Origin: an uncultured Porphyromonadaceae bacterium
Lineage (GTDB): Bacteria; Bacteroidota; Bacteroidia; Bacteroidales; Muribaculaceae
Assembly (NCBI GenBank): GCA_947176915.1
Contig: CAMWSM010000005.1
Location: forward strand, 1-64,000
Length of the DNA: 64,000 bases
Reading direction: 5' to 3'
Of the stretch, positions 1 through 64,000 are shown one piece after another; position 1 is the first letter of the stretch, and every line of letters starts with the position of its first letter. Below the pieces are notes generated by a model. That model saw only the letters and a program-made list of their open reading frames with translations. It made no database searches and had not been told where the DNA came from. Made by a program: the position numbers and the translations under genes.

Positions 1-88
1 AGTTTGCGAGACATTTCAGAACGTCAAGAATCAGCGCGGATAAACGCTTTCAAAAAAATTATGTCACAAGATCCCACCCTCATTACCC

Positions 89-188
89 CGGACCGGGACT
101 TCTGCGAGGCGGTCTGCATTTGCAAAATTATATTATTGTCTTCTAAATTTCAAGAATTAATTCAATTTTTAACAAAAAATCTTATTGA
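89..188. repeat. Imperfect direct repeat, left copy, flanking the MNT/HEPN module
   Basis: Shares ACCGGGnnTTCTnCGnGGCnGTCTGCATTT, CAAGAAT and the exact 21-mer TTTAACAAAAAATCTTATTGA with 1082-1151; this copy has about 26 nt extra in the middle. Confidence 0.7.
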
Positions 189-586
189 TTAATTAGTGCC
201 TTTATAGTCTCAATGACTATTGCAGATCTTGGCCTCAGATCGAGAGCAGTCTCTTTATCGCAAAAAGAGAAATCGTCGTAATCATTATTATGGCGTAAAT
301 CAAATAACCGGAAGAAGTCTTTGGCAACATTGGCTTTGAGTTTTCCTGTTCTCACAAAATGTAATGAAAGCATGGATTTAACACCGGCATGAGATTGTGC
401 TGTTATATGGTTTTTCAAAAGTAAGGCAGCAATTGCATAATAGCATGCATAGTAAAGACGACTAACAGCCGTACTGTAAAAACCTCCGGTAATAAGATAA
501 TCGGCCTCTCGTAATGCCTCATCACATTTTTCGAGACGGTAGACAACCATATCGTTGCGTGATTTTTCATCAAGATCGGCTGTCAT
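182..586 (-). CDS. HEPN domain protein (putative toxin of HEPN/MNT module)
   Basis: 134 aa; HEPN-like helices with RLYYACYYAIAALLLKNH and LRHNNDYDD; 4-nt overlap with the upstream MNT gene. Confidence 0.85.
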   Translation of the reverse strand: MTADLDEKSRNDMVVYRLEKCDEALREADYLITGGFYSTAVSRLYYACYYAIAALLLKNHITAQSHAGVKSMLSLHFVRTGKLKANVAKDFFRLFDLRHNNDYDDFSFCDKETALDLRPRSAIVIETIKALINQ

Positions 587-900
587 AGCGTTATTCCTTC
601 TTTACGGACGTTCAGGGAGAAGGGGGAGATGCGTTCCTCCCAAATTTTATTTATCAATACGAGTGGTGAGACACGAATTCCTTCTTCTATTTCTATATCA
701 TAGAGGGAGTCCATTATTTCATTCCGCCGTTTAACGAAATCATATCCTTCGTATGCATCAGGAAGTAAAATAAGAAGATCAATGTCAGAAGACGGCGTGG
801 CATTTCCGCGTGCTTGCGATCCATAAAGCACAGTGCGTGCCTCCGGGAAATATTTCCGCATAATCTGCCGTATTTTTTCTATAATTTTCGTCTGCCTCAT
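583..900 (-). CDS. Minimal nucleotidyltransferase (MNT) domain protein, putative antitoxin
   Basis: 105 aa; GSX10DXD motif GSQARGNATPSSDID. Confidence 0.9.
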   Translation of the reverse strand: MRQTKIIEKIRQIMRKYFPEARTVLYGSQARGNATPSSDIDLLILLPDAYEGYDFVKRRNEIMDSLYDIEIEEGIRVSPLVLINKIWEERISPFSLNVRKEGITL

Positions 901-917
901 ATCAATCTTATTTTCTG

Positions 918-947
918 CAAAGATACTGTTTCCCTGTCAAATCACAA
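918..947 (-). promoter_or_regulatory. Predicted Bacteroidetes-type promoter for MNT/HEPN operon
   Basis: On - strand TTG-N19-TATCTTTG, matching the -33/-7 consensus TTG-N19-20-TAnnTTTG. Confidence 0.55.
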
Positions 948-1081
948 AAATCTTTTTTATCAAAAAGTAAGTTGTCCGAGTCCTACTTATAGATACATCT
1001 TTTTCTTTTCTATTTTGCTTAAGATTTCTCTTTCAACCACTCTGTCCCAGAATTTCATGTAAATACCACGCTGTTACTGCA

Positions 1082-1151
1082 ACCGGGGTTTCTACGGGGC
1101 AGTCTGCATTTCTGCAAGAATGGAATAGTATTTAACAAAAAATCTTATTGA
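1082..1151. repeat. Imperfect direct repeat, right copy, flanking the MNT/HEPN module
   Basis: See 89-188; exact 21-mer TTTAACAAAAAATCTTATTGA at 1131-1151. Confidence 0.7.
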
Positions 1152-1186
1152 AATAGATGGAACAGGAACCAAATGGTAATGAAATG

Positions 1187-2185
1187 TCAATTGGTAGGTT
1201 TATGTTTGACAGCCCAGTAGCCCGTTTTGTTGCTTCCTATGCGCTCGATGATGCCGGCGTCTTTCAGACCGGAGATTATCTTTTTTACACCACTCTCCGT
1301 GAGGCCTGTCCTTACTGCAATTTCAGCACGTGTGAGGCGAGGGTTATCTATTAGCAAACGAAGTATGGCAGTCTCGGATTTATTGGGTACTTTATTGGGT
1401 ACTTTATTGGATACTTTGCCGGCCGTATCCTCTTTTAGATTCTTTTGGAGAGCCTTAAAGATTTCATTCAGCATGAAGTCGATGAAAGGACCTGACTGTC
1501 CCTCCTTGGAGGATTCTGCAATAGCGGCGTAATATTCCTGCTGGTTTACATACACCATATTCTCTACAGGTAAATATTCAAATACAGGGTTCAACTTTCC
1601 AAGAATAAGTGATTGCCATAGTCGTCCGGTGCGCCCGTTTCCATCAGAGAAAGGATGGATAAATTCGAATTCATAATGGAATACGCAAGAGCGGATCAGA
1701 AGATGGTCTTTTGATTTTTTCAGCCATGCAAAAAGGTTTCCCATAAGTTCCGGAACGCGTTGCGGAGGTGGTGCCATGTGCACCAAACCATTCTCACCGA
1801 ATACTCCGACGCCACCGCTGCGGTAGCGCCCTGCATCGGGTGTTAACGCTTCCATCATAATGGAATGTGCCTTCAATAAGTCCCTTTCAGAAAATGGGTT
1901 TAGTCCGGAATATATCTCGTAGACACGAATCGCATTTTTGACTTCCTGAATCTGGCGTATGGGAGCCACCACTTGCCCCCCGTTGATGATGTCTGTTACC
2001 TCACCTTCGCTAAGTGTATTTCCCTCAATGGCGAGAGAAGAGTGAATAGTCTTTATACGGTTCGCCTTTCGCAACTTCAAGGTGTTTTCTCCTTCCAAAG
2101 CAATATTATGCCGCTCCAAAAGAGCAGAGATGTCTGCAATAAGATTGATTGCTTCTGCCGAGATGATGAAGGGAGGATTATCCAT
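1187..2185 (-). CDS. Fic family protein with C-terminal winged-helix domain
   Basis: Fic motif HPFSDGNGRTGRLW; likely start is MDNPPFIISAEA (ORF track start at 2350 extends into the neighbouring gene). C-terminus LTRAEIAVRTGLTESGVKKIISGLKDAGII is wHTH-like. Confidence 0.9.
   Translation of the reverse strand: MDNPPFIISAEAINLIADISALLERHNIALEGENTLKLRKANRIKTIHSSLAIEGNTLSEGEVTDIINGGQVVAPIRQIQEVKNAIRVYEIYSGLNPFSERDLLKAHSIMMEALTPDAGRYRSGGVGVFGENGLVHMAPPPQRVPELMGNLFAWLKKSKDHLLIRSCVFHYEFEFIHPFSDGNGRTGRLWQSLILGKLNPVFEYLPVENMVYVNQQEYYAAIAESSKEGQSGPFIDFMLNEIFKALQKNLKEDTAGKVSNKVPNKVPNKSETAILRLLIDNPRLTRAEIAVRTGLTESGVKKIISGLKDAGIIERIGSNKTGYWAVKHKPTN
1378..1413. repeat. 12-bp x3 in-frame tandem repeat in fic linker
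   Basis: TTATTGGGTACT TTATTGGGTACT TTATTGGATACT, encoding SNKVPNKVPNK. Confidence 0.85.
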
Positions 2186-2217
2186 ATAGTTTTGTGAATT
2201 GACTTGCTGGCGGATGG

Positions 2218-3045
2218 TTATTTCAGTTGATATACTTCGCGGCGGAGCTGGGCGGCGAGGGCGAGAGGGGGGAGATTGCGGGCCTTGAGTTCGCGGACGC
2301 TTATGGGTTTGCCGAATATAATGCGGTAATGATTGCCTCGGGCACGGCATACCTCTCCCGGGAGAAGCACCTGCTCTATATTTACCTTGAGGTTTATTTT
2401 TTTACGCCAATATGCTGTCTTGTAGAAACGTTTGGTGTTGAATCCTTCGAAGCGTACGGGAACAATGTCGCGGTCGGTCTCCATGGCTTTTGCTACGAAT
2501 GCCTTCTGCCAGGTGAGATCGGATATTGAGCCGTCGTCATGAAGTCGAGAGACCAATCCGGCGGGAAACTGGAGTATCTGCATGTCCGATTCCAAGGCGG
2601 CGTTTATAGCTTTAGCGGCATCCCGGCCCTGAGAGCCAAATTTGTTGATGGGGAGGAACACATCCTTGAGCGGCTCGACGTTCATGAGCATGTCGTTGAC
2701 AAGGAAACGCACGCCGTCATCGCCATATTTTTCTCCGAGTATGGCAATAAGGGCTATGCCATCCAGCCCGCCCAAAGGATGATTTGAGGCAAACATATAG
2801 CGTCTGCCCTCAGGCAGGTTGTCAAGCCCCTTTACCTCAACCTTAATGTCGAGATGCTCAAGTATTTTACGGGAAAAGGCTGATCCCCTCAGCGGAAAAG
2901 CCACCCGCAGCATTTCGTTGAGATCATCCTGATGTATTACCTTTTCCAAGAAAGTGATCATGAATCCGGGCACAAAGCGCGACACCTTCCGCGGAAGGCG
3001 TTCGCGCAGTATGTCGTGCAGGTTAATTTCAAGAGGTTTGTCCAT
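2218..3045 (-). CDS. PlsC-like lysophospholipid acyltransferase family protein
   Basis: 275 aa; acyltransferase-like segments SNHPLGGLDG and FPAGLVSR. Confidence 0.8.
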   Translation of the reverse strand: MDKPLEINLHDILRERLPRKVSRFVPGFMITFLEKVIHQDDLNEMLRVAFPLRGSAFSRKILEHLDIKVEVKGLDNLPEGRRYMFASNHPLGGLDGIALIAILGEKYGDDGVRFLVNDMLMNVEPLKDVFLPINKFGSQGRDAAKAINAALESDMQILQFPAGLVSRLHDDGSISDLTWQKAFVAKAMETDRDIVPVRFEGFNTKRFYKTAYWRKKINLKVNIEQVLLPGEVCRARGNHYRIIFGKPISVRELKARNLPPLALAAQLRREVYQLK

Positions 3046-3061
3046 CAGTAGAAAGATGAGA

Positions 3062-4228
3062 TTATCCGTTTACCTGATCTTCCTCATCCCAGAACTCATC
3101 TTCCCAGTCTTCATCATCGAGGGGGAGTTCCTCTTCGGCATCGTCATCCTGATGGAAGATAAACTCGTCTTCCTCTTCAACTCTATGGCGCACGTCAAGA
3201 TTGCGGTGAGTCATAGTTGATTTTGCGAGATTTTCTTCCGAGTTAATCTCACGCCACAGAAGATCCTTCAGTTCGGTAAGACCCTGACCTGTTACTGCCG
3301 ATATGAACACTGAAGGGATACCCTCGGGAAGCTCTTTGGATATCTCTTCGCGCAGTTCGTCGTCAAGCAAATCCGACTTGGATATAGCCAGGACGCGGCT
3401 TTTGTCGGCGAGTTCGGGGTTGAACTCCGTAAGTTCGCGCAGGAGTATATCATAGTCGCGCTTAATGTCATCGCTATCGGCAGGAATCAGGAAAAGCAAC
3501 ACGGCATTTCTCTCAATATGGCGTAGGAATCTCAGACCTATTCCTTTTCCTTCGCTGGCTCCTTCTATAATGCCGGGAATATCTGCCATCACAAAAGATT
3601 TATCGCCACGATAGTTGACAATTCCAAGGCTTGGCTCCATAGTGGTGAATGGATAATCTGCAATTTTAGGACGTGCAGCCGACATTGCAGAGAGAAGGGT
3701 AGACTTTCCGGCATTCGGGAAACCTACGAGACCTACATCCCCGAGGAGTTTAAGCTCAAGGATAACGGCTTTCTCTATTGCGGGCTGACCGGGCTGGGCA
3801 TATCGCGGAGCACGGTTTGTGGAAGTTGCGAAATGCCAGTTTCCCAATCCCCCTTTACCGCCGCGGAGGAGCTTTATTTCCTGTCCGTCTTCAGTTATTT
3901 CAGTGATAAATTCGCCGGTCTCGGCATCAAAGACAGCAGTGCCTACGGGCACTTCAATTATTCTGTCCTCGCCATCCTTTCCGAAAGAGCGTCCCGCGCC
4001 ACCGCGTTGACCGTCAGTAGCGAACACGTGTCTTTGGTAGCGGAGTGGGAGGAGGGTCCACAGGTGGCGGCTTCCTTTAAGGATTATGTGTCCGCCTCTA
4101 CCACCGTCTCCTCCGTCAGGACCACCTTTAGGTACATATTTTGCTCTATGGAAATGACGGCTTCCTGCCCCCCCTTTGCCGGAGCGGCATAGTATCTTAA
4201 CGTAATCTATGAAATTTGATTCTGCCAT
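3062..4228 (-). CDS. obgE: GTPase Obg with acidic C-terminal extension
   Basis: N-terminal Gly-rich Obg fold ([33 protein letters not shown]) and G domain [11 protein letters not shown]. Confidence 0.97.
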
Positions 4229-4255
4229 AATTTGGTTATAAGATGTGTTATTAAA

Positions 4256-5356
4256 TTATCTTCCGAGCAAGGGATGGCTCATCATTTCGTTTGCATGGCG
4301 ATAATCGTCGGGCGAACCGATGTCAATCCAAGTGCCCTGTATTGGGAAGTAGCCCACGTTGCCCCCCTCCTCTATGACAGCATTGATAAAATCAGGCGCG
4401 TCAAGGTATTTATCTTTCGGGATATGACGCAATAGGCTTCTCTTCAATATGTAAACGCCTGCATTTGCCAAATAGTTGTAGGTCGGTTTCTCTTCCAGTC
4501 CTTTCACGAACTCTCCGTCAAGGTGCATTATGGCGAAAGGAACAGGGACGGAGTAAGGGACGGCAGCCATAGTGATATCGGCGTTAGAACGGTGATGATG
4601 AAGATATAATGCCTCGAAATCAATGGCTGTAAGGAGATCGGAGTTCATTAGGAGAATATCTTCATTCCGGAAATTCTCAATCAGGGAAACAGAGCCGATT
4701 GTGCCGAGTCTTTTTGGTTCGCGGACACAGACAATGTCAGCAGAATTGTCTCGTTCTTCAAAATGACGTATGATGGTATCGGCAAGATAGTTGACAGTTA
4801 CGAATATGTTTGTTATCCCGCATGCCTCCAGCTCATCCACATTATAGTCAATAATGGCTTTATCTCCGACCTTGAGGAGGGGCTTAGGGGTATTGAGGGT
4901 CAGAGGCCTGAGTCTTTCTCCTCTTCCGCCTGCCATCAGGACTGCATCGAGAGGGAGGCGGGTCTTGACTGCCTGCAGGTCAATGATGTCGCATATATAT
5001 CCATTTTCTACAACAGGGAGCAGGGATAGTCTTCTGCGGCGCCCCTCCGCGATGGCAATGCAGTGGTCGTCTTCAGGAGAAGTTGAGAGGAAATCGGTAA
5101 ACATGACCTTTTCCACTCTATCCTCCAAGTCAGCCCCATTTATTATTCCGCGTCTGATATCGCCGTCTGTTACCGTCCCTGCGATTCTGCCGTCGGGAGT
5201 GAATGCAAACAGAGTCATGGAAGCGCCCGAGAGCATGTTGATAGCGGTCAGCGCTTCTCTGACAGAAGATTCTGTCGATATGGCATGACGCCGCAGAATC
5301 TTTGTAGCCTGAGGGGAGGCGGAGGAAAAAATGAATATGTTGTCGGCAGAAATCAT
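4256..5356 (-). CDS. CBS-domain sugar nucleotidyltransferase
   Basis: N-terminal CBS-like region then VLMAGGRGERLRPLTLNTPKPLLKVGDKAIID; likely start MISADNIF. Confidence 0.88.
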   Translation of the reverse strand: MISADNIFIFSSASPQATKILRRHAISTESSVREALTAINMLSGASMTLFAFTPDGRIAGTVTDGDIRRGIINGADLEDRVEKVMFTDFLSTSPEDDHCIAIAEGRRRRLSLLPVVENGYICDIIDLQAVKTRLPLDAVLMAGGRGERLRPLTLNTPKPLLKVGDKAIIDYNVDELEACGITNIFVTVNYLADTIIRHFEERDNSADIVCVREPKRLGTIGSVSLIENFRNEDILLMNSDLLTAIDFEALYLHHHRSNADITMAAVPYSVPVPFAIMHLDGEFVKGLEEKPTYNYLANAGVYILKRSLLRHIPKDKYLDAPDFINAVIEEGGNVGYFPIQGTWIDIGSPDDYRHANEMMSHPLLGR

Positions 5357-5360
5357 AGCA

Positions 5361-6266
5361 TTATTCTTTCGGAAGAGTGTATTGGTCAAGAGTGGCTTGC
5401 AATTCGGTCAGCACCATAGCCTTCAGTTCGGGAGGGTCAAGCACTTTCACTGCCGGACCGAGGGCAAGAATTTCGTGAGACAGCTCATAGTTGAGCTTTA
5501 ACCTATAGGTGAAAATTGAGTAATCGTCATGCACCTGCTCCTGTTGTGAAGAATGAAGGGGGAGAGCCCGGAAATATTTTGCCTGAGTAGGAGTGGTCTG
5601 TAGTCTCACCGTCCTTACGGGGGCTTGTGAGGTTGTAACGCCTACAATATTTCCGAAAAGCTTTTCCGGCTCAAAGTCGGTCGGGACATTGAATTTATCG
5701 GCCAGGATTTTCATCTCCCTTACTCTGTCGAGGGCGTAGGTGCGGATTCCGGCATCTTTTTCCTTATATCCTATGACATACCATCTCTGCTTATATCTCT
5801 TGACGAAGTAGGGGCGGAAAATGATATTGCGCTCAGCCCGGGATCGGTTGAATCCGGCATAAGTAAGGGAGAGTTTATTGGAATTTTGCAAAGCATCCAG
5901 CACGAGCGGAAGAAATTCACGTGCGGAGGGAACATCTTCAATTTCTACTTTCTCCATAGAGTCATAACGATCCTTGAGGGCACTGCTCACTGCGTATGAG
6001 TCGAGCATCCAATTGGTAAAAGCCTTGTTTTTGGCAGAATTGTCCTCGTCAATATAGTAGTTGCCGCTGTTGTCGCAGGCTATGTCGATATTGAAATTTT
6101 TCTCAATGCTGCGGCGGTAATGATAGAACGTACGCTCGGGGAGGGGTTCCCCGTTCGAGAGGGGACTCCTCATCCACAGCCGATTGAGTTCCTTACGCGA
6201 GAGTTTCTCATAGCGTGTAAGGGTGTCGACAATCCATACGTAGCATCCAATAAGGTCGCGCGCCAT
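5361..6266 (-). CDS. WYL domain transcriptional regulator
   Basis: 301 aa; NIIFRPYFVKRYKQRWYVIGYKEKDAGIRTYALDRV is characteristic of WYL domains. Confidence 0.85.
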   Translation of the reverse strand: MARDLIGCYVWIVDTLTRYEKLSRKELNRLWMRSPLSNGEPLPERTFYHYRRSIEKNFNIDIACDNSGNYYIDEDNSAKNKAFTNWMLDSYAVSSALKDRYDSMEKVEIEDVPSAREFLPLVLDALQNSNKLSLTYAGFNRSRAERNIIFRPYFVKRYKQRWYVIGYKEKDAGIRTYALDRVREMKILADKFNVPTDFEPEKLFGNIVGVTTSQAPVRTVRLQTTPTQAKYFRALPLHSSQQEQVHDDYSIFTYRLKLNYELSHEILALGPAVKVLDPPELKAMVLTELQATLDQYTLPKE

Positions 6267-6277
6267 TAATAAAACAC

Positions 6278-8632
6278 TTATTTTTTAGAAGATTTTCTTG
6301 CAGGGCGTTTTGGGGCGGCATCCTGCGCTTCCATAAGTTTCTTCGCATCATCCAAGGAGAGGCTTGCAGCATCGGTGGTCTTCGGAATCTTGTAATTGAC
6401 TGCTTTCCGCGCCCCCTCCGGCTTATAAGCTAGATAAGGACCGTATCTGCCGTTGAGAACTTCGAGTCCCGGCATTTCGGGGAACGCCTTGATAAGGCGG
6501 TTGGCCTCCTCCTGTTTCTTTTTCGCGATTAGTTCGGCAGCCTCCTCGATAGTGATTCCCTGCGGAGTGAGATCTTTGGGTATGGATACGAACATACTTC
6601 CGATTTTGATATAGGGACCGAATCTTCCTATAGCAGCCGTAACCTTTTCGCCATCGATTTCTCCTACCGTGCGGGGAAGATCAAAGAGCTTAAGAGCTTC
6701 TTCAAGAGTAATGTCGTTGATGCTTTGGTCTGCCAGAAGAGATGCAAACAGAGGCTTCTCCTCATCGGCAGCATCTCCGATCTGCACGACAGGTCCGAAA
6801 CGACCGATCTTGACAGAGACCGGCTTCCCGGTCTCCGGATGGTTGCCGAGCAGACGTTCACCGACCTTCCTCTCCATGCGTAGAGCATTTATCTTCTCTA
6901 TCTCAGGATGGAAGTTTCCGTAGAAATCCGATATTTCATCTTGCCAGGGGAGCTGACCTTCAGCAATGTCATCAAACTTCTCCTCCACTTTGGCAGTGAA
7001 ATTATAATCAAGAATTTCAGGGAAATATTCAGTAAGGAAAGCATTGACCACCATTCCGACATCGGTAGGGACCAGTTTCCCTTTCTCGCTTCCGGTGGAC
7101 TCCTGAAGGGTTTCCTCCTTGATTTTCCCTTTCTTGAGCTTGAGGACTACATAATCTCTTTTCAAGCCCTCTTTTTCCCCTTTGCGCACATAATCGCGAG
7201 CCTGAATAGTGGAGATAGTAGGGGCGTATGTTGAGGGACGACCGATGCCGAGGTCTTCCATTTTCTTCACAAGGGAGGCTTCGGTGTATCTTGCAGGCGC
7301 CTGGGTGAATCTTTCGGTTGCGGTTATTTCATCTGCCGAGAGGGCATCGCCGACCGAAAGGGGAGGCAGCTCCACAAATTCCTGTTGGCGGACATTCTCG
7401 GTTTTCCACACTTTAAGGAAACCTTCAAACTTCACCACTTCCCCTTCGGCGCGGAATACGATATCGGCATCGGAGGGAGATTTTTTGTCATCGGAAGCTA
7501 TCGAAATGTCCACATTTGTTTTTTCAATCTCCGCGTCTGCCATCTGTGAGGCGACCGTGCGTTTCCAGATAAGCTCATAGAGACGTTTCTCCTGGGGGGT
7601 GCCTTCAATAGTGCGGTGTGAGATGTATGTAGGACGTATAGCCTCGTGAGCCTCCTGCGCCCCTTTTGAATGAGTGTGATAATGGCGTATTTTAAGGAAA
7701 TTTTCTCCGAGGTCCTCCTTAATTGAGTCAGCGATGTCGCGCAACGCCATTTCAGAAAGGTTGGTGGAGTCAGTTCTCATGTAAGTGATCTTACCATCCT
7801 CATAAAGGCGTTGTGCCATCATCATTGTCTGATTGACGGAGAATCCTAATTTTCGGGAAGCCTCCTGCTGGAGGGTGGAGGTTGTAAAGGGTGGGTAAGG
7901 GGAGCGTTTCAGGGGCTTTACAGCTACATCCGTAACTTCGAAAGCAGCGTCCTGACAGCGCTCAAGCAGAGCCTGCGCCTCATTCAGATCAGAGAGGCGG
8001 CGGGTGAGTTCTCCTTTGATTGTTCTCTTTTCCCCTTTCTCAGAAAAAATTGCATTAACGCGGAAGAAAGGTTCGGGATTAAAATCTGATATTTCGTTTT
8101 CGCGCTCGCAGATGAGTCGTACAGCCACACTTTGCACGCGGCCTGCAGAGAGAGCGGGCTTTATTTTTTTCCATAAAACCGGGCTAAGCTCAAATCCAAC
8201 GATACGGTCGAGCACTCTTCTTGCTTGTTGAGCGTTCACACGGTCAATATCGATTGTGCGAGGATTTTTGATAGCCTCAAGAATAGCGGGTTTTGTTATT
8301 TCATGGAAAACGATTCTCTTGGTGGTTTCGGGGTCGAGCTTCAAGACCTCTGCGAGATGCCATGCGATGGCCTCCCCTTCACGGTCTTCATCGGAAGCGA
8401 GCCATATAACATCTGCATCCGCAGCCGCCTTTTTGAGTTTCTTGACGAGTTCTTTTTTGTCGTCGGGAATTTCATAAATAGGTTTGAACCCGTCTTCCAC
8501 ATCAATGCTGAAGCCGTGTTTCTGGAGGTCGCGAATATGTCCGTAGCTCGACAAGACAGTAAAATCCTTGCCGAGAAATTTTTCTATTGTCTTAGCCTTC
8601 GCCGGCGACTCGACTATTACAAGATTCTTCAT
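6278..8632 (-). CDS. topA: DNA topoisomerase I
   Basis: 784 aa; TOPRIM MKNLVIVESPAKAKTIEKFLG, active-site region YEDGKITYMRTDSTNLS, C-terminal repeats. Confidence 0.98.
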   Translation of the reverse strand: MKNLVIVESPAKAKTIEKFLGKDFTVLSSYGHIRDLQKHGFSIDVEDGFKPIYEIPDDKKELVKKLKKAAADADVIWLASDEDREGEAIAWHLAEVLKLDPETTKRIVFHEITKPAILEAIKNPRTIDIDRVNAQQARRVLDRIVGFELSPVLWKKIKPALSAGRVQSVAVRLICERENEISDFNPEPFFRVNAIFSEKGEKRTIKGELTRRLSDLNEAQALLERCQDAAFEVTDVAVKPLKRSPYPPFTTSTLQQEASRKLGFSVNQTMMMAQRLYEDGKITYMRTDSTNLSEMALRDIADSIKEDLGENFLKIRHYHTHSKGAQEAHEAIRPTYISHRTIEGTPQEKRLYELIWKRTVASQMADAEIEKTNVDISIASDDKKSPSDADIVFRAEGEVVKFEGFLKVWKTENVRQQEFVELPPLSVGDALSADEITATERFTQAPARYTEASLVKKMEDLGIGRPSTYAPTISTIQARDYVRKGEKEGLKRDYVVLKLKKGKIKEETLQESTGSEKGKLVPTDVGMVVNAFLTEYFPEILDYNFTAKVEEKFDDIAEGQLPWQDEISDFYGNFHPEIEKINALRMERKVGERLLGNHPETGKPVSVKIGRFGPVVQIGDAADEEKPLFASLLADQSINDITLEEALKLFDLPRTVGEIDGEKVTAAIGRFGPYIKIGSMFVSIPKDLTPQGITIEEAAELIAKKKQEEANRLIKAFPEMPGLEVLNGRYGPYLAYKPEGARKAVNYKIPKTTDAASLSLDDAKKLMEAQDAAPKRPARKSSKK

Positions 8633-8778
8633 CTTCTTAAGGTTTGTGGTCTCCCGGGAATCGGAGACGGGGAAAACTATGCCGCAGATTTCTTAAAAAT
8701 GGGTTATAAGAGCAGCATAATTGAATGTGGCGCAAAATTAATACTTTTTTCTTTAACACATAAATAAGGAGATAAGTT

Positions 8779-10752
8779 TTATTCTATCACTATTGCAAAG
8801 CCGCCTCCGGGAGCAAGTGAGATTTCCAAGGGATTGGCAGGGGAGAGATTCAGAATCTCTTTCTTGTAGTCGCGGGCATTTCTGTCGGCGTTAACTCCAT
8901 CCTTGAAGAGAGTGGCATTATGATTTCCCGGTTCGAGGAAAGAGAGATCTAATTTGATCTCGCGTGGAGTCCAGTCGGTTATGCCTGCGACGTACCATTT
9001 GTCGCCCTTCCGTCGGGCAGTAACTATATATTCCCCCATTTCTCCGTCAAGGATACGTGTTTCATCCCAAACGGTGGGAATTGCAGCGATAAAATCACGG
9101 CATTCGGGCTCGGCATCATAGTTGGAGGGGGTGTCGCAAAGCATGGTGAAAGGAGAGTCGTAGACGATGAAGAGAGCAAGCTGGTGGCAGCGGGTGCCCT
9201 GACTCATAGGCTCGTAATAGTTTGCATGGTATGATTTCTTAGTTGCATTCCTCATAGCCCCCGGGGTGTAGTCCATCGGACCCGCAACCTGGCGTATGTA
9301 GGGAATCATGACATCATATTTCATCTGGTCGAGCTTTCCATCACTCCACTTCATCTGTTCCAGACCGTTTACCCCTTCAAAATTAAGCACATTGGGATAT
9401 GTGCGGTTAAGGCCGGCTGGTTTATACATACCATGAAGATCAAGGAAGAGATTATATTTCGCCGCAGTTTCCGACGCACGATGGATGAAATCGACAATCT
9501 CCTGATCATCACGATCCATGAAATCGACTTTAAACCCTTTAACACCCATATTGGCATAATGCTTGCAGACGTTCTCCATATCACGGTCGAACGCATAATA
9601 TCCGGCCCAAAGCACGATACCTACATTCTTTTTATCCGCATAGCCGATTATCTCCGAGAGATCAATTTCGGGCACCACCTGCATAAGGTCGGCTTTCTTG
9701 TTTACAGCCCATCCCTCGTCAAGAATAACATATTCAATGCCATTGTCGGAAGCGAAATCTATATACTTCTTATATGTGTCGTTATTAACTCCTGTCTTAA
9801 AATCCACACCCGTGAGATTCCATGCGTTCCACCAATCCCAAGCCACTTTCCCGGGCTTTATCCAGCTGATGTCGGAGAGACGGTTGGGAGAAGCGAGCAG
9901 ATATGAAAGATTGGAGGCAGCGAGATCACGGTCATTATCAGTAACAATAGCTACACGCCAGGGAAAAGTGCGTTTCCCATTTGTCCTCACTATGTAGTTT
10001 TCGCGTTCTTGCACCACCATCTGAAGTTCGTTATGTCCGCCCTGAATTTTGGTTTTGGGATAGGGAGCATGATTGCCTTTCAACCCCTTCGGATTATCAC
10101 CGGCCATCATGTATAATCCCGGAAACTGTTCGAGATCGGATTCCGTGATACATACTTTCACGTTATTGTCAAGTTCAACAACAAGGGGCAGGAAGGCTAT
10201 CTTATTTTTATCTACCTCCGAAAGTTTAACTTCTGCATATTCGTTTTCGAAGGAATTGAAATAGGGGTCATCCTTGCGAGGGATAGCGTAAGGGATGAAC
10301 GCCTTGGCATCGGAGGGGAAATTATATTCCACACCCTCATCGCGTATCACGAGAGGTTTTTTCTGATTAGAGATGAAGCGATATGCCACTCCATCATCAT
10401 AGACGCGAAACTCTATTCCCCAGTCTCCGGCAAAGTGGAAGGCGGCAGCATTGTAATGCTCCTTTATGCTATCGGCTCTGTAGAAAGGGGAGGGGATTGT
10501 TGTGTCGACACTTTTGCGGAAAACTTTCTTGACATTGGGATTTTCACCCCAGACAGAGCCATTTTCAAGGGTCATTGAAATGGGGGAGGGGTCGAGAACA
10601 GGTCGGTTGTTGAAAGAAATGCTGTAGGTCAGAGTTTTTCCTACATTTATCTCTGTTTTCAGTTTTCCGGAAGGAGAGGAGATATTGTAATTATTTTCAG
10701 GGAAAGCAGCCAAGGCAGTCATCAGCAGCAATCCGAAAGTTAAGTTTCTCAT
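8779..10752 (-). CDS. Glycoside hydrolase family 97 protein
   Basis: 657 aa; WDWWNAWNLTGVDFKTGVNNDTYKKYIDFASDNGIEYVILDEGW and GVKGFKVDFMDRDDQ. Confidence 0.92.
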   Translation of the reverse strand: MRNLTFGLLLMTALAAFPENNYNISSPSGKLKTEINVGKTLTYSISFNNRPVLDPSPISMTLENGSVWGENPNVKKVFRKSVDTTIPSPFYRADSIKEHYNAAAFHFAGDWGIEFRVYDDGVAYRFISNQKKPLVIRDEGVEYNFPSDAKAFIPYAIPRKDDPYFNSFENEYAEVKLSEVDKNKIAFLPLVVELDNNVKVCITESDLEQFPGLYMMAGDNPKGLKGNHAPYPKTKIQGGHNELQMVVQERENYIVRTNGKRTFPWRVAIVTDNDRDLAASNLSYLLASPNRLSDISWIKPGKVAWDWWNAWNLTGVDFKTGVNNDTYKKYIDFASDNGIEYVILDEGWAVNKKADLMQVVPEIDLSEIIGYADKKNVGIVLWAGYYAFDRDMENVCKHYANMGVKGFKVDFMDRDDQEIVDFIHRASETAAKYNLFLDLHGMYKPAGLNRTYPNVLNFEGVNGLEQMKWSDGKLDQMKYDVMIPYIRQVAGPMDYTPGAMRNATKKSYHANYYEPMSQGTRCHQLALFIVYDSPFTMLCDTPSNYDAEPECRDFIAAIPTVWDETRILDGEMGEYIVTARRKGDKWYVAGITDWTPREIKLDLSFLEPGNHNATLFKDGVNADRNARDYKKEILNLSPANPLEISLAPGGGFAIVIE

Positions 10753-10780
10753 CGTTTAAAATTTTAGGTAAAATTCGAGT

Positions 10781-10811
10781 CAAAAGTAACAATTAAGTTT
10801 GAAGTATGCAA
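10781..10811 (-). promoter_or_regulatory. Predicted promoter of GH97 gene
   Basis: - strand TTG-N20-TACTTTTG. Confidence 0.5.
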
Positions 10812-10831
10812 TTTTAAGGGGAGGAGAAATA

Positions 10832-10852
10832 AAAAAGCCCGCAGAGCGGGCT
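10832..10852 (-). terminator. Intrinsic terminator-like hairpin
   Basis: AGCCCGCagaGCGGGCT, followed by a T tract on the - strand. Confidence 0.55.
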
Positions 10853-10948
10853 TGTGGCTGTCGGCGTATTCGCGCGAACTATGGGACGATGGGGGAGGGG
10901 GAGTTAGATCATGCTACGGGAATTTTATGGGGTTTTTGCGGGGATGAC

Positions 10949-10965
10949 GGGGCAGGGACTGCCCC
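10949..10965. repeat. Dispersed REP-like palindrome
   Basis: GGGGCAGGGACTGCCCC then CTCCCGG; related copies at 13191, 13223 and 27465. Confidence 0.75.
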
Positions 10966-11029
10966 TGCTCCCGGGGGGATCGGCTCCCAGGGGATAAGGG
11001 GCTTCTCCCGGATTTATTTTCTGTTTTGA

Positions 11030-13090
<2,061 letters not shown>

Positions 13091-13112
13091 ATAAGTGATA
13101 ATTCAGTAAGTC

Positions 13113-13155
13113 AGAGGCTGCTTCATGATGTCATGAGGCAGCCTCTTTTTTTGCT
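13113..13155 (+). terminator. Intrinsic terminator of gyrB
   Basis: AGAGGCTGCtTCATGAtgTCATGAgGCAGCCTCT followed by T tract. Confidence 0.85.
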
Positions 13156-13190
13156 TGTATAGTGTTAAAAGAAATTGTCGCGCAATAGTC

Positions 13191-13240
13191 GGGGCAGGGA
13201 CTGCCCCTCCTCCCGGAGTAATGGGGCAAGGGACTGCCCC
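13191..13240. repeat. Two REP-like palindromes in tandem
   Basis: GGGGCAGGGACTGCCCCTCCTCCCGG and GGGGCAAGGGACTGCCCCTCCTCCCGG. Confidence 0.75.
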
Positions 13241-13252
13241 TCCTCCCGGTGG

Positions 13253-14410
13253 TTATTTGAGTTTGAGCATTGTTCCGGGTTCGAGGGGGGTAATTTCTGT
13301 GATGAAGTTGAGCTGGCAGAGCTTCAGGGTGGTGATTCCTGCGCGCTGAGCTATGCTTTTGACTGTATCGCCTTGACGCACTACGTAGGTGTTTTTATTC
13401 TTGAGAGATGTCTTGGTGCCGTTCAGACCTGTGGCGAGGATTCTGCTGGATTCATTGTCTCTGTTCAGTTTCCCAGCCACATTGTAGTTGCGTCCGGTGA
13501 AATCGAACATTGCGAGGGGATCCATAGCGGTGCCCATATATCGGACTTCAAAATGGAGGTGAGGTCCGGTTGAATTTCCGGTGTTTCCTCCGAGGGCAAT
13601 CGCATCGCCGGCTTCCACCTTTTGTCCCGGGAGGACAATTGCTTCATTAAGGTGGGCGTAGCGCGTTTCAACGCCATTGCTGTGTGCCACGACAACGAAA
13701 TTGCCGTAACCTCCCGGTTCGTATCCGACACGGCCTACCACTCCCGGGAGGGCGGCACGGACAGTATCGCCTATATTCAAAGCTAAATCCACCCCTTTGT
13801 GCATTCTGCCGAAACTTGAGCGAAATCCGAAATTAGATGTTATCCTGCCCCACACGGGACGATAGAAATCTTCAGGCTGGAATTTTGGGATAGCCCCTTT
13901 GTAGAGGGAAAGAGTGGCATTCTGTCCCTCCGTCCCCCAGAAACCGTTGTCGTAGTAGTTCGTATTGCCGTAAGTGGCGGTAATGTAGTCGAGCACATTG
14001 TCTGTGGAGAGAGATGCGAACACGCCATCAATTAAATTCTTGGTGTAGGCATCAGGATAGGAGAAAATCTCCGTCAGCATCGCATCGGCTGTAGAGGCGG
14101 GGTCGGCAGGGGCTATGACGGAAAGCACATCCATTACATCGGGAGGAGAGGAGGGATTTACGGTTGACATCATGTCAGTCATAGACTCCAACGCCTCTTC
14201 GTTGTCAATAAGATTGAGCACATCCATTATGTTTTCGCCGGAGTCGGTTATTCTTAGCGATTCGGGTTTGCCGAGAGAGTTAAGTATGCGCGATGTCTTT
14301 ACCTTATCTATTGGCGAGGAAGTTCCTTTCCTTGTCTGAGCTAATGAGGAGAGATCAGCGCCGGCAAGAATCAATATAATGAATGCTACGAAAAGAGCAT
14401 TATTCCGCAT
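13253..14410 (-). CDS. M23 family metallopeptidase with C-terminal LysM domain
   Basis: GRMHKGVDLALNIGD, HLHFEVRYMGTAMDP, then YVVRQGDTVKSIAQRAGITTLKLCQLN. Confidence 0.93.
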   Translation of the reverse strand: MRNNALFVAFIILILAGADLSSLAQTRKGTSSPIDKVKTSRILNSLGKPESLRITDSGENIMDVLNLIDNEEALESMTDMMSTVNPSSPPDVMDVLSVIAPADPASTADAMLTEIFSYPDAYTKNLIDGVFASLSTDNVLDYITATYGNTNYYDNGFWGTEGQNATLSLYKGAIPKFQPEDFYRPVWGRITSNFGFRSSFGRMHKGVDLALNIGDTVRAALPGVVGRVGYEPGGYGNFVVVAHSNGVETRYAHLNEAIVLPGQKVEAGDAIALGGNTGNSTGPHLHFEVRYMGTAMDPLAMFDFTGRNYNVAGKLNRDNESSRILATGLNGTKTSLKNKNTYVVRQGDTVKSIAQRAGITTLKLCQLNFITEITPLEPGTMLKLK

Positions 14411-15530
14411 TTTTCCTTTTGTTTTCGGCAGCTGACTTTTTTCTTTCCTCCCAGAGGGGCTGACCAAACAGAATCCATGCAGCGCAAGCCACGAAAGCGA
14501 GGAAAGTGAATCCTACAAGAATCATCATCTTTTTAGGGCTTGACGCCTTGACGGGGACTGTGGCAGGAGTAACGATGGCATACACAGGAGTGGTTTCCTG
14601 TACTTTTGCCTTTGCTTTCTGCACCTGCTGTGCTGTCTGGTTATAGAGGTTAAAGGCGAGGGTAGCCTCATTTTCGAGACGGTCGCGGGTTATCTGCGCC
14701 GAATATAGTACTATTCCCTGATTTCGGTCGAGATAATCGGCATACCGCTGCTGCGCCTTGTAGTATTCCTGCTGCGCTTCCTCATTAAGGGTCTCGGCAT
14801 ACTCAAGATCCTTGCGGGCCTTGTTCGTGCGGTATTCAGTGATGAACTGCTGGAGGCGGCTCACGACAGTGTCGGCAAGAATGGCAGACACAAGCGGATC
14901 CTGCATGTTGACGTTAATGCTCACTACGGAAGTCTTCTGGTCGACACTTGCGGCAATCCTCTTGTTAAGGGCTTCGACAAGCTTATTTTCCTCCTTGGTG
15001 AGCCGGAAAGTGTTAAGCTTATGGGTTGCGTCCTCATCCTCATCTCCTCCACGGATTGCTCCGAGGAGTTTGAAAGGAAGACCTAAGACTGCGCTCCACC
15101 AGGGGGCGGATATATCCTCTTCCATGTATTGGGCAACGGTCATTTTTTTATCCGGCTTTCCGTCGGCGCCTAATGTCGTTACCTCCACGTCAAAGAGTCC
15201 TGTCATAAAGGGGACCGAGCTCACCACATCGGGATATAGCTGAGGATAAAGGGCATCCGCACCGGAAGCGGAACCGGCGGAAAGCCCTGCCATTGATGCG
15301 AGCGCCCCCAGGCCGCCGCTTGCCTTAGCCTCGTTTGCCTCGGGGGCAAGCTTAACGGTAGTGGAGTATTCCTTGGGTATGCTGAAAGCAATGATAATTC
15401 CGATAACGGCACCACATACACTCCAAATTAGGAGTTTCTTGCGTTTGTCCCAGAGTTTTGAAGCAAGTTCGAGAAGGTCAATTTCTTTCTCCTCGGGGTC
15501 TTGGCGTTTAATATCCTTATCTTCCTGCAT
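14400..15530 (-). CDS. Wzz/chain-length-determinant family protein
   Basis: Two TM segments flanking a coiled-coil periplasmic region; likely start MQEDKDIKRQD. Confidence 0.88.
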   Translation of the reverse strand: MQEDKDIKRQDPEEKEIDLLELASKLWDKRKKLLIWSVCGAVIGIIIAFSIPKEYSTTVKLAPEANEAKASGGLGALASMAGLSAGSASGADALYPQLYPDVVSSVPFMTGLFDVEVTTLGADGKPDKKMTVAQYMEEDISAPWWSAVLGLPFKLLGAIRGGDEDEDATHKLNTFRLTKEENKLVEALNKRIAASVDQKTSVVSINVNMQDPLVSAILADTVVSRLQQFITEYRTNKARKDLEYAETLNEEAQQEYYKAQQRYADYLDRNQGIVLYSAQITRDRLENEATLAFNLYNQTAQQVQKAKAKVQETTPVYAIVTPATVPVKASSPKKMMILVGFTFLAFVACAAWILFGQPLWEERKKSAAENKRKNAE

Positions 15531-15564
15531 TATGATGGAAATATTGGAGATGAATGAATGTGGA

Positions 15565-18042
15565 TTATTTCTTGAAAATGTTTGTGATTGTCGCAGCCAT
15601 TGTCGCCACAGATGAGAAGCTTGTGGCAAATGCGAGAATCTTGGTCCAGTCAGTGCCGTTAGAATCAGGCTTAGAGGGAACAATAATCTGGCATCCCGGC
15701 TCTATGACAGTGCTCTTTTTGGCTTTTGCCACAGATCCGTTCATATAAACCACAAACGCCTTTCCTTTCTTGGCACGCTGGCCGTAACCACCCGCCTGAT
15801 CGATATAATAGCTCAGCTTTTTCCCGGGAACGTAAACCACGGTATTGGGGAACATGACATCGCCGGCAATCTTGACAGTGCTCTGTTCCTCGGGGATGTA
15901 GATCTTATCGCCGGGTTTCAGGACAATATCATAGCTGCTTCCGGGATTTGCGAGAGCCAGTGTCAGGTCGATACCTACGTTGTACGTATCGGAGAAATTC
16001 ATTTTCGTCATGGAGATTGAATCGCCTTTCTCCGCATTGTTGTTGCTTTGAGCGAGACGGAAAGCCTCATCGCGGCTGGCGATTTCATCTTCGGTGAGTT
16101 TACGGGTCATGTGTGCCCCCTTGATATAAGCGCTTTCAAGGAGACCTCCGGCACGACGAACGACATCGGATATGCGTTCATTTCTTTTCGTGAGTACGTA
16201 TGAACCTCCGAAGAGCACTTCCCCTTCAAGAGAGACCTGTTCCTGAGGGACGTAATTGGGGCTTTTCCTCACATAGACCATATCGTAAGGCTTGAGGAGG
16301 AAACTTGAGGCATTGCTTGCTGCCAGTCCGTTCTCTATTGAGAGTGTAAAGGTCTGAGAAATCTGATTTGACTGTGTGGTGGCAGTTGGATCTACGAAAC
16401 GACGCGCCACGTCAATACGTACGGTGGAGGCTCCTTCAAGCAATCCTCCGGCCATAAGGATAAGGTCTTCGATCGTAGTGTTCTTTGCGTAGGGATATTC
16501 CCCGGGCTTGGAAATTTGGCCGTTGATGGTTAGATTGCCTCGTTCTTCGATCTCCATTATGCTTGACACTACGATAAGGTCGTTGCGCTTGAGCTCCACA
16601 TCCGCTGCTCTTCCGGCAAGAATATCATTCAGATTAATGCCGATTACCTGAAGCTCCATGTTGGGGCCTTCGCGATAAATCAGCACACGGTCTGTGTAGG
16701 CATCCTCGGTAACGCCCTCTGCAAGCCGCAGGAGATCGCCGAGGGTGGTGATGTTTTTGTTAAGGGCATACATGCCGGGACGATATACGGCTCCTTCAAG
16801 ATCGACACGGTTGGCGTAACGGTCGAGGACAGTACCAACGGTAAGGATGTCTCCATCCTTCAGGCGATAAGAGGCGAATTGGTCACGCTGAATATTGAAG
16901 AGCTCGTTTTCGGTGCCATCCTGACGGGAGAGCCTTACCATGCCTGCGTATGCGTCGCCGGTGAATCCTCCGGCGTAGTCGAGCACCGATTTTACGGTTT
17001 CATCAGGTTTAATTTCATAGTACATCGGACGCTTCACATTACCGTCAATGCTAACGAGCTGATCGTAGGGGGGAACTATAATCACATCGCCCTCCTGGAG
17101 ACGAATATTTCCGTTAGTCTTTCCTTTGAAGAGATATTCGTAAATATCCACTCCGGCAACTTTCTTGCCGTTGCGGAGCACCTGAATGTTACGGAGAGAA
17201 CCGATGTCGTTTATACCTCCGGCACGATAAAGGGCATGGAACACGGATGAGAAAGGGGATAGCTGGAATGTGCCTGGAGTGGCAACCTCACCCATTACAT
17301 CAATCTGGATTGTACGGACCTGACCGAGAGTAACCTGAACGTCAGTCTCCGCATCAGACATTCCGGCATATTTACGGGAGAATGCGCTTTTAATGTGCTT
17401 GTTGGCATCGGAGATGGTCATTCCGTTAAGATAGACAGGTCCGAGCTGAGAAATCATGATGCTCCCTTCGGGGGATATGGTCTGACGGAGATGATCTTCG
17501 GAGGTGCCCCAAAGGTCAATAATCACTTCATCGCCGGGACCGAGACGATAGTTCTGCGGGGTAGCGAGATTCTCGCTCGGTTCGAAAGTAAGGGATTGGT
17601 TGTTGAACACCTTATGACCGTAAATCTCCTTTGTGGTCTGGTCAGTGAGTGTGGCATCCTCCGGATTTTCGTTTATGTATATGTCAGTTGTAGAGGAAAA
17701 GATATCCTGAGTGGGGTATTGACCCTGGGAAGGATACTGATTGCGGTTCTGATTTTTACCCTGCGACTGGGTATGAACCCTGTTGTTATTCTGATTCCGG
17801 TAGGCATTCTGGGATTGCGCATCATTGGCGCCGGCTTTTTGCTGAGCCTCATACATGGCCTTGATACGCTTGGCTTGTTCGGGAGTAACGCCTTTTGCGA
17901 GGAGTTCTTTGCCGATTTGCTGTTCTGATTTTCCGGCAGCAGACTGCTGTTTAATATAGTCGATTACCTGCTGGTCGGTCAAAGCGTAAGCCGACAAAGA
18001 GCAGAGCATAAGGAATGAGATGAGTATGTGTCTCATTTTCAT
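15565..18042 (-). CDS. Polysaccharide export outer-membrane protein with multiple SLBB domains
   Basis: NYRLGPGDEVIIDLWG and repeated SLBB-like segments; signal peptide MKMRHILISFLMLCSLSAYA. Confidence 0.92.
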   Translation of the reverse strand: MKMRHILISFLMLCSLSAYALTDQQVIDYIKQQSAAGKSEQQIGKELLAKGVTPEQAKRIKAMYEAQQKAGANDAQSQNAYRNQNNNRVHTQSQGKNQNRNQYPSQGQYPTQDIFSSTTDIYINENPEDATLTDQTTKEIYGHKVFNNQSLTFEPSENLATPQNYRLGPGDEVIIDLWGTSEDHLRQTISPEGSIMISQLGPVYLNGMTISDANKHIKSAFSRKYAGMSDAETDVQVTLGQVRTIQIDVMGEVATPGTFQLSPFSSVFHALYRAGGINDIGSLRNIQVLRNGKKVAGVDIYEYLFKGKTNGNIRLQEGDVIIVPPYDQLVSIDGNVKRPMYYEIKPDETVKSVLDYAGGFTGDAYAGMVRLSRQDGTENELFNIQRDQFASYRLKDGDILTVGTVLDRYANRVDLEGAVYRPGMYALNKNITTLGDLLRLAEGVTEDAYTDRVLIYREGPNMELQVIGINLNDILAGRAADVELKRNDLIVVSSIMEIEERGNLTINGQISKPGEYPYAKNTTIEDLILMAGGLLEGASTVRIDVARRFVDPTATTQSNQISQTFTLSIENGLAASNASSFLLKPYDMVYVRKSPNYVPQEQVSLEGEVLFGGSYVLTKRNERISDVVRRAGGLLESAYIKGAHMTRKLTEDEIASRDEAFRLAQSNNNAEKGDSISMTKMNFSDTYNVGIDLTLALANPGSSYDIVLKPGDKIYIPEEQSTVKIAGDVMFPNTVVYVPGKKLSYYIDQAGGYGQRAKKGKAFVVYMNGSVAKAKKSTVIEPGCQIIVPSKPDSNGTDWTKILAFATSFSSVATMAATITNIFKK

Positions 18043-18229
18043 ATAGCAGGGGTGAGTTACGTGAAAATATTCCAAAATAAAAAAATTCCATGAAACGTCT
18101 TTTGCAGACGGGAAAATTATGTGCAAAGTTAATAAAAAAAAGAATAAAAATATAGTTGGGAAAGTAAAATTAGCAAATTTTGGGAAAAAGGCGTCCGGTT
18201 TGAGGGGAGTAGATGAGGGGAATAGAAAA

Positions 18230-18247
18230 AGGCTGACTCACGTCAGC
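18230..18247 (-). terminator. Terminator-like hairpin
   Basis: GGCTGACtcacGTCAGCC; T-rich flank on - strand. Confidence 0.55.
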
Positions 18248-18315
18248 CCAATTTCTTTCAATTAAAACAACAATAACAACTTATTTCAGAACGCTTATAG
18301 CAGTTAATATCTTTT

Positions 18316-18339
18316 GAACCCCGTAGGGTTCTTTTTTTC
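18316..18339 (+). terminator. Terminator-like hairpin on + strand
   Basis: GAACCCcgtaGGGTTC followed by a T tract; no + strand CDS immediately upstream. Confidence 0.55.
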
Positions 18340-18414
18340 TGATTTTTAGCATTGTAGGCTTATCAGCCTTGTTACGATAATATAACACGGGGAAGGAGAA
18401 AATAGTTCGGAGGG

Positions 18415-18455
18415 AAAATAAAAAAAGAACGGGAAAGAGAGCATTTCTTTCCCGT
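18415..18455 (-). terminator. Intrinsic terminator downstream of HAD-AroB gene
   Basis: - strand ACGGGAAAGAaatgctcTCTTTCCCGT followed by TCTTTTTTTATTTT. Confidence 0.75.
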
Positions 18456-18571
18456 ATTAACATATTTTAAGTAAGAGATGGAAATAAGTTTATATGAATC
18501 TTTGATATGCTATGGGAATCTATAGATTCTCAGTATAAACTAATTTCCACCCTTTAATTATGGAATCGGGG

Positions 18572-20296
18572 TTATATCCCCATAATGTCGCGATAAATAT
18601 CGAGCGCCGCCTCAATGTCTTTTATGGGAGGGAGGCAGTCGATAATAGGTTCGCCCGGGGATTTAAGCAGGGTGAAGTTGGGAGATCCTGCAACGGCGTT
18701 CTTCTTGTCGTGAGCCATTATGGATATAAGGATGGGGATATCATCGCAAGTAATGCCGGTGGATGGATAGAAGGGTTTCAGAACCTCGGCAGCATATCTG
18801 TGGGTCTCATCAGAAGGGAACCCCTTCAGGAGATGGCTGAGAATTAATTCCACGAGCATTCCGTGAGCCACTGCCTCGCCATGGGCCAGAGGTTGATGAC
18901 GTTCTATGGCAAGGCTTTCGAAAGCATGTCCGGCAGTGTGTCCGAAATTGAGGATTTTTCTGAGACCCTTTTCAGTGGGATCCTGTGCCACCACCTCCTC
19001 CTTGATTTCAACACAACGCTTAATCTCGGGTTCGAGCAGGGCAGTGTCGGCAAGAAATTTTTCCACGTCAAGGAGACGGAAATAGAGTGGAGCATCCGCG
19101 ATAAGCCCGGTCTTTATCATCTCGGCATAACCCGAGAGAATTTCGCGGCGGGAGAGAGTCGCAAGGGGACGGGCGGTTATAATCACATCCGAGGGAAGAT
19201 GGAAAGCGCCGATTTCATTTTTCAGTCCGTTGAAATTAATCCCCGTTTTTCCGCCGGTGGCAGCATCTACGGCACCAAGCAGGGTGGTGGGGACGTTCAC
19301 AGCCCGGATGCCGCGTTTGAAGGTTGCGGCTGCAAACCCTCCTATGTCGGTTATCAACCCCCCTCCGATATTCACGACGAGACTCTTGCGAGTTGCATTC
19401 GCCTCCTCGAGAGCCATCCAGATGCGGGTTACGGATTCCAGGCTCTTGTGGTCTTCTCCCGGGGGAAGAACCACCTTGTTTGCTTTTGCCACGGTAGATG
19501 ATAAAGAGAAAAGGGGCATCACGCAGCGTTCCACATTTTCGTCAGTAACGATTGTGATTGTGGCAGGAGACAGTCTCTCAACCACTTCATCCAGAAGTAT
19601 GGCAGGGTGTGGCGGGAGATTTTTTTCAAGCCAGTCGGCAAACTCGTTCATTGACGAGAAAATCATGTCTGCCCCCTCTTTCTCAAATTCCTCGCGGGGG
19701 ATGGGGCCTGTGGTAACGGCAATTGTAAATGCTCCTGCAGCCTTGCCAGCCCTTACGCCAAGAGGTGCATTCTCAATCACAATAGAGCGAGAGGCGGGGA
19801 CGCGGGCTATTTCCGCTCCTTTAAGATAGGGTTCAGGATTTGGTTTTCCGTTCTTGACATCGAGGGCAGTAACCCTCATCCCCGGCAGGAAAGCGCCGGG
19901 ATAGTCAGAATTAAGGCTATCAAGGAGGCTATGCTGCGCGGAACCTGTCACGAGCACGCGTTTAAGACCCCCTCTTTCGAGAGCCTTGAGCATACGGTCG
20001 GCACCCGGCATCGGTTTCTTGACACCGTATGAGACAAAAAGGTCGGCTTTTCGACCATAAAGTTTCTCTACCTCCTCGGGAGAAGCCTCACGATTCAGTT
20101 CTCTTTTAAAAATCAGATTGACAGTGGCAGCCCCTGTCATACCCTCATAGAGGAAAAATTCCTCCGGGGTAGTTTCAATGCCCTGTTCAGACATCATCTG
20201 ATGCCAAGCGCGGGCATGAAAAGGCATGGAGTCATAGAGCACGCCATCCATATCGATCAGGGCGGCGCAGATTCCTTTGGGGAAATTATTATTCAT
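18572..20296 (-). CDS. aroB: Bifunctional HAD-family phosphatase / 3-dehydroquinate synthase fusion
   Basis: 574 aa. N-term HAD motifs DMDGVLYDS, VTGSAQHS, KPNPEPYLKGAE; C-term AroB motifs NIGGGLITDIGGFAAATFKRGI, NVPTTLLGAVDAATGGKTGIN, LNFGHTAGHAFE. Confidence 0.93.
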   Translation of the reverse strand: MNNNFPKGICAALIDMDGVLYDSMPFHARAWHQMMSEQGIETTPEEFFLYEGMTGAATVNLIFKRELNREASPEEVEKLYGRKADLFVSYGVKKPMPGADRMLKALERGGLKRVLVTGSAQHSLLDSLNSDYPGAFLPGMRVTALDVKNGKPNPEPYLKGAEIARVPASRSIVIENAPLGVRAGKAAGAFTIAVTTGPIPREEFEKEGADMIFSSMNEFADWLEKNLPPHPAILLDEVVERLSPATITIVTDENVERCVMPLFSLSSTVAKANKVVLPPGEDHKSLESVTRIWMALEEANATRKSLVVNIGGGLITDIGGFAAATFKRGIRAVNVPTTLLGAVDAATGGKTGINFNGLKNEIGAFHLPSDVIITARPLATLSRREILSGYAEMIKTGLIADAPLYFRLLDVEKFLADTALLEPEIKRCVEIKEEVVAQDPTEKGLRKILNFGHTAGHAFESLAIERHQPLAHGEAVAHGMLVELILSHLLKGFPSDETHRYAAEVLKPFYPSTGITCDDIPILISIMAHDKKNAVAGSPNFTLLKSPGEPIIDCLPPIKDIEAALDIYRDIMGI

Positions 20297-20338
20297 CTGC
20301 TAATTAGTTTTGACTTCATATTAACGAACGTCGGAACC

Positions 20339-23300
20339 TTACAGTGAATTGTTTTTGAAGTCATATTTTCCGGCATTTCCTACGAAAATGAGCCAGCCAT
20401 GGCTAAGGTTTCTCATAATATTCACATGGACATCACTTCCGAGCTCGGCGGCAATCTTCCTTTCCCTGCCGTCCTTGATCCATCTTCCTCCGAAGCGAAA
20501 TTCCGGATGACGGAAATATCCAACCAAATTGACACCGAATGGAAGGTGAAGGGGGTTATGAAGGAGACCGATGTGATAATACATCTGTCCCATAAGGTTA
20601 TTGACTCCTCCAATAAGGAGTTTGTAACCTCCTCCATCGATTGTGAATGGGTCGAGCTGCAGAAGATTGTCGTGGAAAGCGGCATGTATGTCAAGCGAAT
20701 CAATAGTGATCGGACCATCACCCCGAATCATCATAAGATGAGTGTATTTCAGAGCTTTCTTATCGCGTTTGAAAGCCATGTCGCGGACGTTCAGTTTGAG
20801 ATCGCCTTCAAGAGAGGGCGCCTCAAGAAACATATTTGGATCCATAATGAAGGTGCCGGCGACATTCAGGGAAAGATTGGCAGAGAGATTCTCCAATTGA
20901 GGAGAAGACGCCGCGAGGTCGGGGAATGCTGAGCAGAATTTCGTGAAATTGAAATTATTAACGTCAACATTCACCGCCATCGATATGCTGTCGAGATCTG
21001 AGGTGGAGAAAGTCCAGTCGATCTTGTCAGAGCAGAAGGGAGTTCCTACCGACAGTCCCTCCAGGGAGGCGTTGCCATTCTGCATCAAAATTCTTGTTGA
21101 AAGGGGGGAGAAGGAGTATTGCATGTATTCCGCAGACCTTGAGGAAAGCCGGGCATCCAAAGCTATGTTTCTTGGAATAGCCACACAGAGGGAATCAGCG
21201 GCAGTATATGCCCCTGGAGCCGGGGGGATGAATTGAGGGGTCTTTCCCGTTATTTTTTGAATTCCACGGAAATAATTACCTGCAAGCATATTGATATTCA
21301 CATCATCGAGGTCAGCATTTAACGAGGCTTTCAAGGGGACGGGAGAAGAAGAGGAAAGAAAACTTCTCAATCCGTCAATTCTTCCGGAGATGAAGCCTGA
21401 AGCGCCACGTGTCGAGAGGCGAAGCGAGGATAGGCGGAGGGTGTCGAGATTGGTAAAGAGTTTGAGATTGGAGAAGGTGTTCTCCACAGGATAAGCCGGA
21501 GTATAGAGGGAGCCACTTTCAATATCGACTGAGGCTTTCATATCCAAAAGACTCAAAATAGACTGAATCATAGGGGATATGGAGGCAGTGAGATAGAGAG
21601 GCGTATGAGAGAATTTGGCAGCTACGGCAGAATCTCCCGGCGATGTGGGAAGAGTGGAGAAATAATTGGAAGGAGAGAATGGAATCTGCCTCAGGGAAGC
21701 ATTTATATTTGCTTTCAGTCCGTTTGTGGAAAGGTCGTTATCAGCAGCCTGAATCTTAGCATTGCCGGATGAGAGATCAAATGTGCCGGCAGCCACAGGA
21801 TTGCTCATGGATCCTTTCGCTCCTAAATCTCCTTTAAGAGTTGTGTGGTCGAGCAGAGCGTTGACTCCTGCAGCGGGAGCCTTTACATCGCCGTGCCCTA
21901 TATACGTTGTGAAATTCAATTTGCCATCGGTGAGGGATGATGAATTAAGTTGCGGCATATCGGCAGCAATGCTGAGAGAGAAATCGGAGAGCTTCGCCGA
22001 TAATTTTGAAGCCGCGTCATTCAGGGCAAGGGCAGCCACCTGGAAATCACCCTCTAACTTGAGGTCTTTCAATTGCTTCTTGCTTAAGTCAGACAACTTG
22101 CAGGATAGAGATGATTTTCCCGTAAGGTCTCCCTTCAATGAGAAAGAGGCTCCGGGAAGTATTTTTTCAGTAGCTTTCGCGAGATCGGCTGCACACTGCA
22201 GGTCAAGAGCGACATCGGGGTCTCCTGCCAGTAAGGATGAAGCGCGGCCGGTTACGTGGAGGCTTGTTCCGTCAGTCTCCATTCTTAAATCAGAGAGATT
22301 GATATGGCTCCCTGCCGGGTCGGCAGGATCAATTATCGCATCCGCATCGATTCCGAGTCCGGAGAGAGCAATTATCTGAGAGGAGGAGACAGGGAATGAA
22401 AGTTCGCCGTTATCGGAGGAGACTGTGGCAGAGAGGGCAGGGATTCTTTTTGTTTCGCTGAATGAGAAGGGGGAGAGGAGATCGGCGTGGAGCCTGAGAG
22501 GGATCGCACCCTTTACATCTTTCATTTTTTCAGGCACCATTTCCGCAGGGATATAGGGGAGGAGCGCCATCAAATCAGGGGTGTTGAGGGTAGCGGAGAG
22601 GGGATAGAGCGTCGGAATCTTTTCGTTGGACAGCATTCCGGAAATAAGGAGGGAGAGGTCTTCTATGCTGATATTAACATTGTCGAAGGAAATTTTCTTC
22701 ATGTCGTCGGAAATTCCGAAATTTCCTGAGAAGTCCACCGGAATGGGATTCGGGATGGAATATTCGGGGGAGTGGAATGACAGGAGGGCTGACAACATTG
22801 CATCCCAGCTGTTCTTCTTATTTTGCTTTCCGCTGATCATAAAGTTTTTGATTTCAGCCTTAGCCTCGAGATTATTACCCGTACTGAAGAAAGCCAGATT
22901 CACAGGCCTGCCGATTTTAACTGTATCAAGAGAAATTTCAGGCATTTCATTCTTTTTCTTCATTTCCGGAAAAATGAGGAAGTTGGCGACAGAGTCGTTT
23001 ACGAAGACAAGGTTTATGTCGGGCTTATCCACTTCGAGCCCGCGCAGATATATCTTTCCCTGAATTGCCTTCATTATATTCACCCCGCCGAGAAGCCTGC
23101 CTGTAGAAGCGAGGCGGTCGGCATTTGCAGGGAGGGTGGACTTCAATCCCGCGGGAATATTTTCGAGAGAACGGGAGCGTATGGAGATTGAATCAATGTC
23201 GACCTGGAGCCACGGAAAAGACGACCATAGAGTCCAGTTGACCTCCGACACTTTCACATCAGCCTTCAAATAAGAAGACGCTTCCTTGTTTACAATAGCA

Positions 23301-23422
23301 GCTACACGCGATGGGGTGAGATAGAAAGTAGCTCCAATTATTGCAGCCACTGCCAGCAATATGAGGGCGCCTAAAGAGATGGCGGTAATTTTAGCAACTT
23401 TATATATGGTAGAAGAAGCCAT
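20339..23422 (-). CDS. AsmA-like (AsmA/TamB superfamily) protein
   Basis: 1027 aa; N-terminal TM then GATFYLTPSRVAAIVNKEASSYLKADVKVSEVNWTLWSSFPWLQVDIDSISI. Confidence 0.82.
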   Translation of the reverse strand: MASSTIYKVAKITAISLGALILLAVAAIIGATFYLTPSRVAAIVNKEASSYLKADVKVSEVNWTLWSSFPWLQVDIDSISIRSRSLENIPAGLKSTLPANADRLASTGRLLGGVNIMKAIQGKIYLRGLEVDKPDINLVFVNDSVANFLIFPEMKKKNEMPEISLDTVKIGRPVNLAFFSTGNNLEAKAEIKNFMISGKQNKKNSWDAMLSALLSFHSPEYSIPNPIPVDFSGNFGISDDMKKISFDNVNISIEDLSLLISGMLSNEKIPTLYPLSATLNTPDLMALLPYIPAEMVPEKMKDVKGAIPLRLHADLLSPFSFSETKRIPALSATVSSDNGELSFPVSSSQIIALSGLGIDADAIIDPADPAGSHINLSDLRMETDGTSLHVTGRASSLLAGDPDVALDLQCAADLAKATEKILPGASFSLKGDLTGKSSLSCKLSDLSKKQLKDLKLEGDFQVAALALNDAASKLSAKLSDFSLSIAADMPQLNSSSLTDGKLNFTTYIGHGDVKAPAAGVNALLDHTTLKGDLGAKGSMSNPVAAGTFDLSSGNAKIQAADNDLSTNGLKANINASLRQIPFSPSNYFSTLPTSPGDSAVAAKFSHTPLYLTASISPMIQSILSLLDMKASVDIESGSLYTPAYPVENTFSNLKLFTNLDTLRLSSLRLSTRGASGFISGRIDGLRSFLSSSSPVPLKASLNADLDDVNINMLAGNYFRGIQKITGKTPQFIPPAPGAYTAADSLCVAIPRNIALDARLSSRSAEYMQYSFSPLSTRILMQNGNASLEGLSVGTPFCSDKIDWTFSTSDLDSISMAVNVDVNNFNFTKFCSAFPDLAASSPQLENLSANLSLNVAGTFIMDPNMFLEAPSLEGDLKLNVRDMAFKRDKKALKYTHLMMIRGDGPITIDSLDIHAAFHDNLLQLDPFTIDGGGYKLLIGGVNNLMGQMYYHIGLLHNPLHLPFGVNLVGYFRHPEFRFGGRWIKDGRERKIAAELGSDVHVNIMRNLSHGWLIFVGNAGKYDFKNNSL

Positions 23423-23609
23423 AAGAGGAATGTTTATGTGGAAGTTAAGCGTTTTTCTTTTTTAATGGGAGAGCGGATGATAAGGTCCGGTCTATGATTT
23501 AATAACGTAGTGAAGAATGAAAGGTTTATACCGGATTAAAGTCAATCCGGCAACCGACTTATCCGATAATTATTTATCTTTGCAGAAAATAATTAAACCA
23601 ATCGCTAAA

Positions 23610-24122
23610 ATGGAAGATGAGAAGATAGAAGTCTTATTGAAGGGTAAGGAAAAGATCAGGATATTGTTTGTGTGTCTCGGAAATATATGTAGGAGTCCGG
23701 CAGCTCACGGGATAATGGAGAAACTTATTGCAGAGAGCGGCAAGACAGGAGATATAGAGATTGATTCGGCAGGATTGTACAGCGGACACGCAGGGGAACT
23801 TCCTGACCACCGGATGCGTATTCATGCACGCAGGCGCGGATATGAGCTGACTCATAGGAGCCGTCCTGTAAAGATGTCGGATTTTGATGACTTTGACCTC
23901 ATAGTGGGTATGGATAACAGCAATTATGACCGGCTTAGAGGTTTTGCACCGACTGTGGAGGCAAAGGATAAAGTTGTGAGGATGATAGATTTTGTAAATG
24001 GATTTCCGCAATATGATTATGTTCCTGATCCCTATTATGAGGGTTCGGAGGGTTTTGAGCTTGTGCTCGATATGCTTGAGGATGGATGTGGAAATATGTT
24101 GCGTGCCCTAAGGAAAGGATGA
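23610..24122 (+). CDS. Low molecular weight protein-tyrosine-phosphatase
   Basis: P-loop VCLGNICRSP and VPDPYYEGSEGFELVLDMLEDGC; likely start MEDEKIEV at 23610. Confidence 0.93.
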   Translation: MEDEKIEVLLKGKEKIRILFVCLGNICRSPAAHGIMEKLIAESGKTGDIEIDSAGLYSGHAGELPDHRMRIHARRRGYELTHRSRPVKMSDFDDFDLIVGMDNSNYDRLRGFAPTVEAKDKVVRMIDFVNGFPQYDYVPDPYYEGSEGFELVLDMLEDGCGNMLRALRKG

Positions 24123-24180
24123 CTGTGTTAAACTTTTTTTGAGGAAGCGTGTCAAAAGTAAAAATCAAAAATTTAAGGTT

Positions 24181-24537
24181 ATGAAGAAAATAATTTTGAC
24201 ATTCGGAATGTTGGCAGGTCTCTTTTTCGGAGCCAATGCAGGAGATAAGCCGGAATTTCCCGGTGGAGACGCTGCGCTGAAGTCTTACATAGAGAAGAAT
24301 ATGCAATATCCCTCTCATGCGAAGGAGAATGGGGTAGAGGGCATAGTAAACGTCCAGTTTACGGTATTCCCTGACGGCACTATAGGAACTATCAAGATCA
24401 TGCGAATGGTAGATCCGGATTTAGAGCAGGAGGCAATAAGACTTGTAAAGACAATGCCGGCATGGACACCGGCTGACAAGGACGGGGCTCCTGTAGAAGC
24501 GACAGCTCAGATTGCAGTGCCTTTTGTTCTTGAATAA
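24181..24537 (+). CDS. TonB C-terminal domain-like periplasmic protein
   Basis: Signal peptide MKKIILTFGMLAGLFFGANA then FPGGDAALKSYIEKNMQYPSHAKENGVEGIVNVQFTVFPDG. Confidence 0.85.
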   Translation: MKKIILTFGMLAGLFFGANAGDKPEFPGGDAALKSYIEKNMQYPSHAKENGVEGIVNVQFTVFPDGTIGTIKIMRMVDPDLEQEAIRLVKTMPAWTPADKDGAPVEATAQIAVPFVLE

Positions 24538-24556
24538 TCAAACAGATGGATTACAT

Positions 24557-24605
24557 AATATACAGAAGAAGCGAATCCCGCCGGGATTCGCTTCTTCTGT
24601 ATATT
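24557..24605. terminator. Perfect 23-bp inverted repeat between convergent genes
   Basis: AATATACAGAAGAAGCGAATCCC-gcc-GGGATTCGCTTCTTCTGTATATT. Confidence 0.75.
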
Positions 24606-24618
24606 AGTCATCCATTAA

Positions 24619-25485
24619 CTATTCTGCAGGTGCATCAGACGTTTTAGGGTCGATGGTTGCGACAATATCCATAACGATAACGTCCTTGGGAGCTAAATTG
24701 AACTGCTCAGCACGACGGCCGAAAAGATCGTTGGCAGTGGTTATGAATTTGCCGTTTTGTCCGCTTTTGAGAGTCTTGAGGGCATCCGAAAGTTGTATCG
24801 GGAGATTGCGGGCGCCTACTTTTAAGGATGAAGGCAGAGGAATGTCGAGGGTTTTTCCTTGAACGGTCTTCAGGGTGAATTTTGCAGTAACGTCATCACC
24901 CTCCTTAATTTGAGCAGTCTCCTTCTTATCTGTCGGACCACCGTAGAGACCGTCAGCCACCTTTGCAAGTTTCATTTTTGCAGCCTCTTTAGAAAGGGCA
25001 GCGGCAGCATTCTCCTTATCAATAGTCTCTTTGCGGGAAGAGAAGTCGTTCATTATGCGGTTGAATTCACGCTGAATATCACTCATGTTTTTAATAGAGT
25101 CGCTGTTAAGCACTTCCACAAGACCGTCGATAAACACCTGTTTGTTCAAAGCCACATCATAGTCTTTCTTAAACTCGGAAATGTTGCGTGCCATCTGCAG
25201 ACCGAGGTGCATACCTCTGTTGAAGGCTTCATCGTTGGGATTGAAGCTGTTGAGTCCGGCTTTGACACCATTCACGTAAGAGCGTTTTGCAGCGTCGGTT
25301 GCAAAAGTTGAGTCGTTCTGAGCCATTGTCAGATATTGAGAGCCGTTTATTTCTCCGAAGTAATACACGAGAGAATCTCCGGGAGTGGCATCCGTTATCT
25401 GTTCAAGCGATTTTCCTTTGTTGTCGGCGCAAGAAGCCATCAACAGAGCAGCAGCGCCGATTGTTAGAAGTGATTTAAATTTCAT
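24619..25485 (-). CDS. Divergent FKBP-like lipoprotein
   Basis: 288 aa; lipobox LMASCADN; FKBP-N-type dimerisation region; C-terminal domain degenerate compared with the two upstream FKBPs. Confidence 0.75.
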   Translation of the reverse strand: MKFKSLLTIGAAALLMASCADNKGKSLEQITDATPGDSLVYYFGEINGSQYLTMAQNDSTFATDAAKRSYVNGVKAGLNSFNPNDEAFNRGMHLGLQMARNISEFKKDYDVALNKQVFIDGLVEVLNSDSIKNMSDIQREFNRIMNDFSSRKETIDKENAAAALSKEAAKMKLAKVADGLYGGPTDKKETAQIKEGDDVTAKFTLKTVQGKTLDIPLPSSLKVGARNLPIQLSDALKTLKSGQNGKFITTANDLFGRRAEQFNLAPKDVIVMDIVATIDPKTSDAPAE

Positions 25486-25687
25486 TTTCTGTAGAATCAG
25501 TTGTTATGGGGTTAGAGATAGAATCTTCTGTAGAATTAATGACAACTTCAACGGTGTCGCCTGTTGGAGTCATGTCATTGGCGGTTCTGCCTTTACAGGA
25601 ATAGAATAAAAGCGCTGCGCCTCCGGCAATAAATAATGCGGAGAGACGCAGGCGCCCGGATGAGATAAAAGAATCAGTCATTATCAA
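25475..25687 (-). CDS. Small putative lipoprotein
   Basis: 70 aa, hydrophobic N-term then FYSC lipobox-like; 11-nt overlap with next gene. Confidence 0.6.
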   Translation of the reverse strand: MIMTDSFISSGRLRLSALFIAGGAALLFYSCKGRTANDMTPTGDTVEVVINSTEDSISNPITTDSTENEI

Positions 25688-25692
25688 TCGGC

Positions 25693-26256
25693 TTACTGAA
25701 CCTGAATGAGCTGTACTTCAAAGATAAGAGGAGCATTAGGAGGAATAGGACCGTTGGGAGTGCCCATTTCGCCGTATGCGAGATCAGAGGGGATATAGAA
25801 TACTGTCGTGCCACCCTCTTTCATGAGTTGAAGGCCTTCAGTCCAACCTTTTATAACGCCGTTAAGAGGGAATGTGATTGGCTCTCCACGCTCGAATGAA
25901 CTGTCAAATACTGTTCCGTCTGTAAGTACGCCACGATAGTGTACGGTTACAGCGTCGGTTGCTTTAGGAGATTTTCCGGTTCCCTCTTTAACTGTAACAT
26001 ACTTAAGTCCGGAGGGGGTAGCAACAACCATTTTGTCGGCTTTCGGATCGGGGTTGTTGAAATAATCAGCATTGTAGATTGCTGTAAGAGATGAATCGGC
26101 AGGTGCGGTAGCTTCCTGAACCGCCTGTACCATTTCATCAACGACCTGAAGGGAATCGTTTTGTTCAGCTTTTTTCTCACTCTTGCAGGATGCCAGAGAG
26201 CCCGCGGCAACCACAGCCGCAGCTAAGAGAGCTGAAGAAAAGAGTTTTTTATTCAT
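25693..26256 (-). CDS. FKBP-type peptidyl-prolyl isomerase lipoprotein
   Basis: Lipobox GSLASCKS; catalytic domain VTVHYRGVLTDGTVFDSSFERGEPITFPLNGVIKGWTEGLQLM; likely start MNKKLFSSALL. Confidence 0.93.
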   Translation of the reverse strand: MNKKLFSSALLAAAVVAAGSLASCKSEKKAEQNDSLQVVDEMVQAVQEATAPADSSLTAIYNADYFNNPDPKADKMVVATPSGLKYVTVKEGTGKSPKATDAVTVHYRGVLTDGTVFDSSFERGEPITFPLNGVIKGWTEGLQLMKEGGTTVFYIPSDLAYGEMGTPNGPIPPNAPLIFEVQLIQVQ

Positions 26257-26303
26257 ATATAATTTATTTGAAAATTCTTTTGGGTATGTTTCGTTACGCA
26301 AAA

Positions 26304-26346
26304 AAGGTTACAGCGAAAGACTTCTAACGTCTGACCCTATAACCTT
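26304..26346. other. Intergenic hairpin between FKBP genes
   Basis: AAGGTTA...AGAC...GTCT...TAACCTT. Confidence 0.45.
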
Positions 26347-26387
26347 AATAACTGCAAACGATGTGGATTTCGTATGTTTACAACGTA

Positions 26388-26978
26388 TTATTTCTTTACA
26401 ACCTTGATGAGCTCCACTTCAAAGATAAGGGTTGAGTGAGGTGGAATTGCATTAGGCACACCCTGCGGACCGTATGCGAGGTCGGAAGGGATATAGAAAG
26501 TGTATTTGCCACCCTCCTTCATAAGCTGCACACCTTCGGTCCATCCGGGGATGACGCGGTTAAGAGGGAATGTGGCAGGTTCGCCACGGCTTACAGAACT
26601 GTCAAATACAGTGCCGTCAATGAGTTTACCGGTATAGTGAACTGTTACCTCATCCTCAGCAGTAGGCTGTGCGCCTGTACCCTCTTTCTCAACGACGTAT
26701 TGCAGACCTGAGGGAGTGGTGATTACATTTTCTTTCTTTTTGTTCTCTTCAAGGAATTTTTCACCTACAGACTTGATTTCAGCTGTTTTCTTAGCTGTAA
26801 GTTCCTGCAGATATTCCTGAATGATTTTATTAGCTTCTTCGGGCGACATCTTAGGTTCTTCTCCTTTGAAGGCAGCATGAACGGCTTCATCAAAGTCAGA
26901 GAATTCAATGTTTTCTACGCCCATAGCTTTCAATTGAGAGCCCATAGCCAGGCCCCATGCATAACTAAGTTGATCCAT
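26388..26978 (-). CDS. FKBP-type peptidyl-prolyl isomerase
   Basis: VTVHYTGKLIDGTVFDSSVSRGEPATFPLNRVIPGWTEGVQLM. Confidence 0.93.
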   Translation of the reverse strand: MDQLSYAWGLAMGSQLKAMGVENIEFSDFDEAVHAAFKGEEPKMSPEEANKIIQEYLQELTAKKTAEIKSVGEKFLEENKKKENVITTPSGLQYVVEKEGTGAQPTAEDEVTVHYTGKLIDGTVFDSSVSRGEPATFPLNRVIPGWTEGVQLMKEGGKYTFYIPSDLAYGPQGVPNAIPPHSTLIFEVELIKVVKK

Positions 26979-27145
26979 TTTGTTAATCTCCTTTAAAAAC
27001 TCGGATAAGCTTTATAACTCTTCCGAGGGATTTGGGTTATATATTTATTTTCTTATTTCTATAAATATAACGCATAAAGAGAGGAATAGTTATGTTAAAG
27101 AATATTTAAGGATGTGGAAAGAAAGAAATATTTACGGTTAAAAAG

Positions 27146-27176
27146 TTGTGGGAATGAAAATGAATTGCTAACTTTG
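27146..27176 (+). promoter_or_regulatory. Predicted promoter of tRNA-Gln
   Basis: TTG-N20-TAACTTTG. Confidence 0.6.
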
Positions 27177-27231
27177 CATCGACTTTAGGAGCACATCGAC
27201 AGGGTCAAGTTGCTCTTGAGTCAGACAGGAT

Positions 27232-27301
27232 TGTCTTATGGTGTAATGGTAGCACTACAGTTTTTGGTTCTGTCTGTCCAGGTTCGAATCCTGGTAAGAC
27301 A
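27232..27301 (+). tRNA. tRNA-Gln (TTG)
   Basis: Acceptor TGTCTTA/TAAGACA, T arm CCAGGTTCGAATCCTGG, anticodon loop TTTTGGT. Confidence 0.92.
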
Positions 27302-27306
27302 ACATA

Positions 27307-27345
27307 AAAAGCTCTAAATCTTAGATTTAGAGCTTTTATTTTTTC
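27307..27345 (+). terminator. Terminator of tRNA-Gln
   Basis: AAAAGCTCTAAATC-tta-GATTTAGAGCTTTT followed by T-rich ATTTTTTC. Confidence 0.85.
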
Positions 27346-27464
27346 GGAATAACTTGGATGATATTATTTTCCGGCTCTTACAGTTGTGGAGTATGTTCCT
27401 ATTACGGGAGAGTTATCGGAACGACGGAGAGAAGCAGCGATATTGAATTTTGACGGGAAAGGTC

Positions 27465-27481
27465 GGGGCAGGGACTGCCCC
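27465..27481. repeat. Dispersed REP-like palindrome
   Basis: GTCGGGGCAGGGACTGCCCC, same unit as 10949 and 13191. Confidence 0.75.
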
Positions 27482-27590
27482 GACTCCCAGCCGGGGTGAA
27501 GGGAATTTAAGAATCATTAAGATGTGGGGGTGAGGTTTAGTTAAAAATCAGAATTATTGTTAAATAGAGGTGGGTGGGAGGATGTAGCGA

Positions 27591-27621
27591 TTTGAAGAGA
27601 GCGGAAAATTTGCTAACTTTG
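27591..27621 (+). promoter_or_regulatory. Predicted promoter of fimbrial operon
   Basis: TTTG-N19-TAACTTTG; first ORF starts about 250 nt downstream. Confidence 0.6.
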
Positions 27622-27875
27622 TAACGAAAATAATAATCGCTTTCAATAATAATTGACAATCACTTCAATATTCTGAATATTCCCTGATCCTAAGTAAAAA
27701 GAAGGTGAGAAGATCAGTAAAGGCATTCCTTAGTGTAGATTTTTGCATGCGAATGCACGCTTTGCACAGCCTGTATTCTGAATAAAGTTTTGCATTCACC
27801 GGAAAACAGATAGTCCGGCGGATGGCTGAAATATGTGATTTGTTCCCCGATTGAAAAAACATAAACGTTAAGGTT

Positions 27876-29426
27876 ATGAGACTATTTACTTTTCCTAATC
27901 CAAAAGGATTGCTTTACATTTTCATGGCAATAATAATGGTTGGCTGTGTTGATGTAAGCTCCGAGCCTGACAATCCGGATGAAGACAGGAACGACCGTTA
28001 TCTGTTGATTAATATTTCCGAGACCGGAGGGATTTATTCCCGGGCAGATTACGAATTTGACAGCGGTACGATTGAGGAGAATGCAATAAACGACATATCG
28101 TTTTATCTCTTTAAATCAGACGGATCACCCTATTTAATGTATCAGCCGGGAGAGTCCTCAGGAGAGAGCAGCAATAGGGTTGTTCTCCAGACAGAAGATA
28201 GCGGCAAAGGCATGCTTTCAATGCTTCTGATTCTTGGCAATCCTGTGAATATGAATGATGGTGGCCTTTCCAGACTTATTGCTGTGGCAAATTTAGGAAA
28301 TGAAGGCTATCAGTCATCCTTCGAAAATCTTTCTATGACCGATTTCTCCAAAAAGATTATCAAACTCCATCCACAAAGCGGAAACGGCATCATAATGACC
28401 AGTTCCACATATTTTGACGGAGAGAACAGAAAGATTTTCTGGACCGATATTGCTGCGGTCCACCTCCAATCCACCCCGGGCGGGGCGAAGGAGAATCCTG
28501 TTACAGTCAATCTTGAAAGAATAATGGCAAAGGTAACAGTAAATGTAACTCCCACTTCCGGAGCTGTGGACAGCAACGGCAGATTTAAGGTGGCACGAAA
28601 GGTTTTGGTTGGCAAAGATAATGTAAAAGAGGAGAAGGAGTTATTTGCAGAGGTTTTGGGTTGGGATCTGAACGCTACATCCAATCAAACCTCATTGATA
28701 AAGAATGTGATTCCGGAGAAAGTGCCTTTTGCAAGTTGGAATCATCCCTCTTTAAAGCGCAGCTATTGGGCTGAAATCCCTTCGGGCACTGCTCCTGCCA
28801 AGAGTTTCAACTGGGACGGTCTTTCCCGATCGATAGGTTCGTCAGCTTACTGCTATGAAAATACGCTCCAGCCGAAAGCCGGTCATTTTCAGGATGCCAC
28901 AACAGATGCCACCAAAGTCCTTATAAAGGCGCGTATTACCGATTCATACGGCACTCCGCAGGATATGGTAAGTCTGGGAGGAGTGCTGTATGAGACTCCT
29001 GTCATGAAGAGATGGATTGCGGAGGTGGCAGATCCAGAAGGTAAAGATGAAGGCAAAGTAAGGTTTGTACGTCGGGAGGAGACAGGAAGGCGCCATGTTG
29101 TTGAAGCCTACTATGAAGATACGAAAGTTGAAGGATTTGACAATCTACGCCACTGGGAGGATGGGGCGTGCTATTATGTAGCCAACCTTCGCCATGCTTT
29201 CACCTCCTCCTCCGATACTTCAGAGGCTGTTCCTGTGTATGGAGTGGTCAGGAATCATTCCTATATGTTGAATATAAGTTCCATAGCCGGCCTCGGCACT
29301 CCGGGTGGGAAAGATGATCATGACACTCCCGAGAATCCTGAACGGCAGATAGACACTACTGTGAAGGCAGACGTTGTTATTCTTCCATGGCATCTTATGA
29401 GCTTCGATGTAGATGTAGAGACTTGA
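27876..29426 (+). CDS. Mfa1/FimA-like fimbrillin lipoprotein
   Basis: Lipobox MVGC; NDISFYLFKSDGSPYLMYQ, fimbrillin-like; SR site after N-terminal segment (GIYSRADYE). Confidence 0.75.
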   Translation: MRLFTFPNPKGLLYIFMAIIMVGCVDVSSEPDNPDEDRNDRYLLINISETGGIYSRADYEFDSGTIEENAINDISFYLFKSDGSPYLMYQPGESSGESSNRVVLQTEDSGKGMLSMLLILGNPVNMNDGGLSRLIAVANLGNEGYQSSFENLSMTDFSKKIIKLHPQSGNGIIMTSSTYFDGENRKIFWTDIAAVHLQSTPGGAKENPVTVNLERIMAKVTVNVTPTSGAVDSNGRFKVARKVLVGKDNVKEEKELFAEVLGWDLNATSNQTSLIKNVIPEKVPFASWNHPSLKRSYWAEIPSGTAPAKSFNWDGLSRSIGSSAYCYENTLQPKAGHFQDATTDATKVLIKARITDSYGTPQDMVSLGGVLYETPVMKRWIAEVADPEGKDEGKVRFVRREETGRRHVVEAYYEDTKVEGFDNLRHWEDGACYYVANLRHAFTSSSDTSEAVPVYGVVRNHSYMLNISSIAGLGTPGGKDDHDTPENPERQIDTTVKADVVILPWHLMSFDVDVET

Positions 29427-29446
29427 AATAAAAGGAATTTTGAAAT

Positions 29447-30550
29447 TTGAAACAAATGAAACGAAATATATTCCCTAATAGCATAATAACCCTGTTAAGT
29501 GTTTTCGCAGGAATCTTTTTCGCAGGGTGCCGTGAAGATGTCGCGCCTGCTGAATCCGGTCCTGTCGGAAGTATGGTTTCGCTGACCTTCAATCTTGACT
29601 CCGGAATGACACGTGGGGATGGGCATCCTGAATGGGGGGATGACGATTCCACCTCAAAATTATATGAAGGATGGATTCATGTCTACATCCATGATGCAGA
29701 GACAGATGAGCTCAAATTGCATCTTACGGACGGAAAAGCCTCTTCCTACGGCACAATATTGACCGAGAAACTTGGTGAGGGAAAATTCAAGGTAGAGCTT
29801 TCAACAAGAAATCTCACACCCGGACGAAAATACAGATTGAGTGTAATGGCAAATTGTCAGGATCCGGAAGGCAATTTATACACAGTTGCATCTCCTTTCA
29901 GGAATACGAGTGAAGATAAAACATTTTTGCAGAAACCTCATTTCACCCCTTTCTCAGGATTCCGGACTTTTATTCTTGACTCGCAAGCTGAAGAATCATC
30001 AGAGCAGATATTGAGTGATATAAAGATGATGAGATCGGCGTCGAGAATAGATGTTGTTTTAGGAGATGAGATGAAAGATAAATGGAAAATAGGGAGCGCT
30101 TTATTGCCGGGGTTCGGTAACAAGCTCTATGCCTATTCCTACGCCTCTCCTAAGCTTGAGAATATAAGGGACGTAGACGGAACTGAGGATCTTTCCATGG
30201 AACAGATATTCAATCCCTATACAACGGTAAAAATGACTGATCCTGCAGGAGAAGACATAATGCTGAGAGATGTTAACGATGACGGCACCTCATTTCGGAT
30301 CTATCTCCCCGAACAGGCTAATCCGTTGGAGGGTGAAGAGCTCTATATAAAGCTTAATCTTCAGCATCTCCGGACGGGACAAGATATTGAGGCGAAGCTA
30401 TATATACGTGATTTGACAGGTGTATCGCTAAATCTTGTTAGAAATCATATCTACCGCTACACCATCAGGACAGTCAAGCCACTTTTTGATGTAGATGTAG
30501 CGATAATTTCCCCTCAACAAAAAGAGATAGACGTTCCATCATTCAATTAA
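29447..30550 (+). CDS. FimB/Mfa2-family fimbrial anchor-like lipoprotein
   Basis: Lipobox FAGC; WIHVYIHDAETDELKLHL and ELYIKLNLQHLRTGQDIEAKLYIRDLTGVSLNLVRNHIYRYTI. Confidence 0.75.
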   Translation: MKQMKRNIFPNSIITLLSVFAGIFFAGCREDVAPAESGPVGSMVSLTFNLDSGMTRGDGHPEWGDDDSTSKLYEGWIHVYIHDAETDELKLHLTDGKASSYGTILTEKLGEGKFKVELSTRNLTPGRKYRLSVMANCQDPEGNLYTVASPFRNTSEDKTFLQKPHFTPFSGFRTFILDSQAEESSEQILSDIKMMRSASRIDVVLGDEMKDKWKIGSALLPGFGNKLYAYSYASPKLENIRDVDGTEDLSMEQIFNPYTTVKMTDPAGEDIMLRDVNDDGTSFRIYLPEQANPLEGEELYIKLNLQHLRTGQDIEAKLYIRDLTGVSLNLVRNHIYRYTIRTVKPLFDVDVAIISPQQKEIDVPSFN

Positions 30551-30569
30551 AATATCCCTTAAATAAAAG

Positions 30570-33500
30570 ATGAAACTTGGATTATATAAAACAATGATAG
30601 TTAAGAGTCTGCTTATCCTAATAGGAGTAGGCGGACTGACCGGTTGCGTGGACGACACGCTATATGAAGAGAATGTCGGGAACGGGGATATTGTGGAGAT
30701 GTCTGTCGGAGTTTCACTCCCCGAGGCAGGGGATAAGGAGGTGCTGACCCGTTCAATTGATGGGAAACTGCCCTTGCAGATTTATGACCTTATGGTGTTT
30801 GCCTTCGACGCTAAAGGTGAGATTGCTCAGCGTTATTTCTTCAGTAATCTTAAAGAGGGTGTGAATGAGTGTGATGCCGAATGGTCAAGTGACCCGACAG
30901 CCCGTCTTCAGGCGGACGAAACTGCGAGTCATATCTCATTGCTCAACCTCAGGGTGCCCTCCGGAAAGGGTTATCTTATGGCGGTTGCCAACGTAGAGAT
31001 TCTCTCCACTACATTGCTCGCTCAACTCAGAAATATTACAACCCGGAATGAATTGCTCGCCCTTCAGACCCCCTATCTCCATTATGACTCCAATGCGTCC
31101 ATTCTTTCAGGGGGATATATGGAGAGCGCTACTGCAAGTATAGATAGCTTTAATCCTTCCGGAGAGGTTGTGTTTCGTTCGGGAAGTCTGAACGGAAAGA
31201 TTCATCTTGTGTCGACAGCCGCTGCCATACGATTTAATATAAACGGAAAGGGGAGCGGCTCGAAGGGTGGAGCCTTCACTCTTGAAAGCTATGAATTTGT
31301 CAACCTTCCTGCTGCCACTCCACTAATTTCGCAGATAGGGACTAAGGAAGAATATGTACGTCCGGTTACAACGGGAGAGATTGAGGTTTTTGAAGAAACA
31401 GGGGTTAATAACTATACTTTTAGTTATGAGCAGTTGGAGTATCTCGGGAAAAGCGAAGGAATAGAAGATTACCTGCGTCGTGCAGACTGGGACCAAAAGG
31501 CAAGCGAATCTTCCCGTTATAAAGTATTCACCAAAGCACCTTCAACCGCCCCCTACGTTATCCTTCGGGGTAAGTATAGCGGCAAGTCAGCATACGTTGA
31601 CGAGAATGGGAATAATAAAGAGGGAAATGTAGAGGCAAGAGTTGTCTATTACATCTTTCTCGGCCATGACTCTAAGACCGATCCTAATGATTTCTCCACA
31701 CGCCGAAATTGGGAATATGTCTATAACATCTCCATAAACGGGATAAACGATATAACCGTAGAGGTAAACCGTAAGGACAATACAGTCAGGCAGGATGCTG
31801 AAGGGGATGTGATTGTGATGGATTCAGATGCAAGTCATCGTTTTGATGCCCATTATTGTCAAGTAGAATTCTCCATGACCATGAAAGAGATTCGAGAACT
31901 TTACAATAATCAACTTCTTGGCTTCAGAGTAATTGTCCCTGCTTATGGTATTGATGAAGAATTGATGCTACGTTGGACCGGAAGCGGGTATGCCGACGAT
32001 AACGGTACATTAGGAGTGTATGATGCTACTACAGGCGACCCTGTTGCTGCTACTTCGGAGAATTATTATCTGAAGAAAGGTAATATGGATATGAATAACC
32101 TTGCATGTGTTGCTGCGGATTGGCTCAGGTTTTATCAGCATGGCTCAGATAAGAAGTCTACGATAGATGAAATTAGTGAACCGGTAAAAGTTAATTACTC
32201 GGATAAACTAAAGAAAGTCAACTCCAACAACAAGCCGTACATGCTGACAATATATAGATTTCTGAGACAATTGGTAAATCTAGCTAAATCTGACAGATTA
32301 GATTCAGAGTCAATAATATTTACAGTCTTTGTTCAGGAAAACTATTACGGCAATAATTGGAATGATAGGATGGTCATGAATCAGGGAAGATCTGGTACTT
32401 CCGGAAATGTTCATTGGAGTCAGTTTGTAAATAAAGATGATAGGAAGGTACTTCTATTTCCAACTACCCAACATAGTTCTGACGGAGCATCATCATACTC
32501 TAATCCTCGGCGTGTTTTTTCCCAACGCTCAATTCGTACAGTATATAAGCCTATGGAGAAGACAGGATATAAGGCATGGGGTACTGAAAGCGTTGAGGAA
32601 TTCTTTTTGCCCACTGCGAGTTCTAAACCAAGCTGGTATAAAGGAGATAATTGGGCTTCTGCGAGAAAAATGCTACGGATTGCTGAGGTGGGTTCTGATG
32701 ATAAGCGAAGTGCATTTAAGACTCATCTTAAATCCATGAGTTATACATCTGATGATTATGCCCGGGCGGCTTCTTTCAATACTTTAAAAGGAAAGCAATG
32801 GACTACCTATTTAAATTATAATAGCAAGTATCTAAATAATTCCGAATATCGGATTTCAGGGAATGTGAGAATAAAGACAACTGGAGATTATACTACACAA
32901 GAGGATATGATTTCGGCTTGTCTTGGTAGAAACCGTGATTTGGACGGCGATGGAGTTATTGATGCTAAAGAAATCAGATGGTATGTTCCCGGCATCCGTC
33001 AGTTGCAAGCTTTATATGTAGGAAATGCTGGTTTGCCAACAGAGGCACGCCTTTATCAGAAGGAAGCTAATGAGGGTAAATGGGTATATAAACACTATCT
33101 TTCTGCTACTCGTCATGAGGGAGATGATACAAATGCCGTGCTTTGGGCAGAGGAGGGTCCTTCGACAGGACAGGCACACAGTAGTTACGCCTACGGTGTT
33201 CACGTGAGATGTGTGAGAGATTTAGGTACAAATCTGAGTGATGCGTACGGAGAATGGGGTAGCTCATTTGAAGTTCACAAGGTTAACTCAGGGCACTCTG
33301 CGGGTTATATTAATATAAATTTATTAAATGATAACTGTGTAAGGGATGCTTTAGAGAATAAAGATCTTTCCGGAGTTGTTACCACGTTCAGTAACTCTAA
33401 TCGACCCGCACGTAGTTTCTATTATGCAAACAAGCTGATAAATGTTGGACCGACAAAAACATTCAGCTATTCCAACGGGAAAACTTATGTGCTTCCAGAC

Positions 33501-33905
33501 TGGACTTCACCCTCTCTGATAAGTGTAGATTCAGAGAATCGTAAAAGTGAGACTAATCCTCAGAAGCGTTCTCTGTGTGCAGAAAATTTTGGACAAGGAT
33601 GGAGAACTCCTACTATATCCGAGATTGCTATAATGTATTGGGCTGGGTTATTTGAACGAGAAACAAATATCTTGAGTCGTACCAGATATGTTTTTTGGAA
33701 TAATCCTGATAAATATGGTACAGATCTCTTTACAGGTAAATGGAATGATAAGGGTGGCCGTGATCCGCATTCGTTTAGTGAAGGAGAATTCCGATTGCGT
33801 TATCCTTGGAAAAATTTAACCCTACCAACTGCCAAGGATCCGGGTAATATTACGCAGATTACGGGACACTATGGAGGAATATTGTGTGTTAAAGATAAAT
33901 TCTGA
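30570..33905 (+). CDS. Large fimbrial tip/accessory lipoprotein (DUF4906-like)
   Basis: 1111 aa; lipobox LTGC; IYDLMVFAFDAKGEIAQRYFF; C-terminal LDGDGVIDAKEIRWYVPGIRQLQALYVG and NFGQGWRTPTISEIAIMYWAGLF. Confidence 0.75.
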   Translation: MKLGLYKTMIVKSLLILIGVGGLTGCVDDTLYEENVGNGDIVEMSVGVSLPEAGDKEVLTRSIDGKLPLQIYDLMVFAFDAKGEIAQRYFFSNLKEGVNECDAEWSSDPTARLQADETASHISLLNLRVPSGKGYLMAVANVEILSTTLLAQLRNITTRNELLALQTPYLHYDSNASILSGGYMESATASIDSFNPSGEVVFRSGSLNGKIHLVSTAAAIRFNINGKGSGSKGGAFTLESYEFVNLPAATPLISQIGTKEEYVRPVTTGEIEVFEETGVNNYTFSYEQLEYLGKSEGIEDYLRRADWDQKASESSRYKVFTKAPSTAPYVILRGKYSGKSAYVDENGNNKEGNVEARVVYYIFLGHDSKTDPNDFSTRRNWEYVYNISINGINDITVEVNRKDNTVRQDAEGDVIVMDSDASHRFDAHYCQVEFSMTMKEIRELYNNQLLGFRVIVPAYGIDEELMLRWTGSGYADDNGTLGVYDATTGDPVAATSENYYLKKGNMDMNNLACVAADWLRFYQHGSDKKSTIDEISEPVKVNYSDKLKKVNSNNKPYMLTIYRFLRQLVNLAKSDRLDSESIIFTVFVQENYYGNNWNDRMVMNQGRSGTSGNVHWSQFVNKDDRKVLLFPTTQHSSDGASSYSNPRRVFSQRSIRTVYKPMEKTGYKAWGTESVEEFFLPTASSKPSWYKGDNWASARKMLRIAEVGSDDKRSAFKTHLKSMSYTSDDYARAASFNTLKGKQWTTYLNYNSKYLNNSEYRISGNVRIKTTGDYTTQEDMISACLGRNRDLDGDGVIDAKEIRWYVPGIRQLQALYVGNAGLPTEARLYQKEANEGKWVYKHYLSATRHEGDDTNAVLWAEEGPSTGQAHSSYAYGVHVRCVRDLGTNLSDAYGEWGSSFEVHKVNSGHSAGYININLLNDNCVRDALENKDLSGVVTTFSNSNRPARSFYYANKLINVGPTKTFSYSNGKTYVLPDWTSPSLISVDSENRKSETNPQKRSLCAENFGQGWRTPTISEIAIMYWAGLFERETNILSRTRYVFWNNPDKYGTDLFTGKWNDKGGRDPHSFSEGEFRLRYPWKNLTLPTAKDPGNITQITGHYGGILCVKDKF

Positions 33906-33910
33906 GAAAG

Positions 33911-34870
33911 ATGAATAAGAAGTTTTGTTCCGGCATAGTTACCCTTGCTCTTCTGTCGATGGTGATAGGGATTCTGTTGGCGGGATGTGGCAAAGTGGTG
34001 AAGAGTGGGGATAGTAGGGAGGTGTCTGTCGAAGACACCTCCACCTATTCCTTACCTTTGCCACAGCCACCATCTTCCCTTGACGCCAACAGGAGGATGG
34101 AGTTTATCGCCCGTCATTTTTGGGATTCAATGGACTGGCAGGATACCCTCCGTTTGAACTCAGATCGCTTCATGGGAGAATCTATGGCTAATTACGGGAG
34201 TGTGCTCCTATCCGTTGAAGAGTCAAAGCGTGGCGCTATGGTGGTGGGGATGGTCAACAGCCTTTCCTCAAATCAAAAGGCACTTGAGACAGTTTCAGAC
34301 TATGCTTACAAGTATTTTTATTATCCCGGTGCTCCCCAATATGACGCTGAACTTTATCTGCTTTTTGTCAACCCTCTTCTTGCACAGACTGATCTCAATG
34401 AAGCTGAACGTGTAAGGCTGGAGAGCCGTAAAATCGAGATTCTGAAGAATCGAAAAGGAAGAAGGGCTGCTGATTTCAATTTTATTGATACCGATGGTAA
34501 GAACAGACGTTTCAGCTCCTTATTTCCCGATGCAGAAATACGCATTCTGATGCTTTATGATCCGGAATGCAATGTCTGCGATGAAGCTGTCCGCCTTATG
34601 AGCAAGGAGGGAGATTTTTCGAATGCTGTGAAGGAACACCGCGTCGGTGTGATAGCAGTCAATGCCTATGGGCAGCCACAGGGAGGTAAGGCGCAAAGGA
34701 AAGCCGGCATGCCTTCCGACTGGATTGTGGGTTATTCCCCGGAGGGGGAGATTGAGGAAAAAGAGATTTATATTATCCGCGCCACTCCCACCATTTATAT
34801 CCTTAATAAGGAGGGGACAGTGATTGAGAAAGAGATCACTCTCGACCGTTTGGCAGAGATTGTCGGATAA
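33911..34870 (+). CDS. Thioredoxin-like (DUF5106/TlpA-like) lipoprotein
   Basis: Lipobox LAGC; C-terminal thioredoxin-fold with MLYDPECNVCDEA and RATPTIYILNKEG. Confidence 0.8.
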   Translation: MNKKFCSGIVTLALLSMVIGILLAGCGKVVKSGDSREVSVEDTSTYSLPLPQPPSSLDANRRMEFIARHFWDSMDWQDTLRLNSDRFMGESMANYGSVLLSVEESKRGAMVVGMVNSLSSNQKALETVSDYAYKYFYYPGAPQYDAELYLLFVNPLLAQTDLNEAERVRLESRKIEILKNRKGRRAADFNFIDTDGKNRRFSSLFPDAEIRILMLYDPECNVCDEAVRLMSKEGDFSNAVKEHRVGVIAVNAYGQPQGGKAQRKAGMPSDWIVGYSPEGEIEEKEIYIIRATPTIYILNKEGTVIEKEITLDRLAEIVG

Positions 34871-34925
34871 ATTGTGTGAAGAATTTCCTTTTAGATAGGA
34901 AAGTTGATAATTATTGATTAAATTT

Positions 34926-34966
34926 GCAAGTTCTCGCTTGAATGAGTGGGGACTTGCATTTTTTAT
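34926..34966 (+). terminator. Intrinsic terminator after fimbrial operon (or cysE leader hairpin)
   Basis: GCAAGTTCTCGCT-tgaatg-AGTGGGGACTTGC with G:U pairs consistent with + orientation, then ATTTTTT. Confidence 0.75.
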
Positions 34967-34985
34967 TCAATAAATACAGTATAAT

Positions 34986-35891
34986 ATGACTGATAAGATA
35001 GAGGCTACTATTCTTGCCAATATACAGCGCCTTTCGCAGGCATTGGAAGAGGAGAAGAAGATGATAACGAGCACGGATGGTGCCTTTCCTTCGGTGGAGG
35101 GATTGAAAGAGGTGATACGCTTTGCGAATAATATATTTTTTCCTGACTTATTTGATAAGAGAAGGAACGGTTGTGAGATTCGATCATTCTATATTGGCGT
35201 TGCTGTGGAGAAGCTTTACTCCACGTTGTCGAAGGAGATCGCCCGTGCATTGATGTTCGGCACTGAGATAAGGGAGGAAGAGGCTTTCAGGCGTGGAAAA
35301 GAGTTGGCAGCCGCCTTTATCGACACGATGCCGGAGATAAAGAGACTGCTGTATACCGATGTCCAGGCAATGTATCAGAATGACCCTGCCGTAGATAATT
35401 GCGGAGAGGTAATCCTTTGTTATCCCGTTGTGAGGGCAATGGTGCATTATCGTGTGGCACATTCGCTTTTTAAACTGAATATTCCTGTCTTGCCCCGCAT
35501 ACTTACAGAATTGGCGCATTCGGCAACCGGAATAGACATTCATCCGGGTGCGGAAATAGGTGAATTTTTCGCTATTGATCACGGTACGGGTGTGGTTATA
35601 GGGGAGACCTGTATCATAGGTCATCATGTAACTCTTTATCAGGGAGTAACGCTTGGAGCGAAAAATTTCACCCTTGATTCTAACGGACATCCGATCAACG
35701 TGCCTCGCCATCCTATATTGGAGGATTACGTAACGGTTTATTCAAATGCCTCGGTGCTTGGGAGAATAACGGTAGGTCGCGGCTCTATAATAGGTGGTAA
35801 CGTCTGGCTTACCAATTCCGTCCCTGCAGAATCGCGCATACTTCAGCGCAAACCTATGGCTACAACGTTTATCGACGGATTAGGCATCTGA
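34986..35891 (+). CDS. cysE: Serine O-acetyltransferase
   Basis: Hexapeptide-repeat transferase: GIDIHPGAEIGEFFAIDHGTGVVIGETCIIGHHVTLYQGVTLG. Confidence 0.93.
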   Translation: MTDKIEATILANIQRLSQALEEEKKMITSTDGAFPSVEGLKEVIRFANNIFFPDLFDKRRNGCEIRSFYIGVAVEKLYSTLSKEIARALMFGTEIREEEAFRRGKELAAAFIDTMPEIKRLLYTDVQAMYQNDPAVDNCGEVILCYPVVRAMVHYRVAHSLFKLNIPVLPRILTELAHSATGIDIHPGAEIGEFFAIDHGTGVVIGETCIIGHHVTLYQGVTLGAKNFTLDSNGHPINVPRHPILEDYVTVYSNASVLGRITVGRGSIIGGNVWLTNSVPAESRILQRKPMATTFIDGLGI

Positions 35892-36048
35892 GGGTGAATA
35901 TACCACAACAATGGTATTTCCGGGGTTAGGAAAGGGTTGTAATTTTGCATTGTCGGAAAGATAAAGCTTTCATCGGCATAATAAGTAAATGTTGGAAATA
36001 TAAACAAAAAATACTCCAGGCAGGAGGATAAAGTCAGCACCCATAATT

Positions 36049-36999
36049 ATGGCAAAAATAGTCAGCAATCTCACAGAACTTATCGGCAACACCCCTCTTC
36101 TTGAAGTAAAGAATATCGAGAAGGCAGAGAATCTAAAGGCGAAGGTGGTTGTTAAACTGGAGTATTTCAATCCCGGTGGAAGCGTAAAAGATCGCATTGC
36201 TCTTGCCATGATCGAGGATGCAGAGAAAAAGGGTGAACTCAAGCCGGGGGCAGTAATAATTGAGCCGACGAGCGGCAACACCGGCATAGGTCTTGCATGG
36301 GTATCGTCAGTAAAAGGCTATAAGCTTATCCTTACCATGCCTGAGACCATGAGCATCGAGCGTCAGAATCTTCTGAAAGCATTAGGAGCGACATTAGTGC
36401 TTACTCCCGGTTCAGAAGGGATGAAAGGGGCCATAAAGAGGGCTAACGAACTCAAAGAGGCTAATCCCGGATCGGTCATCTTGCAGCAGTTTGAGAATCC
36501 GGCCAATCCTGCCGTTCATCGCCGCACTACAGGAGAGGAGATATGGCGAGACACAGATGGAAAAGTAGATATTTTTGTAGCAGGAGTGGGTACAGGAGGT
36601 ACGGTCAGCGGCACTTCCGAGGCATTGAAAGCTCATAACCCGGCTATCAAGACAATAGCTGTGGAGCCGGAAAGCTCACCGGTGTTGTCAGGCGGAAAGC
36701 CCGGACCCCATAAAATTCAGGGTATAGGAGCCGGTTTTATTCCCGGCAACTTTCATGCAGAGGCTGTGGATGAAGTGATCGCAATTCCGGACAATGAAGC
36801 CATCAAGACCTCCAGGCTGCTTGCAGAGAAAGAGGGTCTGCTGGTCGGTATATCCTCAGGCGCAGCCTTGGCAGCCGCTTTGCATGAGGCTAAGAAAGAT
36901 GAGAATGAGGGGAAAACTATCGTAGCCCTTCTTCCTGACACCGGAGAGCGTTATCTTTCAACCGTTCTTTATGCGTTCGATGATTACCCCGTTGAATAA
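36049..36999 (+). CDS. cysK: Cysteine synthase A
   Basis: PLP site [11 protein letters not shown] and [11 protein letters not shown]. Confidence 0.96.
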
Positions 37000-37639
37000 T
37001 ACGGCAATTATCCTTGCCGACAATCAGGATCTTTCACGTGCCGGTATGCGTAGTTTCGTATTACGCACCTTTAATGGAGGACATATTGAAGAGGTGTCCT
37101 CCAAAAAGACACTTGTGAAAGAGATGGAAAAATATAGAAGTGGTATAGTCGTTCTTGACTATACCACCTTTGATTTTAAAGGAATAGATGATTTTTTGAT
37201 TCTCCATAACCGTTTTGATGATTTCGCGTGGGTGCTTTGTTCGTTAGAATTGAGCGAGGATTTCATGCGAAGGGCTGCCGTGGAGGAAAATATCGGAGTT
37301 ATTTTCAAGGATAGCCCCGGTGATGAGATAATCAAGGCATTGGAGGCTGCCGCCTCCGGGAGCAGGAGGCACTGTTCGCGCGCGGAAGCATTGCTTTCTA
37401 CAGAGCGCGGTCATCTTGAAATAGCAGAGGTGCTGACCGCTACGGAGATGGAGATTCTGAGGATGATTGCCCGTGGGAAAAGTGTGAAGGAGATAGCGGC
37501 GGAACGAATATCCAGCACTCACACAATTATTACTCATAAAAAGAATATTTTCCGAAAATTAGGAGTGAATAATGTCTATGAGGCAACGAAATATGCTCTT
37601 CGTGCAGGGCTTCTCGAGATGATGGAGTATTATATTTAG
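36980..37639 (+). CDS. LuxR/NarL-type response regulator-like protein
   Basis: Receiver-like N-term ([26 protein letters not shown]) and [25 protein letters not shown]; overlaps cysK 3' end. Confidence 0.85.
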
Positions 37640-37673
37640 GCGTTAGGCATTAGGCATTAGGCATTAGGCGTTA
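37636..37673. repeat. 7-bp tandem repeat (TTAGGCA/G)
   Basis: TTAGGCG TTAGGCA TTAGGCA TTAGGCA TTAGGCG TTAGG. Confidence 0.9.
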
Positions 37674-37683
37674 GGTTGAAGGC

Positions 37684-38211
37684 TCAGGGGTTAGGGGACA
37701 GGAGGGAGATTATGTTGGAGGTTAGAGTGGAGGCTGTAGGGCGTTGGTTGTCGCCGTAGGCGTATCTGACGATGCCCTCTTTGTCGACTATGAATATTCG
37801 GGGAATGCCTACGGTGGCAAAAAGATTATAGACGGTTCTATCCGGCTGGGGGGAAAATGGTATTGTAAGCTCATTTTCTTCCCAATATTTTATAATTGAT
37901 TCTTCCGATTCCTCACGCGATATTGCCAAGATGCACACCTCCGGATTTCCTTTATATTCCTCATATAGGAGTTGAAATTGTGGGAGAGATTGCCGGCAGT
38001 CCTTGCAGCCTGTATTGAAAAACTCAATCACTGCCACTTTACCCTTTAGATCGGAGGAGGAGATGATTTCTCCGTCTGACATGGAAACAGTAAACACCGG
38101 GAGGGGTTCTCCCGGTGTGATACCGATATTCTCCGGTTCATCCTCCGTTACACAAGATGCGAAAATGAGAATAAAGAGGGGAACTATTATATTTTTTAGA
38201 AGTGGAGTCAT
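37684..38211 (-). CDS. TlpA/ResA-like thioredoxin-fold lipoprotein
   Basis: Lipobox FASC; VAVIEFFNTGCKDCRQSLPQFQ (CKDC). Confidence 0.88.
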   Translation of the reverse strand: MTPLLKNIIVPLFILIFASCVTEDEPENIGITPGEPLPVFTVSMSDGEIISSSDLKGKVAVIEFFNTGCKDCRQSLPQFQLLYEEYKGNPEVCILAISREESEESIIKYWEENELTIPFSPQPDRTVYNLFATVGIPRIFIVDKEGIVRYAYGDNQRPTASTLTSNIISLLSPNP

Positions 38212-38217
38212 CGAAGA

Positions 38218-39078
38218 TTATTTTTCAGATTCCGGCGCTTTATCGATCAAGTCAAGGAAATCGTCAAGTTTAGGAGTAATGATAATCTCCGTGCGGCGAT
38301 TGCGCTGCTTGCCGAGTTCGGTATCGTTATCAGTGATGGGGTTGAATTCTCCACGACCGGCAGCAGAGAGACGGTTGGGATTTATGCCATATTTATTCTG
38401 GAGCACCTGAACAATTGATGAAGCACGCAGAGCAGAGAGGTCCCAGTTATTACGTATATTTGTTTTTGAGATAGGCACGTTGTCGGTATTTCCCTCTACG
38501 AGCACATCAAAATCTTTATAATCTTTCAGAATTTTAGCAATTTTGGAGAGGGTCTCCATAGCACGGTCGTTGACTTCATAGCTGCCGCTCTTGAAGAGCA
38601 TATTGTCGGCGAGTGAAATATAAACCACACCTTTCAACACTTTCACATCCACCTCTTTGAGTTCGTCAGTGCTGAGCGAACGGGTAAGGCGGTTGGTGAG
38701 GGCGATATTCAAAGAGTCAGATTTCGATTTGGCATCAACGAGCTGCTTTATATATTTGTTGGAGGCATTAATCTCATCAACGAGTTTGGCGATGTTTACG
38801 TTTCCTTGCTGGTTGGCAGCCATGCTTTTATCAAGAGTGTTTTTGATATCGGCATAACCTTTCTTGAGTTCTGCATTTGCTTGGTTGGCAGTCTGGAGCT
38901 GAGACTGTAGATTTCTGCTTTCGGCATTGCAGTTGATAAGATCTTCACGAGTGGAGTTATACGAAGTCTGGAGCTCGTCATATTTGGTCTGGAGCTCAGC
39001 TAATTTCTTGTTGCTTGCACAGCTTGAGGCGAGGATGGCACATATAGTGCCGGTCAAGAATAATGCTTTAAATTTCAT
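38218..39078 (-). CDS. OmpA-family lipoprotein
   Basis: Lipobox LASSC; coiled coil; OmpA C-term VLVEGNTDNVPISKTNIRNNWDLSALRASSIVQVL. Confidence 0.92.
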   Translation of the reverse strand: MKFKALFLTGTICAILASSCASNKKLAELQTKYDELQTSYNSTREDLINCNAESRNLQSQLQTANQANAELKKGYADIKNTLDKSMAANQQGNVNIAKLVDEINASNKYIKQLVDAKSKSDSLNIALTNRLTRSLSTDELKEVDVKVLKGVVYISLADNMLFKSGSYEVNDRAMETLSKIAKILKDYKDFDVLVEGNTDNVPISKTNIRNNWDLSALRASSIVQVLQNKYGINPNRLSAAGRGEFNPITDNDTELGKQRNRRTEIIITPKLDDFLDLIDKAPESEK

Positions 39079-39126
39079 AACAAGCGGTATTTGGGTTAAT
39101 AATATATAAAACGAGGAAATGGGAGA

Positions 39127-40155
39127 TCAGTCTGCGCTACGTTCCCTTCTCCAGCGTTGCATAATTTCATTCAGTTTCTCATGTTCGATAAGGAAACCAT
39201 CGTGAGCAAACTTAGAATCCATCAGTTCGAGGCGCGATCCGGGGATAAAATCAGCAAGTTCTTCCAGACAAGCCGGAGGGAAAAGGATGTCGGAGTTAAT
39301 TCCTATCACGAGAGTAGGTGCGGTTATTCTGGCGAGGGCTTTTTTCAATCCCCCTCTTCCGCGCCCTACGTCATGAGAGTCTCCGCTCTCACAAATCCTT
39401 ACGTATGAATAGACATCGAATCGGCGGCAAAGTTTAGTGCCCTGATATTCCTGATATGTCTGGACACGATGGAAAAACGGATCTTCCTTATCTTCTGAAT
39501 CACGTTGGCTCATGTTGTAAGCGAAAGGACCCCGATAGCTGATCAGGGCAATGGAACGGGCGGTGGAAAGTCCTTGTTGGGCAGCGTCCAGTCTCGGCTC
39601 TCCCCAGGTGGGGTCAGTTTGAATCGCCATATACATTGATTTGTTGAAAGCCGCGAGCCAGGGACTGCAGGAGGAGTCAGTGGCGCAGAACATGGTGTAT
39701 TCTGCGAAATCAGGCTGCTCCACCATCCATTCTATGGCTTGGAATCCCCCTAAGGAGACACCTATCATTTCATGAATCCTCTTTATCCCGAGATGTTGGG
39801 CAAGCATCCTGTGAGCTTTGACCATATCACGGATAGTAACCCGAGGGAAGTCGCCACACCAAGGTTTTCCTGTTGAGGGATTGATTGAAGAGGGTCCCGT
39901 TGTGCCGTAGCATGAGCCGAGGACATTTGCACAGACAATGAAATATTTCTCCGGATCAAGGAATTTCCCTTTTTCCACGGTGTGAGGCCACCAGTCGGCG
40001 ACATCGGAGTTGGCAGTAAGCCCGTGCATTACCCAAATCACATTTGATTTATCCTCATTCAGGGTGCCAAATGTGTGGTATGCCACTGTCAGCTCGGGGA
40101 GAGTTTCGCCTGATTCAAGAATGAATGGCTCGTTGAAATGAAAAGAATGTCTCAT
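39127..40155 (-). CDS. metX: Homoserine O-acetyltransferase
   Basis: 342 aa alpha/beta hydrolase; GVSLGGFQAIEWMVEQPDF nucleophile elbow; NVIWVMHGLTANSD. Confidence 0.92.
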   Translation of the reverse strand: MRHSFHFNEPFILESGETLPELTVAYHTFGTLNEDKSNVIWVMHGLTANSDVADWWPHTVEKGKFLDPEKYFIVCANVLGSCYGTTGPSSINPSTGKPWCGDFPRVTIRDMVKAHRMLAQHLGIKRIHEMIGVSLGGFQAIEWMVEQPDFAEYTMFCATDSSCSPWLAAFNKSMYMAIQTDPTWGEPRLDAAQQGLSTARSIALISYRGPFAYNMSQRDSEDKEDPFFHRVQTYQEYQGTKLCRRFDVYSYVRICESGDSHDVGRGRGGLKKALARITAPTLVIGINSDILFPPACLEELADFIPGSRLELMDSKFAHDGFLIEHEKLNEIMQRWRRERSAD

Positions 40156-40228
40156 TAAAAGATAAGTGAAAAGGAATTGACGATAGAGAATTAAATCGTC
40201 GAGAGGAGAGGGAGTGGAATAATTGGTG

Positions 40229-40236
40229 CAAAGTTA
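40229..40236 (-). promoter_or_regulatory. Putative -7 element for metX
   Basis: TAACTTTG on - strand between the ncRNA terminator and metX; no clear -33. Confidence 0.4.
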
Positions 40237-40238
40237 AT

Positions 40239-40278
40239 AAAAAAAGGTGTTATTCCTCACGGAGTCACACCTTTTTTT
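40239..40278. terminator. Strong bidirectional terminator hairpin
   Basis: AAAAAAAGGTGT...ACACCTTTTTTT, 12-bp perfect stem plus inner 5-bp stem. Confidence 0.88.
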
Positions 40279-40410
40279 AAATTCCAATGTACCATTATTC
40301 AACCAAACGAACATCGGTCATAATAAATGACAAAACCCTTATCCGTATGAAGATGACCGATGGTGCATCTCAGGTCATCTCGACCGTGGACACACTGATT
40401 ATTTGATTAC
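40239..40410 (-). ncRNA. Candidate structured small RNA upstream of metX, 6S-RNA-like architecture
   Basis: Closing stem 40389-40397/40285-40293 with G:U pairs, bubble with small hairpin 40373-40385, apical 10-bp stem 40353-40362/40312-40321, own promoter and terminator. Confidence 0.6.
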
Positions 40411-40415
40411 GGTGG

Positions 40416-40446
40416 CAAAATTAACATAATATTATTAAAAATGCAA
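40416..40446 (-). promoter_or_regulatory. Predicted promoter of the candidate ncRNA
   Basis: - strand TTG-N20-TAATTTTG. Confidence 0.6.
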
Positions 40447-40663
40447 TATTTTGGAATAAAAAATTTAGAGTTTGATTAAAAATTAATCATAATTTATAAA
40501 TTTAGTTGCTGAAATGTCAAAATTATACACGCTATTAATGATGTTAAAATGTTAAAGAAATTATAATTTATTTAATAAAATGATATTAGCTGTCTTTGGG
40601 AATCGGTTTTCATAGAGCAGAGATAGTGTTGTGAACTATGGGGAAAATTGTTAATTTCGCGAT

Positions 40664-42805
40664 ATGGAAACAATAGCACAGGCTGTGAGCCGCCGACTCA
40701 ATATATCTATACGCCAGGTAGAGGCAACTTTGGAACTCCTCGAGGGGGGAGCGACTGTCCCGTTTATCAGCCGTTACCGCAAGGAGCGTACGGGTTCGCT
40801 TGACGAAGTGGCTATACGCAGCATAGAGACCGCCGCCAGAAGCGAACGTGAATTGCAGGCGAGAAAGGAATATGTGAAAAATGCCATAGAGAGCAGCGGA
40901 CTTCTGACTTCTGACTTGCAGAGAAAAATTTATGCGGCTGAGACCATGACGGAGGTAGAGGATATTTATGCCCCCTACAAGCCTAAGAAAAGGACTCGGG
41001 CTACCATTGCACGAGAGAAGGGTCTGGAGCCATTAGCAAAGATTCTTATGGCAGGCAATGTCCGGCGTTGTGATGAGGCTGCCCGACGCTTTGCGGGGAA
41101 GAATGGTGTGGAGAATGCGGAAGAGGCATTGGCAGGCGCATCCGACATTATTGCCGAATGGGCATCCGAATCATCAAGATTAAGGGGGATTACACGTAAT
41201 GCTTATCAACGAAGGGGTGAATTGAGTTCTACTCCGGTGAAAGGGAAGGAGGCTGAACTTGCCGCTTCCCCCTATGCCATCTATGCTGATTTCACAAGAG
41301 GGGTGAGCAGGATGCAGTCTCATCAGTATCTCGCCCTGAAGCGAGCAGAGAGGGAGGGATTGCTGAAGGTCAGAATGGGAGTTGATGATTTAGAGGCATT
41401 GGATGGTGCACTGTGTCGGGCATTTGTGCCGCGCGGTGGTAGCCGGGAATGTCAGGAAATTGTAGGCAAGGCTGTAGAGGATGCTTCCAAGCGTCTGCTT
41501 CGTCCCTCTGTGGAGAATGAGATATCCACTTCCCTTAAGGAGGCGGCAGACAAGATTGCAATAGGAATATTCTCAGAGAATTTGCGTCAGCTTCTCCTTG
41601 CCTCACCCTTGAAAGGAAGGAGAGTGCTTGCCATGGATCCGGGTTACCGCACAGGGTGTAAAGTGGTTGCTCTTGACAGCCAGGGAAACCTTCTTGAGGA
41701 CACAGTGGTTTATCCCGTTCCTCCCAAAGAGGATTTGAAGGGGGCTCGTGAAATACTCGAGCGTCTGATACGCCGCCATAAGCTTGATGCGATAGCTCTC
41801 GGAAACGGCACTGCCTCAAGGGAGACTGAAAAATTCTTGAAAGGGAGCGGATTAATGGATGCCTCAAAGATATATATCGTGAATGAGAACGGAGCTTCAG
41901 TCTATTCCGCCTCTGATCTTGCCAGAAAAGAGTTTCCGGATAAGGATGTTACTGTAAGGGGTGCGGTGTCAATCGGGCGGCGTCTGATTGATCCGCTTGC
42001 CGAATTGGTTAAAATAGATCCTAAGTCGATAGGAGTTGGACAATATCAGCATGACGTGGATCAAGGGGATTTAAAAGATGCGCTTGATTTCACGGTTATG
42101 AGTTGCGTCAATGCGGTTGGAGTGGATGTGAACACGGCTTCGGAACGACTCTTATCGTATGTCTCAGGCATTGGACCGGCGCTGGCTGCCAATATCGTTG
42201 CCTATCGTGCGGAGAACGGTGATTTCCGCACACGTCAGGAATTGAAGAAAGTGGCACGCTTGGGAAATAAGGCATTTGAGCAGGCAGCCGGTTTCCTCAG
42301 AGTGCCGGGAGGTAAAGAACCGCTTGACAACACAGGCATCCATCCGGAGAGCTACAAAGTGGTGGAGGCTATGGCAAGGGAACTTAAAGTGGATGTATCG
42401 GCTCTTCCCGGTAATAACGATTTACTTGATAGAATAAATGTCAAGCAGATTGCCGCTTTGGGCATATCAGGCGAGGAGACCGTGAAGGATATAATCCTTG
42501 AACTGCGAAAGCCGGGACGCGATCCTCGGCTTGATGATGACAATGATGCATTTGTCGCGGGCATAGGAAGTTTTGAGGAACTTCGGGAGGGTATGGTTCT
42601 CCCCGGCATTGTCAATAATATAACCGCTTTCGGAGCCTTCGTAAACCTTGGAATAAAGGAGAATGGACTGATTCATATTTCCCAGATGTCTCGACGCAGG
42701 ATTCAGTCGGTAGGAGAGGTTTTGAAATTAGGACAGAGGGTAGAGGTAAGGGTTGTGGACATTGACCCTCACCGTCATCGCATAGGGCTGTCGCTTTTGA
42801 TTTAG
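40664..42805 (+). CDS. tex: Tex-family RNA-binding transcription accessory protein
   Basis: 713 aa; PFISRYRKERTGSLDEV, YqgF-like AMDPGYRTGCKVVALD, HhH and S1 domains. Confidence 0.96.
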   Translation: METIAQAVSRRLNISIRQVEATLELLEGGATVPFISRYRKERTGSLDEVAIRSIETAARSERELQARKEYVKNAIESSGLLTSDLQRKIYAAETMTEVEDIYAPYKPKKRTRATIAREKGLEPLAKILMAGNVRRCDEAARRFAGKNGVENAEEALAGASDIIAEWASESSRLRGITRNAYQRRGELSSTPVKGKEAELAASPYAIYADFTRGVSRMQSHQYLALKRAEREGLLKVRMGVDDLEALDGALCRAFVPRGGSRECQEIVGKAVEDASKRLLRPSVENEISTSLKEAADKIAIGIFSENLRQLLLASPLKGRRVLAMDPGYRTGCKVVALDSQGNLLEDTVVYPVPPKEDLKGAREILERLIRRHKLDAIALGNGTASRETEKFLKGSGLMDASKIYIVNENGASVYSASDLARKEFPDKDVTVRGAVSIGRRLIDPLAELVKIDPKSIGVGQYQHDVDQGDLKDALDFTVMSCVNAVGVDVNTASERLLSYVSGIGPALAANIVAYRAENGDFRTRQELKKVARLGNKAFEQAAGFLRVPGGKEPLDNTGIHPESYKVVEAMARELKVDVSALPGNNDLLDRINVKQIAALGISGEETVKDIILELRKPGRDPRLDDDNDAFVAGIGSFEELREGMVLPGIVNNITAFGAFVNLGIKENGLIHISQMSRRRIQSVGEVLKLGQRVEVRVVDIDPHRHRIGLSLLI

Positions 42806-44025
42806 ATCTCTTCCCGCCGTACTTTAGAGTAAACGTTATAGCCTTTGACAATTGAGGGACGCACCACCCAGCGTTGTATGCAATAAGCTGCCACAGAATA
42901 GATGGCGGCTAAAAGCCAAAGCATTTTGAAGTCGTGTGCCTCTTGAGCCAGGCTTGCGCCGTTGGAGTTCATGCGAATGAATCCTTCGACTCCCCATGTG
43001 GCGGGAACAGCATCGCTGACGAATGTCCAGAATGGAGACATTGCATAACGGGGCCAGGTCAAACCGGAAAGGAAAAGGAATACAACAGAGGTTACCACCC
43101 AAAGCACAAACACTGATTCCCTTTCCCAGACGATTCCCTGAAGACAAAAGCCCATGGCAGCGCTCGCTATAATCATGGGAGTGAGGAATGTGATGATTTC
43201 CACAAAATTCCCTGCCATAGGGAAAGCGAACATCAGCGGGACATAATGTATGAGATAAATGATAGGAACAAGGAGGATAGTGATATAGCATAGCATCTGT
43301 CCGAGCATGGTCATCAACACGCTTGGCTGTTCATTTACACCGTCATATCCTATCAAAGAGGGGCGTTCGCGTTTCGCTCCTCCGGCCATTCCTGTGGCTA
43401 AGATGATGCATTGCTGTAGAATAAGGATCAGCACGCCCGGCATGATGAAGGAATCGAACCCACTTTCGATATTGCCCATCGGCACATTCATGACAGGCAT
43501 GAGATCGCCGTCGGTGATTGTTGTGGCAAGAGGGGCGATTTCGTTGATTTTCTCATTAAGAATCTCCGCTCCCATGGCCTGTGCCACATTGGTAGACGCC
43601 ATAAGGAAACCACGATAGCGTAGCAGGAGACTTGATTCGCAAAAGAGCATGGCATTAGCTTGATTTCCCTCCCTTACCTTACGTTCGAAACCCTCCGGGA
43701 TCTCCATTATAGCATAGCATTTATGGGAGTCCATTGCCCGGCGTGCCTCCGCCATGTCGGAGGCATATCCGATCACCCAAGCCTCTTGTGTGGCATCTAT
43801 GTTACGGGTCAGTTCACGACTCAGGGAAGTGCGGTCATGATCCACCACCACCATCTTCACATCTCTAACCAATTCAGGATTATATATGAGAGAGTAGATG
43901 ATCGGATAACCGATGGGGAGGAAGATAAGAAAGAGCATAATTCCGACATCGCCTAAAATCAATTTGAATTCCCGGCAATATACTTTGAAGAGCTGAAGGG
44001 TATATTTCTTAATGAAACTGAGCAT
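42802..44025 (-). CDS. ABC-2 type transporter permease
   Basis: 407 aa; multiple TM, VVVDHDRTSLSRELTRNIDAT. Confidence 0.88.
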   Translation of the reverse strand: MLSFIKKYTLQLFKVYCREFKLILGDVGIMLFLIFLPIGYPIIYSLIYNPELVRDVKMVVVDHDRTSLSRELTRNIDATQEAWVIGYASDMAEARRAMDSHKCYAIMEIPEGFERKVREGNQANAMLFCESSLLLRYRGFLMASTNVAQAMGAEILNEKINEIAPLATTITDGDLMPVMNVPMGNIESGFDSFIMPGVLILILQQCIILATGMAGGAKRERPSLIGYDGVNEQPSVLMTMLGQMLCYITILLVPIIYLIHYVPLMFAFPMAGNFVEIITFLTPMIIASAAMGFCLQGIVWERESVFVLWVVTSVVFLFLSGLTWPRYAMSPFWTFVSDAVPATWGVEGFIRMNSNGASLAQEAHDFKMLWLLAAIYSVAAYCIQRWVVRPSIVKGYNVYSKVRREEI

Positions 44026-44040
44026 GGTTTATTATGAACG

Positions 44041-45204
44041 TTAGGGTGCATAGACCGGTTTAGCCATATTTTTCTTTATGTTCCATATAAAAGTGAATGG
44101 AAGGAGCATGAAGATTATATAAGCCACGAACCAGATGCGGGAATAGTAGACATCAATTCCGTTAAGGGCTTGATCTATGTATATAAGGAAGTTGTAGCGG
44201 GTAGGAATAATCCAGCTGAAAATCCCGATGGCGCCATACATGCTTTCTACGGGGAATGAGAAAGCGGCTATGGAGAATGAGAGGATTCCAAGGAGGGCGC
44301 TTACAGAAAGCGACATACGCAAATTTGGAAGCACGCCGAAGAGGAAAAGAGCGAATCCCTGGCAGGCAAGAACAAACATCAGTTCGGAGAGGGTTATCCA
44401 AAGCCAGGAACCATGCATCGGATAGCCGTTGATCTTGAATAGCCATGATTCCATGAAGATCGCGATGACCCACCATATTATTGTCTGAGGCAGGAGTTTG
44501 GCGGTGAGTGCTTTCAGAATGGAGCCGTCAGCCATGGCCAGCAGTTTGCGGGATGTGCCGTATTTTATCTCCTGTCCGAGGCTGAAACATGTAACGAGGA
44601 GAATCATCAGCTGAAGCACACAGGGAATAAATGAGTTGCACAGATAGACGGCATAGTTGAGGCCCGGATTGTGTATTGCCCGTGCAGAGAGATTGATAGG
44701 GAGCATCAGGGGAGTTACCTCATTGGCAGTAGCCCCTACCGATTCGAGCACAGTCATAGCCACACCCGCCTTAGTGTAAAGCGCCGTGGTCTTGAATGTC
44801 TTGAAGAGAAGGCTTCCGGGCACATAATAGGTCATATTCGTGTAGAAGGTAATGACCGGCTTACGTCCGGCGAGAAGATCCTGCTGGAAATTCTCCGGAA
44901 TCATGAAGAAGCCGAAAATCTTCCCTTCCTGCATAAGATGACGTGCCTCAGTATAGCTGTTGCAATCTTCGGTAAGGTCGACAAGCTGCATGCCGGCAAG
45001 ACTCTGTGTGACTTCTCTCGACAGGGATGAGCCATCCTTATCAATCATAGCCGCAGGCACTTTCAGGGGAAGCCCATCCTCCATAAGGTTTGAAAGAAAC
45101 ATAAAGCAGAACAGAGGGAGGATGAAGAAAGCAGCCCAATAAATAGGACGTCTTACGATCTGCAGGACACTTCTGCGAAATATGGCTATAAAACCTGATT
45201 TCAT
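44041..45204 (-). CDS. ABC-2 type transporter permease
   Basis: 387 aa; same family, AMIDKDGSSLSREVTQSLAGM. Confidence 0.88.
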   Translation of the reverse strand: MKSGFIAIFRRSVLQIVRRPIYWAAFFILPLFCFMFLSNLMEDGLPLKVPAAMIDKDGSSLSREVTQSLAGMQLVDLTEDCNSYTEARHLMQEGKIFGFFMIPENFQQDLLAGRKPVITFYTNMTYYVPGSLLFKTFKTTALYTKAGVAMTVLESVGATANEVTPLMLPINLSARAIHNPGLNYAVYLCNSFIPCVLQLMILLVTCFSLGQEIKYGTSRKLLAMADGSILKALTAKLLPQTIIWWVIAIFMESWLFKINGYPMHGSWLWITLSELMFVLACQGFALFLFGVLPNLRMSLSVSALLGILSFSIAAFSFPVESMYGAIGIFSWIIPTRYNFLIYIDQALNGIDVYYSRIWFVAYIIFMLLPFTFIWNIKKNMAKPVYAP

Positions 45205-45215
45205 TTAACTCCTGA

Positions 45216-46256
45216 TTACTGTTCGAGAATCACTGACATGCCCGGACGCAGATTGTCCACTTTTTTTGTGGGGCGTGCCTTAACCTGGAAAGTACGTGCA
45301 TCGAAATCACCTGTTGACTTGGTAGCCTGCCAGTTGGCGTAGGTGCCGAGGTCGCGGATATAGAACACTTTTGCAGTGGCATGAATGTCAAGGGCAGGAA
45401 TATAGACTTTTATCTCTGTGCCTAACTTAATGTCTTTCAATACAGTCTCACGCACGTTAAACACTACCCAATGATCATCTTTCTGAAGGGTCATAATCGG
45501 GGCTCCGGTAGCCACAAGTTCAGAGACATTAGGATAGACATCGGTGATCTCACCATCGCAGGGCGCCACGAGATACTGGTCTTCAAGAATAGCCTCTACC
45601 TCTTTCACACTTCCCTTAGCGACATTCACCATAGCCTGCGAAGCCATTTTCTCCTCTTTCTGAGCCCCGGCTCTTGCCAGATCATACTGGCTTTTAGCGG
45701 CAGCCTCACCTGCAGTAGCAGCCTGATAAGCAGCTTTCGCCTCATCGCGTTTCTGTTCGCTTACAACACCTTTTTCAAAAAGGTTTTGCATGCGCTGATA
45801 TGTTTTCTGAGCTATTCCGCTTGCCGCCTGCGCCTGTTTCCACACCTCCATTGCACTGTTGATTATCTGGGAGCGCGTTCCTGCATCCACGCGAGCATTT
45901 GTTGCAGCAGCAGCCTCTTCCATAGCCTGTGCCTGCGCAAGACGGGCATCCACCAGTGAGGAATGAATCTTTACGAGAGTATCGCCTGTCTTGACATGAG
46001 CGCCCTCTTCGACGTAAAATTCAGCCACGCGGCCGGGGAGTTTGCCCGAGATACGCACTTCAGTAGCATCGGCTTGTCCCTGAATGGTGTCAGGACCTTG
46101 TTTTATGGCAAGGAAACCAAAGATTGCGAGTCCGGCTATCACGAGCAAGACAATCACTATTGTGAGGATGAGGGTTCGATCTTTTGCAGAGACAGCATCC
46201 TTATCTGCCTGAGATTGAAAATCGGGTTGTGTCTGAGGGGTCTGTATAGTTGCCAT
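45216..46256 (-). CDS. HlyD/EmrA-family periplasmic adaptor
   Basis: 346 aa; single TM, RISGKLPGRVAEFYVEEGAHVKTGDTLVKI, coiled coil. Confidence 0.92.
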   Translation of the reverse strand: MATIQTPQTQPDFQSQADKDAVSAKDRTLILTIVIVLLVIAGLAIFGFLAIKQGPDTIQGQADATEVRISGKLPGRVAEFYVEEGAHVKTGDTLVKIHSSLVDARLAQAQAMEEAAAATNARVDAGTRSQIINSAMEVWKQAQAASGIAQKTYQRMQNLFEKGVVSEQKRDEAKAAYQAATAGEAAAKSQYDLARAGAQKEEKMASQAMVNVAKGSVKEVEAILEDQYLVAPCDGEITDVYPNVSELVATGAPIMTLQKDDHWVVFNVRETVLKDIKLGTEIKVYIPALDIHATAKVFYIRDLGTYANWQATKSTGDFDARTFQVKARPTKKVDNLRPGMSVILEQ

Positions 46257-46277
46257 GAGAATATTTTTTATAGGGAT

Positions 46278-47708
46278 TTAATAAATAAGATTTCCGAGCA
46301 CTTTCGAGAGATATGTCTGGCATAATCTAATGCCGATCTGAGCATCAATCTTTTCAGAATTGGCAGCCAGCCAAGCTGTCTGGGCTCCGATCACGTCGTT
46401 GGTTGTAAGCACTCCCTCCTTGAAACCGAGCTCTGCCTGACGCATGTTCTCGTCAGCCTTCTGAAGATTGGTAACAGTCATATCGTAGGTTTTTTTTGCC
46501 TCGTCAAAACTGAACTGGGCCTGGCTTACCTGCAACTGGACCTTCTCCTCCACATCCTCAAGCATAAGGCGGGAAGCATTGGTCTGGGCTTTGGCTGCCT
46601 TGTAGCGGTTGTAATCACCTTTCCAATGCCATATAGGAACCGTGAGAGTTGCGCCCACATTGAAACCGCCTCCGAATTTTTTCTCAAAACCGTCAATCAC
46701 GTTCGGATTAGAAAAGGAGTATGCGCCGACAAGGGCAATTTTTGGCAACATCTCCCCGAGGGCGAGTTTCTCCTTGCTTTGCAGCATATTGATGCCTTGA
46801 CGGATTATTTCAAGATCCTGGCGTTTTGCATAAACATCCTCCATATTGGCAGTCGGGGCAGCTACGGCATCTCCGGCGTGTTTCAGGCCTTCATCCTGAA
46901 GTTCCATTTGGGTGTTGACAGGGAGGCCGCAAAGCTGGGCGAGGGCCATGCGTGAAAGAGTCAGACCGTTGTCTACTTTAGTTAGGGCAATTTTGGCTTC
47001 ATTAAGCTTTACTTCCACTGTCAGGAGGTCGCTTCTTGTTGCCACTCCTTCATCAAGCATGGCCTGCACGTCATATCGGAGAGTATCGACGAGATTTACA
47101 AAACTTTCCGCGAGTTCTTTCTTCTCTTTAAGAGACACTACAAGCCAGTAAGCTTCATCGACGGCAAACACCACATCCTGAGTGAGGTTATTTCTGGAAG
47201 CCTTTGCAAGTTTTTCTCCGAATCCGGCAATCTGATTGAGCGCACGAATCTGACCACCCATATAAATGGGCTGAGTAAGTGTTATTGCTCCCGCAAAAAC
47301 ATTGTGGACATCATACTCCATTGCTTCCTTGGGAATAACGGCAACTTCCGTAGGGATGTAACTACCGGTAGCAGGGTCTTTGATAGGAACGCCGTTTGCA
47401 TCCTTGAGTATGTTGTAGTTATATTTCTGCGTGGCCGGGTCGAAACTCATGGTGGGAAGTTTGGCATCTTCTCCAAGCAGGGCAATCTTATGTTGGTTAT
47501 ACATATATGTTCCCGTAAAGTCTATGCCTGGCAGATATGCTGATTGAGCCGCTTTGCGATAGTATTCCGCACTCCGAATATTTTCCTCCGCCATGCGGAT
47601 GGTCTTATTGTTTCTTACTGCCATGTTGCGGCAAGAATCGAGCGAGACAGATGCTGATGCCGCCAGTGATAGAGAGGCAAAAGATATAAGCAATAAAAGT
47701 TTTTTCAT
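46278..47708 (-). CDS. TolC-family outer-membrane efflux protein
   Basis: 476 aa; signal peptide and duplicated TolC-like helices. Confidence 0.92.
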   Translation of the reverse strand: MKKLLLLISFASLSLAASASVSLDSCRNMAVRNNKTIRMAEENIRSAEYYRKAAQSAYLPGIDFTGTYMYNQHKIALLGEDAKLPTMSFDPATQKYNYNILKDANGVPIKDPATGSYIPTEVAVIPKEAMEYDVHNVFAGAITLTQPIYMGGQIRALNQIAGFGEKLAKASRNNLTQDVVFAVDEAYWLVVSLKEKKELAESFVNLVDTLRYDVQAMLDEGVATRSDLLTVEVKLNEAKIALTKVDNGLTLSRMALAQLCGLPVNTQMELQDEGLKHAGDAVAAPTANMEDVYAKRQDLEIIRQGINMLQSKEKLALGEMLPKIALVGAYSFSNPNVIDGFEKKFGGGFNVGATLTVPIWHWKGDYNRYKAAKAQTNASRLMLEDVEEKVQLQVSQAQFSFDEAKKTYDMTVTNLQKADENMRQAELGFKEGVLTTNDVIGAQTAWLAANSEKIDAQIGIRLCQTYLSKVLGNLIY

Positions 47709-47890
47709 AAGTCAGATATAAATGGAAAGGCATTGGTATGCCCGTTATAACGGAGGAAAGGATACCTGCCTATTGATAATACAAATTTAGTGAAAAATTG
47801 TTTAAAAAAAGAAAAAATAGACCAATTAAAAGGAAAAGAATTCCCACTTATTATGGTGGAATTCTAAATGGGTGACGAGAAAGAAAGCGG

Positions 47891-48125
47891 GACAATTTTA
47901 AGATTCGAATTTCTCCAGAAAGGATCTATAATGGAGATTATACTCAAGCCCGTAACACTACTATTCAGAAGATGCTTCGTATGGTTGGATTTGGGGATAA
48001 TATCGGGTCAGGTTTCCGGAAAATTTTAAACGCATGGAAAACTATCGGTTTTCCGCAGGCTGACATACATGAAGATTCTTATTACATAGCGGGATTGAAG
48101 AGCAATCCCCTACCACGCATTACGA
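47891..48125 (+). pseudogene. Remnant of AlbA_2/RecG-like ATP-binding protein
   Basis: Frame reads FKIRISPERIYNGDYTQARNTTIQKMLRMVGFGDNIGSGFRKILNAWKTIGFPQADIHEDSYY; lacks N-terminal domains and start region. Confidence 0.65.
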
Positions 48126-48154
48126 AAAAAAAAGGATGTATCTTAATCTTGATA

Positions 48155-48661
48155 CTATTCAAGATAGGTTATGTTAGCCGGATTCCATTTGTCGAGGGGT
48201 TTGTGGGGGGTAAGGACGTAACCGACAGGGATTACGTTGAAGGGGACGAACGTATCATCTATCTTCAGGAGTTGTTTTACTTTCTCCATGCGGTCAAAGT
48301 GAGGGTAGAGTGCTGTCCAGACACTTCCGAGACCTAAGGAGTTGGCAGCCAGAAGTATGTTTTCTGAGGCAGCGGAAAGATCCTGAACCCATAAGGTGTC
48401 ATCCACTCCCTCAAGAAATTTCTTGCTGTCTCCACAGGATACAATGGCTGCGGCTGCATCTTTAGCCATTTTGCAGTAGGGGAGGGAATCGGCAAGCTGC
48501 GCAAGGAGTGTCTTATCAGTAACAACATAGAAATGCCAAGGCTGACGGTTCACCCCGCTTGGAGCAGCCATAGCTGCATGCAAAAGTTGCTCAATCTGAT
48601 TTTTACTTACCTCACGCGTCGTGTCAAACAATCGGTCGCTGGTGCGTGTAAGGATATTTTT
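48155..48661 (-). CDS. Nitroreductase family protein
   Basis: AAMAAPSGVNRQPWHFYVVTDKTLL; likely start MKNILTRTSDRLF. Confidence 0.9.
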   Translation of the reverse strand, partial: KNILTRTSDRLFDTTREVSKNQIEQLLHAAMAAPSGVNRQPWHFYVVTDKTLLAQLADSLPYCKMAKDAAAAIVSCGDSKKFLEGVDDTLWVQDLSAASENILLAANSLGLGSVWTALYPHFDRMEKVKQLLKIDDTFVPFNVIPVGYVLTPHKPLDKWNPANITYLE

Positions 48662-48818
48662 CATTACAATATTCTCATCGTTGCGTTCTGCAATATTTTT
48701 CATAATAATACTTTATATGATTTAAGAGTTCAGCTTTTAATTAATAAAACGTTGGGGTTAAGACAATGTTCAGGCAATGTCAAGACGGGTCTTGGGAGAG
48801 TAATGTCAAAAAGGGATA

Positions 48819-48850
48819 TTTGGCGTGTTGGGGAATAATGGCTAACTTTG
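48819..48850 (+). promoter_or_regulatory. Predicted promoter of MATE gene
   Basis: TTTG-N20-TAACTTTG, 28 nt upstream of ATG. Confidence 0.6.
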
Positions 48851-48878
48851 CAAATGAAAACAGAATAGAGCCTTATTC

Positions 48879-50255
48879 ATGAAGGGAAAAGCATTCATAC
48901 GTAAAATCACACCGGAATCATATCTTGAATCATATAAGAGCCTTATCAGGCTCGGAGTGCCCGTGCTTGTTACTCAGATAGGGGTTATTGTAGTGAACTT
49001 TGCCGACACGATGATGGTCGGGGCATACGGTCTGGATGAGCTTGCGGCGTCAGCTTTCGTCAACAGCCTGTTCATAGTTGTGATGGTGATGCTGATGGGC
49101 TTTGCAGGAGGAGTAACCCCTCTTATCGGCGCTCTCTACGGGAGAGGGGATCATGAGGAGGGAGGAAGGATTTTGCGTGGCGCACTTCAGGTGAATCTTA
49201 TCATGGCGGTGCTCTTCACCCTCATCATGAGCGGACTTTATTTCTTTCTGGACAGGTTCGGTCAGGATGAGGAATTGCTTCCGATAGCACGTGAATATTA
49301 TCTTATAGTGCTTTTCACTCTCCTGCCGATGACCGTGTTCAATTGTTTTCAGCAGATGGCTAACGGCACGACCGACACAGCCACTCCCATGTGGATAATT
49401 CTTGGATGTGATGTGCTGAACATAGGAGGCAACTATCTTTTGATATTCGGCAAGTTCGGGTGTCCCGAGTTAGGACTGACAGGAGCGGGGATAAGCACCT
49501 TGACCGCCCGCACGACGGGGGCGATAGCTATTGTGGCAGTAGTAGGGTGGCGCAAAAGATACCGTCCTTACTGGAATGCAATGAAAAGTCTCTCCGCGGG
49601 AGGGGATAGAAGGATGAAAGTGTGGATCACAAGTTATCCTTTAATGATTCAGAGCGGGGTGGAATGCGGCCTATGGGCATTCGGAGCCATTGTCAGCGGT
49701 TGGTTCGGGAAAGTTCAGCTTGCCGCCTATCAGGTTATGAACACGATAGCGCAGCTTGGATTTATGACCTATATGGGATTCGGATGGGCGACGTCTATCC
49801 GTGTCGCCAACTTTACGGGTGTGGACGACATAGCCGGAGTAAGACAGATCACGAAAGCCGGATTGCATCTTGTGCTGGGGTTGGCAACCATAGCCTCAAT
49901 AATCTTCTTCTTCTTTACGGAAAACCTTGTTCATCTCTTCACTCCGGAGGATAATGTAGCCGTAGCGGCAATCTCACTCATTCTCCCCTTGATCCTCTAT
50001 CAGTATTGCGACGGGGCACAACTAACCTTTGTCAATGCCTTGCGCGGCACTTCCGTAGTGAAGCCTTTGCTTTGGATTTCGCTGATCAGTTATATTGCAG
50101 TAGGCATACCCGTGCTCCTGTTGTTTGCAAAAGGATTCAATCTTGGGGTGGTGGGTGTATATTACAGTTTTTCCGTAGCGCTTGCCACAGCCACTGTGTT
50201 GCTTGTCATAGCGTTCCGCAAGGCATTGACAGGGCTGTCAATAAAAAATCGGTAA
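48879..50255 (+). CDS. MATE family efflux transporter
   Basis: 458 aa, about 12 TM; VNFADTMMVGAYGLDELAASAFVNS. Confidence 0.93.
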   Translation: MKGKAFIRKITPESYLESYKSLIRLGVPVLVTQIGVIVVNFADTMMVGAYGLDELAASAFVNSLFIVVMVMLMGFAGGVTPLIGALYGRGDHEEGGRILRGALQVNLIMAVLFTLIMSGLYFFLDRFGQDEELLPIAREYYLIVLFTLLPMTVFNCFQQMANGTTDTATPMWIILGCDVLNIGGNYLLIFGKFGCPELGLTGAGISTLTARTTGAIAIVAVVGWRKRYRPYWNAMKSLSAGGDRRMKVWITSYPLMIQSGVECGLWAFGAIVSGWFGKVQLAAYQVMNTIAQLGFMTYMGFGWATSIRVANFTGVDDIAGVRQITKAGLHLVLGLATIASIIFFFFTENLVHLFTPEDNVAVAAISLILPLILYQYCDGAQLTFVNALRGTSVVKPLLWISLISYIAVGIPVLLLFAKGFNLGVVGVYYSFSVALATATVLLVIAFRKALTGLSIKNR

Positions 50256-50341
50256 GTGTTAAGACACTTTAATATAAAAAATTGTGAATTGTCAGATAAA
50301 TTTCATTACTTTGCAGACTCTAACCATATCATAAAAAGGAA

Positions 50342-51118
50342 ATGGGAAAAATCATAGCAATTGCCAATCAGAAAGGAGGCGTCGGAAAGACGACGACAGC
50401 GTTTAATCTGGGAGCCTGTCTTGCCGCAGATGGCAAAAAGGTGTTGCTTGTAGATGCTGACCCTCAGGCGAACGCCACATCAGGGCTTGGGGTGAATCCG
50501 GACGAAGCGGAATTGTCAATTTATGAATGTCTTGTAGATGGAGCGGATCCACATAAAGCCATAGTTGACACATGTGTCGAGGGATTGAGTCTCATCTGCT
50601 CCCGAATAGACCTTGTAGGGGCTGAAGTGGAGCTTATGAACAGACGCGACAGGGAGAAAGCACTTTGCCGTGTTCTTGAGCCCCTGAAGGAGGATTTTGA
50701 CTTTATACTCATCGACTGCAGCCCATCGTTGGGAGTAATAACGGTCAATGCGCTTGCGGCAGCCGATTCAGTAATAATACCGGTGCAGGCAGAGTATTTT
50801 GCATTGGAGGGGATTTCCCAGCTGCTCAATACGATACGCATAATAAAGAGCCGTCTGCGTCCGGAGTTGGAGATAGAGGGCTTTTTGCTTACAATGTATG
50901 ATGCTCGCCTGCGTCTTGCGAATCAGATTTTCGAGGAGCTTAAGGGCCATTTCGGAGACATGGTCTTCACCACTGTCATCCCCCGCAATATCAAGCTTTC
51001 GGAATCACCGAGCCACGGGCTGCCGGTAATCCTATACGACCCGGAGAGCCGGGGTTCGATAGCCTACAGTCAGCTTGGCAAAGAGCTGATAGCACGCAAC
51101 CGGAGGAAGAAAGCCTGA
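50342..51118 (+). CDS. parA: ParA family ATPase
   Basis: KIIAIANQKGGVGKTTTAFNLGACLA. Confidence 0.96.
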   Translation: MGKIIAIANQKGGVGKTTTAFNLGACLAADGKKVLLVDADPQANATSGLGVNPDEAELSIYECLVDGADPHKAIVDTCVEGLSLICSRIDLVGAEVELMNRRDREKALCRVLEPLKEDFDFILIDCSPSLGVITVNALAAADSVIIPVQAEYFALEGISQLLNTIRIIKSRLRPELEIEGFLLTMYDARLRLANQIFEELKGHFGDMVFTTVIPRNIKLSESPSHGLPVILYDPESRGSIAYSQLGKELIARNRRKKA

Positions 51119-51140
51119 ATATAATAACAGAAACTAAAGA

Positions 51141-52013
51141 ATGGCATTAAAAAGAAACGCATTGGGACGTGGACTTGATTCGCTGATCTCAATGACCGAC
51201 ATACAGACAGGCGGCTCATCCGCCATAAACGAGATTGAGGTGGATCTTATCTTCCCCAATCCGGATCAGCCGCGTCGCACTTTTGACGAGGATACGCTTG
51301 AAGAACTTGCTTCCTCAATACGTGAATTAGGAGTTATCCAGCCTCTTTCCCTGCGTGATGCCGGTGATGGCACCTATCAGATCATAGCCGGCGAACGACG
51401 CTGGCGGGCAGCTAAGCTCGCGGGGATCGACAGCGTCCCGGCATACGTGAGGACGGCTTCCGATTCGGAGGTAACGGAGATGGCGCTTATAGAGAATATC
51501 CAGCGTGAGGATCTGAACGCGATAGAGGTGGCTTTGGCATTCCGTAAGTTGATCGATACATATAATCTTACTCAAGACCGTCTTTCGGAACGGCTCGGGA
51601 AGAAGAGGGCAACTATCGCCAATCATCTTCGTCTGCTCAAACTTCCGGCTGAGATTCAGCTTGGACTTCGCGACCATAAGCTCGATATGGGACATGCGCG
51701 CGCGCTTCTTTCTGTAACAGACCCTAAGGAGCAGCTAAAGCTTTACAATCTTATCCTCAAGGAGGGATTGTCGGTGAGAAAAGTTGAGGAACTTGCCAGG
51801 GGACTGGGGGATCCTGAGCTTCCCTCCGCTCCTAAAGCCCCGGCAAAGGATAACGGAAATTATGATGCTTTTGCAAACGATCTTGTATCTTATTTCCCGA
51901 CCCCGGTGAAATTCTCCAGAAGAGCAGATGGAAAGGGTTCCATAACATTTAAATTCACCTCGGATGAGGAACTCTCCAAAATTGTGGAGCTCTTCGAGAA
52001 AATGAAGCAATAA
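51141..52013 (+). CDS. parB: ParB/Spo0J family partition protein
   Basis: GERRWRAAKLAG, LIENIQREDLNAIEVA. Confidence 0.96.
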   Translation: MALKRNALGRGLDSLISMTDIQTGGSSAINEIEVDLIFPNPDQPRRTFDEDTLEELASSIRELGVIQPLSLRDAGDGTYQIIAGERRWRAAKLAGIDSVPAYVRTASDSEVTEMALIENIQREDLNAIEVALAFRKLIDTYNLTQDRLSERLGKKRATIANHLRLLKLPAEIQLGLRDHKLDMGHARALLSVTDPKEQLKLYNLILKEGLSVRKVEELARGLGDPELPSAPKAPAKDNGNYDAFANDLVSYFPTPVKFSRRADGKGSITFKFTSDEELSKIVELFEKMKQ

Positions 52014-52038
52014 ACCAACATCAGCCGAGGGAAGGAAA

Positions 52039-52788
52039 ATGAAGATTAAAAGGAAAACCGAACTTATGGCCTACCTACGCATAGCGCTGGCGTTATGTGT
52101 CTTGTTTGTGTGCGGATTGCAGACAGAGGCACAGACCCGTCAGAATCCTGTGCGTGAGAATCCGGATTCTACCGTCTATCTTGACGCGGAGCTCCTTGTC
52201 AGAGAACCTCTTGGCGTGGAAGGGGAGGCAGCCGACACCTTGCAGACAGTGGTTACGGCAGATGATTATCCGTATGGACTTGACGGGAAAAAGATATTTA
52301 ATCCTAATCCCACCAGAGCGGTGTGGATGTCGGCTCTATTCCCGGGTCTGGGACAGATATATAACCGGCGCTACTGGAAACTTCCCATAATAGTTGGCGG
52401 ATTCATGGGCCTGGGATATGCCACAAGCTGGAATAACAGCCAGCTTAGGGATTATACACAAGGCTATCGCGACCTGATGGATGATGATCCCTCCACCAAA
52501 TCCTACATGAATTTCTTTCCTCCTACCACCAATGAGTCAGACCTTGACAAGACATGGCTGGCGAATACGCTTAAATCCCGCAGAGACTTCTATCGCCGCA
52601 ACCGCGACCTTTGCATAATCTGCTGCGTGGGTCTTTATCTTCTCTGCATGGTGGATGCATACGTTGATGCCTCTCTTGTGCATTTCGATATATCTCCCGA
52701 CCTCTCCATCGACTGGAGTCCGACGCTTATTGTTAATCCCGGCGACCGTAAGGTGAGTGCCGGACTTAACTGGGCGTTCAATTTCTAA
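52039..52788 (+). CDS. DUF5683-like membrane protein
   Basis: PTRAVWMSALFPGLGQIYNRRYWKLPIIVGGF, downstream of parB. Confidence 0.8.
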   Translation: MKIKRKTELMAYLRIALALCVLFVCGLQTEAQTRQNPVRENPDSTVYLDAELLVREPLGVEGEAADTLQTVVTADDYPYGLDGKKIFNPNPTRAVWMSALFPGLGQIYNRRYWKLPIIVGGFMGLGYATSWNNSQLRDYTQGYRDLMDDDPSTKSYMNFFPPTTNESDLDKTWLANTLKSRRDFYRRNRDLCIICCVGLYLLCMVDAYVDASLVHFDISPDLSIDWSPTLIVNPGDRKVSAGLNWAFNF

Positions 52789-52812
52789 GCTCTCCCTAAA
52801 AATAATGAAACA

Positions 52813-54573
52813 ATGAAAAGAGAATTGCTAATAGCCCTGTTGACTGCCTGCTCCTTGTCAGGCATAGCCAAAAACGACAAACAGCAGAATGTGCTCGACC
52901 TCAAGCACAGCATAACAGACAATTCAATAGTTTATCCTGAGAGTTTCGAGGATAACACCCGAAAGATGCAGGAAAGTTGGTTTGTGAAAAACTATACCGC
53001 TACCGACAACCGTTATGAGACGGAACCGGATGCAGATGTGTCGGATGCGGAGATGGCAAAACGTCTTTCCGCCTTGCCGACGATCATAGAGATGCCCTAC
53101 AATCAGGTGGTGCGGAGTTACATCGACCGTTACACGAAACAGGGAAGAGCGCAGGTTTCAGCCTTATTGGGATTGAGCCTTTATTACATGCCGGTCTTTG
53201 AGCAGGCTCTCGAAGAACAAGGTCTTCCGCTTGAACTAAAATATCTTCCTGTGATAGAGTCAGGATTAAATCCGAATGCGGTTTCCAAACATGGCGCCGC
53301 CGGTCTTTGGCAATTTATGCTCGGGACGGCAAAAGGTCTTGGCATGGAGGTGAATTCACTTGTCGATGAACGCCGCGATCCCTACGTAGCGTCAGAGAGA
53401 GCAGTCTCCTATCTGAAAGATCTCTACGCTGCTTACGGCGACTGGAGCCTTGCCATAGCCGCCTATAATTGCGGACCGGGAACGGTCAATAAGGCGATAC
53501 GACGTGCCGGAGGAGATCCCAAGAGCCACGATTTCTGGTCGATATATTCTTATCTGCCTGCGGAGACGAGGGGGTACGTGCCGATGTTTATTGCTGCCAA
53601 CTATGTAATGAACTACTATCCCAAGCATAATATCTCGCCGGTATTGCCTGTGAAACCCTTGGTAATGGATACGATTCAGGTAGGGGAGAGGATTCATTTC
53701 AATCAGATTTCAAAGGTGATTGATATTCCGGTTGAGGAGTTGAGAATCCTCAATCCGCAGTTCAGGGCAGATATCATACCGGGCACACCCGATTCACCCT
53801 ACACGCTGATTCTGCCGTCGCAGCAGATACATGCCTACCTTATGAGTGAGAACGACATTCGTAATTATGAGGCGGAGAAATATAGCAAGCGGGAGATTGT
53901 TGAACCTGGAGAGGTCATTGCGGATAATATTGTGGCAGTGGAGGATACTCAGATCTGGCCCGAGGATATGGGAGAGGTGGCTTCTGCGTCAAACAAGTCC
54001 GGGAAAACGACAAAATCATTAGTGGTCCATAAAGTTGTGGCAGGGGAAACCTTGTCTTCGATTGCCGATAAATACGGAGTTTCCATTTCTGACATCAAGC
54101 GCACAAATAATCTTCGACGGAATGCAGTCAGGGTAGGTCAGCAGTTGAGAATATCTTCAAGCACGCCTCAGGCAGTAATGGAGAACACCGTAGCCACGGT
54201 GTCGGGTAAAGCGCAGCAGAACCGTGCTGTGAAAGCTCCGAAAGAAACTGCCAGACAGCAAGCATCCAAGACATCGCGTCAGGATACAAAAACTAAAGCG
54301 GCTCCGGCAGCTCCTGCCAGTCATAAGTTGAAGAACGGCGAGACTTTATCATCACTTTCCAAGAAGTATGGAGTCAGCATTGATGAGATAAAGCGGGCTA
54401 ACGGCATGAAGAATGATAATCTCCGCGCCGGGGAGAGCATCAAGATTCCGACAAAGAGCTCAGGAAGCGTCAAGTCTTCCTCTAAGAAAAGCACTGCTAA
54501 AAAGAGCTCAGCCAAGACTTCGGGCAAGAGCGGCACAGCCAAGAAAAGCAGCAGCAAGAAAAAGAGAAGATAA
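52813..54573 (+). CDS. MltD-like lytic transglycosylase with LysM domains
   Basis: SLT motif ESGLNPNAVSKHGAAGLWQFMLGTAKGLG, two LysM-like repeats, Lys/Ser-rich tail. Confidence 0.93.
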   Translation: MKRELLIALLTACSLSGIAKNDKQQNVLDLKHSITDNSIVYPESFEDNTRKMQESWFVKNYTATDNRYETEPDADVSDAEMAKRLSALPTIIEMPYNQVVRSYIDRYTKQGRAQVSALLGLSLYYMPVFEQALEEQGLPLELKYLPVIESGLNPNAVSKHGAAGLWQFMLGTAKGLGMEVNSLVDERRDPYVASERAVSYLKDLYAAYGDWSLAIAAYNCGPGTVNKAIRRAGGDPKSHDFWSIYSYLPAETRGYVPMFIAANYVMNYYPKHNISPVLPVKPLVMDTIQVGERIHFNQISKVIDIPVEELRILNPQFRADIIPGTPDSPYTLILPSQQIHAYLMSENDIRNYEAEKYSKREIVEPGEVIADNIVAVEDTQIWPEDMGEVASASNKSGKTTKSLVVHKVVAGETLSSIADKYGVSISDIKRTNNLRRNAVRVGQQLRISSSTPQAVMENTVATVSGKAQQNRAVKAPKETARQQASKTSRQDTKTKAAPAAPASHKLKNGETLSSLSKKYGVSIDEIKRANGMKNDNLRAGESIKIPTKSSGSVKSSSKKSTAKKSSAKTSGKSGTAKKSSSKKKRR

Positions 54574-54613
54574 ATTCCTTTGACAATATCCACAGTGGAT
54601 AAATAAATATTAA

Positions 54614-54648
54614 GAGGATGTATCAAAATTAAGATACATCCTCTTTTC
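54614..54648 (+). terminator. Terminator of parA-mltD group
   Basis: GAGGATGTATC-aaaattaa-GATACATCCTC-TTTT. Confidence 0.8.
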
Positions 54649-54685
54649 GTAATGCCTGGTAGGATTTTTCGTAATGCTTGGGAGG
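54644..54685. repeat. 22-bp period direct repeat
   Basis: TTTTCGTAATGCCTGGTAGG / TTTTCGTAATGCTTGGGAGG. Confidence 0.75.
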
Positions 54686-54726
54686 GGATTGCTCCGCAAT
54701 CCCGCTATGCCATAAGAAGGAAACAT

Positions 54727-56439
54727 TCATAAAGTAGCTTTGAATCCAAACGGTAGGGAGAAACAGAAAGGATGTTGTTGCCAGTAGGTAGGCACCATAG
54801 AGTGGGTAGGGATATTATATCTGAGGGAGGGGATTACATAGATTCCGAAATGGCTGTTGATATTGAACTGCAATCCAACTCCGGCTGATAAAGAGAATTG
54901 TGTCTTAGGCTTTGAAATCTCCACTGTTGTTATGCCAACGGATGCAACCACACTATTCTTCACCGGAATATCCACTCCCATACCTGTGATTCCGAACAGA
55001 GTGAATTTGGAGAAAGATAAGCAGTCGTATCTCATTCTGACAGGCACTCCGATATATTGGGAGCGCATCTTCCTTTTGCCATCTCCATATACCGATTTCA
55101 GATGGAATGACGTGTGCGCAAGGGTATATTCCAATCCCGTCTCAATGCTCAGTTTCGGATTGAGATGTTTGCTCAAGGTGAAAGCTATGGTTAAGGGGAG
55201 TTCATTTTCCACCTCAGACACAGAAGGAGACGGCAAAGATCTTGTGGCTCCCCGGGTGTTCATCTGCTGATTTCCATCTTCAGTTTCAGGAGTTTCACCA
55301 TCCCCCACCATAAAGGACTGATCATTATCATTATCAATATTATTATCGCCGGGATTAAAAAAAGAATTTGATAAAGGTAAAGAACCGATATTAACCTCAG
55401 ACAGTCCCCCAAAGTTGTAGGCAAGGCTGAAACTCCAAGGTTCAGATACTCTTCTTTTATATTTCCCCGATATGCTTCCGGCAGTGGAGGTTGAGGCAAT
55501 TATTTTTGAACCTTCAAAATGTAGATTAGTCTTATTATCTACAGAATCTTCGTTTTCCTTACAGTCCTCTTTTTCCTTATTATTGAGTTCTAAGGCATCT
55601 TGAGCCACATTTTCTGTTAAAACAGACAGAAGTGTATCAGGCTTAGAGAGATTTTTTTCCAAATTTATATTTTCCCCCTTTTTTGTATTTCCCGATAATA
55701 GAGAGTTTCCGGAGGTAAAATTTTTGTTTGGCTTGGCTTGCGGATTTAAATCCGCAAGGCTTACCTCCTGTTTTGAAGCAGGAGCGATTATGGATTTTTC
55801 GGAGGGGATTGATTTTTCTAAATCCCTTCCGGCGGTATGGTCATGGGTTAGCCGGGGATTCTTAACCATCAAGAAGAGAATGGAGGAGGCGAGGACTATG
55901 AGGAAGGAGAGGAATCCCAATTCATGTTTCCTTTCATTAACCATTTTCCGAAGAAGTTGGCGGGCGTGAAAAAGCTGGGAAGATGAGGAGTTCGGATTTA
56001 TCCCCAGCAATTTTCCTATCTCTTTATGAGACTTATTCTCCATCACTGCGAGACGGAAAATCTCCCTGTATCCTTTCGGTAGCCTGTCGATAATTTTAAT
56101 AAGTTCTTCGTATGGAATAATTTCCTCCAATTCAGGCATGTCGGCGATCTCTTCACTTTCATCAAGCATGGATGTAACGTCAAGAGAGGTAAGATAGTCA
56201 AGACATAGGTTTCTAATCACGGTTGCCATCCAGAATTCGAGTCGATCCGGATTCCTCACTTCACCGATGCGAGAGAATATAATAATAAAGCCGTCGTGCA
56301 GCACATCCTCAGCAGCCTCATCTTCATGCAGGTATCGGCGAATCACTTTCATCATTTTATGACGATAGCGACGATAAAGAAACTCCATAGCGTCTTTATC
56401 GCCCTCCTTACAGTTATGTATGAGTTGTGCATTCTCCAT
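54727..56439 (-). CDS. ECF-like sigma-70 factor fused through a TM helix to an outer-membrane beta-barrel-like domain
   Basis: 570 aa uninterrupted. aa 1-170 sigma regions 2 and 4; aa 175-192 TM LGFLSFLIVLASSILFLMV; aa 193-334 linker; aa 335-570 barrel-like strands ending in aromatic-rich FCFSLPFGFKATL. Confidence 0.85.
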   Translation of the reverse strand: MENAQLIHNCKEGDKDAMEFLYRRYRHKMMKVIRRYLHEDEAAEDVLHDGFIIIFSRIGEVRNPDRLEFWMATVIRNLCLDYLTSLDVTSMLDESEEIADMPELEEIIPYEELIKIIDRLPKGYREIFRLAVMENKSHKEIGKLLGINPNSSSSQLFHARQLLRKMVNERKHELGFLSFLIVLASSILFLMVKNPRLTHDHTAGRDLEKSIPSEKSIIAPASKQEVSLADLNPQAKPNKNFTSGNSLLSGNTKKGENINLEKNLSKPDTLLSVLTENVAQDALELNNKEKEDCKENEDSVDNKTNLHFEGSKIIASTSTAGSISGKYKRRVSEPWSFSLAYNFGGLSEVNIGSLPLSNSFFNPGDNNIDNDNDQSFMVGDGETPETEDGNQQMNTRGATRSLPSPSVSEVENELPLTIAFTLSKHLNPKLSIETGLEYTLAHTSFHLKSVYGDGKRKMRSQYIGVPVRMRYDCLSFSKFTLFGITGMGVDIPVKNSVVASVGITTVEISKPKTQFSLSAGVGLQFNINSHFGIYVIPSLRYNIPTHSMVPTYWQQHPFCFSLPFGFKATL

Positions 56440-56499
56440 TCAGAGGAATCTGACTATTTATATAGACGTAGGACAAGGAGAAATACTGCATGTAAAGGT

Positions 56500-56542
56500 A
56501 AAAAAATATCCTGATATGATGATTAATCATCATATCAGGATA
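56500..56542 (-). terminator. Terminator of SlyD-like gene, perfect 36-bp palindrome
   Basis: TATCCTGATATGATGATTAATCATCATATCAGGATA followed by TTTTTTT on - strand. Confidence 0.8.
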
Positions 56543-56561
56543 AATTCGCAATTAAGGATAA

Positions 56562-57146
56562 TTATTTGCAGCCGCAGGAACCTCCTTCGCAATTGTCGCC
56601 ACAATCGGAATCGGAGCCGCAGCTGCCTCCACAACCGCCGCAGCCACCGCCGCAGCCACTTACGGGGTGAAGTTCCTCCTGAGTCGCGTCACGCACTTCA
56701 TCAACCTCACCCTTGTATGTAACGGTCAATCCGGCAAAGGGATGGTTGAAATCCATTTTTATCTTATCGCCTATCTCGATTACTTCTCCTTCCACGCGAT
56801 AACCCTCAGCAGTCATCATAGGGAGCTTAGCGCCTACTACGACCTCATCAGCGAGTTTGCCGTCACGCATGAAGAGTTCCTTATCAAGTTCGAGGAGATA
56901 TTCCGAACTTCTATTGCCGAAAGCCGCCTCGGGGGGGAGAGTAACTTCAAAACGATCCCCCTTTGAAAGCCCTTCGAGGGCAGCCTGCAAACCGGGCACA
57001 ATCTCATGACTCACACCGAACACCATGAAATCAGGTGCATTTTTTGGAGTTTCAAAGAGCAATTCGCCGTTGGCATCATTATAAAGTTTGTAGGAGTAAG
57101 CTACGAATTTACCGGGCTCCACTACCTCTTTTTTCATTTCTGACAT
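56562..57146 (-). CDS. SlyD-like FKBP-type PPIase with Cys-rich tail
   Basis: YKLYNDANGELLFETPKNAPDFMVFG, DFNHPFAGLTVTY; tail SGCGGGCGGCGGSCGSDSDCGDNCEGGSCGCK. Confidence 0.9.
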   Translation of the reverse strand: MSEMKKEVVEPGKFVAYSYKLYNDANGELLFETPKNAPDFMVFGVSHEIVPGLQAALEGLSKGDRFEVTLPPEAAFGNRSSEYLLELDKELFMRDGKLADEVVVGAKLPMMTAEGYRVEGEVIEIGDKIKMDFNHPFAGLTVTYKGEVDEVRDATQEELHPVSGCGGGCGGCGGSCGSDSDCGDNCEGGSCGCK

Positions 57147-57213
57147 AATATTATATAATTTAGATTAAGTGTTTTATTTAACTTTCTGACAAATAGCGTG
57201 CCAATCTCGAGAA

Positions 57214-58044
57214 TCATTCGGCAGGCACCTCGTCGGGATTCTCCTGGGGTTCCTCCGCGGGCTGATCATCCGTGCCGTTATCAGGATGTTTGAGTTCATA
57301 TTGAGCCTGGGGCACCTCAATATTGAAGAAGAAACCCTTAGCCACCTTATCGCGCAGGCGTCGTTTTGTCTCTGCCTCCGGCTCTACGATCAGGTAGTCA
57401 AATCCGGGATCGATATATTCGGCATCCGTAGCTTCATAGCCCATCAGCTGCACCATATCATACTCGTGCATAGGATAAATGACATACCAGGCATTTTCAA
57501 TATCCTCGCCGGTGCCTGTGCTTTTTATTGCTCCCAGAAGATGCTCAAGCCTATATTCCCATATCTTGGCACTCATATCCTTTTTCTTCTCCTTAAGGAC
57601 ATGGACAAGGAACGACATCTGGCGGAGGTCGAAAGGATTGTCGCGCAGCGAAAGCTCGGCATATTTCCGGATAGTGTCAATCTCCTCCTTAGTATGTTTT
57701 GACTTTGCACGCAGTTCATCAGTAACCCCGGAATAGGGAGATGTGCGGTAAGGGTCATAATCTTCCTGGAACATATATCCCAAATAGAAGTAACGATATT
57801 CCTCATTTGTCATGGTTGTATCGTTACGTTGATATTTAGCTCTTAGCTTGGGGAAATAAAATTGGCTGGATGGGTCGAGAGTAATTTCCCTGATTTTATC
57901 GAGATCGGGTTTTTTGACTGTAATTTTTCTTTTGCTTGCTGAAGTCGCGTCCGGCACTCTTGTCTGAGCGTATGCAACGGGAACAGCCACAGCGAAAGCG
58001 GCAAAGAGGAGAGCAGGGATATATTTAGATAATTTCTTTAACAT
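57214..58044 (-). CDS. DUF4919-like protein
   Basis: Signal peptide; SQFYFPKLRAKYQRNDTTMTNEEYRYFYLGYMFQEDYDPYR. Confidence 0.75.
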   Translation of the reverse strand: MLKKLSKYIPALLFAAFAVAVPVAYAQTRVPDATSASKRKITVKKPDLDKIREITLDPSSQFYFPKLRAKYQRNDTTMTNEEYRYFYLGYMFQEDYDPYRTSPYSGVTDELRAKSKHTKEEIDTIRKYAELSLRDNPFDLRQMSFLVHVLKEKKKDMSAKIWEYRLEHLLGAIKSTGTGEDIENAWYVIYPMHEYDMVQLMGYEATDAEYIDPGFDYLIVEPEAETKRRLRDKVAKGFFFNIEVPQAQYELKHPDNGTDDQPAEEPQENPDEVPAE

Positions 58045-58129
58045 GAGGAATATGTCTTATTCTGGGGTCGCAATAATGCAGGAAGAGCATAGCTCCTCCA
58101 TAAATATGACTTCTATAAATAGAAAACGT

Positions 58130-60295
58130 TTAAGATTGGGATTGGTTTTCTTTCGCCTCGCCGGAAGCATTATTCTCAGGAGGATTCTGCGGAAGAACGG
58201 CGACGGTTTCCGTGTCAGGTTTTGCTTGTGCAGAGGCAGTGTTTTTCTTCATTTCAGGATATGCCACGCGAGAATGATAGATCGTTGCAAGGCGTGATTT
58301 AAAAGCATTCTTTATCTTCTCCACATCCTGGAAAGATATAGGCGCCTCTTTCAGCAGTCCCTCCTGAAGCTGAGAGTCAATAATCTTATCGACAAGATTG
58401 TTGATTGACTGCTGGCTATAATCTTTAAGGCTTCTTGATGCCGCCTCCACAGCGTCTGCCATCATCAGTATGGCGGTCTCTTTGCTTTGAGGATTGGGAC
58501 CCGGATATTGAAATTCTGCCTTGTCGATAACCTTATCGGGATTTTCGTTTACGGCAGTATTGTAAAAGTATTTTGTAAGTCCTTTTCCGTGATGTTCTGA
58601 GATAAATTCCTTAATTACATTCGGGAGATTGGATTTTGAAGCGAGATCGAGTCCTGAGGTAACATGAGAGATAATCTTCTGCGCGCTCGTTTCGGGAGCA
58701 AGTCCTGCGTGAGGATTCACACCGTGTTGGTTTTCCGTAAAGAATATTGGCCCGGACAGTTTCCCTATATCATGATAGAGCGCGCCGGTACGCACAAGAG
58801 TCGTGTTCGCGCCGATTGCTCTGGCGGCATCGGCAGCAATGGTGGAGACCTGGATTGAATGCTGGAAAGTGCCAGGAGCCTCTTCCGAGAGCCTGCGCAG
58901 CAGGGGACTGTTTATATCGCTGAGTTCCACAAGCGTAACGGTGGAAGTGAATCCGAAAATCTTTTCTATGACGAGGATAAGGATATATGCGAAAGATAGG
59001 AGCACGGAATTTATGGCGAAGGTTCCGATTGTCTTCCACGCGAAGAGGGAGAGATTTCCTGAAGATATAAGTGATATTGTGAAATATGTAATGCCGTAAG
59101 CGATGAAAGAGAGCACGGCAGTGCGCAGTAGTTGAGAGCGGCGGCTGAGATGGCGAATGCTGAATGTAGCGACCAGCCCGACCGTAAGCTCCATAAAAAT
59201 AAACTGGAATTGATATGTAGCCACGAGAGCCGAAAGGAGCACAGTGGTTATAAGGGAGAATATCGCGGTGCGAGAATCGAAAAACACCATTATGATGATT
59301 GGCACGGCAGCAAAAGGAACTACATAAATGCCATTTGCAAAGTATTCAAACATCAGGATGGCAAAGACGGCGAACAGGGTGATGAAGGTCATAAGGAAAG
59401 TCATCTTCCTGACGGATGCAAAGAATCGTGTCCGATAGATCATCAGGAAAGTATATAGGAGAGCGATGATAATGATGATATACATGACTTCTCCAATCAG
59501 GAAGTAGGTATGGCTTGTCTCCGACTGACGCGAAATAAGCATCTCCTGATATGTGTTGAGATTTGTAAAAATCTGAGGGGTTATAATTTCCCCACGGTCG
59601 ACAATACGCTGACCTTTCTTAATCACACCGGTGGCGCCGATTACATTCAGGTATTCCTGGCTTCTGTATTTATAATCCGTGGCGGAATCGAGTTCGATAT
59701 TAGGATTAAGGCATATATTGAGGGCTTTTCCGATTTCGGGAGATAGTTTTCCGTTTTCCTGATGTGTTTCGTGGGAATATATGGAATCAATTCTCCGGAA
59801 TGCTTTTGCCGGGGAAGCCATTTTGGAAGCATCAAGCGCCACCACAGCCTTGTTGTTGTTGTCATCCTCCACAAGACGCAGGGTATGTGTTCCCCCTTTG
59901 CCATCCACAAGGGTGTAGAGATTAGGGTCAAGGATTCCGTTGGAATATGCTTCTCTGAGGAGATTGACGAGTATGCCGCGTTCCACGACATTAGTGTTTG
60001 GGGCAATAAGGGAGGCGAAGCGTTCTATATTCGTGTGTTCCACTTTCGTGTCTCGCTTCACGAACGGAATGAACACCCTGTCGATGCTGTCGCGCATTGA
60101 GCGTGCGGATATGGAGTCGCGCATGATGGGCATATCGAAATCGGCGGTTAGGAGAGGGTATTTCCACGGCTGGTTAAGTTCATAGCTATAGCTTTGATGG
60201 TCAGTGCGGGGGAGAACAAGCACGATCAGAGCCACTGAAATGATAGCCAGTCCTAAACGGATGAGATTTATTCTTGAGAAAAAGTTTTTAGCCAT
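58130..60295 (-). CDS. 7TM-HD (PgpH-like) phosphohydrolase
   Basis: 721 aa; 7TM region then HD domain with RTGALYHDIGKLSGPIFF and EFISEHHGKGL. Confidence 0.92.
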   Translation of the reverse strand: MAKNFFSRINLIRLGLAIISVALIVLVLPRTDHQSYSYELNQPWKYPLLTADFDMPIMRDSISARSMRDSIDRVFIPFVKRDTKVEHTNIERFASLIAPNTNVVERGILVNLLREAYSNGILDPNLYTLVDGKGGTHTLRLVEDDNNNKAVVALDASKMASPAKAFRRIDSIYSHETHQENGKLSPEIGKALNICLNPNIELDSATDYKYRSQEYLNVIGATGVIKKGQRIVDRGEIITPQIFTNLNTYQEMLISRQSETSHTYFLIGEVMYIIIIIALLYTFLMIYRTRFFASVRKMTFLMTFITLFAVFAILMFEYFANGIYVVPFAAVPIIIMVFFDSRTAIFSLITTVLLSALVATYQFQFIFMELTVGLVATFSIRHLSRRSQLLRTAVLSFIAYGITYFTISLISSGNLSLFAWKTIGTFAINSVLLSFAYILILVIEKIFGFTSTVTLVELSDINSPLLRRLSEEAPGTFQHSIQVSTIAADAARAIGANTTLVRTGALYHDIGKLSGPIFFTENQHGVNPHAGLAPETSAQKIISHVTSGLDLASKSNLPNVIKEFISEHHGKGLTKYFYNTAVNENPDKVIDKAEFQYPGPNPQSKETAILMMADAVEAASRSLKDYSQQSINNLVDKIIDSQLQEGLLKEAPISFQDVEKIKNAFKSRLATIYHSRVAYPEMKKNTASAQAKPDTETVAVLPQNPPENNASGEAKENQSQS

Positions 60296-60323
60296 ATCTT
60301 TTCAAAATGAATTTTGCATCTTG

Positions 60324-62366
60324 TCAGGAGATGCGTTGAGCAAATTTAATACCCTTTATCCTTAGTATATCTACACATATTTCCTCCGCCATGTCGACAT
60401 TCTCGACAATAGCGCTAAGTTTACACCGGAACAGATCTTCCGTAGCCTCAATGTTAAGGCTTCGCATATTATTGGATAATATTCGGGATATTGAAGCGGT
60501 AAGTTCTTCAAGTATACCTTTCCGGACGGATCCCTCTATGCTGATATTCACTGTAATATTCCCGGAGCCCTCATTACCGTCCTGATGTTCTCTCTTATCG
60601 GACGAAGAGGAATTTTTATTATTCTTTTTCCTTAGAGAGAAGGGGTTGCGCAGGAGTTTGCGCCATAAGGAGCTTCTGCGCGAGCGAATGTCGGTGAGTT
60701 CTTTTCCAGAGAGATTGATTTCATCGTTTGCAAGCATAAGGAAAAGCTCGTCGCGAGTTTTCAGCCGATAGTTTGCAAGCACTTTAGTTATAAATTCGTT
60801 TGAAGGTTCTATCCCTTCGCTCTCCATAAGGTCGTTAAAAATCACGTTGCCTCGCTTTATAAGCTGGCGTTCATCCTTACGTAGAATGGTTTTGATTCTT
60901 GTTCTGGCTTTTGCTGAAGTGCAGTATTCAAGCCATTCCTGTTGGGGTGTCTGGGAATCGGATGTGATAATCTCCACTTGATCGCCGCTATTGAGCTTAT
61001 ACGAAAGAGGCACAAGGCGGTGGTTAATTTTTCCGGCGATACAGTGGGTGCCTAACTGAGTGTGAATGGCGAATGCGAAATCAAGCACTGTGGCCCCTGC
61101 GGGAAGAGTGATGAGGTCGCCTTTGGGAGTAAAGACATATATTTCAGATGCAAAGAGATTCAGCTTGATGGTGTCGAGAAAATCAATAGCATTCGGTTCA
61201 GGATGGGCAAGGATATCCTTTATAGTGTTCATCCAGGAATCGAGTTCGCTCTCCTCCTCCCTCACGCCGCTCTTATATTTCCAATGGGCGGCATATCCCA
61301 GCTCAGCGATCTCGTCCATTTTCCTTGAGCGAATCTGCACTTCAATCCATTTCCCTTCCGGACCCATGGCGGTCAGATGGAGGGCACGATAGCCGTTCGC
61401 CTTCGGCGCGCTGATCCAATCGCGGAGGCGGTCGGGGTGAAGCCTGTGTCCCTCGGAGAAGAAAGTGTATATCTGCCAGCACTTGATCTGTTCGAGAGCG
61501 TCATCCTCATTCTCAAAAATTACCCTTACGGCATACACATCATAAACCTCCTCAAAAGGGATATTTTTGTTGCGCATCTTGTTGAAGATTGAATAAGCAC
61601 TCTTCACCCGCGCCTTTATTTCATATTTAAAGCCGGCATCATCAAGTTTTTTACGTACCGGTCCCACAAATTTTTCGACAATCTCCTCACGATGGTCGGC
61701 ACCCTCGGAAAGTTTTTCCATAATTTCAGCATATTTCTGAGGATGCTCATATTTGAAAGCAAGGTCTTCAAGCTCGAGCTTTATTTTGAACAGCCCGAGC
61801 CTATGGGCGAGAGGAGCATAGATGTAAAGAGTTTCGCCCGCTTTCTTAAATTGTTTTTCAGGACTTACCGAATCGAGAGTGCGCATATTGTGAAGGCGGT
61901 CGGCGATTTTTATGAGCACTACTCGAATGTCGTTTGACATTGAGAGCAGTAGCTTTTTGAAATTTTCCGCCTGCATCGACGCCTTGTCTCCAAAAATTCC
62001 GCCGGAAATCTTCGTTAGTCCGTCAACAATTTCAGCAATTCTGTCGCCGAATGCATTCCTGATGTCTTCGAGAGAAAATTCTGTGTCCTCCACGACGTCA
62101 TGTAGCAAAGCCGCGCATATTGAGGTGGAGCCGAGTCCAAGTTCGGATATGACAATCTGTGCGACAGCTATAGGGTGCAGGATATAAGGCTCTCCGCTTC
62201 TTCTTCTCACTCCCCGATGCGCCTCTTTTGCGAAACGGAATGCACGTTCAATAATTTCCACCTTCCGGCGGTGGTTGCTGGCAAGATAAGCCCGGAGAAC
62301 ATCCTGATAGGCGTTCTCTATGATGAGGTCTTCCTCGGCAGGAGAAATTGAATTGAATCGGTTCAT
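60324..62366 (-). CDS. Bifunctional (p)ppGpp synthetase/hydrolase, RelA/SpoT family
   Basis: 680 aa; HD hydrolase ALLHDVVEDTEFSLEDI, synthetase PKANGYRALHLTAMGPEGKWIEVQIR, TGS and ACT domains. Confidence 0.96.
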   Translation of the reverse strand: MNRFNSISPAEEDLIIENAYQDVLRAYLASNHRRKVEIIERAFRFAKEAHRGVRRRSGEPYILHPIAVAQIVISELGLGSTSICAALLHDVVEDTEFSLEDIRNAFGDRIAEIVDGLTKISGGIFGDKASMQAENFKKLLLSMSNDIRVVLIKIADRLHNMRTLDSVSPEKQFKKAGETLYIYAPLAHRLGLFKIKLELEDLAFKYEHPQKYAEIMEKLSEGADHREEIVEKFVGPVRKKLDDAGFKYEIKARVKSAYSIFNKMRNKNIPFEEVYDVYAVRVIFENEDDALEQIKCWQIYTFFSEGHRLHPDRLRDWISAPKANGYRALHLTAMGPEGKWIEVQIRSRKMDEIAELGYAAHWKYKSGVREEESELDSWMNTIKDILAHPEPNAIDFLDTIKLNLFASEIYVFTPKGDLITLPAGATVLDFAFAIHTQLGTHCIAGKINHRLVPLSYKLNSGDQVEIITSDSQTPQQEWLEYCTSAKARTRIKTILRKDERQLIKRGNVIFNDLMESEGIEPSNEFITKVLANYRLKTRDELFLMLANDEINLSGKELTDIRSRRSSLWRKLLRNPFSLRKKNNKNSSSSDKREHQDGNEGSGNITVNISIEGSVRKGILEELTASISRILSNNMRSLNIEATEDLFRCKLSAIVENVDMAEEICVDILRIKGIKFAQRIS

Positions 62367-62413
62367 GGCATTTCAAAATATCCACAGATTAGTGAAATAG
62401 CGCTGAAAGCGTA

Positions 62414-62444
62414 CAAAATTAACTAAAAAAGGGAAAAGAGGCAA
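62414..62444 (-). promoter_or_regulatory. Predicted promoter of rel operon
   Basis: - strand TTG-N20-TAATTTTG. Confidence 0.6.
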
Positions 62445-62493
62445 CAAAAGAGAATAAAAAAACCGCTCGCCTCACGGCGGACGGCCTTTCCCT

Positions 62494-62552
62494 GTCCCTG
62501 ATTCCGGGTCCTGTCCTCGAACGAAGCCAGGACCCGGCTTCCGTATCAGGGG
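62494..62552. repeat. GC-rich imperfect inverted repeat
   Basis: CCCTGAT-CCGGGTCCTG...CAGGACCCGG-cttccgt-ATCAGGG. Confidence 0.65.
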
Positions 62553-62632
62553 GCAGTAATTAGAAATTACTAATGTATATAACCCAAAATTTAGACAATT
62601 ATGTTTTACGTATAGTTGACATGAAAACGTAA

Positions 62633-62662
62633 GAATATTCTCTCCGCTAAGAGAGAATATTC
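62633..62662. repeat. Perfect 12-bp inverted repeat with 6-nt loop
   Basis: GAATATTCTCTC-cgctaa-GAGAGAATATTC, no adjacent T tract. Confidence 0.8.
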
Positions 62663-62770
62663 ATTGAATGTTTCATAATTAAAACGTTTGAGAAGAGATA
62701 AATATTAGTTGATAAAAGTTAAGTATGTGTAAAAATAAGTAAAACCATTTCTTATATAAAAGTCGGGCAA

Positions 62771-63271
62771 TTACCTTTTCCAAAGACTGAAAGGGAGGTT
62801 TGCCATAGTGACGGCAGCGGCAGCGGCTTCCGCCCCTTTGTTGCCGAGCGTTCCTCCTGCTCTGTCAAGCGCCTGCTGCAGATTGTCGACAGTAAGGACT
62901 CCGAAAATCACCGGCGCCTTCCCTTTGGCATTAAGGGCAGCCGTTCCGTCAGCCACAATCTTGCACACATAGTCAAAATGAGGAGTATCTCCCCTTATGA
63001 CACATCCGATTACAATCACGGCAGCCGGGGCAGCATTCTCCATGACCACCGCCGCCGCATTCACGAGCTCAACCGTGCCGGGCACTGAAATAAGGCGAAT
63101 GTTGGAGGAACTGACTCCCGCTTTCACCAGCACATCGGCGGCAGCGTCGCGCAAGGAATAGGTAACGTCGGGATTCCAGTCGGCAGTGATTATATAGAAA
63201 GGAGCCTTTTGCTCGGCGCAAAGCTGAGGAATTTTCAGTTCATCTCCATTAGTGTTCAGAATCGTCGACAT
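62771..63271 (-). CDS. ribH: 6,7-dimethyl-8-ribityllumazine synthase
   Basis: VPGTVELVNAAAVVMENA, VIGCVIRGDTPHFDYVC, FGVLTVDNLQQALDRAGG. Confidence 0.96.
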   Translation of the reverse strand: MSTILNTNGDELKIPQLCAEQKAPFYIITADWNPDVTYSLRDAAADVLVKAGVSSSNIRLISVPGTVELVNAAAVVMENAAPAAVIVIGCVIRGDTPHFDYVCKIVADGTAALNAKGKAPVIFGVLTVDNLQQALDRAGGTLGNKGAEAAAAAVTMANLPFSLWKR

Positions 63272-63995
63272 TGCTTCCCTCCTTTTCTAACTCATCATTA
63301 ACTTCTTCCTCATCTTCGTCGGTCTTCTCGGAATGATCCTCTTCAGAGGAAGATTTCTTGAATTTTGATTTAGCTGCGAGAGTTACTTTCCTCATGAATT
63401 GCTTCCATGAATTTTCATTTGTAGATTCCGCCTCCAGCACATTCTTCAGGGATATGATCTCCTGTTCGAGTTCCACTATTTCAAGGGAAATGGCATGAGG
63501 GAGAATTGCATCAAGGAGCCGGAGGGCGCGTGGACGCATGGTCTTTATCCTCATCATGATCTCAGCCATTTCGATAGTCATCTTAACCTCTTTGCGTGTA
63601 ACTCTTCCGGTACGCTTTTTAGAATACTTTATCGCTTCGGCATAAAACTTCAGGGCACCCCTTATATCGCCGGTAGATGCGAGCAGCTCACCGACATTGC
63701 GGAGAGTGTCAACAAGCTTGTCGGTAGCGGCAGCCACTCCTGAACTTACTTTCTCATACAGAGCGCCTGCATTCATCTGCTGTTTTACGAGGAGATCGAG
63801 CGCTTTTTTACGCGAGCGCAGGATGCGTGTTGAGAGTTCCATGGCAAGAATATGGAATTTGCCGAATCTCTCCTCATCCTCTTTGACAAGATTATCAAGC
63901 ACTTTGAAGAGAGTGTCAAGTTCCTTTTCGCTCTGCTTGTAGTCCTTGAGAGCGAAATGAATTTCAGCCAGATCGAAGATAAGGGAGACGAGCAA
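63249..63995 (-). CDS. TPR-like protein, partial (5' end beyond window)
   Basis: Helical repeat region, acidic C-terminal tail; overlaps ribH start; open at window edge. Confidence 0.65.
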   Translation of the reverse strand: MLVSLIFDLAEIHFALKDYKQSEKELDTLFKVLDNLVKEDEERFGKFHILAMELSTRILRSRKKALDLLVKQQMNAGALYEKVSSGVAAATDKLVDTLRNVGELLASTGDIRGALKFYAEAIKYSKKRTGRVTRKEVKMTIEMAEIMMRIKTMRPRALRLLDAILPHAISLEIVELEQEIISLKNVLEAESTNENSWKQFMRKVTLAAKSKFKKSSSEEDHSEKTDEDEEEVNDELEKEGSNVDDSEH

Positions 63996-64000
63996 AGCCC

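What the first reader, a model, noticed from the sequence alone, without database searches (positions are those of the whole stretch)
40239..40446. Unannotated ~165-nt structured RNA with its own promoter upstream of metX; 6S-like architecture
Seen on the - strand: TTG-N20-TAATTTTG promoter, then an RNA whose ends pair (CAGUGUGUC with GGUACAUUG, 9 bp including G:U pairs, extended by AAAU/AUUU), an asymmetric central bubble containing GGUC-GAGAU-GACC, and an apical perfect 10-bp stem CAUCGGUCAU/AUGACCGAUG, followed by a 12-bp terminator AAAAAAAGGTGT/ACACCTTTTTTT. G:U pairs in the closing stem would be A:C mismatches on the other strand, supporting the orientation. A competing pairing GATGACC/GGTCATC overlaps the apical stem. 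A separate -7 box (TAACTTTG) lies between the terminator and metX, so it looks like an independent sRNA rather than a metX leader. Inference: closed stem, central bubble and apical stem resemble 6S RNA; an attenuator or new riboswitch is the alternative.
Basis: partly seen in the sequence, partly recalled or inferred. Interest (0 to 1): 0.78.

Follow-up and report, generated by a model that had tools for sequence, protein, structure and literature searches.

The report
Unannotated gut-bacterial small RNA family
The stretch next to metX encodes a separately transcribed small RNA, found in about 40 related gut bacteria, whose 21-letter core hardly changes and looks like an antisense sequence that binds other messages just before their start codons; it is not a 6S RNA.

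Summary
On the minus strand (about 40410 to 40239) there is an independent sRNA gene: Bacteroidota promoter (TTG-N20-TAATTTTG), about 170 nt, intrinsic terminator, then a separate -7 box for metX. Homologues with the same layout occur in about 40 of 111 genomes of the genus (Muribaculaceae), next to metX, GAPDH, asmA-like and other genes, so it is not a metX leader. The "6S-like" closing stem is not conserved, and no Rfam 6S, FopS, GibS or SAM model matches. Its exact complement (13 nt or more) occurs 9-39 nt before start codons (DUF4465 protein in two species, SusC-like, M13 and M18 peptidases), more often than composition predicts (4 of 16 independent non-sRNA sites versus 3-5% expected). 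One pair of related phages carries a perfect 20-nt complement 10 nt before an ATG. Best explanation: a trans-acting antisense sRNA that blocks translation initiation, working like Bacteroides GibS/FopS but in a new family. Expression, the targets and the direction of regulation are not shown.

The parts
40416..40446 (-). sRNA promoter: TTG (40446-40444), 20-nt spacer, -7 box TAATTTTG (40423-40416)
   Evidence: sequence; box present in 28 of 38 homologues versus 2.4 in shuffles, mostly with TTG/TTTG at the -33 position
40239..40410 (-). sRNA transcript, about 170 nt (5' end inferred near 40410, 3' end at the U-tract)
   Evidence: promoter and terminator bounds; homologues of 170-470 nt with the same layout
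40312..40362 (-). apical hairpin (P2) immediately 5' of the core, CAUCGGUCAU/AUGACCGAUG
   Evidence: compensatory changes in relatives
40288..40308 (-). near-invariant 21-nt core GUUUGGUUGAAUAAUGGUACA between two helices; proposed antisense (seed) region
   Evidence: exact 20-mer in 20 genome contigs records; core with up to 3 mismatches in 42 of 111 genomes of the genus; complements before start codons
40239..40278 (-). intrinsic terminator, 12-bp stem with CCGUGAGG (GUGA) loop
   Evidence: sequence, fold; terminators in homologues
40229..40236 (-). separate -7 box TAACTTTG of metX
   Evidence: sequence; the same ATTAACTTTGCA follows the terminator in the nearest relatives
39127..40155 (-). 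metX-like homoserine O-acyltransferase (neighbour, not part of the RNA)
   Evidence: NCBIfam TIGR01392 E 2e-99, below its curated cut-off
40664..42805 (+). tex (divergent neighbour)
   Evidence: Pfam Tex domains

Best explanation
It is a trans-encoded antisense sRNA. SHOWN by sequence: a promoter-to-terminator unit, a near-invariant 21-nt core held between a covarying 5' hairpin and a 3' helix, and homologues in about 40 species with changing gene neighbours. SHOWN statistically but on small numbers: exact complements of the core's 5' half lie just upstream of start codons more often than expected. INFERRED: the exposed core pairs with translation initiation regions of a few mRNAs (surface and secreted proteins, SusC-like transporter, peptidases, possibly a phage gene), covers the ribosome-entry stretch and represses translation, as GibS and FopS do in Bacteroides. 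The variable 5' part and terminator act as stabilisers.
For: Independent gene: contexts differ, promoter, terminator. Selection on the core: exact in many species while flanks are unalignable. The core is not consistently paired inside the RNA. Targets: the 13-mer TATTCAACCAAAC in 111 genomes gave, besides sRNA loci, about 16 independent sites. Four are in leaders, 9-39 nt before ATG (DUF4465 in two species, SusC-like, M13, M18), all in genomes that have the sRNA; composition-weighted expectation is 3.4-4.8%, with P 0.001-0.004 for 4 of 14. Duplexes with the species' own sRNA are -23 to -28 kcal/mol, reached by 0-5 of 1000 shuffled leaders; in DUF4465 the leader also matches the 3' half of the core, and the SusC-like leader has an 18-nt contiguous match. 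Perfect 20-nt complement 10 nt before an ATG in two related phage contigs. GibS and FopS precedent for start-codon targeting without a Shine-Dalgarno sequence (PMC7366714, PMC11697453).
Against: No transcript or target data. Target numbers are small, and I chose the leader criterion after seeing the phage case. The counts with one mismatch show no excess over the reversed pattern (19 non-self versus 21), and a local scan with two mismatches shows none, so no broad regulon is demonstrated. In the window's own genome only an imperfect leader match was found (L301, 15 of 1000 shuffles). Non-cognate sRNAs of the family pair equally well with the targets, so there is no sRNA-target covariation.
Confidence: 0.66

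Rival explanations
1. Protein-binding sRNA: the invariant core is the recognition site of an RNA-binding protein (for example an RRM protein such as RbpB), and the RNA acts as a sponge or scaffold rather than by antisense pairing.
For: 21 nt is long for a bacterial seed; the core is constant although few perfect targets exist per genome. RbpB binds a 41-nt motif in single-stranded regions of FopS sRNAs (PMC11697453).
Against: Does not explain why complements cluster before start codons. The two ideas are compatible.
Confidence: 0.2
2. 6S RNA of Muribaculaceae that mimics an open promoter and binds RNA polymerase.
For: Size and single-copy status fit; the window RNA alone can be drawn with a closing stem, bubble and apical stem. 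A validated Bacteroides 6S RNA with pRNAs exists (PMC7366714), so one is expected in this family.
Against: Closing stem not conserved; length varies from 170 to 470 nt; conserved element lies near the 3' end between two hairpins; no Rfam 6S match, although that model found only 5 of 14 control genomes.
Confidence: 0.04
3. Cis-acting leader, attenuator or riboswitch of metX.
For: In at least ten homologues metX is the next gene downstream.
Against: Own terminator followed by a separate metX promoter; same RNA beside GAPDH, asmA-like and other genes; metX relatives in other genera lack it; no SAM or other riboswitch model matches.
Confidence: 0.05
4. The complements before start codons are chance in AT-rich leaders and the real function of the core is unknown.
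For: Small numbers, criterion set after the first example, no excess with mismatches.
Against: Exact matches exceed a composition-weighted expectation, the DUF4465 site is kept in two species, and all four independent leader sites are in sRNA-positive genomes.
Confidence: 0.2

Closest known systems
FopS family of Bacteroides (Rfam RF04319, PMC11697453)
   Same: sigma-ABfr-type promoter, conserved single-stranded stretch of about 20 nt proposed or shown to pair with translation initiation regions, SusC-type and outer-membrane mRNAs among targets, sequence also seen in a phage
   Different: FopS: 12-15 copies per genome, about 65-70 nt, seed at the 5' end. Here: usually one copy, 170-470 nt, core internal, towards the 3' end. 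The FopS model does not match the window RNA; its hits on one relative are at chance level and lie over the terminator region
GibS of Bacteroides (Rfam RF04182, PMC7366714)
   Same: single intergenic trans-encoded sRNA with a conserved unpaired seed, about 145 nt
   Different: seed at the 5' end, different promoter type (PM2); model does not match the window RNA at E 10 and matches one relative only on the opposite strand
BTnc231, Bacteroides sRNA (Rfam RF04180)
   Same: weak full-length match in one homologue (L087, 25.5 bits against a cut-off of 80.4) through the two 3' hairpins, including a CGUGAG-capped terminator
   Different: consensus has no counterpart of the core; 1 of 20 homologues only; same-type terminators occur elsewhere
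6S RNA (Rfam RF00013)
   Same: size range, stable long hairpins
   Different: no conserved end-closing stem or central bubble, no model match

Membership tests
6S RNA | match to the Rfam 6S covariance model | tested here: not met
   no match in window or genome; caveat: the model rang in only 5 of 14 control genomes
6S RNA | 5' and 3' ends pair to close the molecule, conserved in homologues | tested here: not met
   no consistent pairing of 5' end and core region in 23 homologues
6S RNA | binds RNA polymerase and templates pRNAs | not testable with these tools
   needs RNA data
FopS / GibS | sequence and structure model match (RF04319, RF04182) | tested here: not met
   nothing in the window at gathering or E 10; only chance-level hits in one relative, none at E 5 in 20 homologues
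FopS / GibS | multicopy (FopS), seed at the 5' end | tested here: not met
   usually one copy per genome, core 100-280 nt from the 5' end
trans-encoded base-pairing sRNA (mechanistic class) | independent transcription unit not tied to one neighbour | tested here: met
   promoter, terminator, changing neighbours
trans-encoded base-pairing sRNA (mechanistic class) | conserved unpaired stretch complementary to translation initiation regions | tested here: inconclusive
   conserved stretch met; exact complements enriched before ATG but on small numbers, no excess with mismatches
trans-encoded base-pairing sRNA (mechanistic class) | regulates those mRNAs | not testable with these tools
   needs deletion and reporter experiments
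metX leader / SAM riboswitch | always upstream of and co-transcribed with methionine genes; model match | tested here: not met

The most novel reading that the evidence does not exclude
A host-encoded antisense sRNA whose core recognises a phage mRNA: the perfect 20-nt complement lying 10 nt before the start codon of a phage gene is a genuine target (or a phage-made decoy), so the RNA serves phage-host control as well as surface-protein regulation.
Probability: 0.15. Interest if true: 0.8.

Novelty: new member of a known kind. Interest (0 to 1): 0.57.

Why it matters
Almost nothing is known about regulatory RNAs of Muribaculaceae, a family common in the mouse gut (own knowledge); three literature searches held no sRNA study of it. 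A family with a near-invariant core, a clear promoter and named candidate targets is directly testable. It would extend start-codon-targeting antisense control, so far described in detail for GibS and FopS of Bacteroides, to another family, in bacteria that lack homologues of classical RNA chaperones.

Tried and rejected
6S: no model match and no conserved closing stem. Riboswitch or attenuator of metX: other contexts. Short ORF starting at the ATGGTACA in the core: reading frames differ between homologues (seen in the sequences). Weak Rfam hits (sraA, cyano_het_sRNA, BTnc231, snoRNAs) are chance or terminator-driven. GUGA-capped hairpins as a family signature: other terminators in the window have them too. 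Family- and order-wide pattern hits with 2-3 mismatches: those inspected lack the sRNA layout, and counts are close to those of the reversed pattern. Weak hits of model R1 (G182, G360, G069, G327 and two more) lack the layout. Downstream of GAPDH in 30 genomes taken mainly without a core match: one further diverged copy, in G290. The phage contigs have no relative in the phage collection.

Full report
WHAT IS THERE. On the minus strand between tex and metX the window holds a complete small-RNA transcription unit: TTG-N20-TAATTTTG (40446-40416), about 170 nt, and a 12-bp terminator ending at 40239, followed at once by a second -7 box for metX. The fold of the whole region is better than shuffles (z -3.7), but mainly because of the terminator (z -1.9 without it); the fold alone would not prove an RNA.

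CONSERVATION. A DNA search of 297 family genomes found ten matches, all in the window's genus; some covered only about 21 nt. That stretch, GUUUGGUUGAAUAAUGGUACA (window 40308-40288), is the heart of the family. Its 20-mer occurs in 20 genome records, Muribaculaceae or uncultured Bacteroidales by their titles, and with up to 3 mismatches in 42 of 111 genomes of the genus, almost always once per genome (a few of these 2-3 mismatch hits are chance). A covariance model gives a similar count (39 of 111, the weakest being chance). A further diverged copy that keeps only GUUUGGUUGAAUA, with its own -7 box and terminator, lies near GAPDH in G290. Outside the genus the hits look like background.

INDEPENDENT GENE. 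The RNA lies before metX in one group of species, beside GAPDH in another, and beside asmA-like, DegT, sdhB, miaB and other genes elsewhere (several of these neighbour names are by eye). A TAnnTTTG[CT] box lies 95-300 nt upstream of the core in 28 of 38 homologues versus 2.4 in shuffles, usually with TTG/TTTG at the right distance. Terminators, most capped by a GNRA-type loop, end the RNAs; such loops are also found on other terminators of the window and are not a family mark.

STRUCTURE. In nearly all homologues a hairpin ends shortly 5' of the core, and in most another helix begins shortly 3' of it, while the stem letters change freely. For 14 sequences with the CAUCGG-type hairpin, 6 of 10 pairs show double changes, 88% of cells pair, and sliding the arms destroys the signal (arms read without alignment). 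The closing stem (5' end with GGUACAUUG) exists only in the window and its closest relatives; across 23 homologues the 5' end pairs with the core no better than shuffles in most. Length varies from 170 to 470 nt. This is not a 6S architecture.

MECHANISM. A constant unpaired 20-mer between changing stems is what an antisense seed or a protein site looks like. The complement was looked for. (1) In IMG/VR the 20-mer occurs in two related phage contigs, in both as the antisense strand 10 nt before the ATG of a small gene. One such exact match is about what chance could give once in ten searches, judged from 16-mer counts; the position is the suggestive part. (2) In 111 genomes the 13-mer complement of the conserved half occurs 55 times. 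After removing sRNA loci about 16 independent sites remain (merging three related 3'-region sites); four (five sites) are in leaders 9-39 nt before an ATG: a secreted DUF4465 protein in two species, a SusC-like receptor, an M13 and an M18 peptidase. Composition-weighted expectation is 3.4-4.8%, giving P of about 0.001-0.004 for 4 of 14, the count used when the test was run; with 16 the value rises slightly. All four are in sRNA-positive genomes. Duplex energies with the own sRNA are -23 to -28 kcal/mol. The SusC-like gene has a promoter 158 nt upstream of the site; the M13 and M18 sites are intercistronic; the DUF4465 site lies just after a terminator-like hairpin and no -7 box was seen there, a weakness. 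(3) With one mismatch there is no excess over the reversed pattern, and a two-mismatch scan of 348 kb shows none. So a small set of strong targets is suggested and a broad regulon is not.

I therefore commit to a trans-acting antisense sRNA that blocks translation initiation (0.66), with a protein-binding role of the core as main alternative. GibS and FopS in Bacteroides are experimentally shown to act this way (PMC7366714, PMC11697453), but their Rfam models do not match the window RNA, hit one relative only at chance level and do not hit 20 homologues at E 5. Copy number, length and seed position differ as well. It works like them; it is not shown to be one of them.

LIMITS. No transcript data, few targets, post-hoc criterion, and the window's own genome has only an imperfect candidate (L301, a probable secreted protein without a Pfam match). 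Distribution is probably underestimated because the 3' half of the core drifts.

Noticed in passing
L094 and L095 (IMG/VR phage contigs), about 1600 and 1500 bases from one end: Small divergent gene (89 aa, no Pfam match) between terminase and portal genes; its leader is a perfect 20-nt complement of the sRNA core, 10 nt before the ATG.
   Followed up: partly
L447 and L462, upstream of the DUF4465 gene: Conserved region with repeated hairpins and a terminator-like hairpin ending about 6 nt before the complementary site; could be another RNA gene or an attenuator.
   Followed up: no
L453, L455, L456: Related 3' regions in three species where the core was not found or only poorly matched, behind genes that seem to end in a type IX secretion-like tail; each carries TATTCAACCAAACATTT next to a conserved AGATTTCTCATAAAAT-like stretch. 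Unexplained.
   Followed up: partly
window 40353-40321 minus strand; L006, L007, L078, L079, L087, L088, L090: The loop of the apical hairpin holds a conserved AGGGUUUUGUC in the metX-linked group; it is unpaired in the consensus and unexplained.
   Followed up: no
window 40406-40397 minus strand, also L079 and L084: The first nucleotides (UCAAAUAAUC) can pair with the 5' half of the core, which could hide the seed in this subgroup only.
   Followed up: partly
L085, L089, L091: A terminase-like protein gene (by eye, not searched) follows the sRNA downstream of GAPDH in three species; in L085 the next gene looks like a homocysteine methyltransferase, so it may not be a prophage.
   Followed up: no
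window 62487 and 18249, minus strand: Other strong terminators with the same GUGA loop, suggesting GNRA-capped terminators are common in these bacteria.
   Followed up: partly
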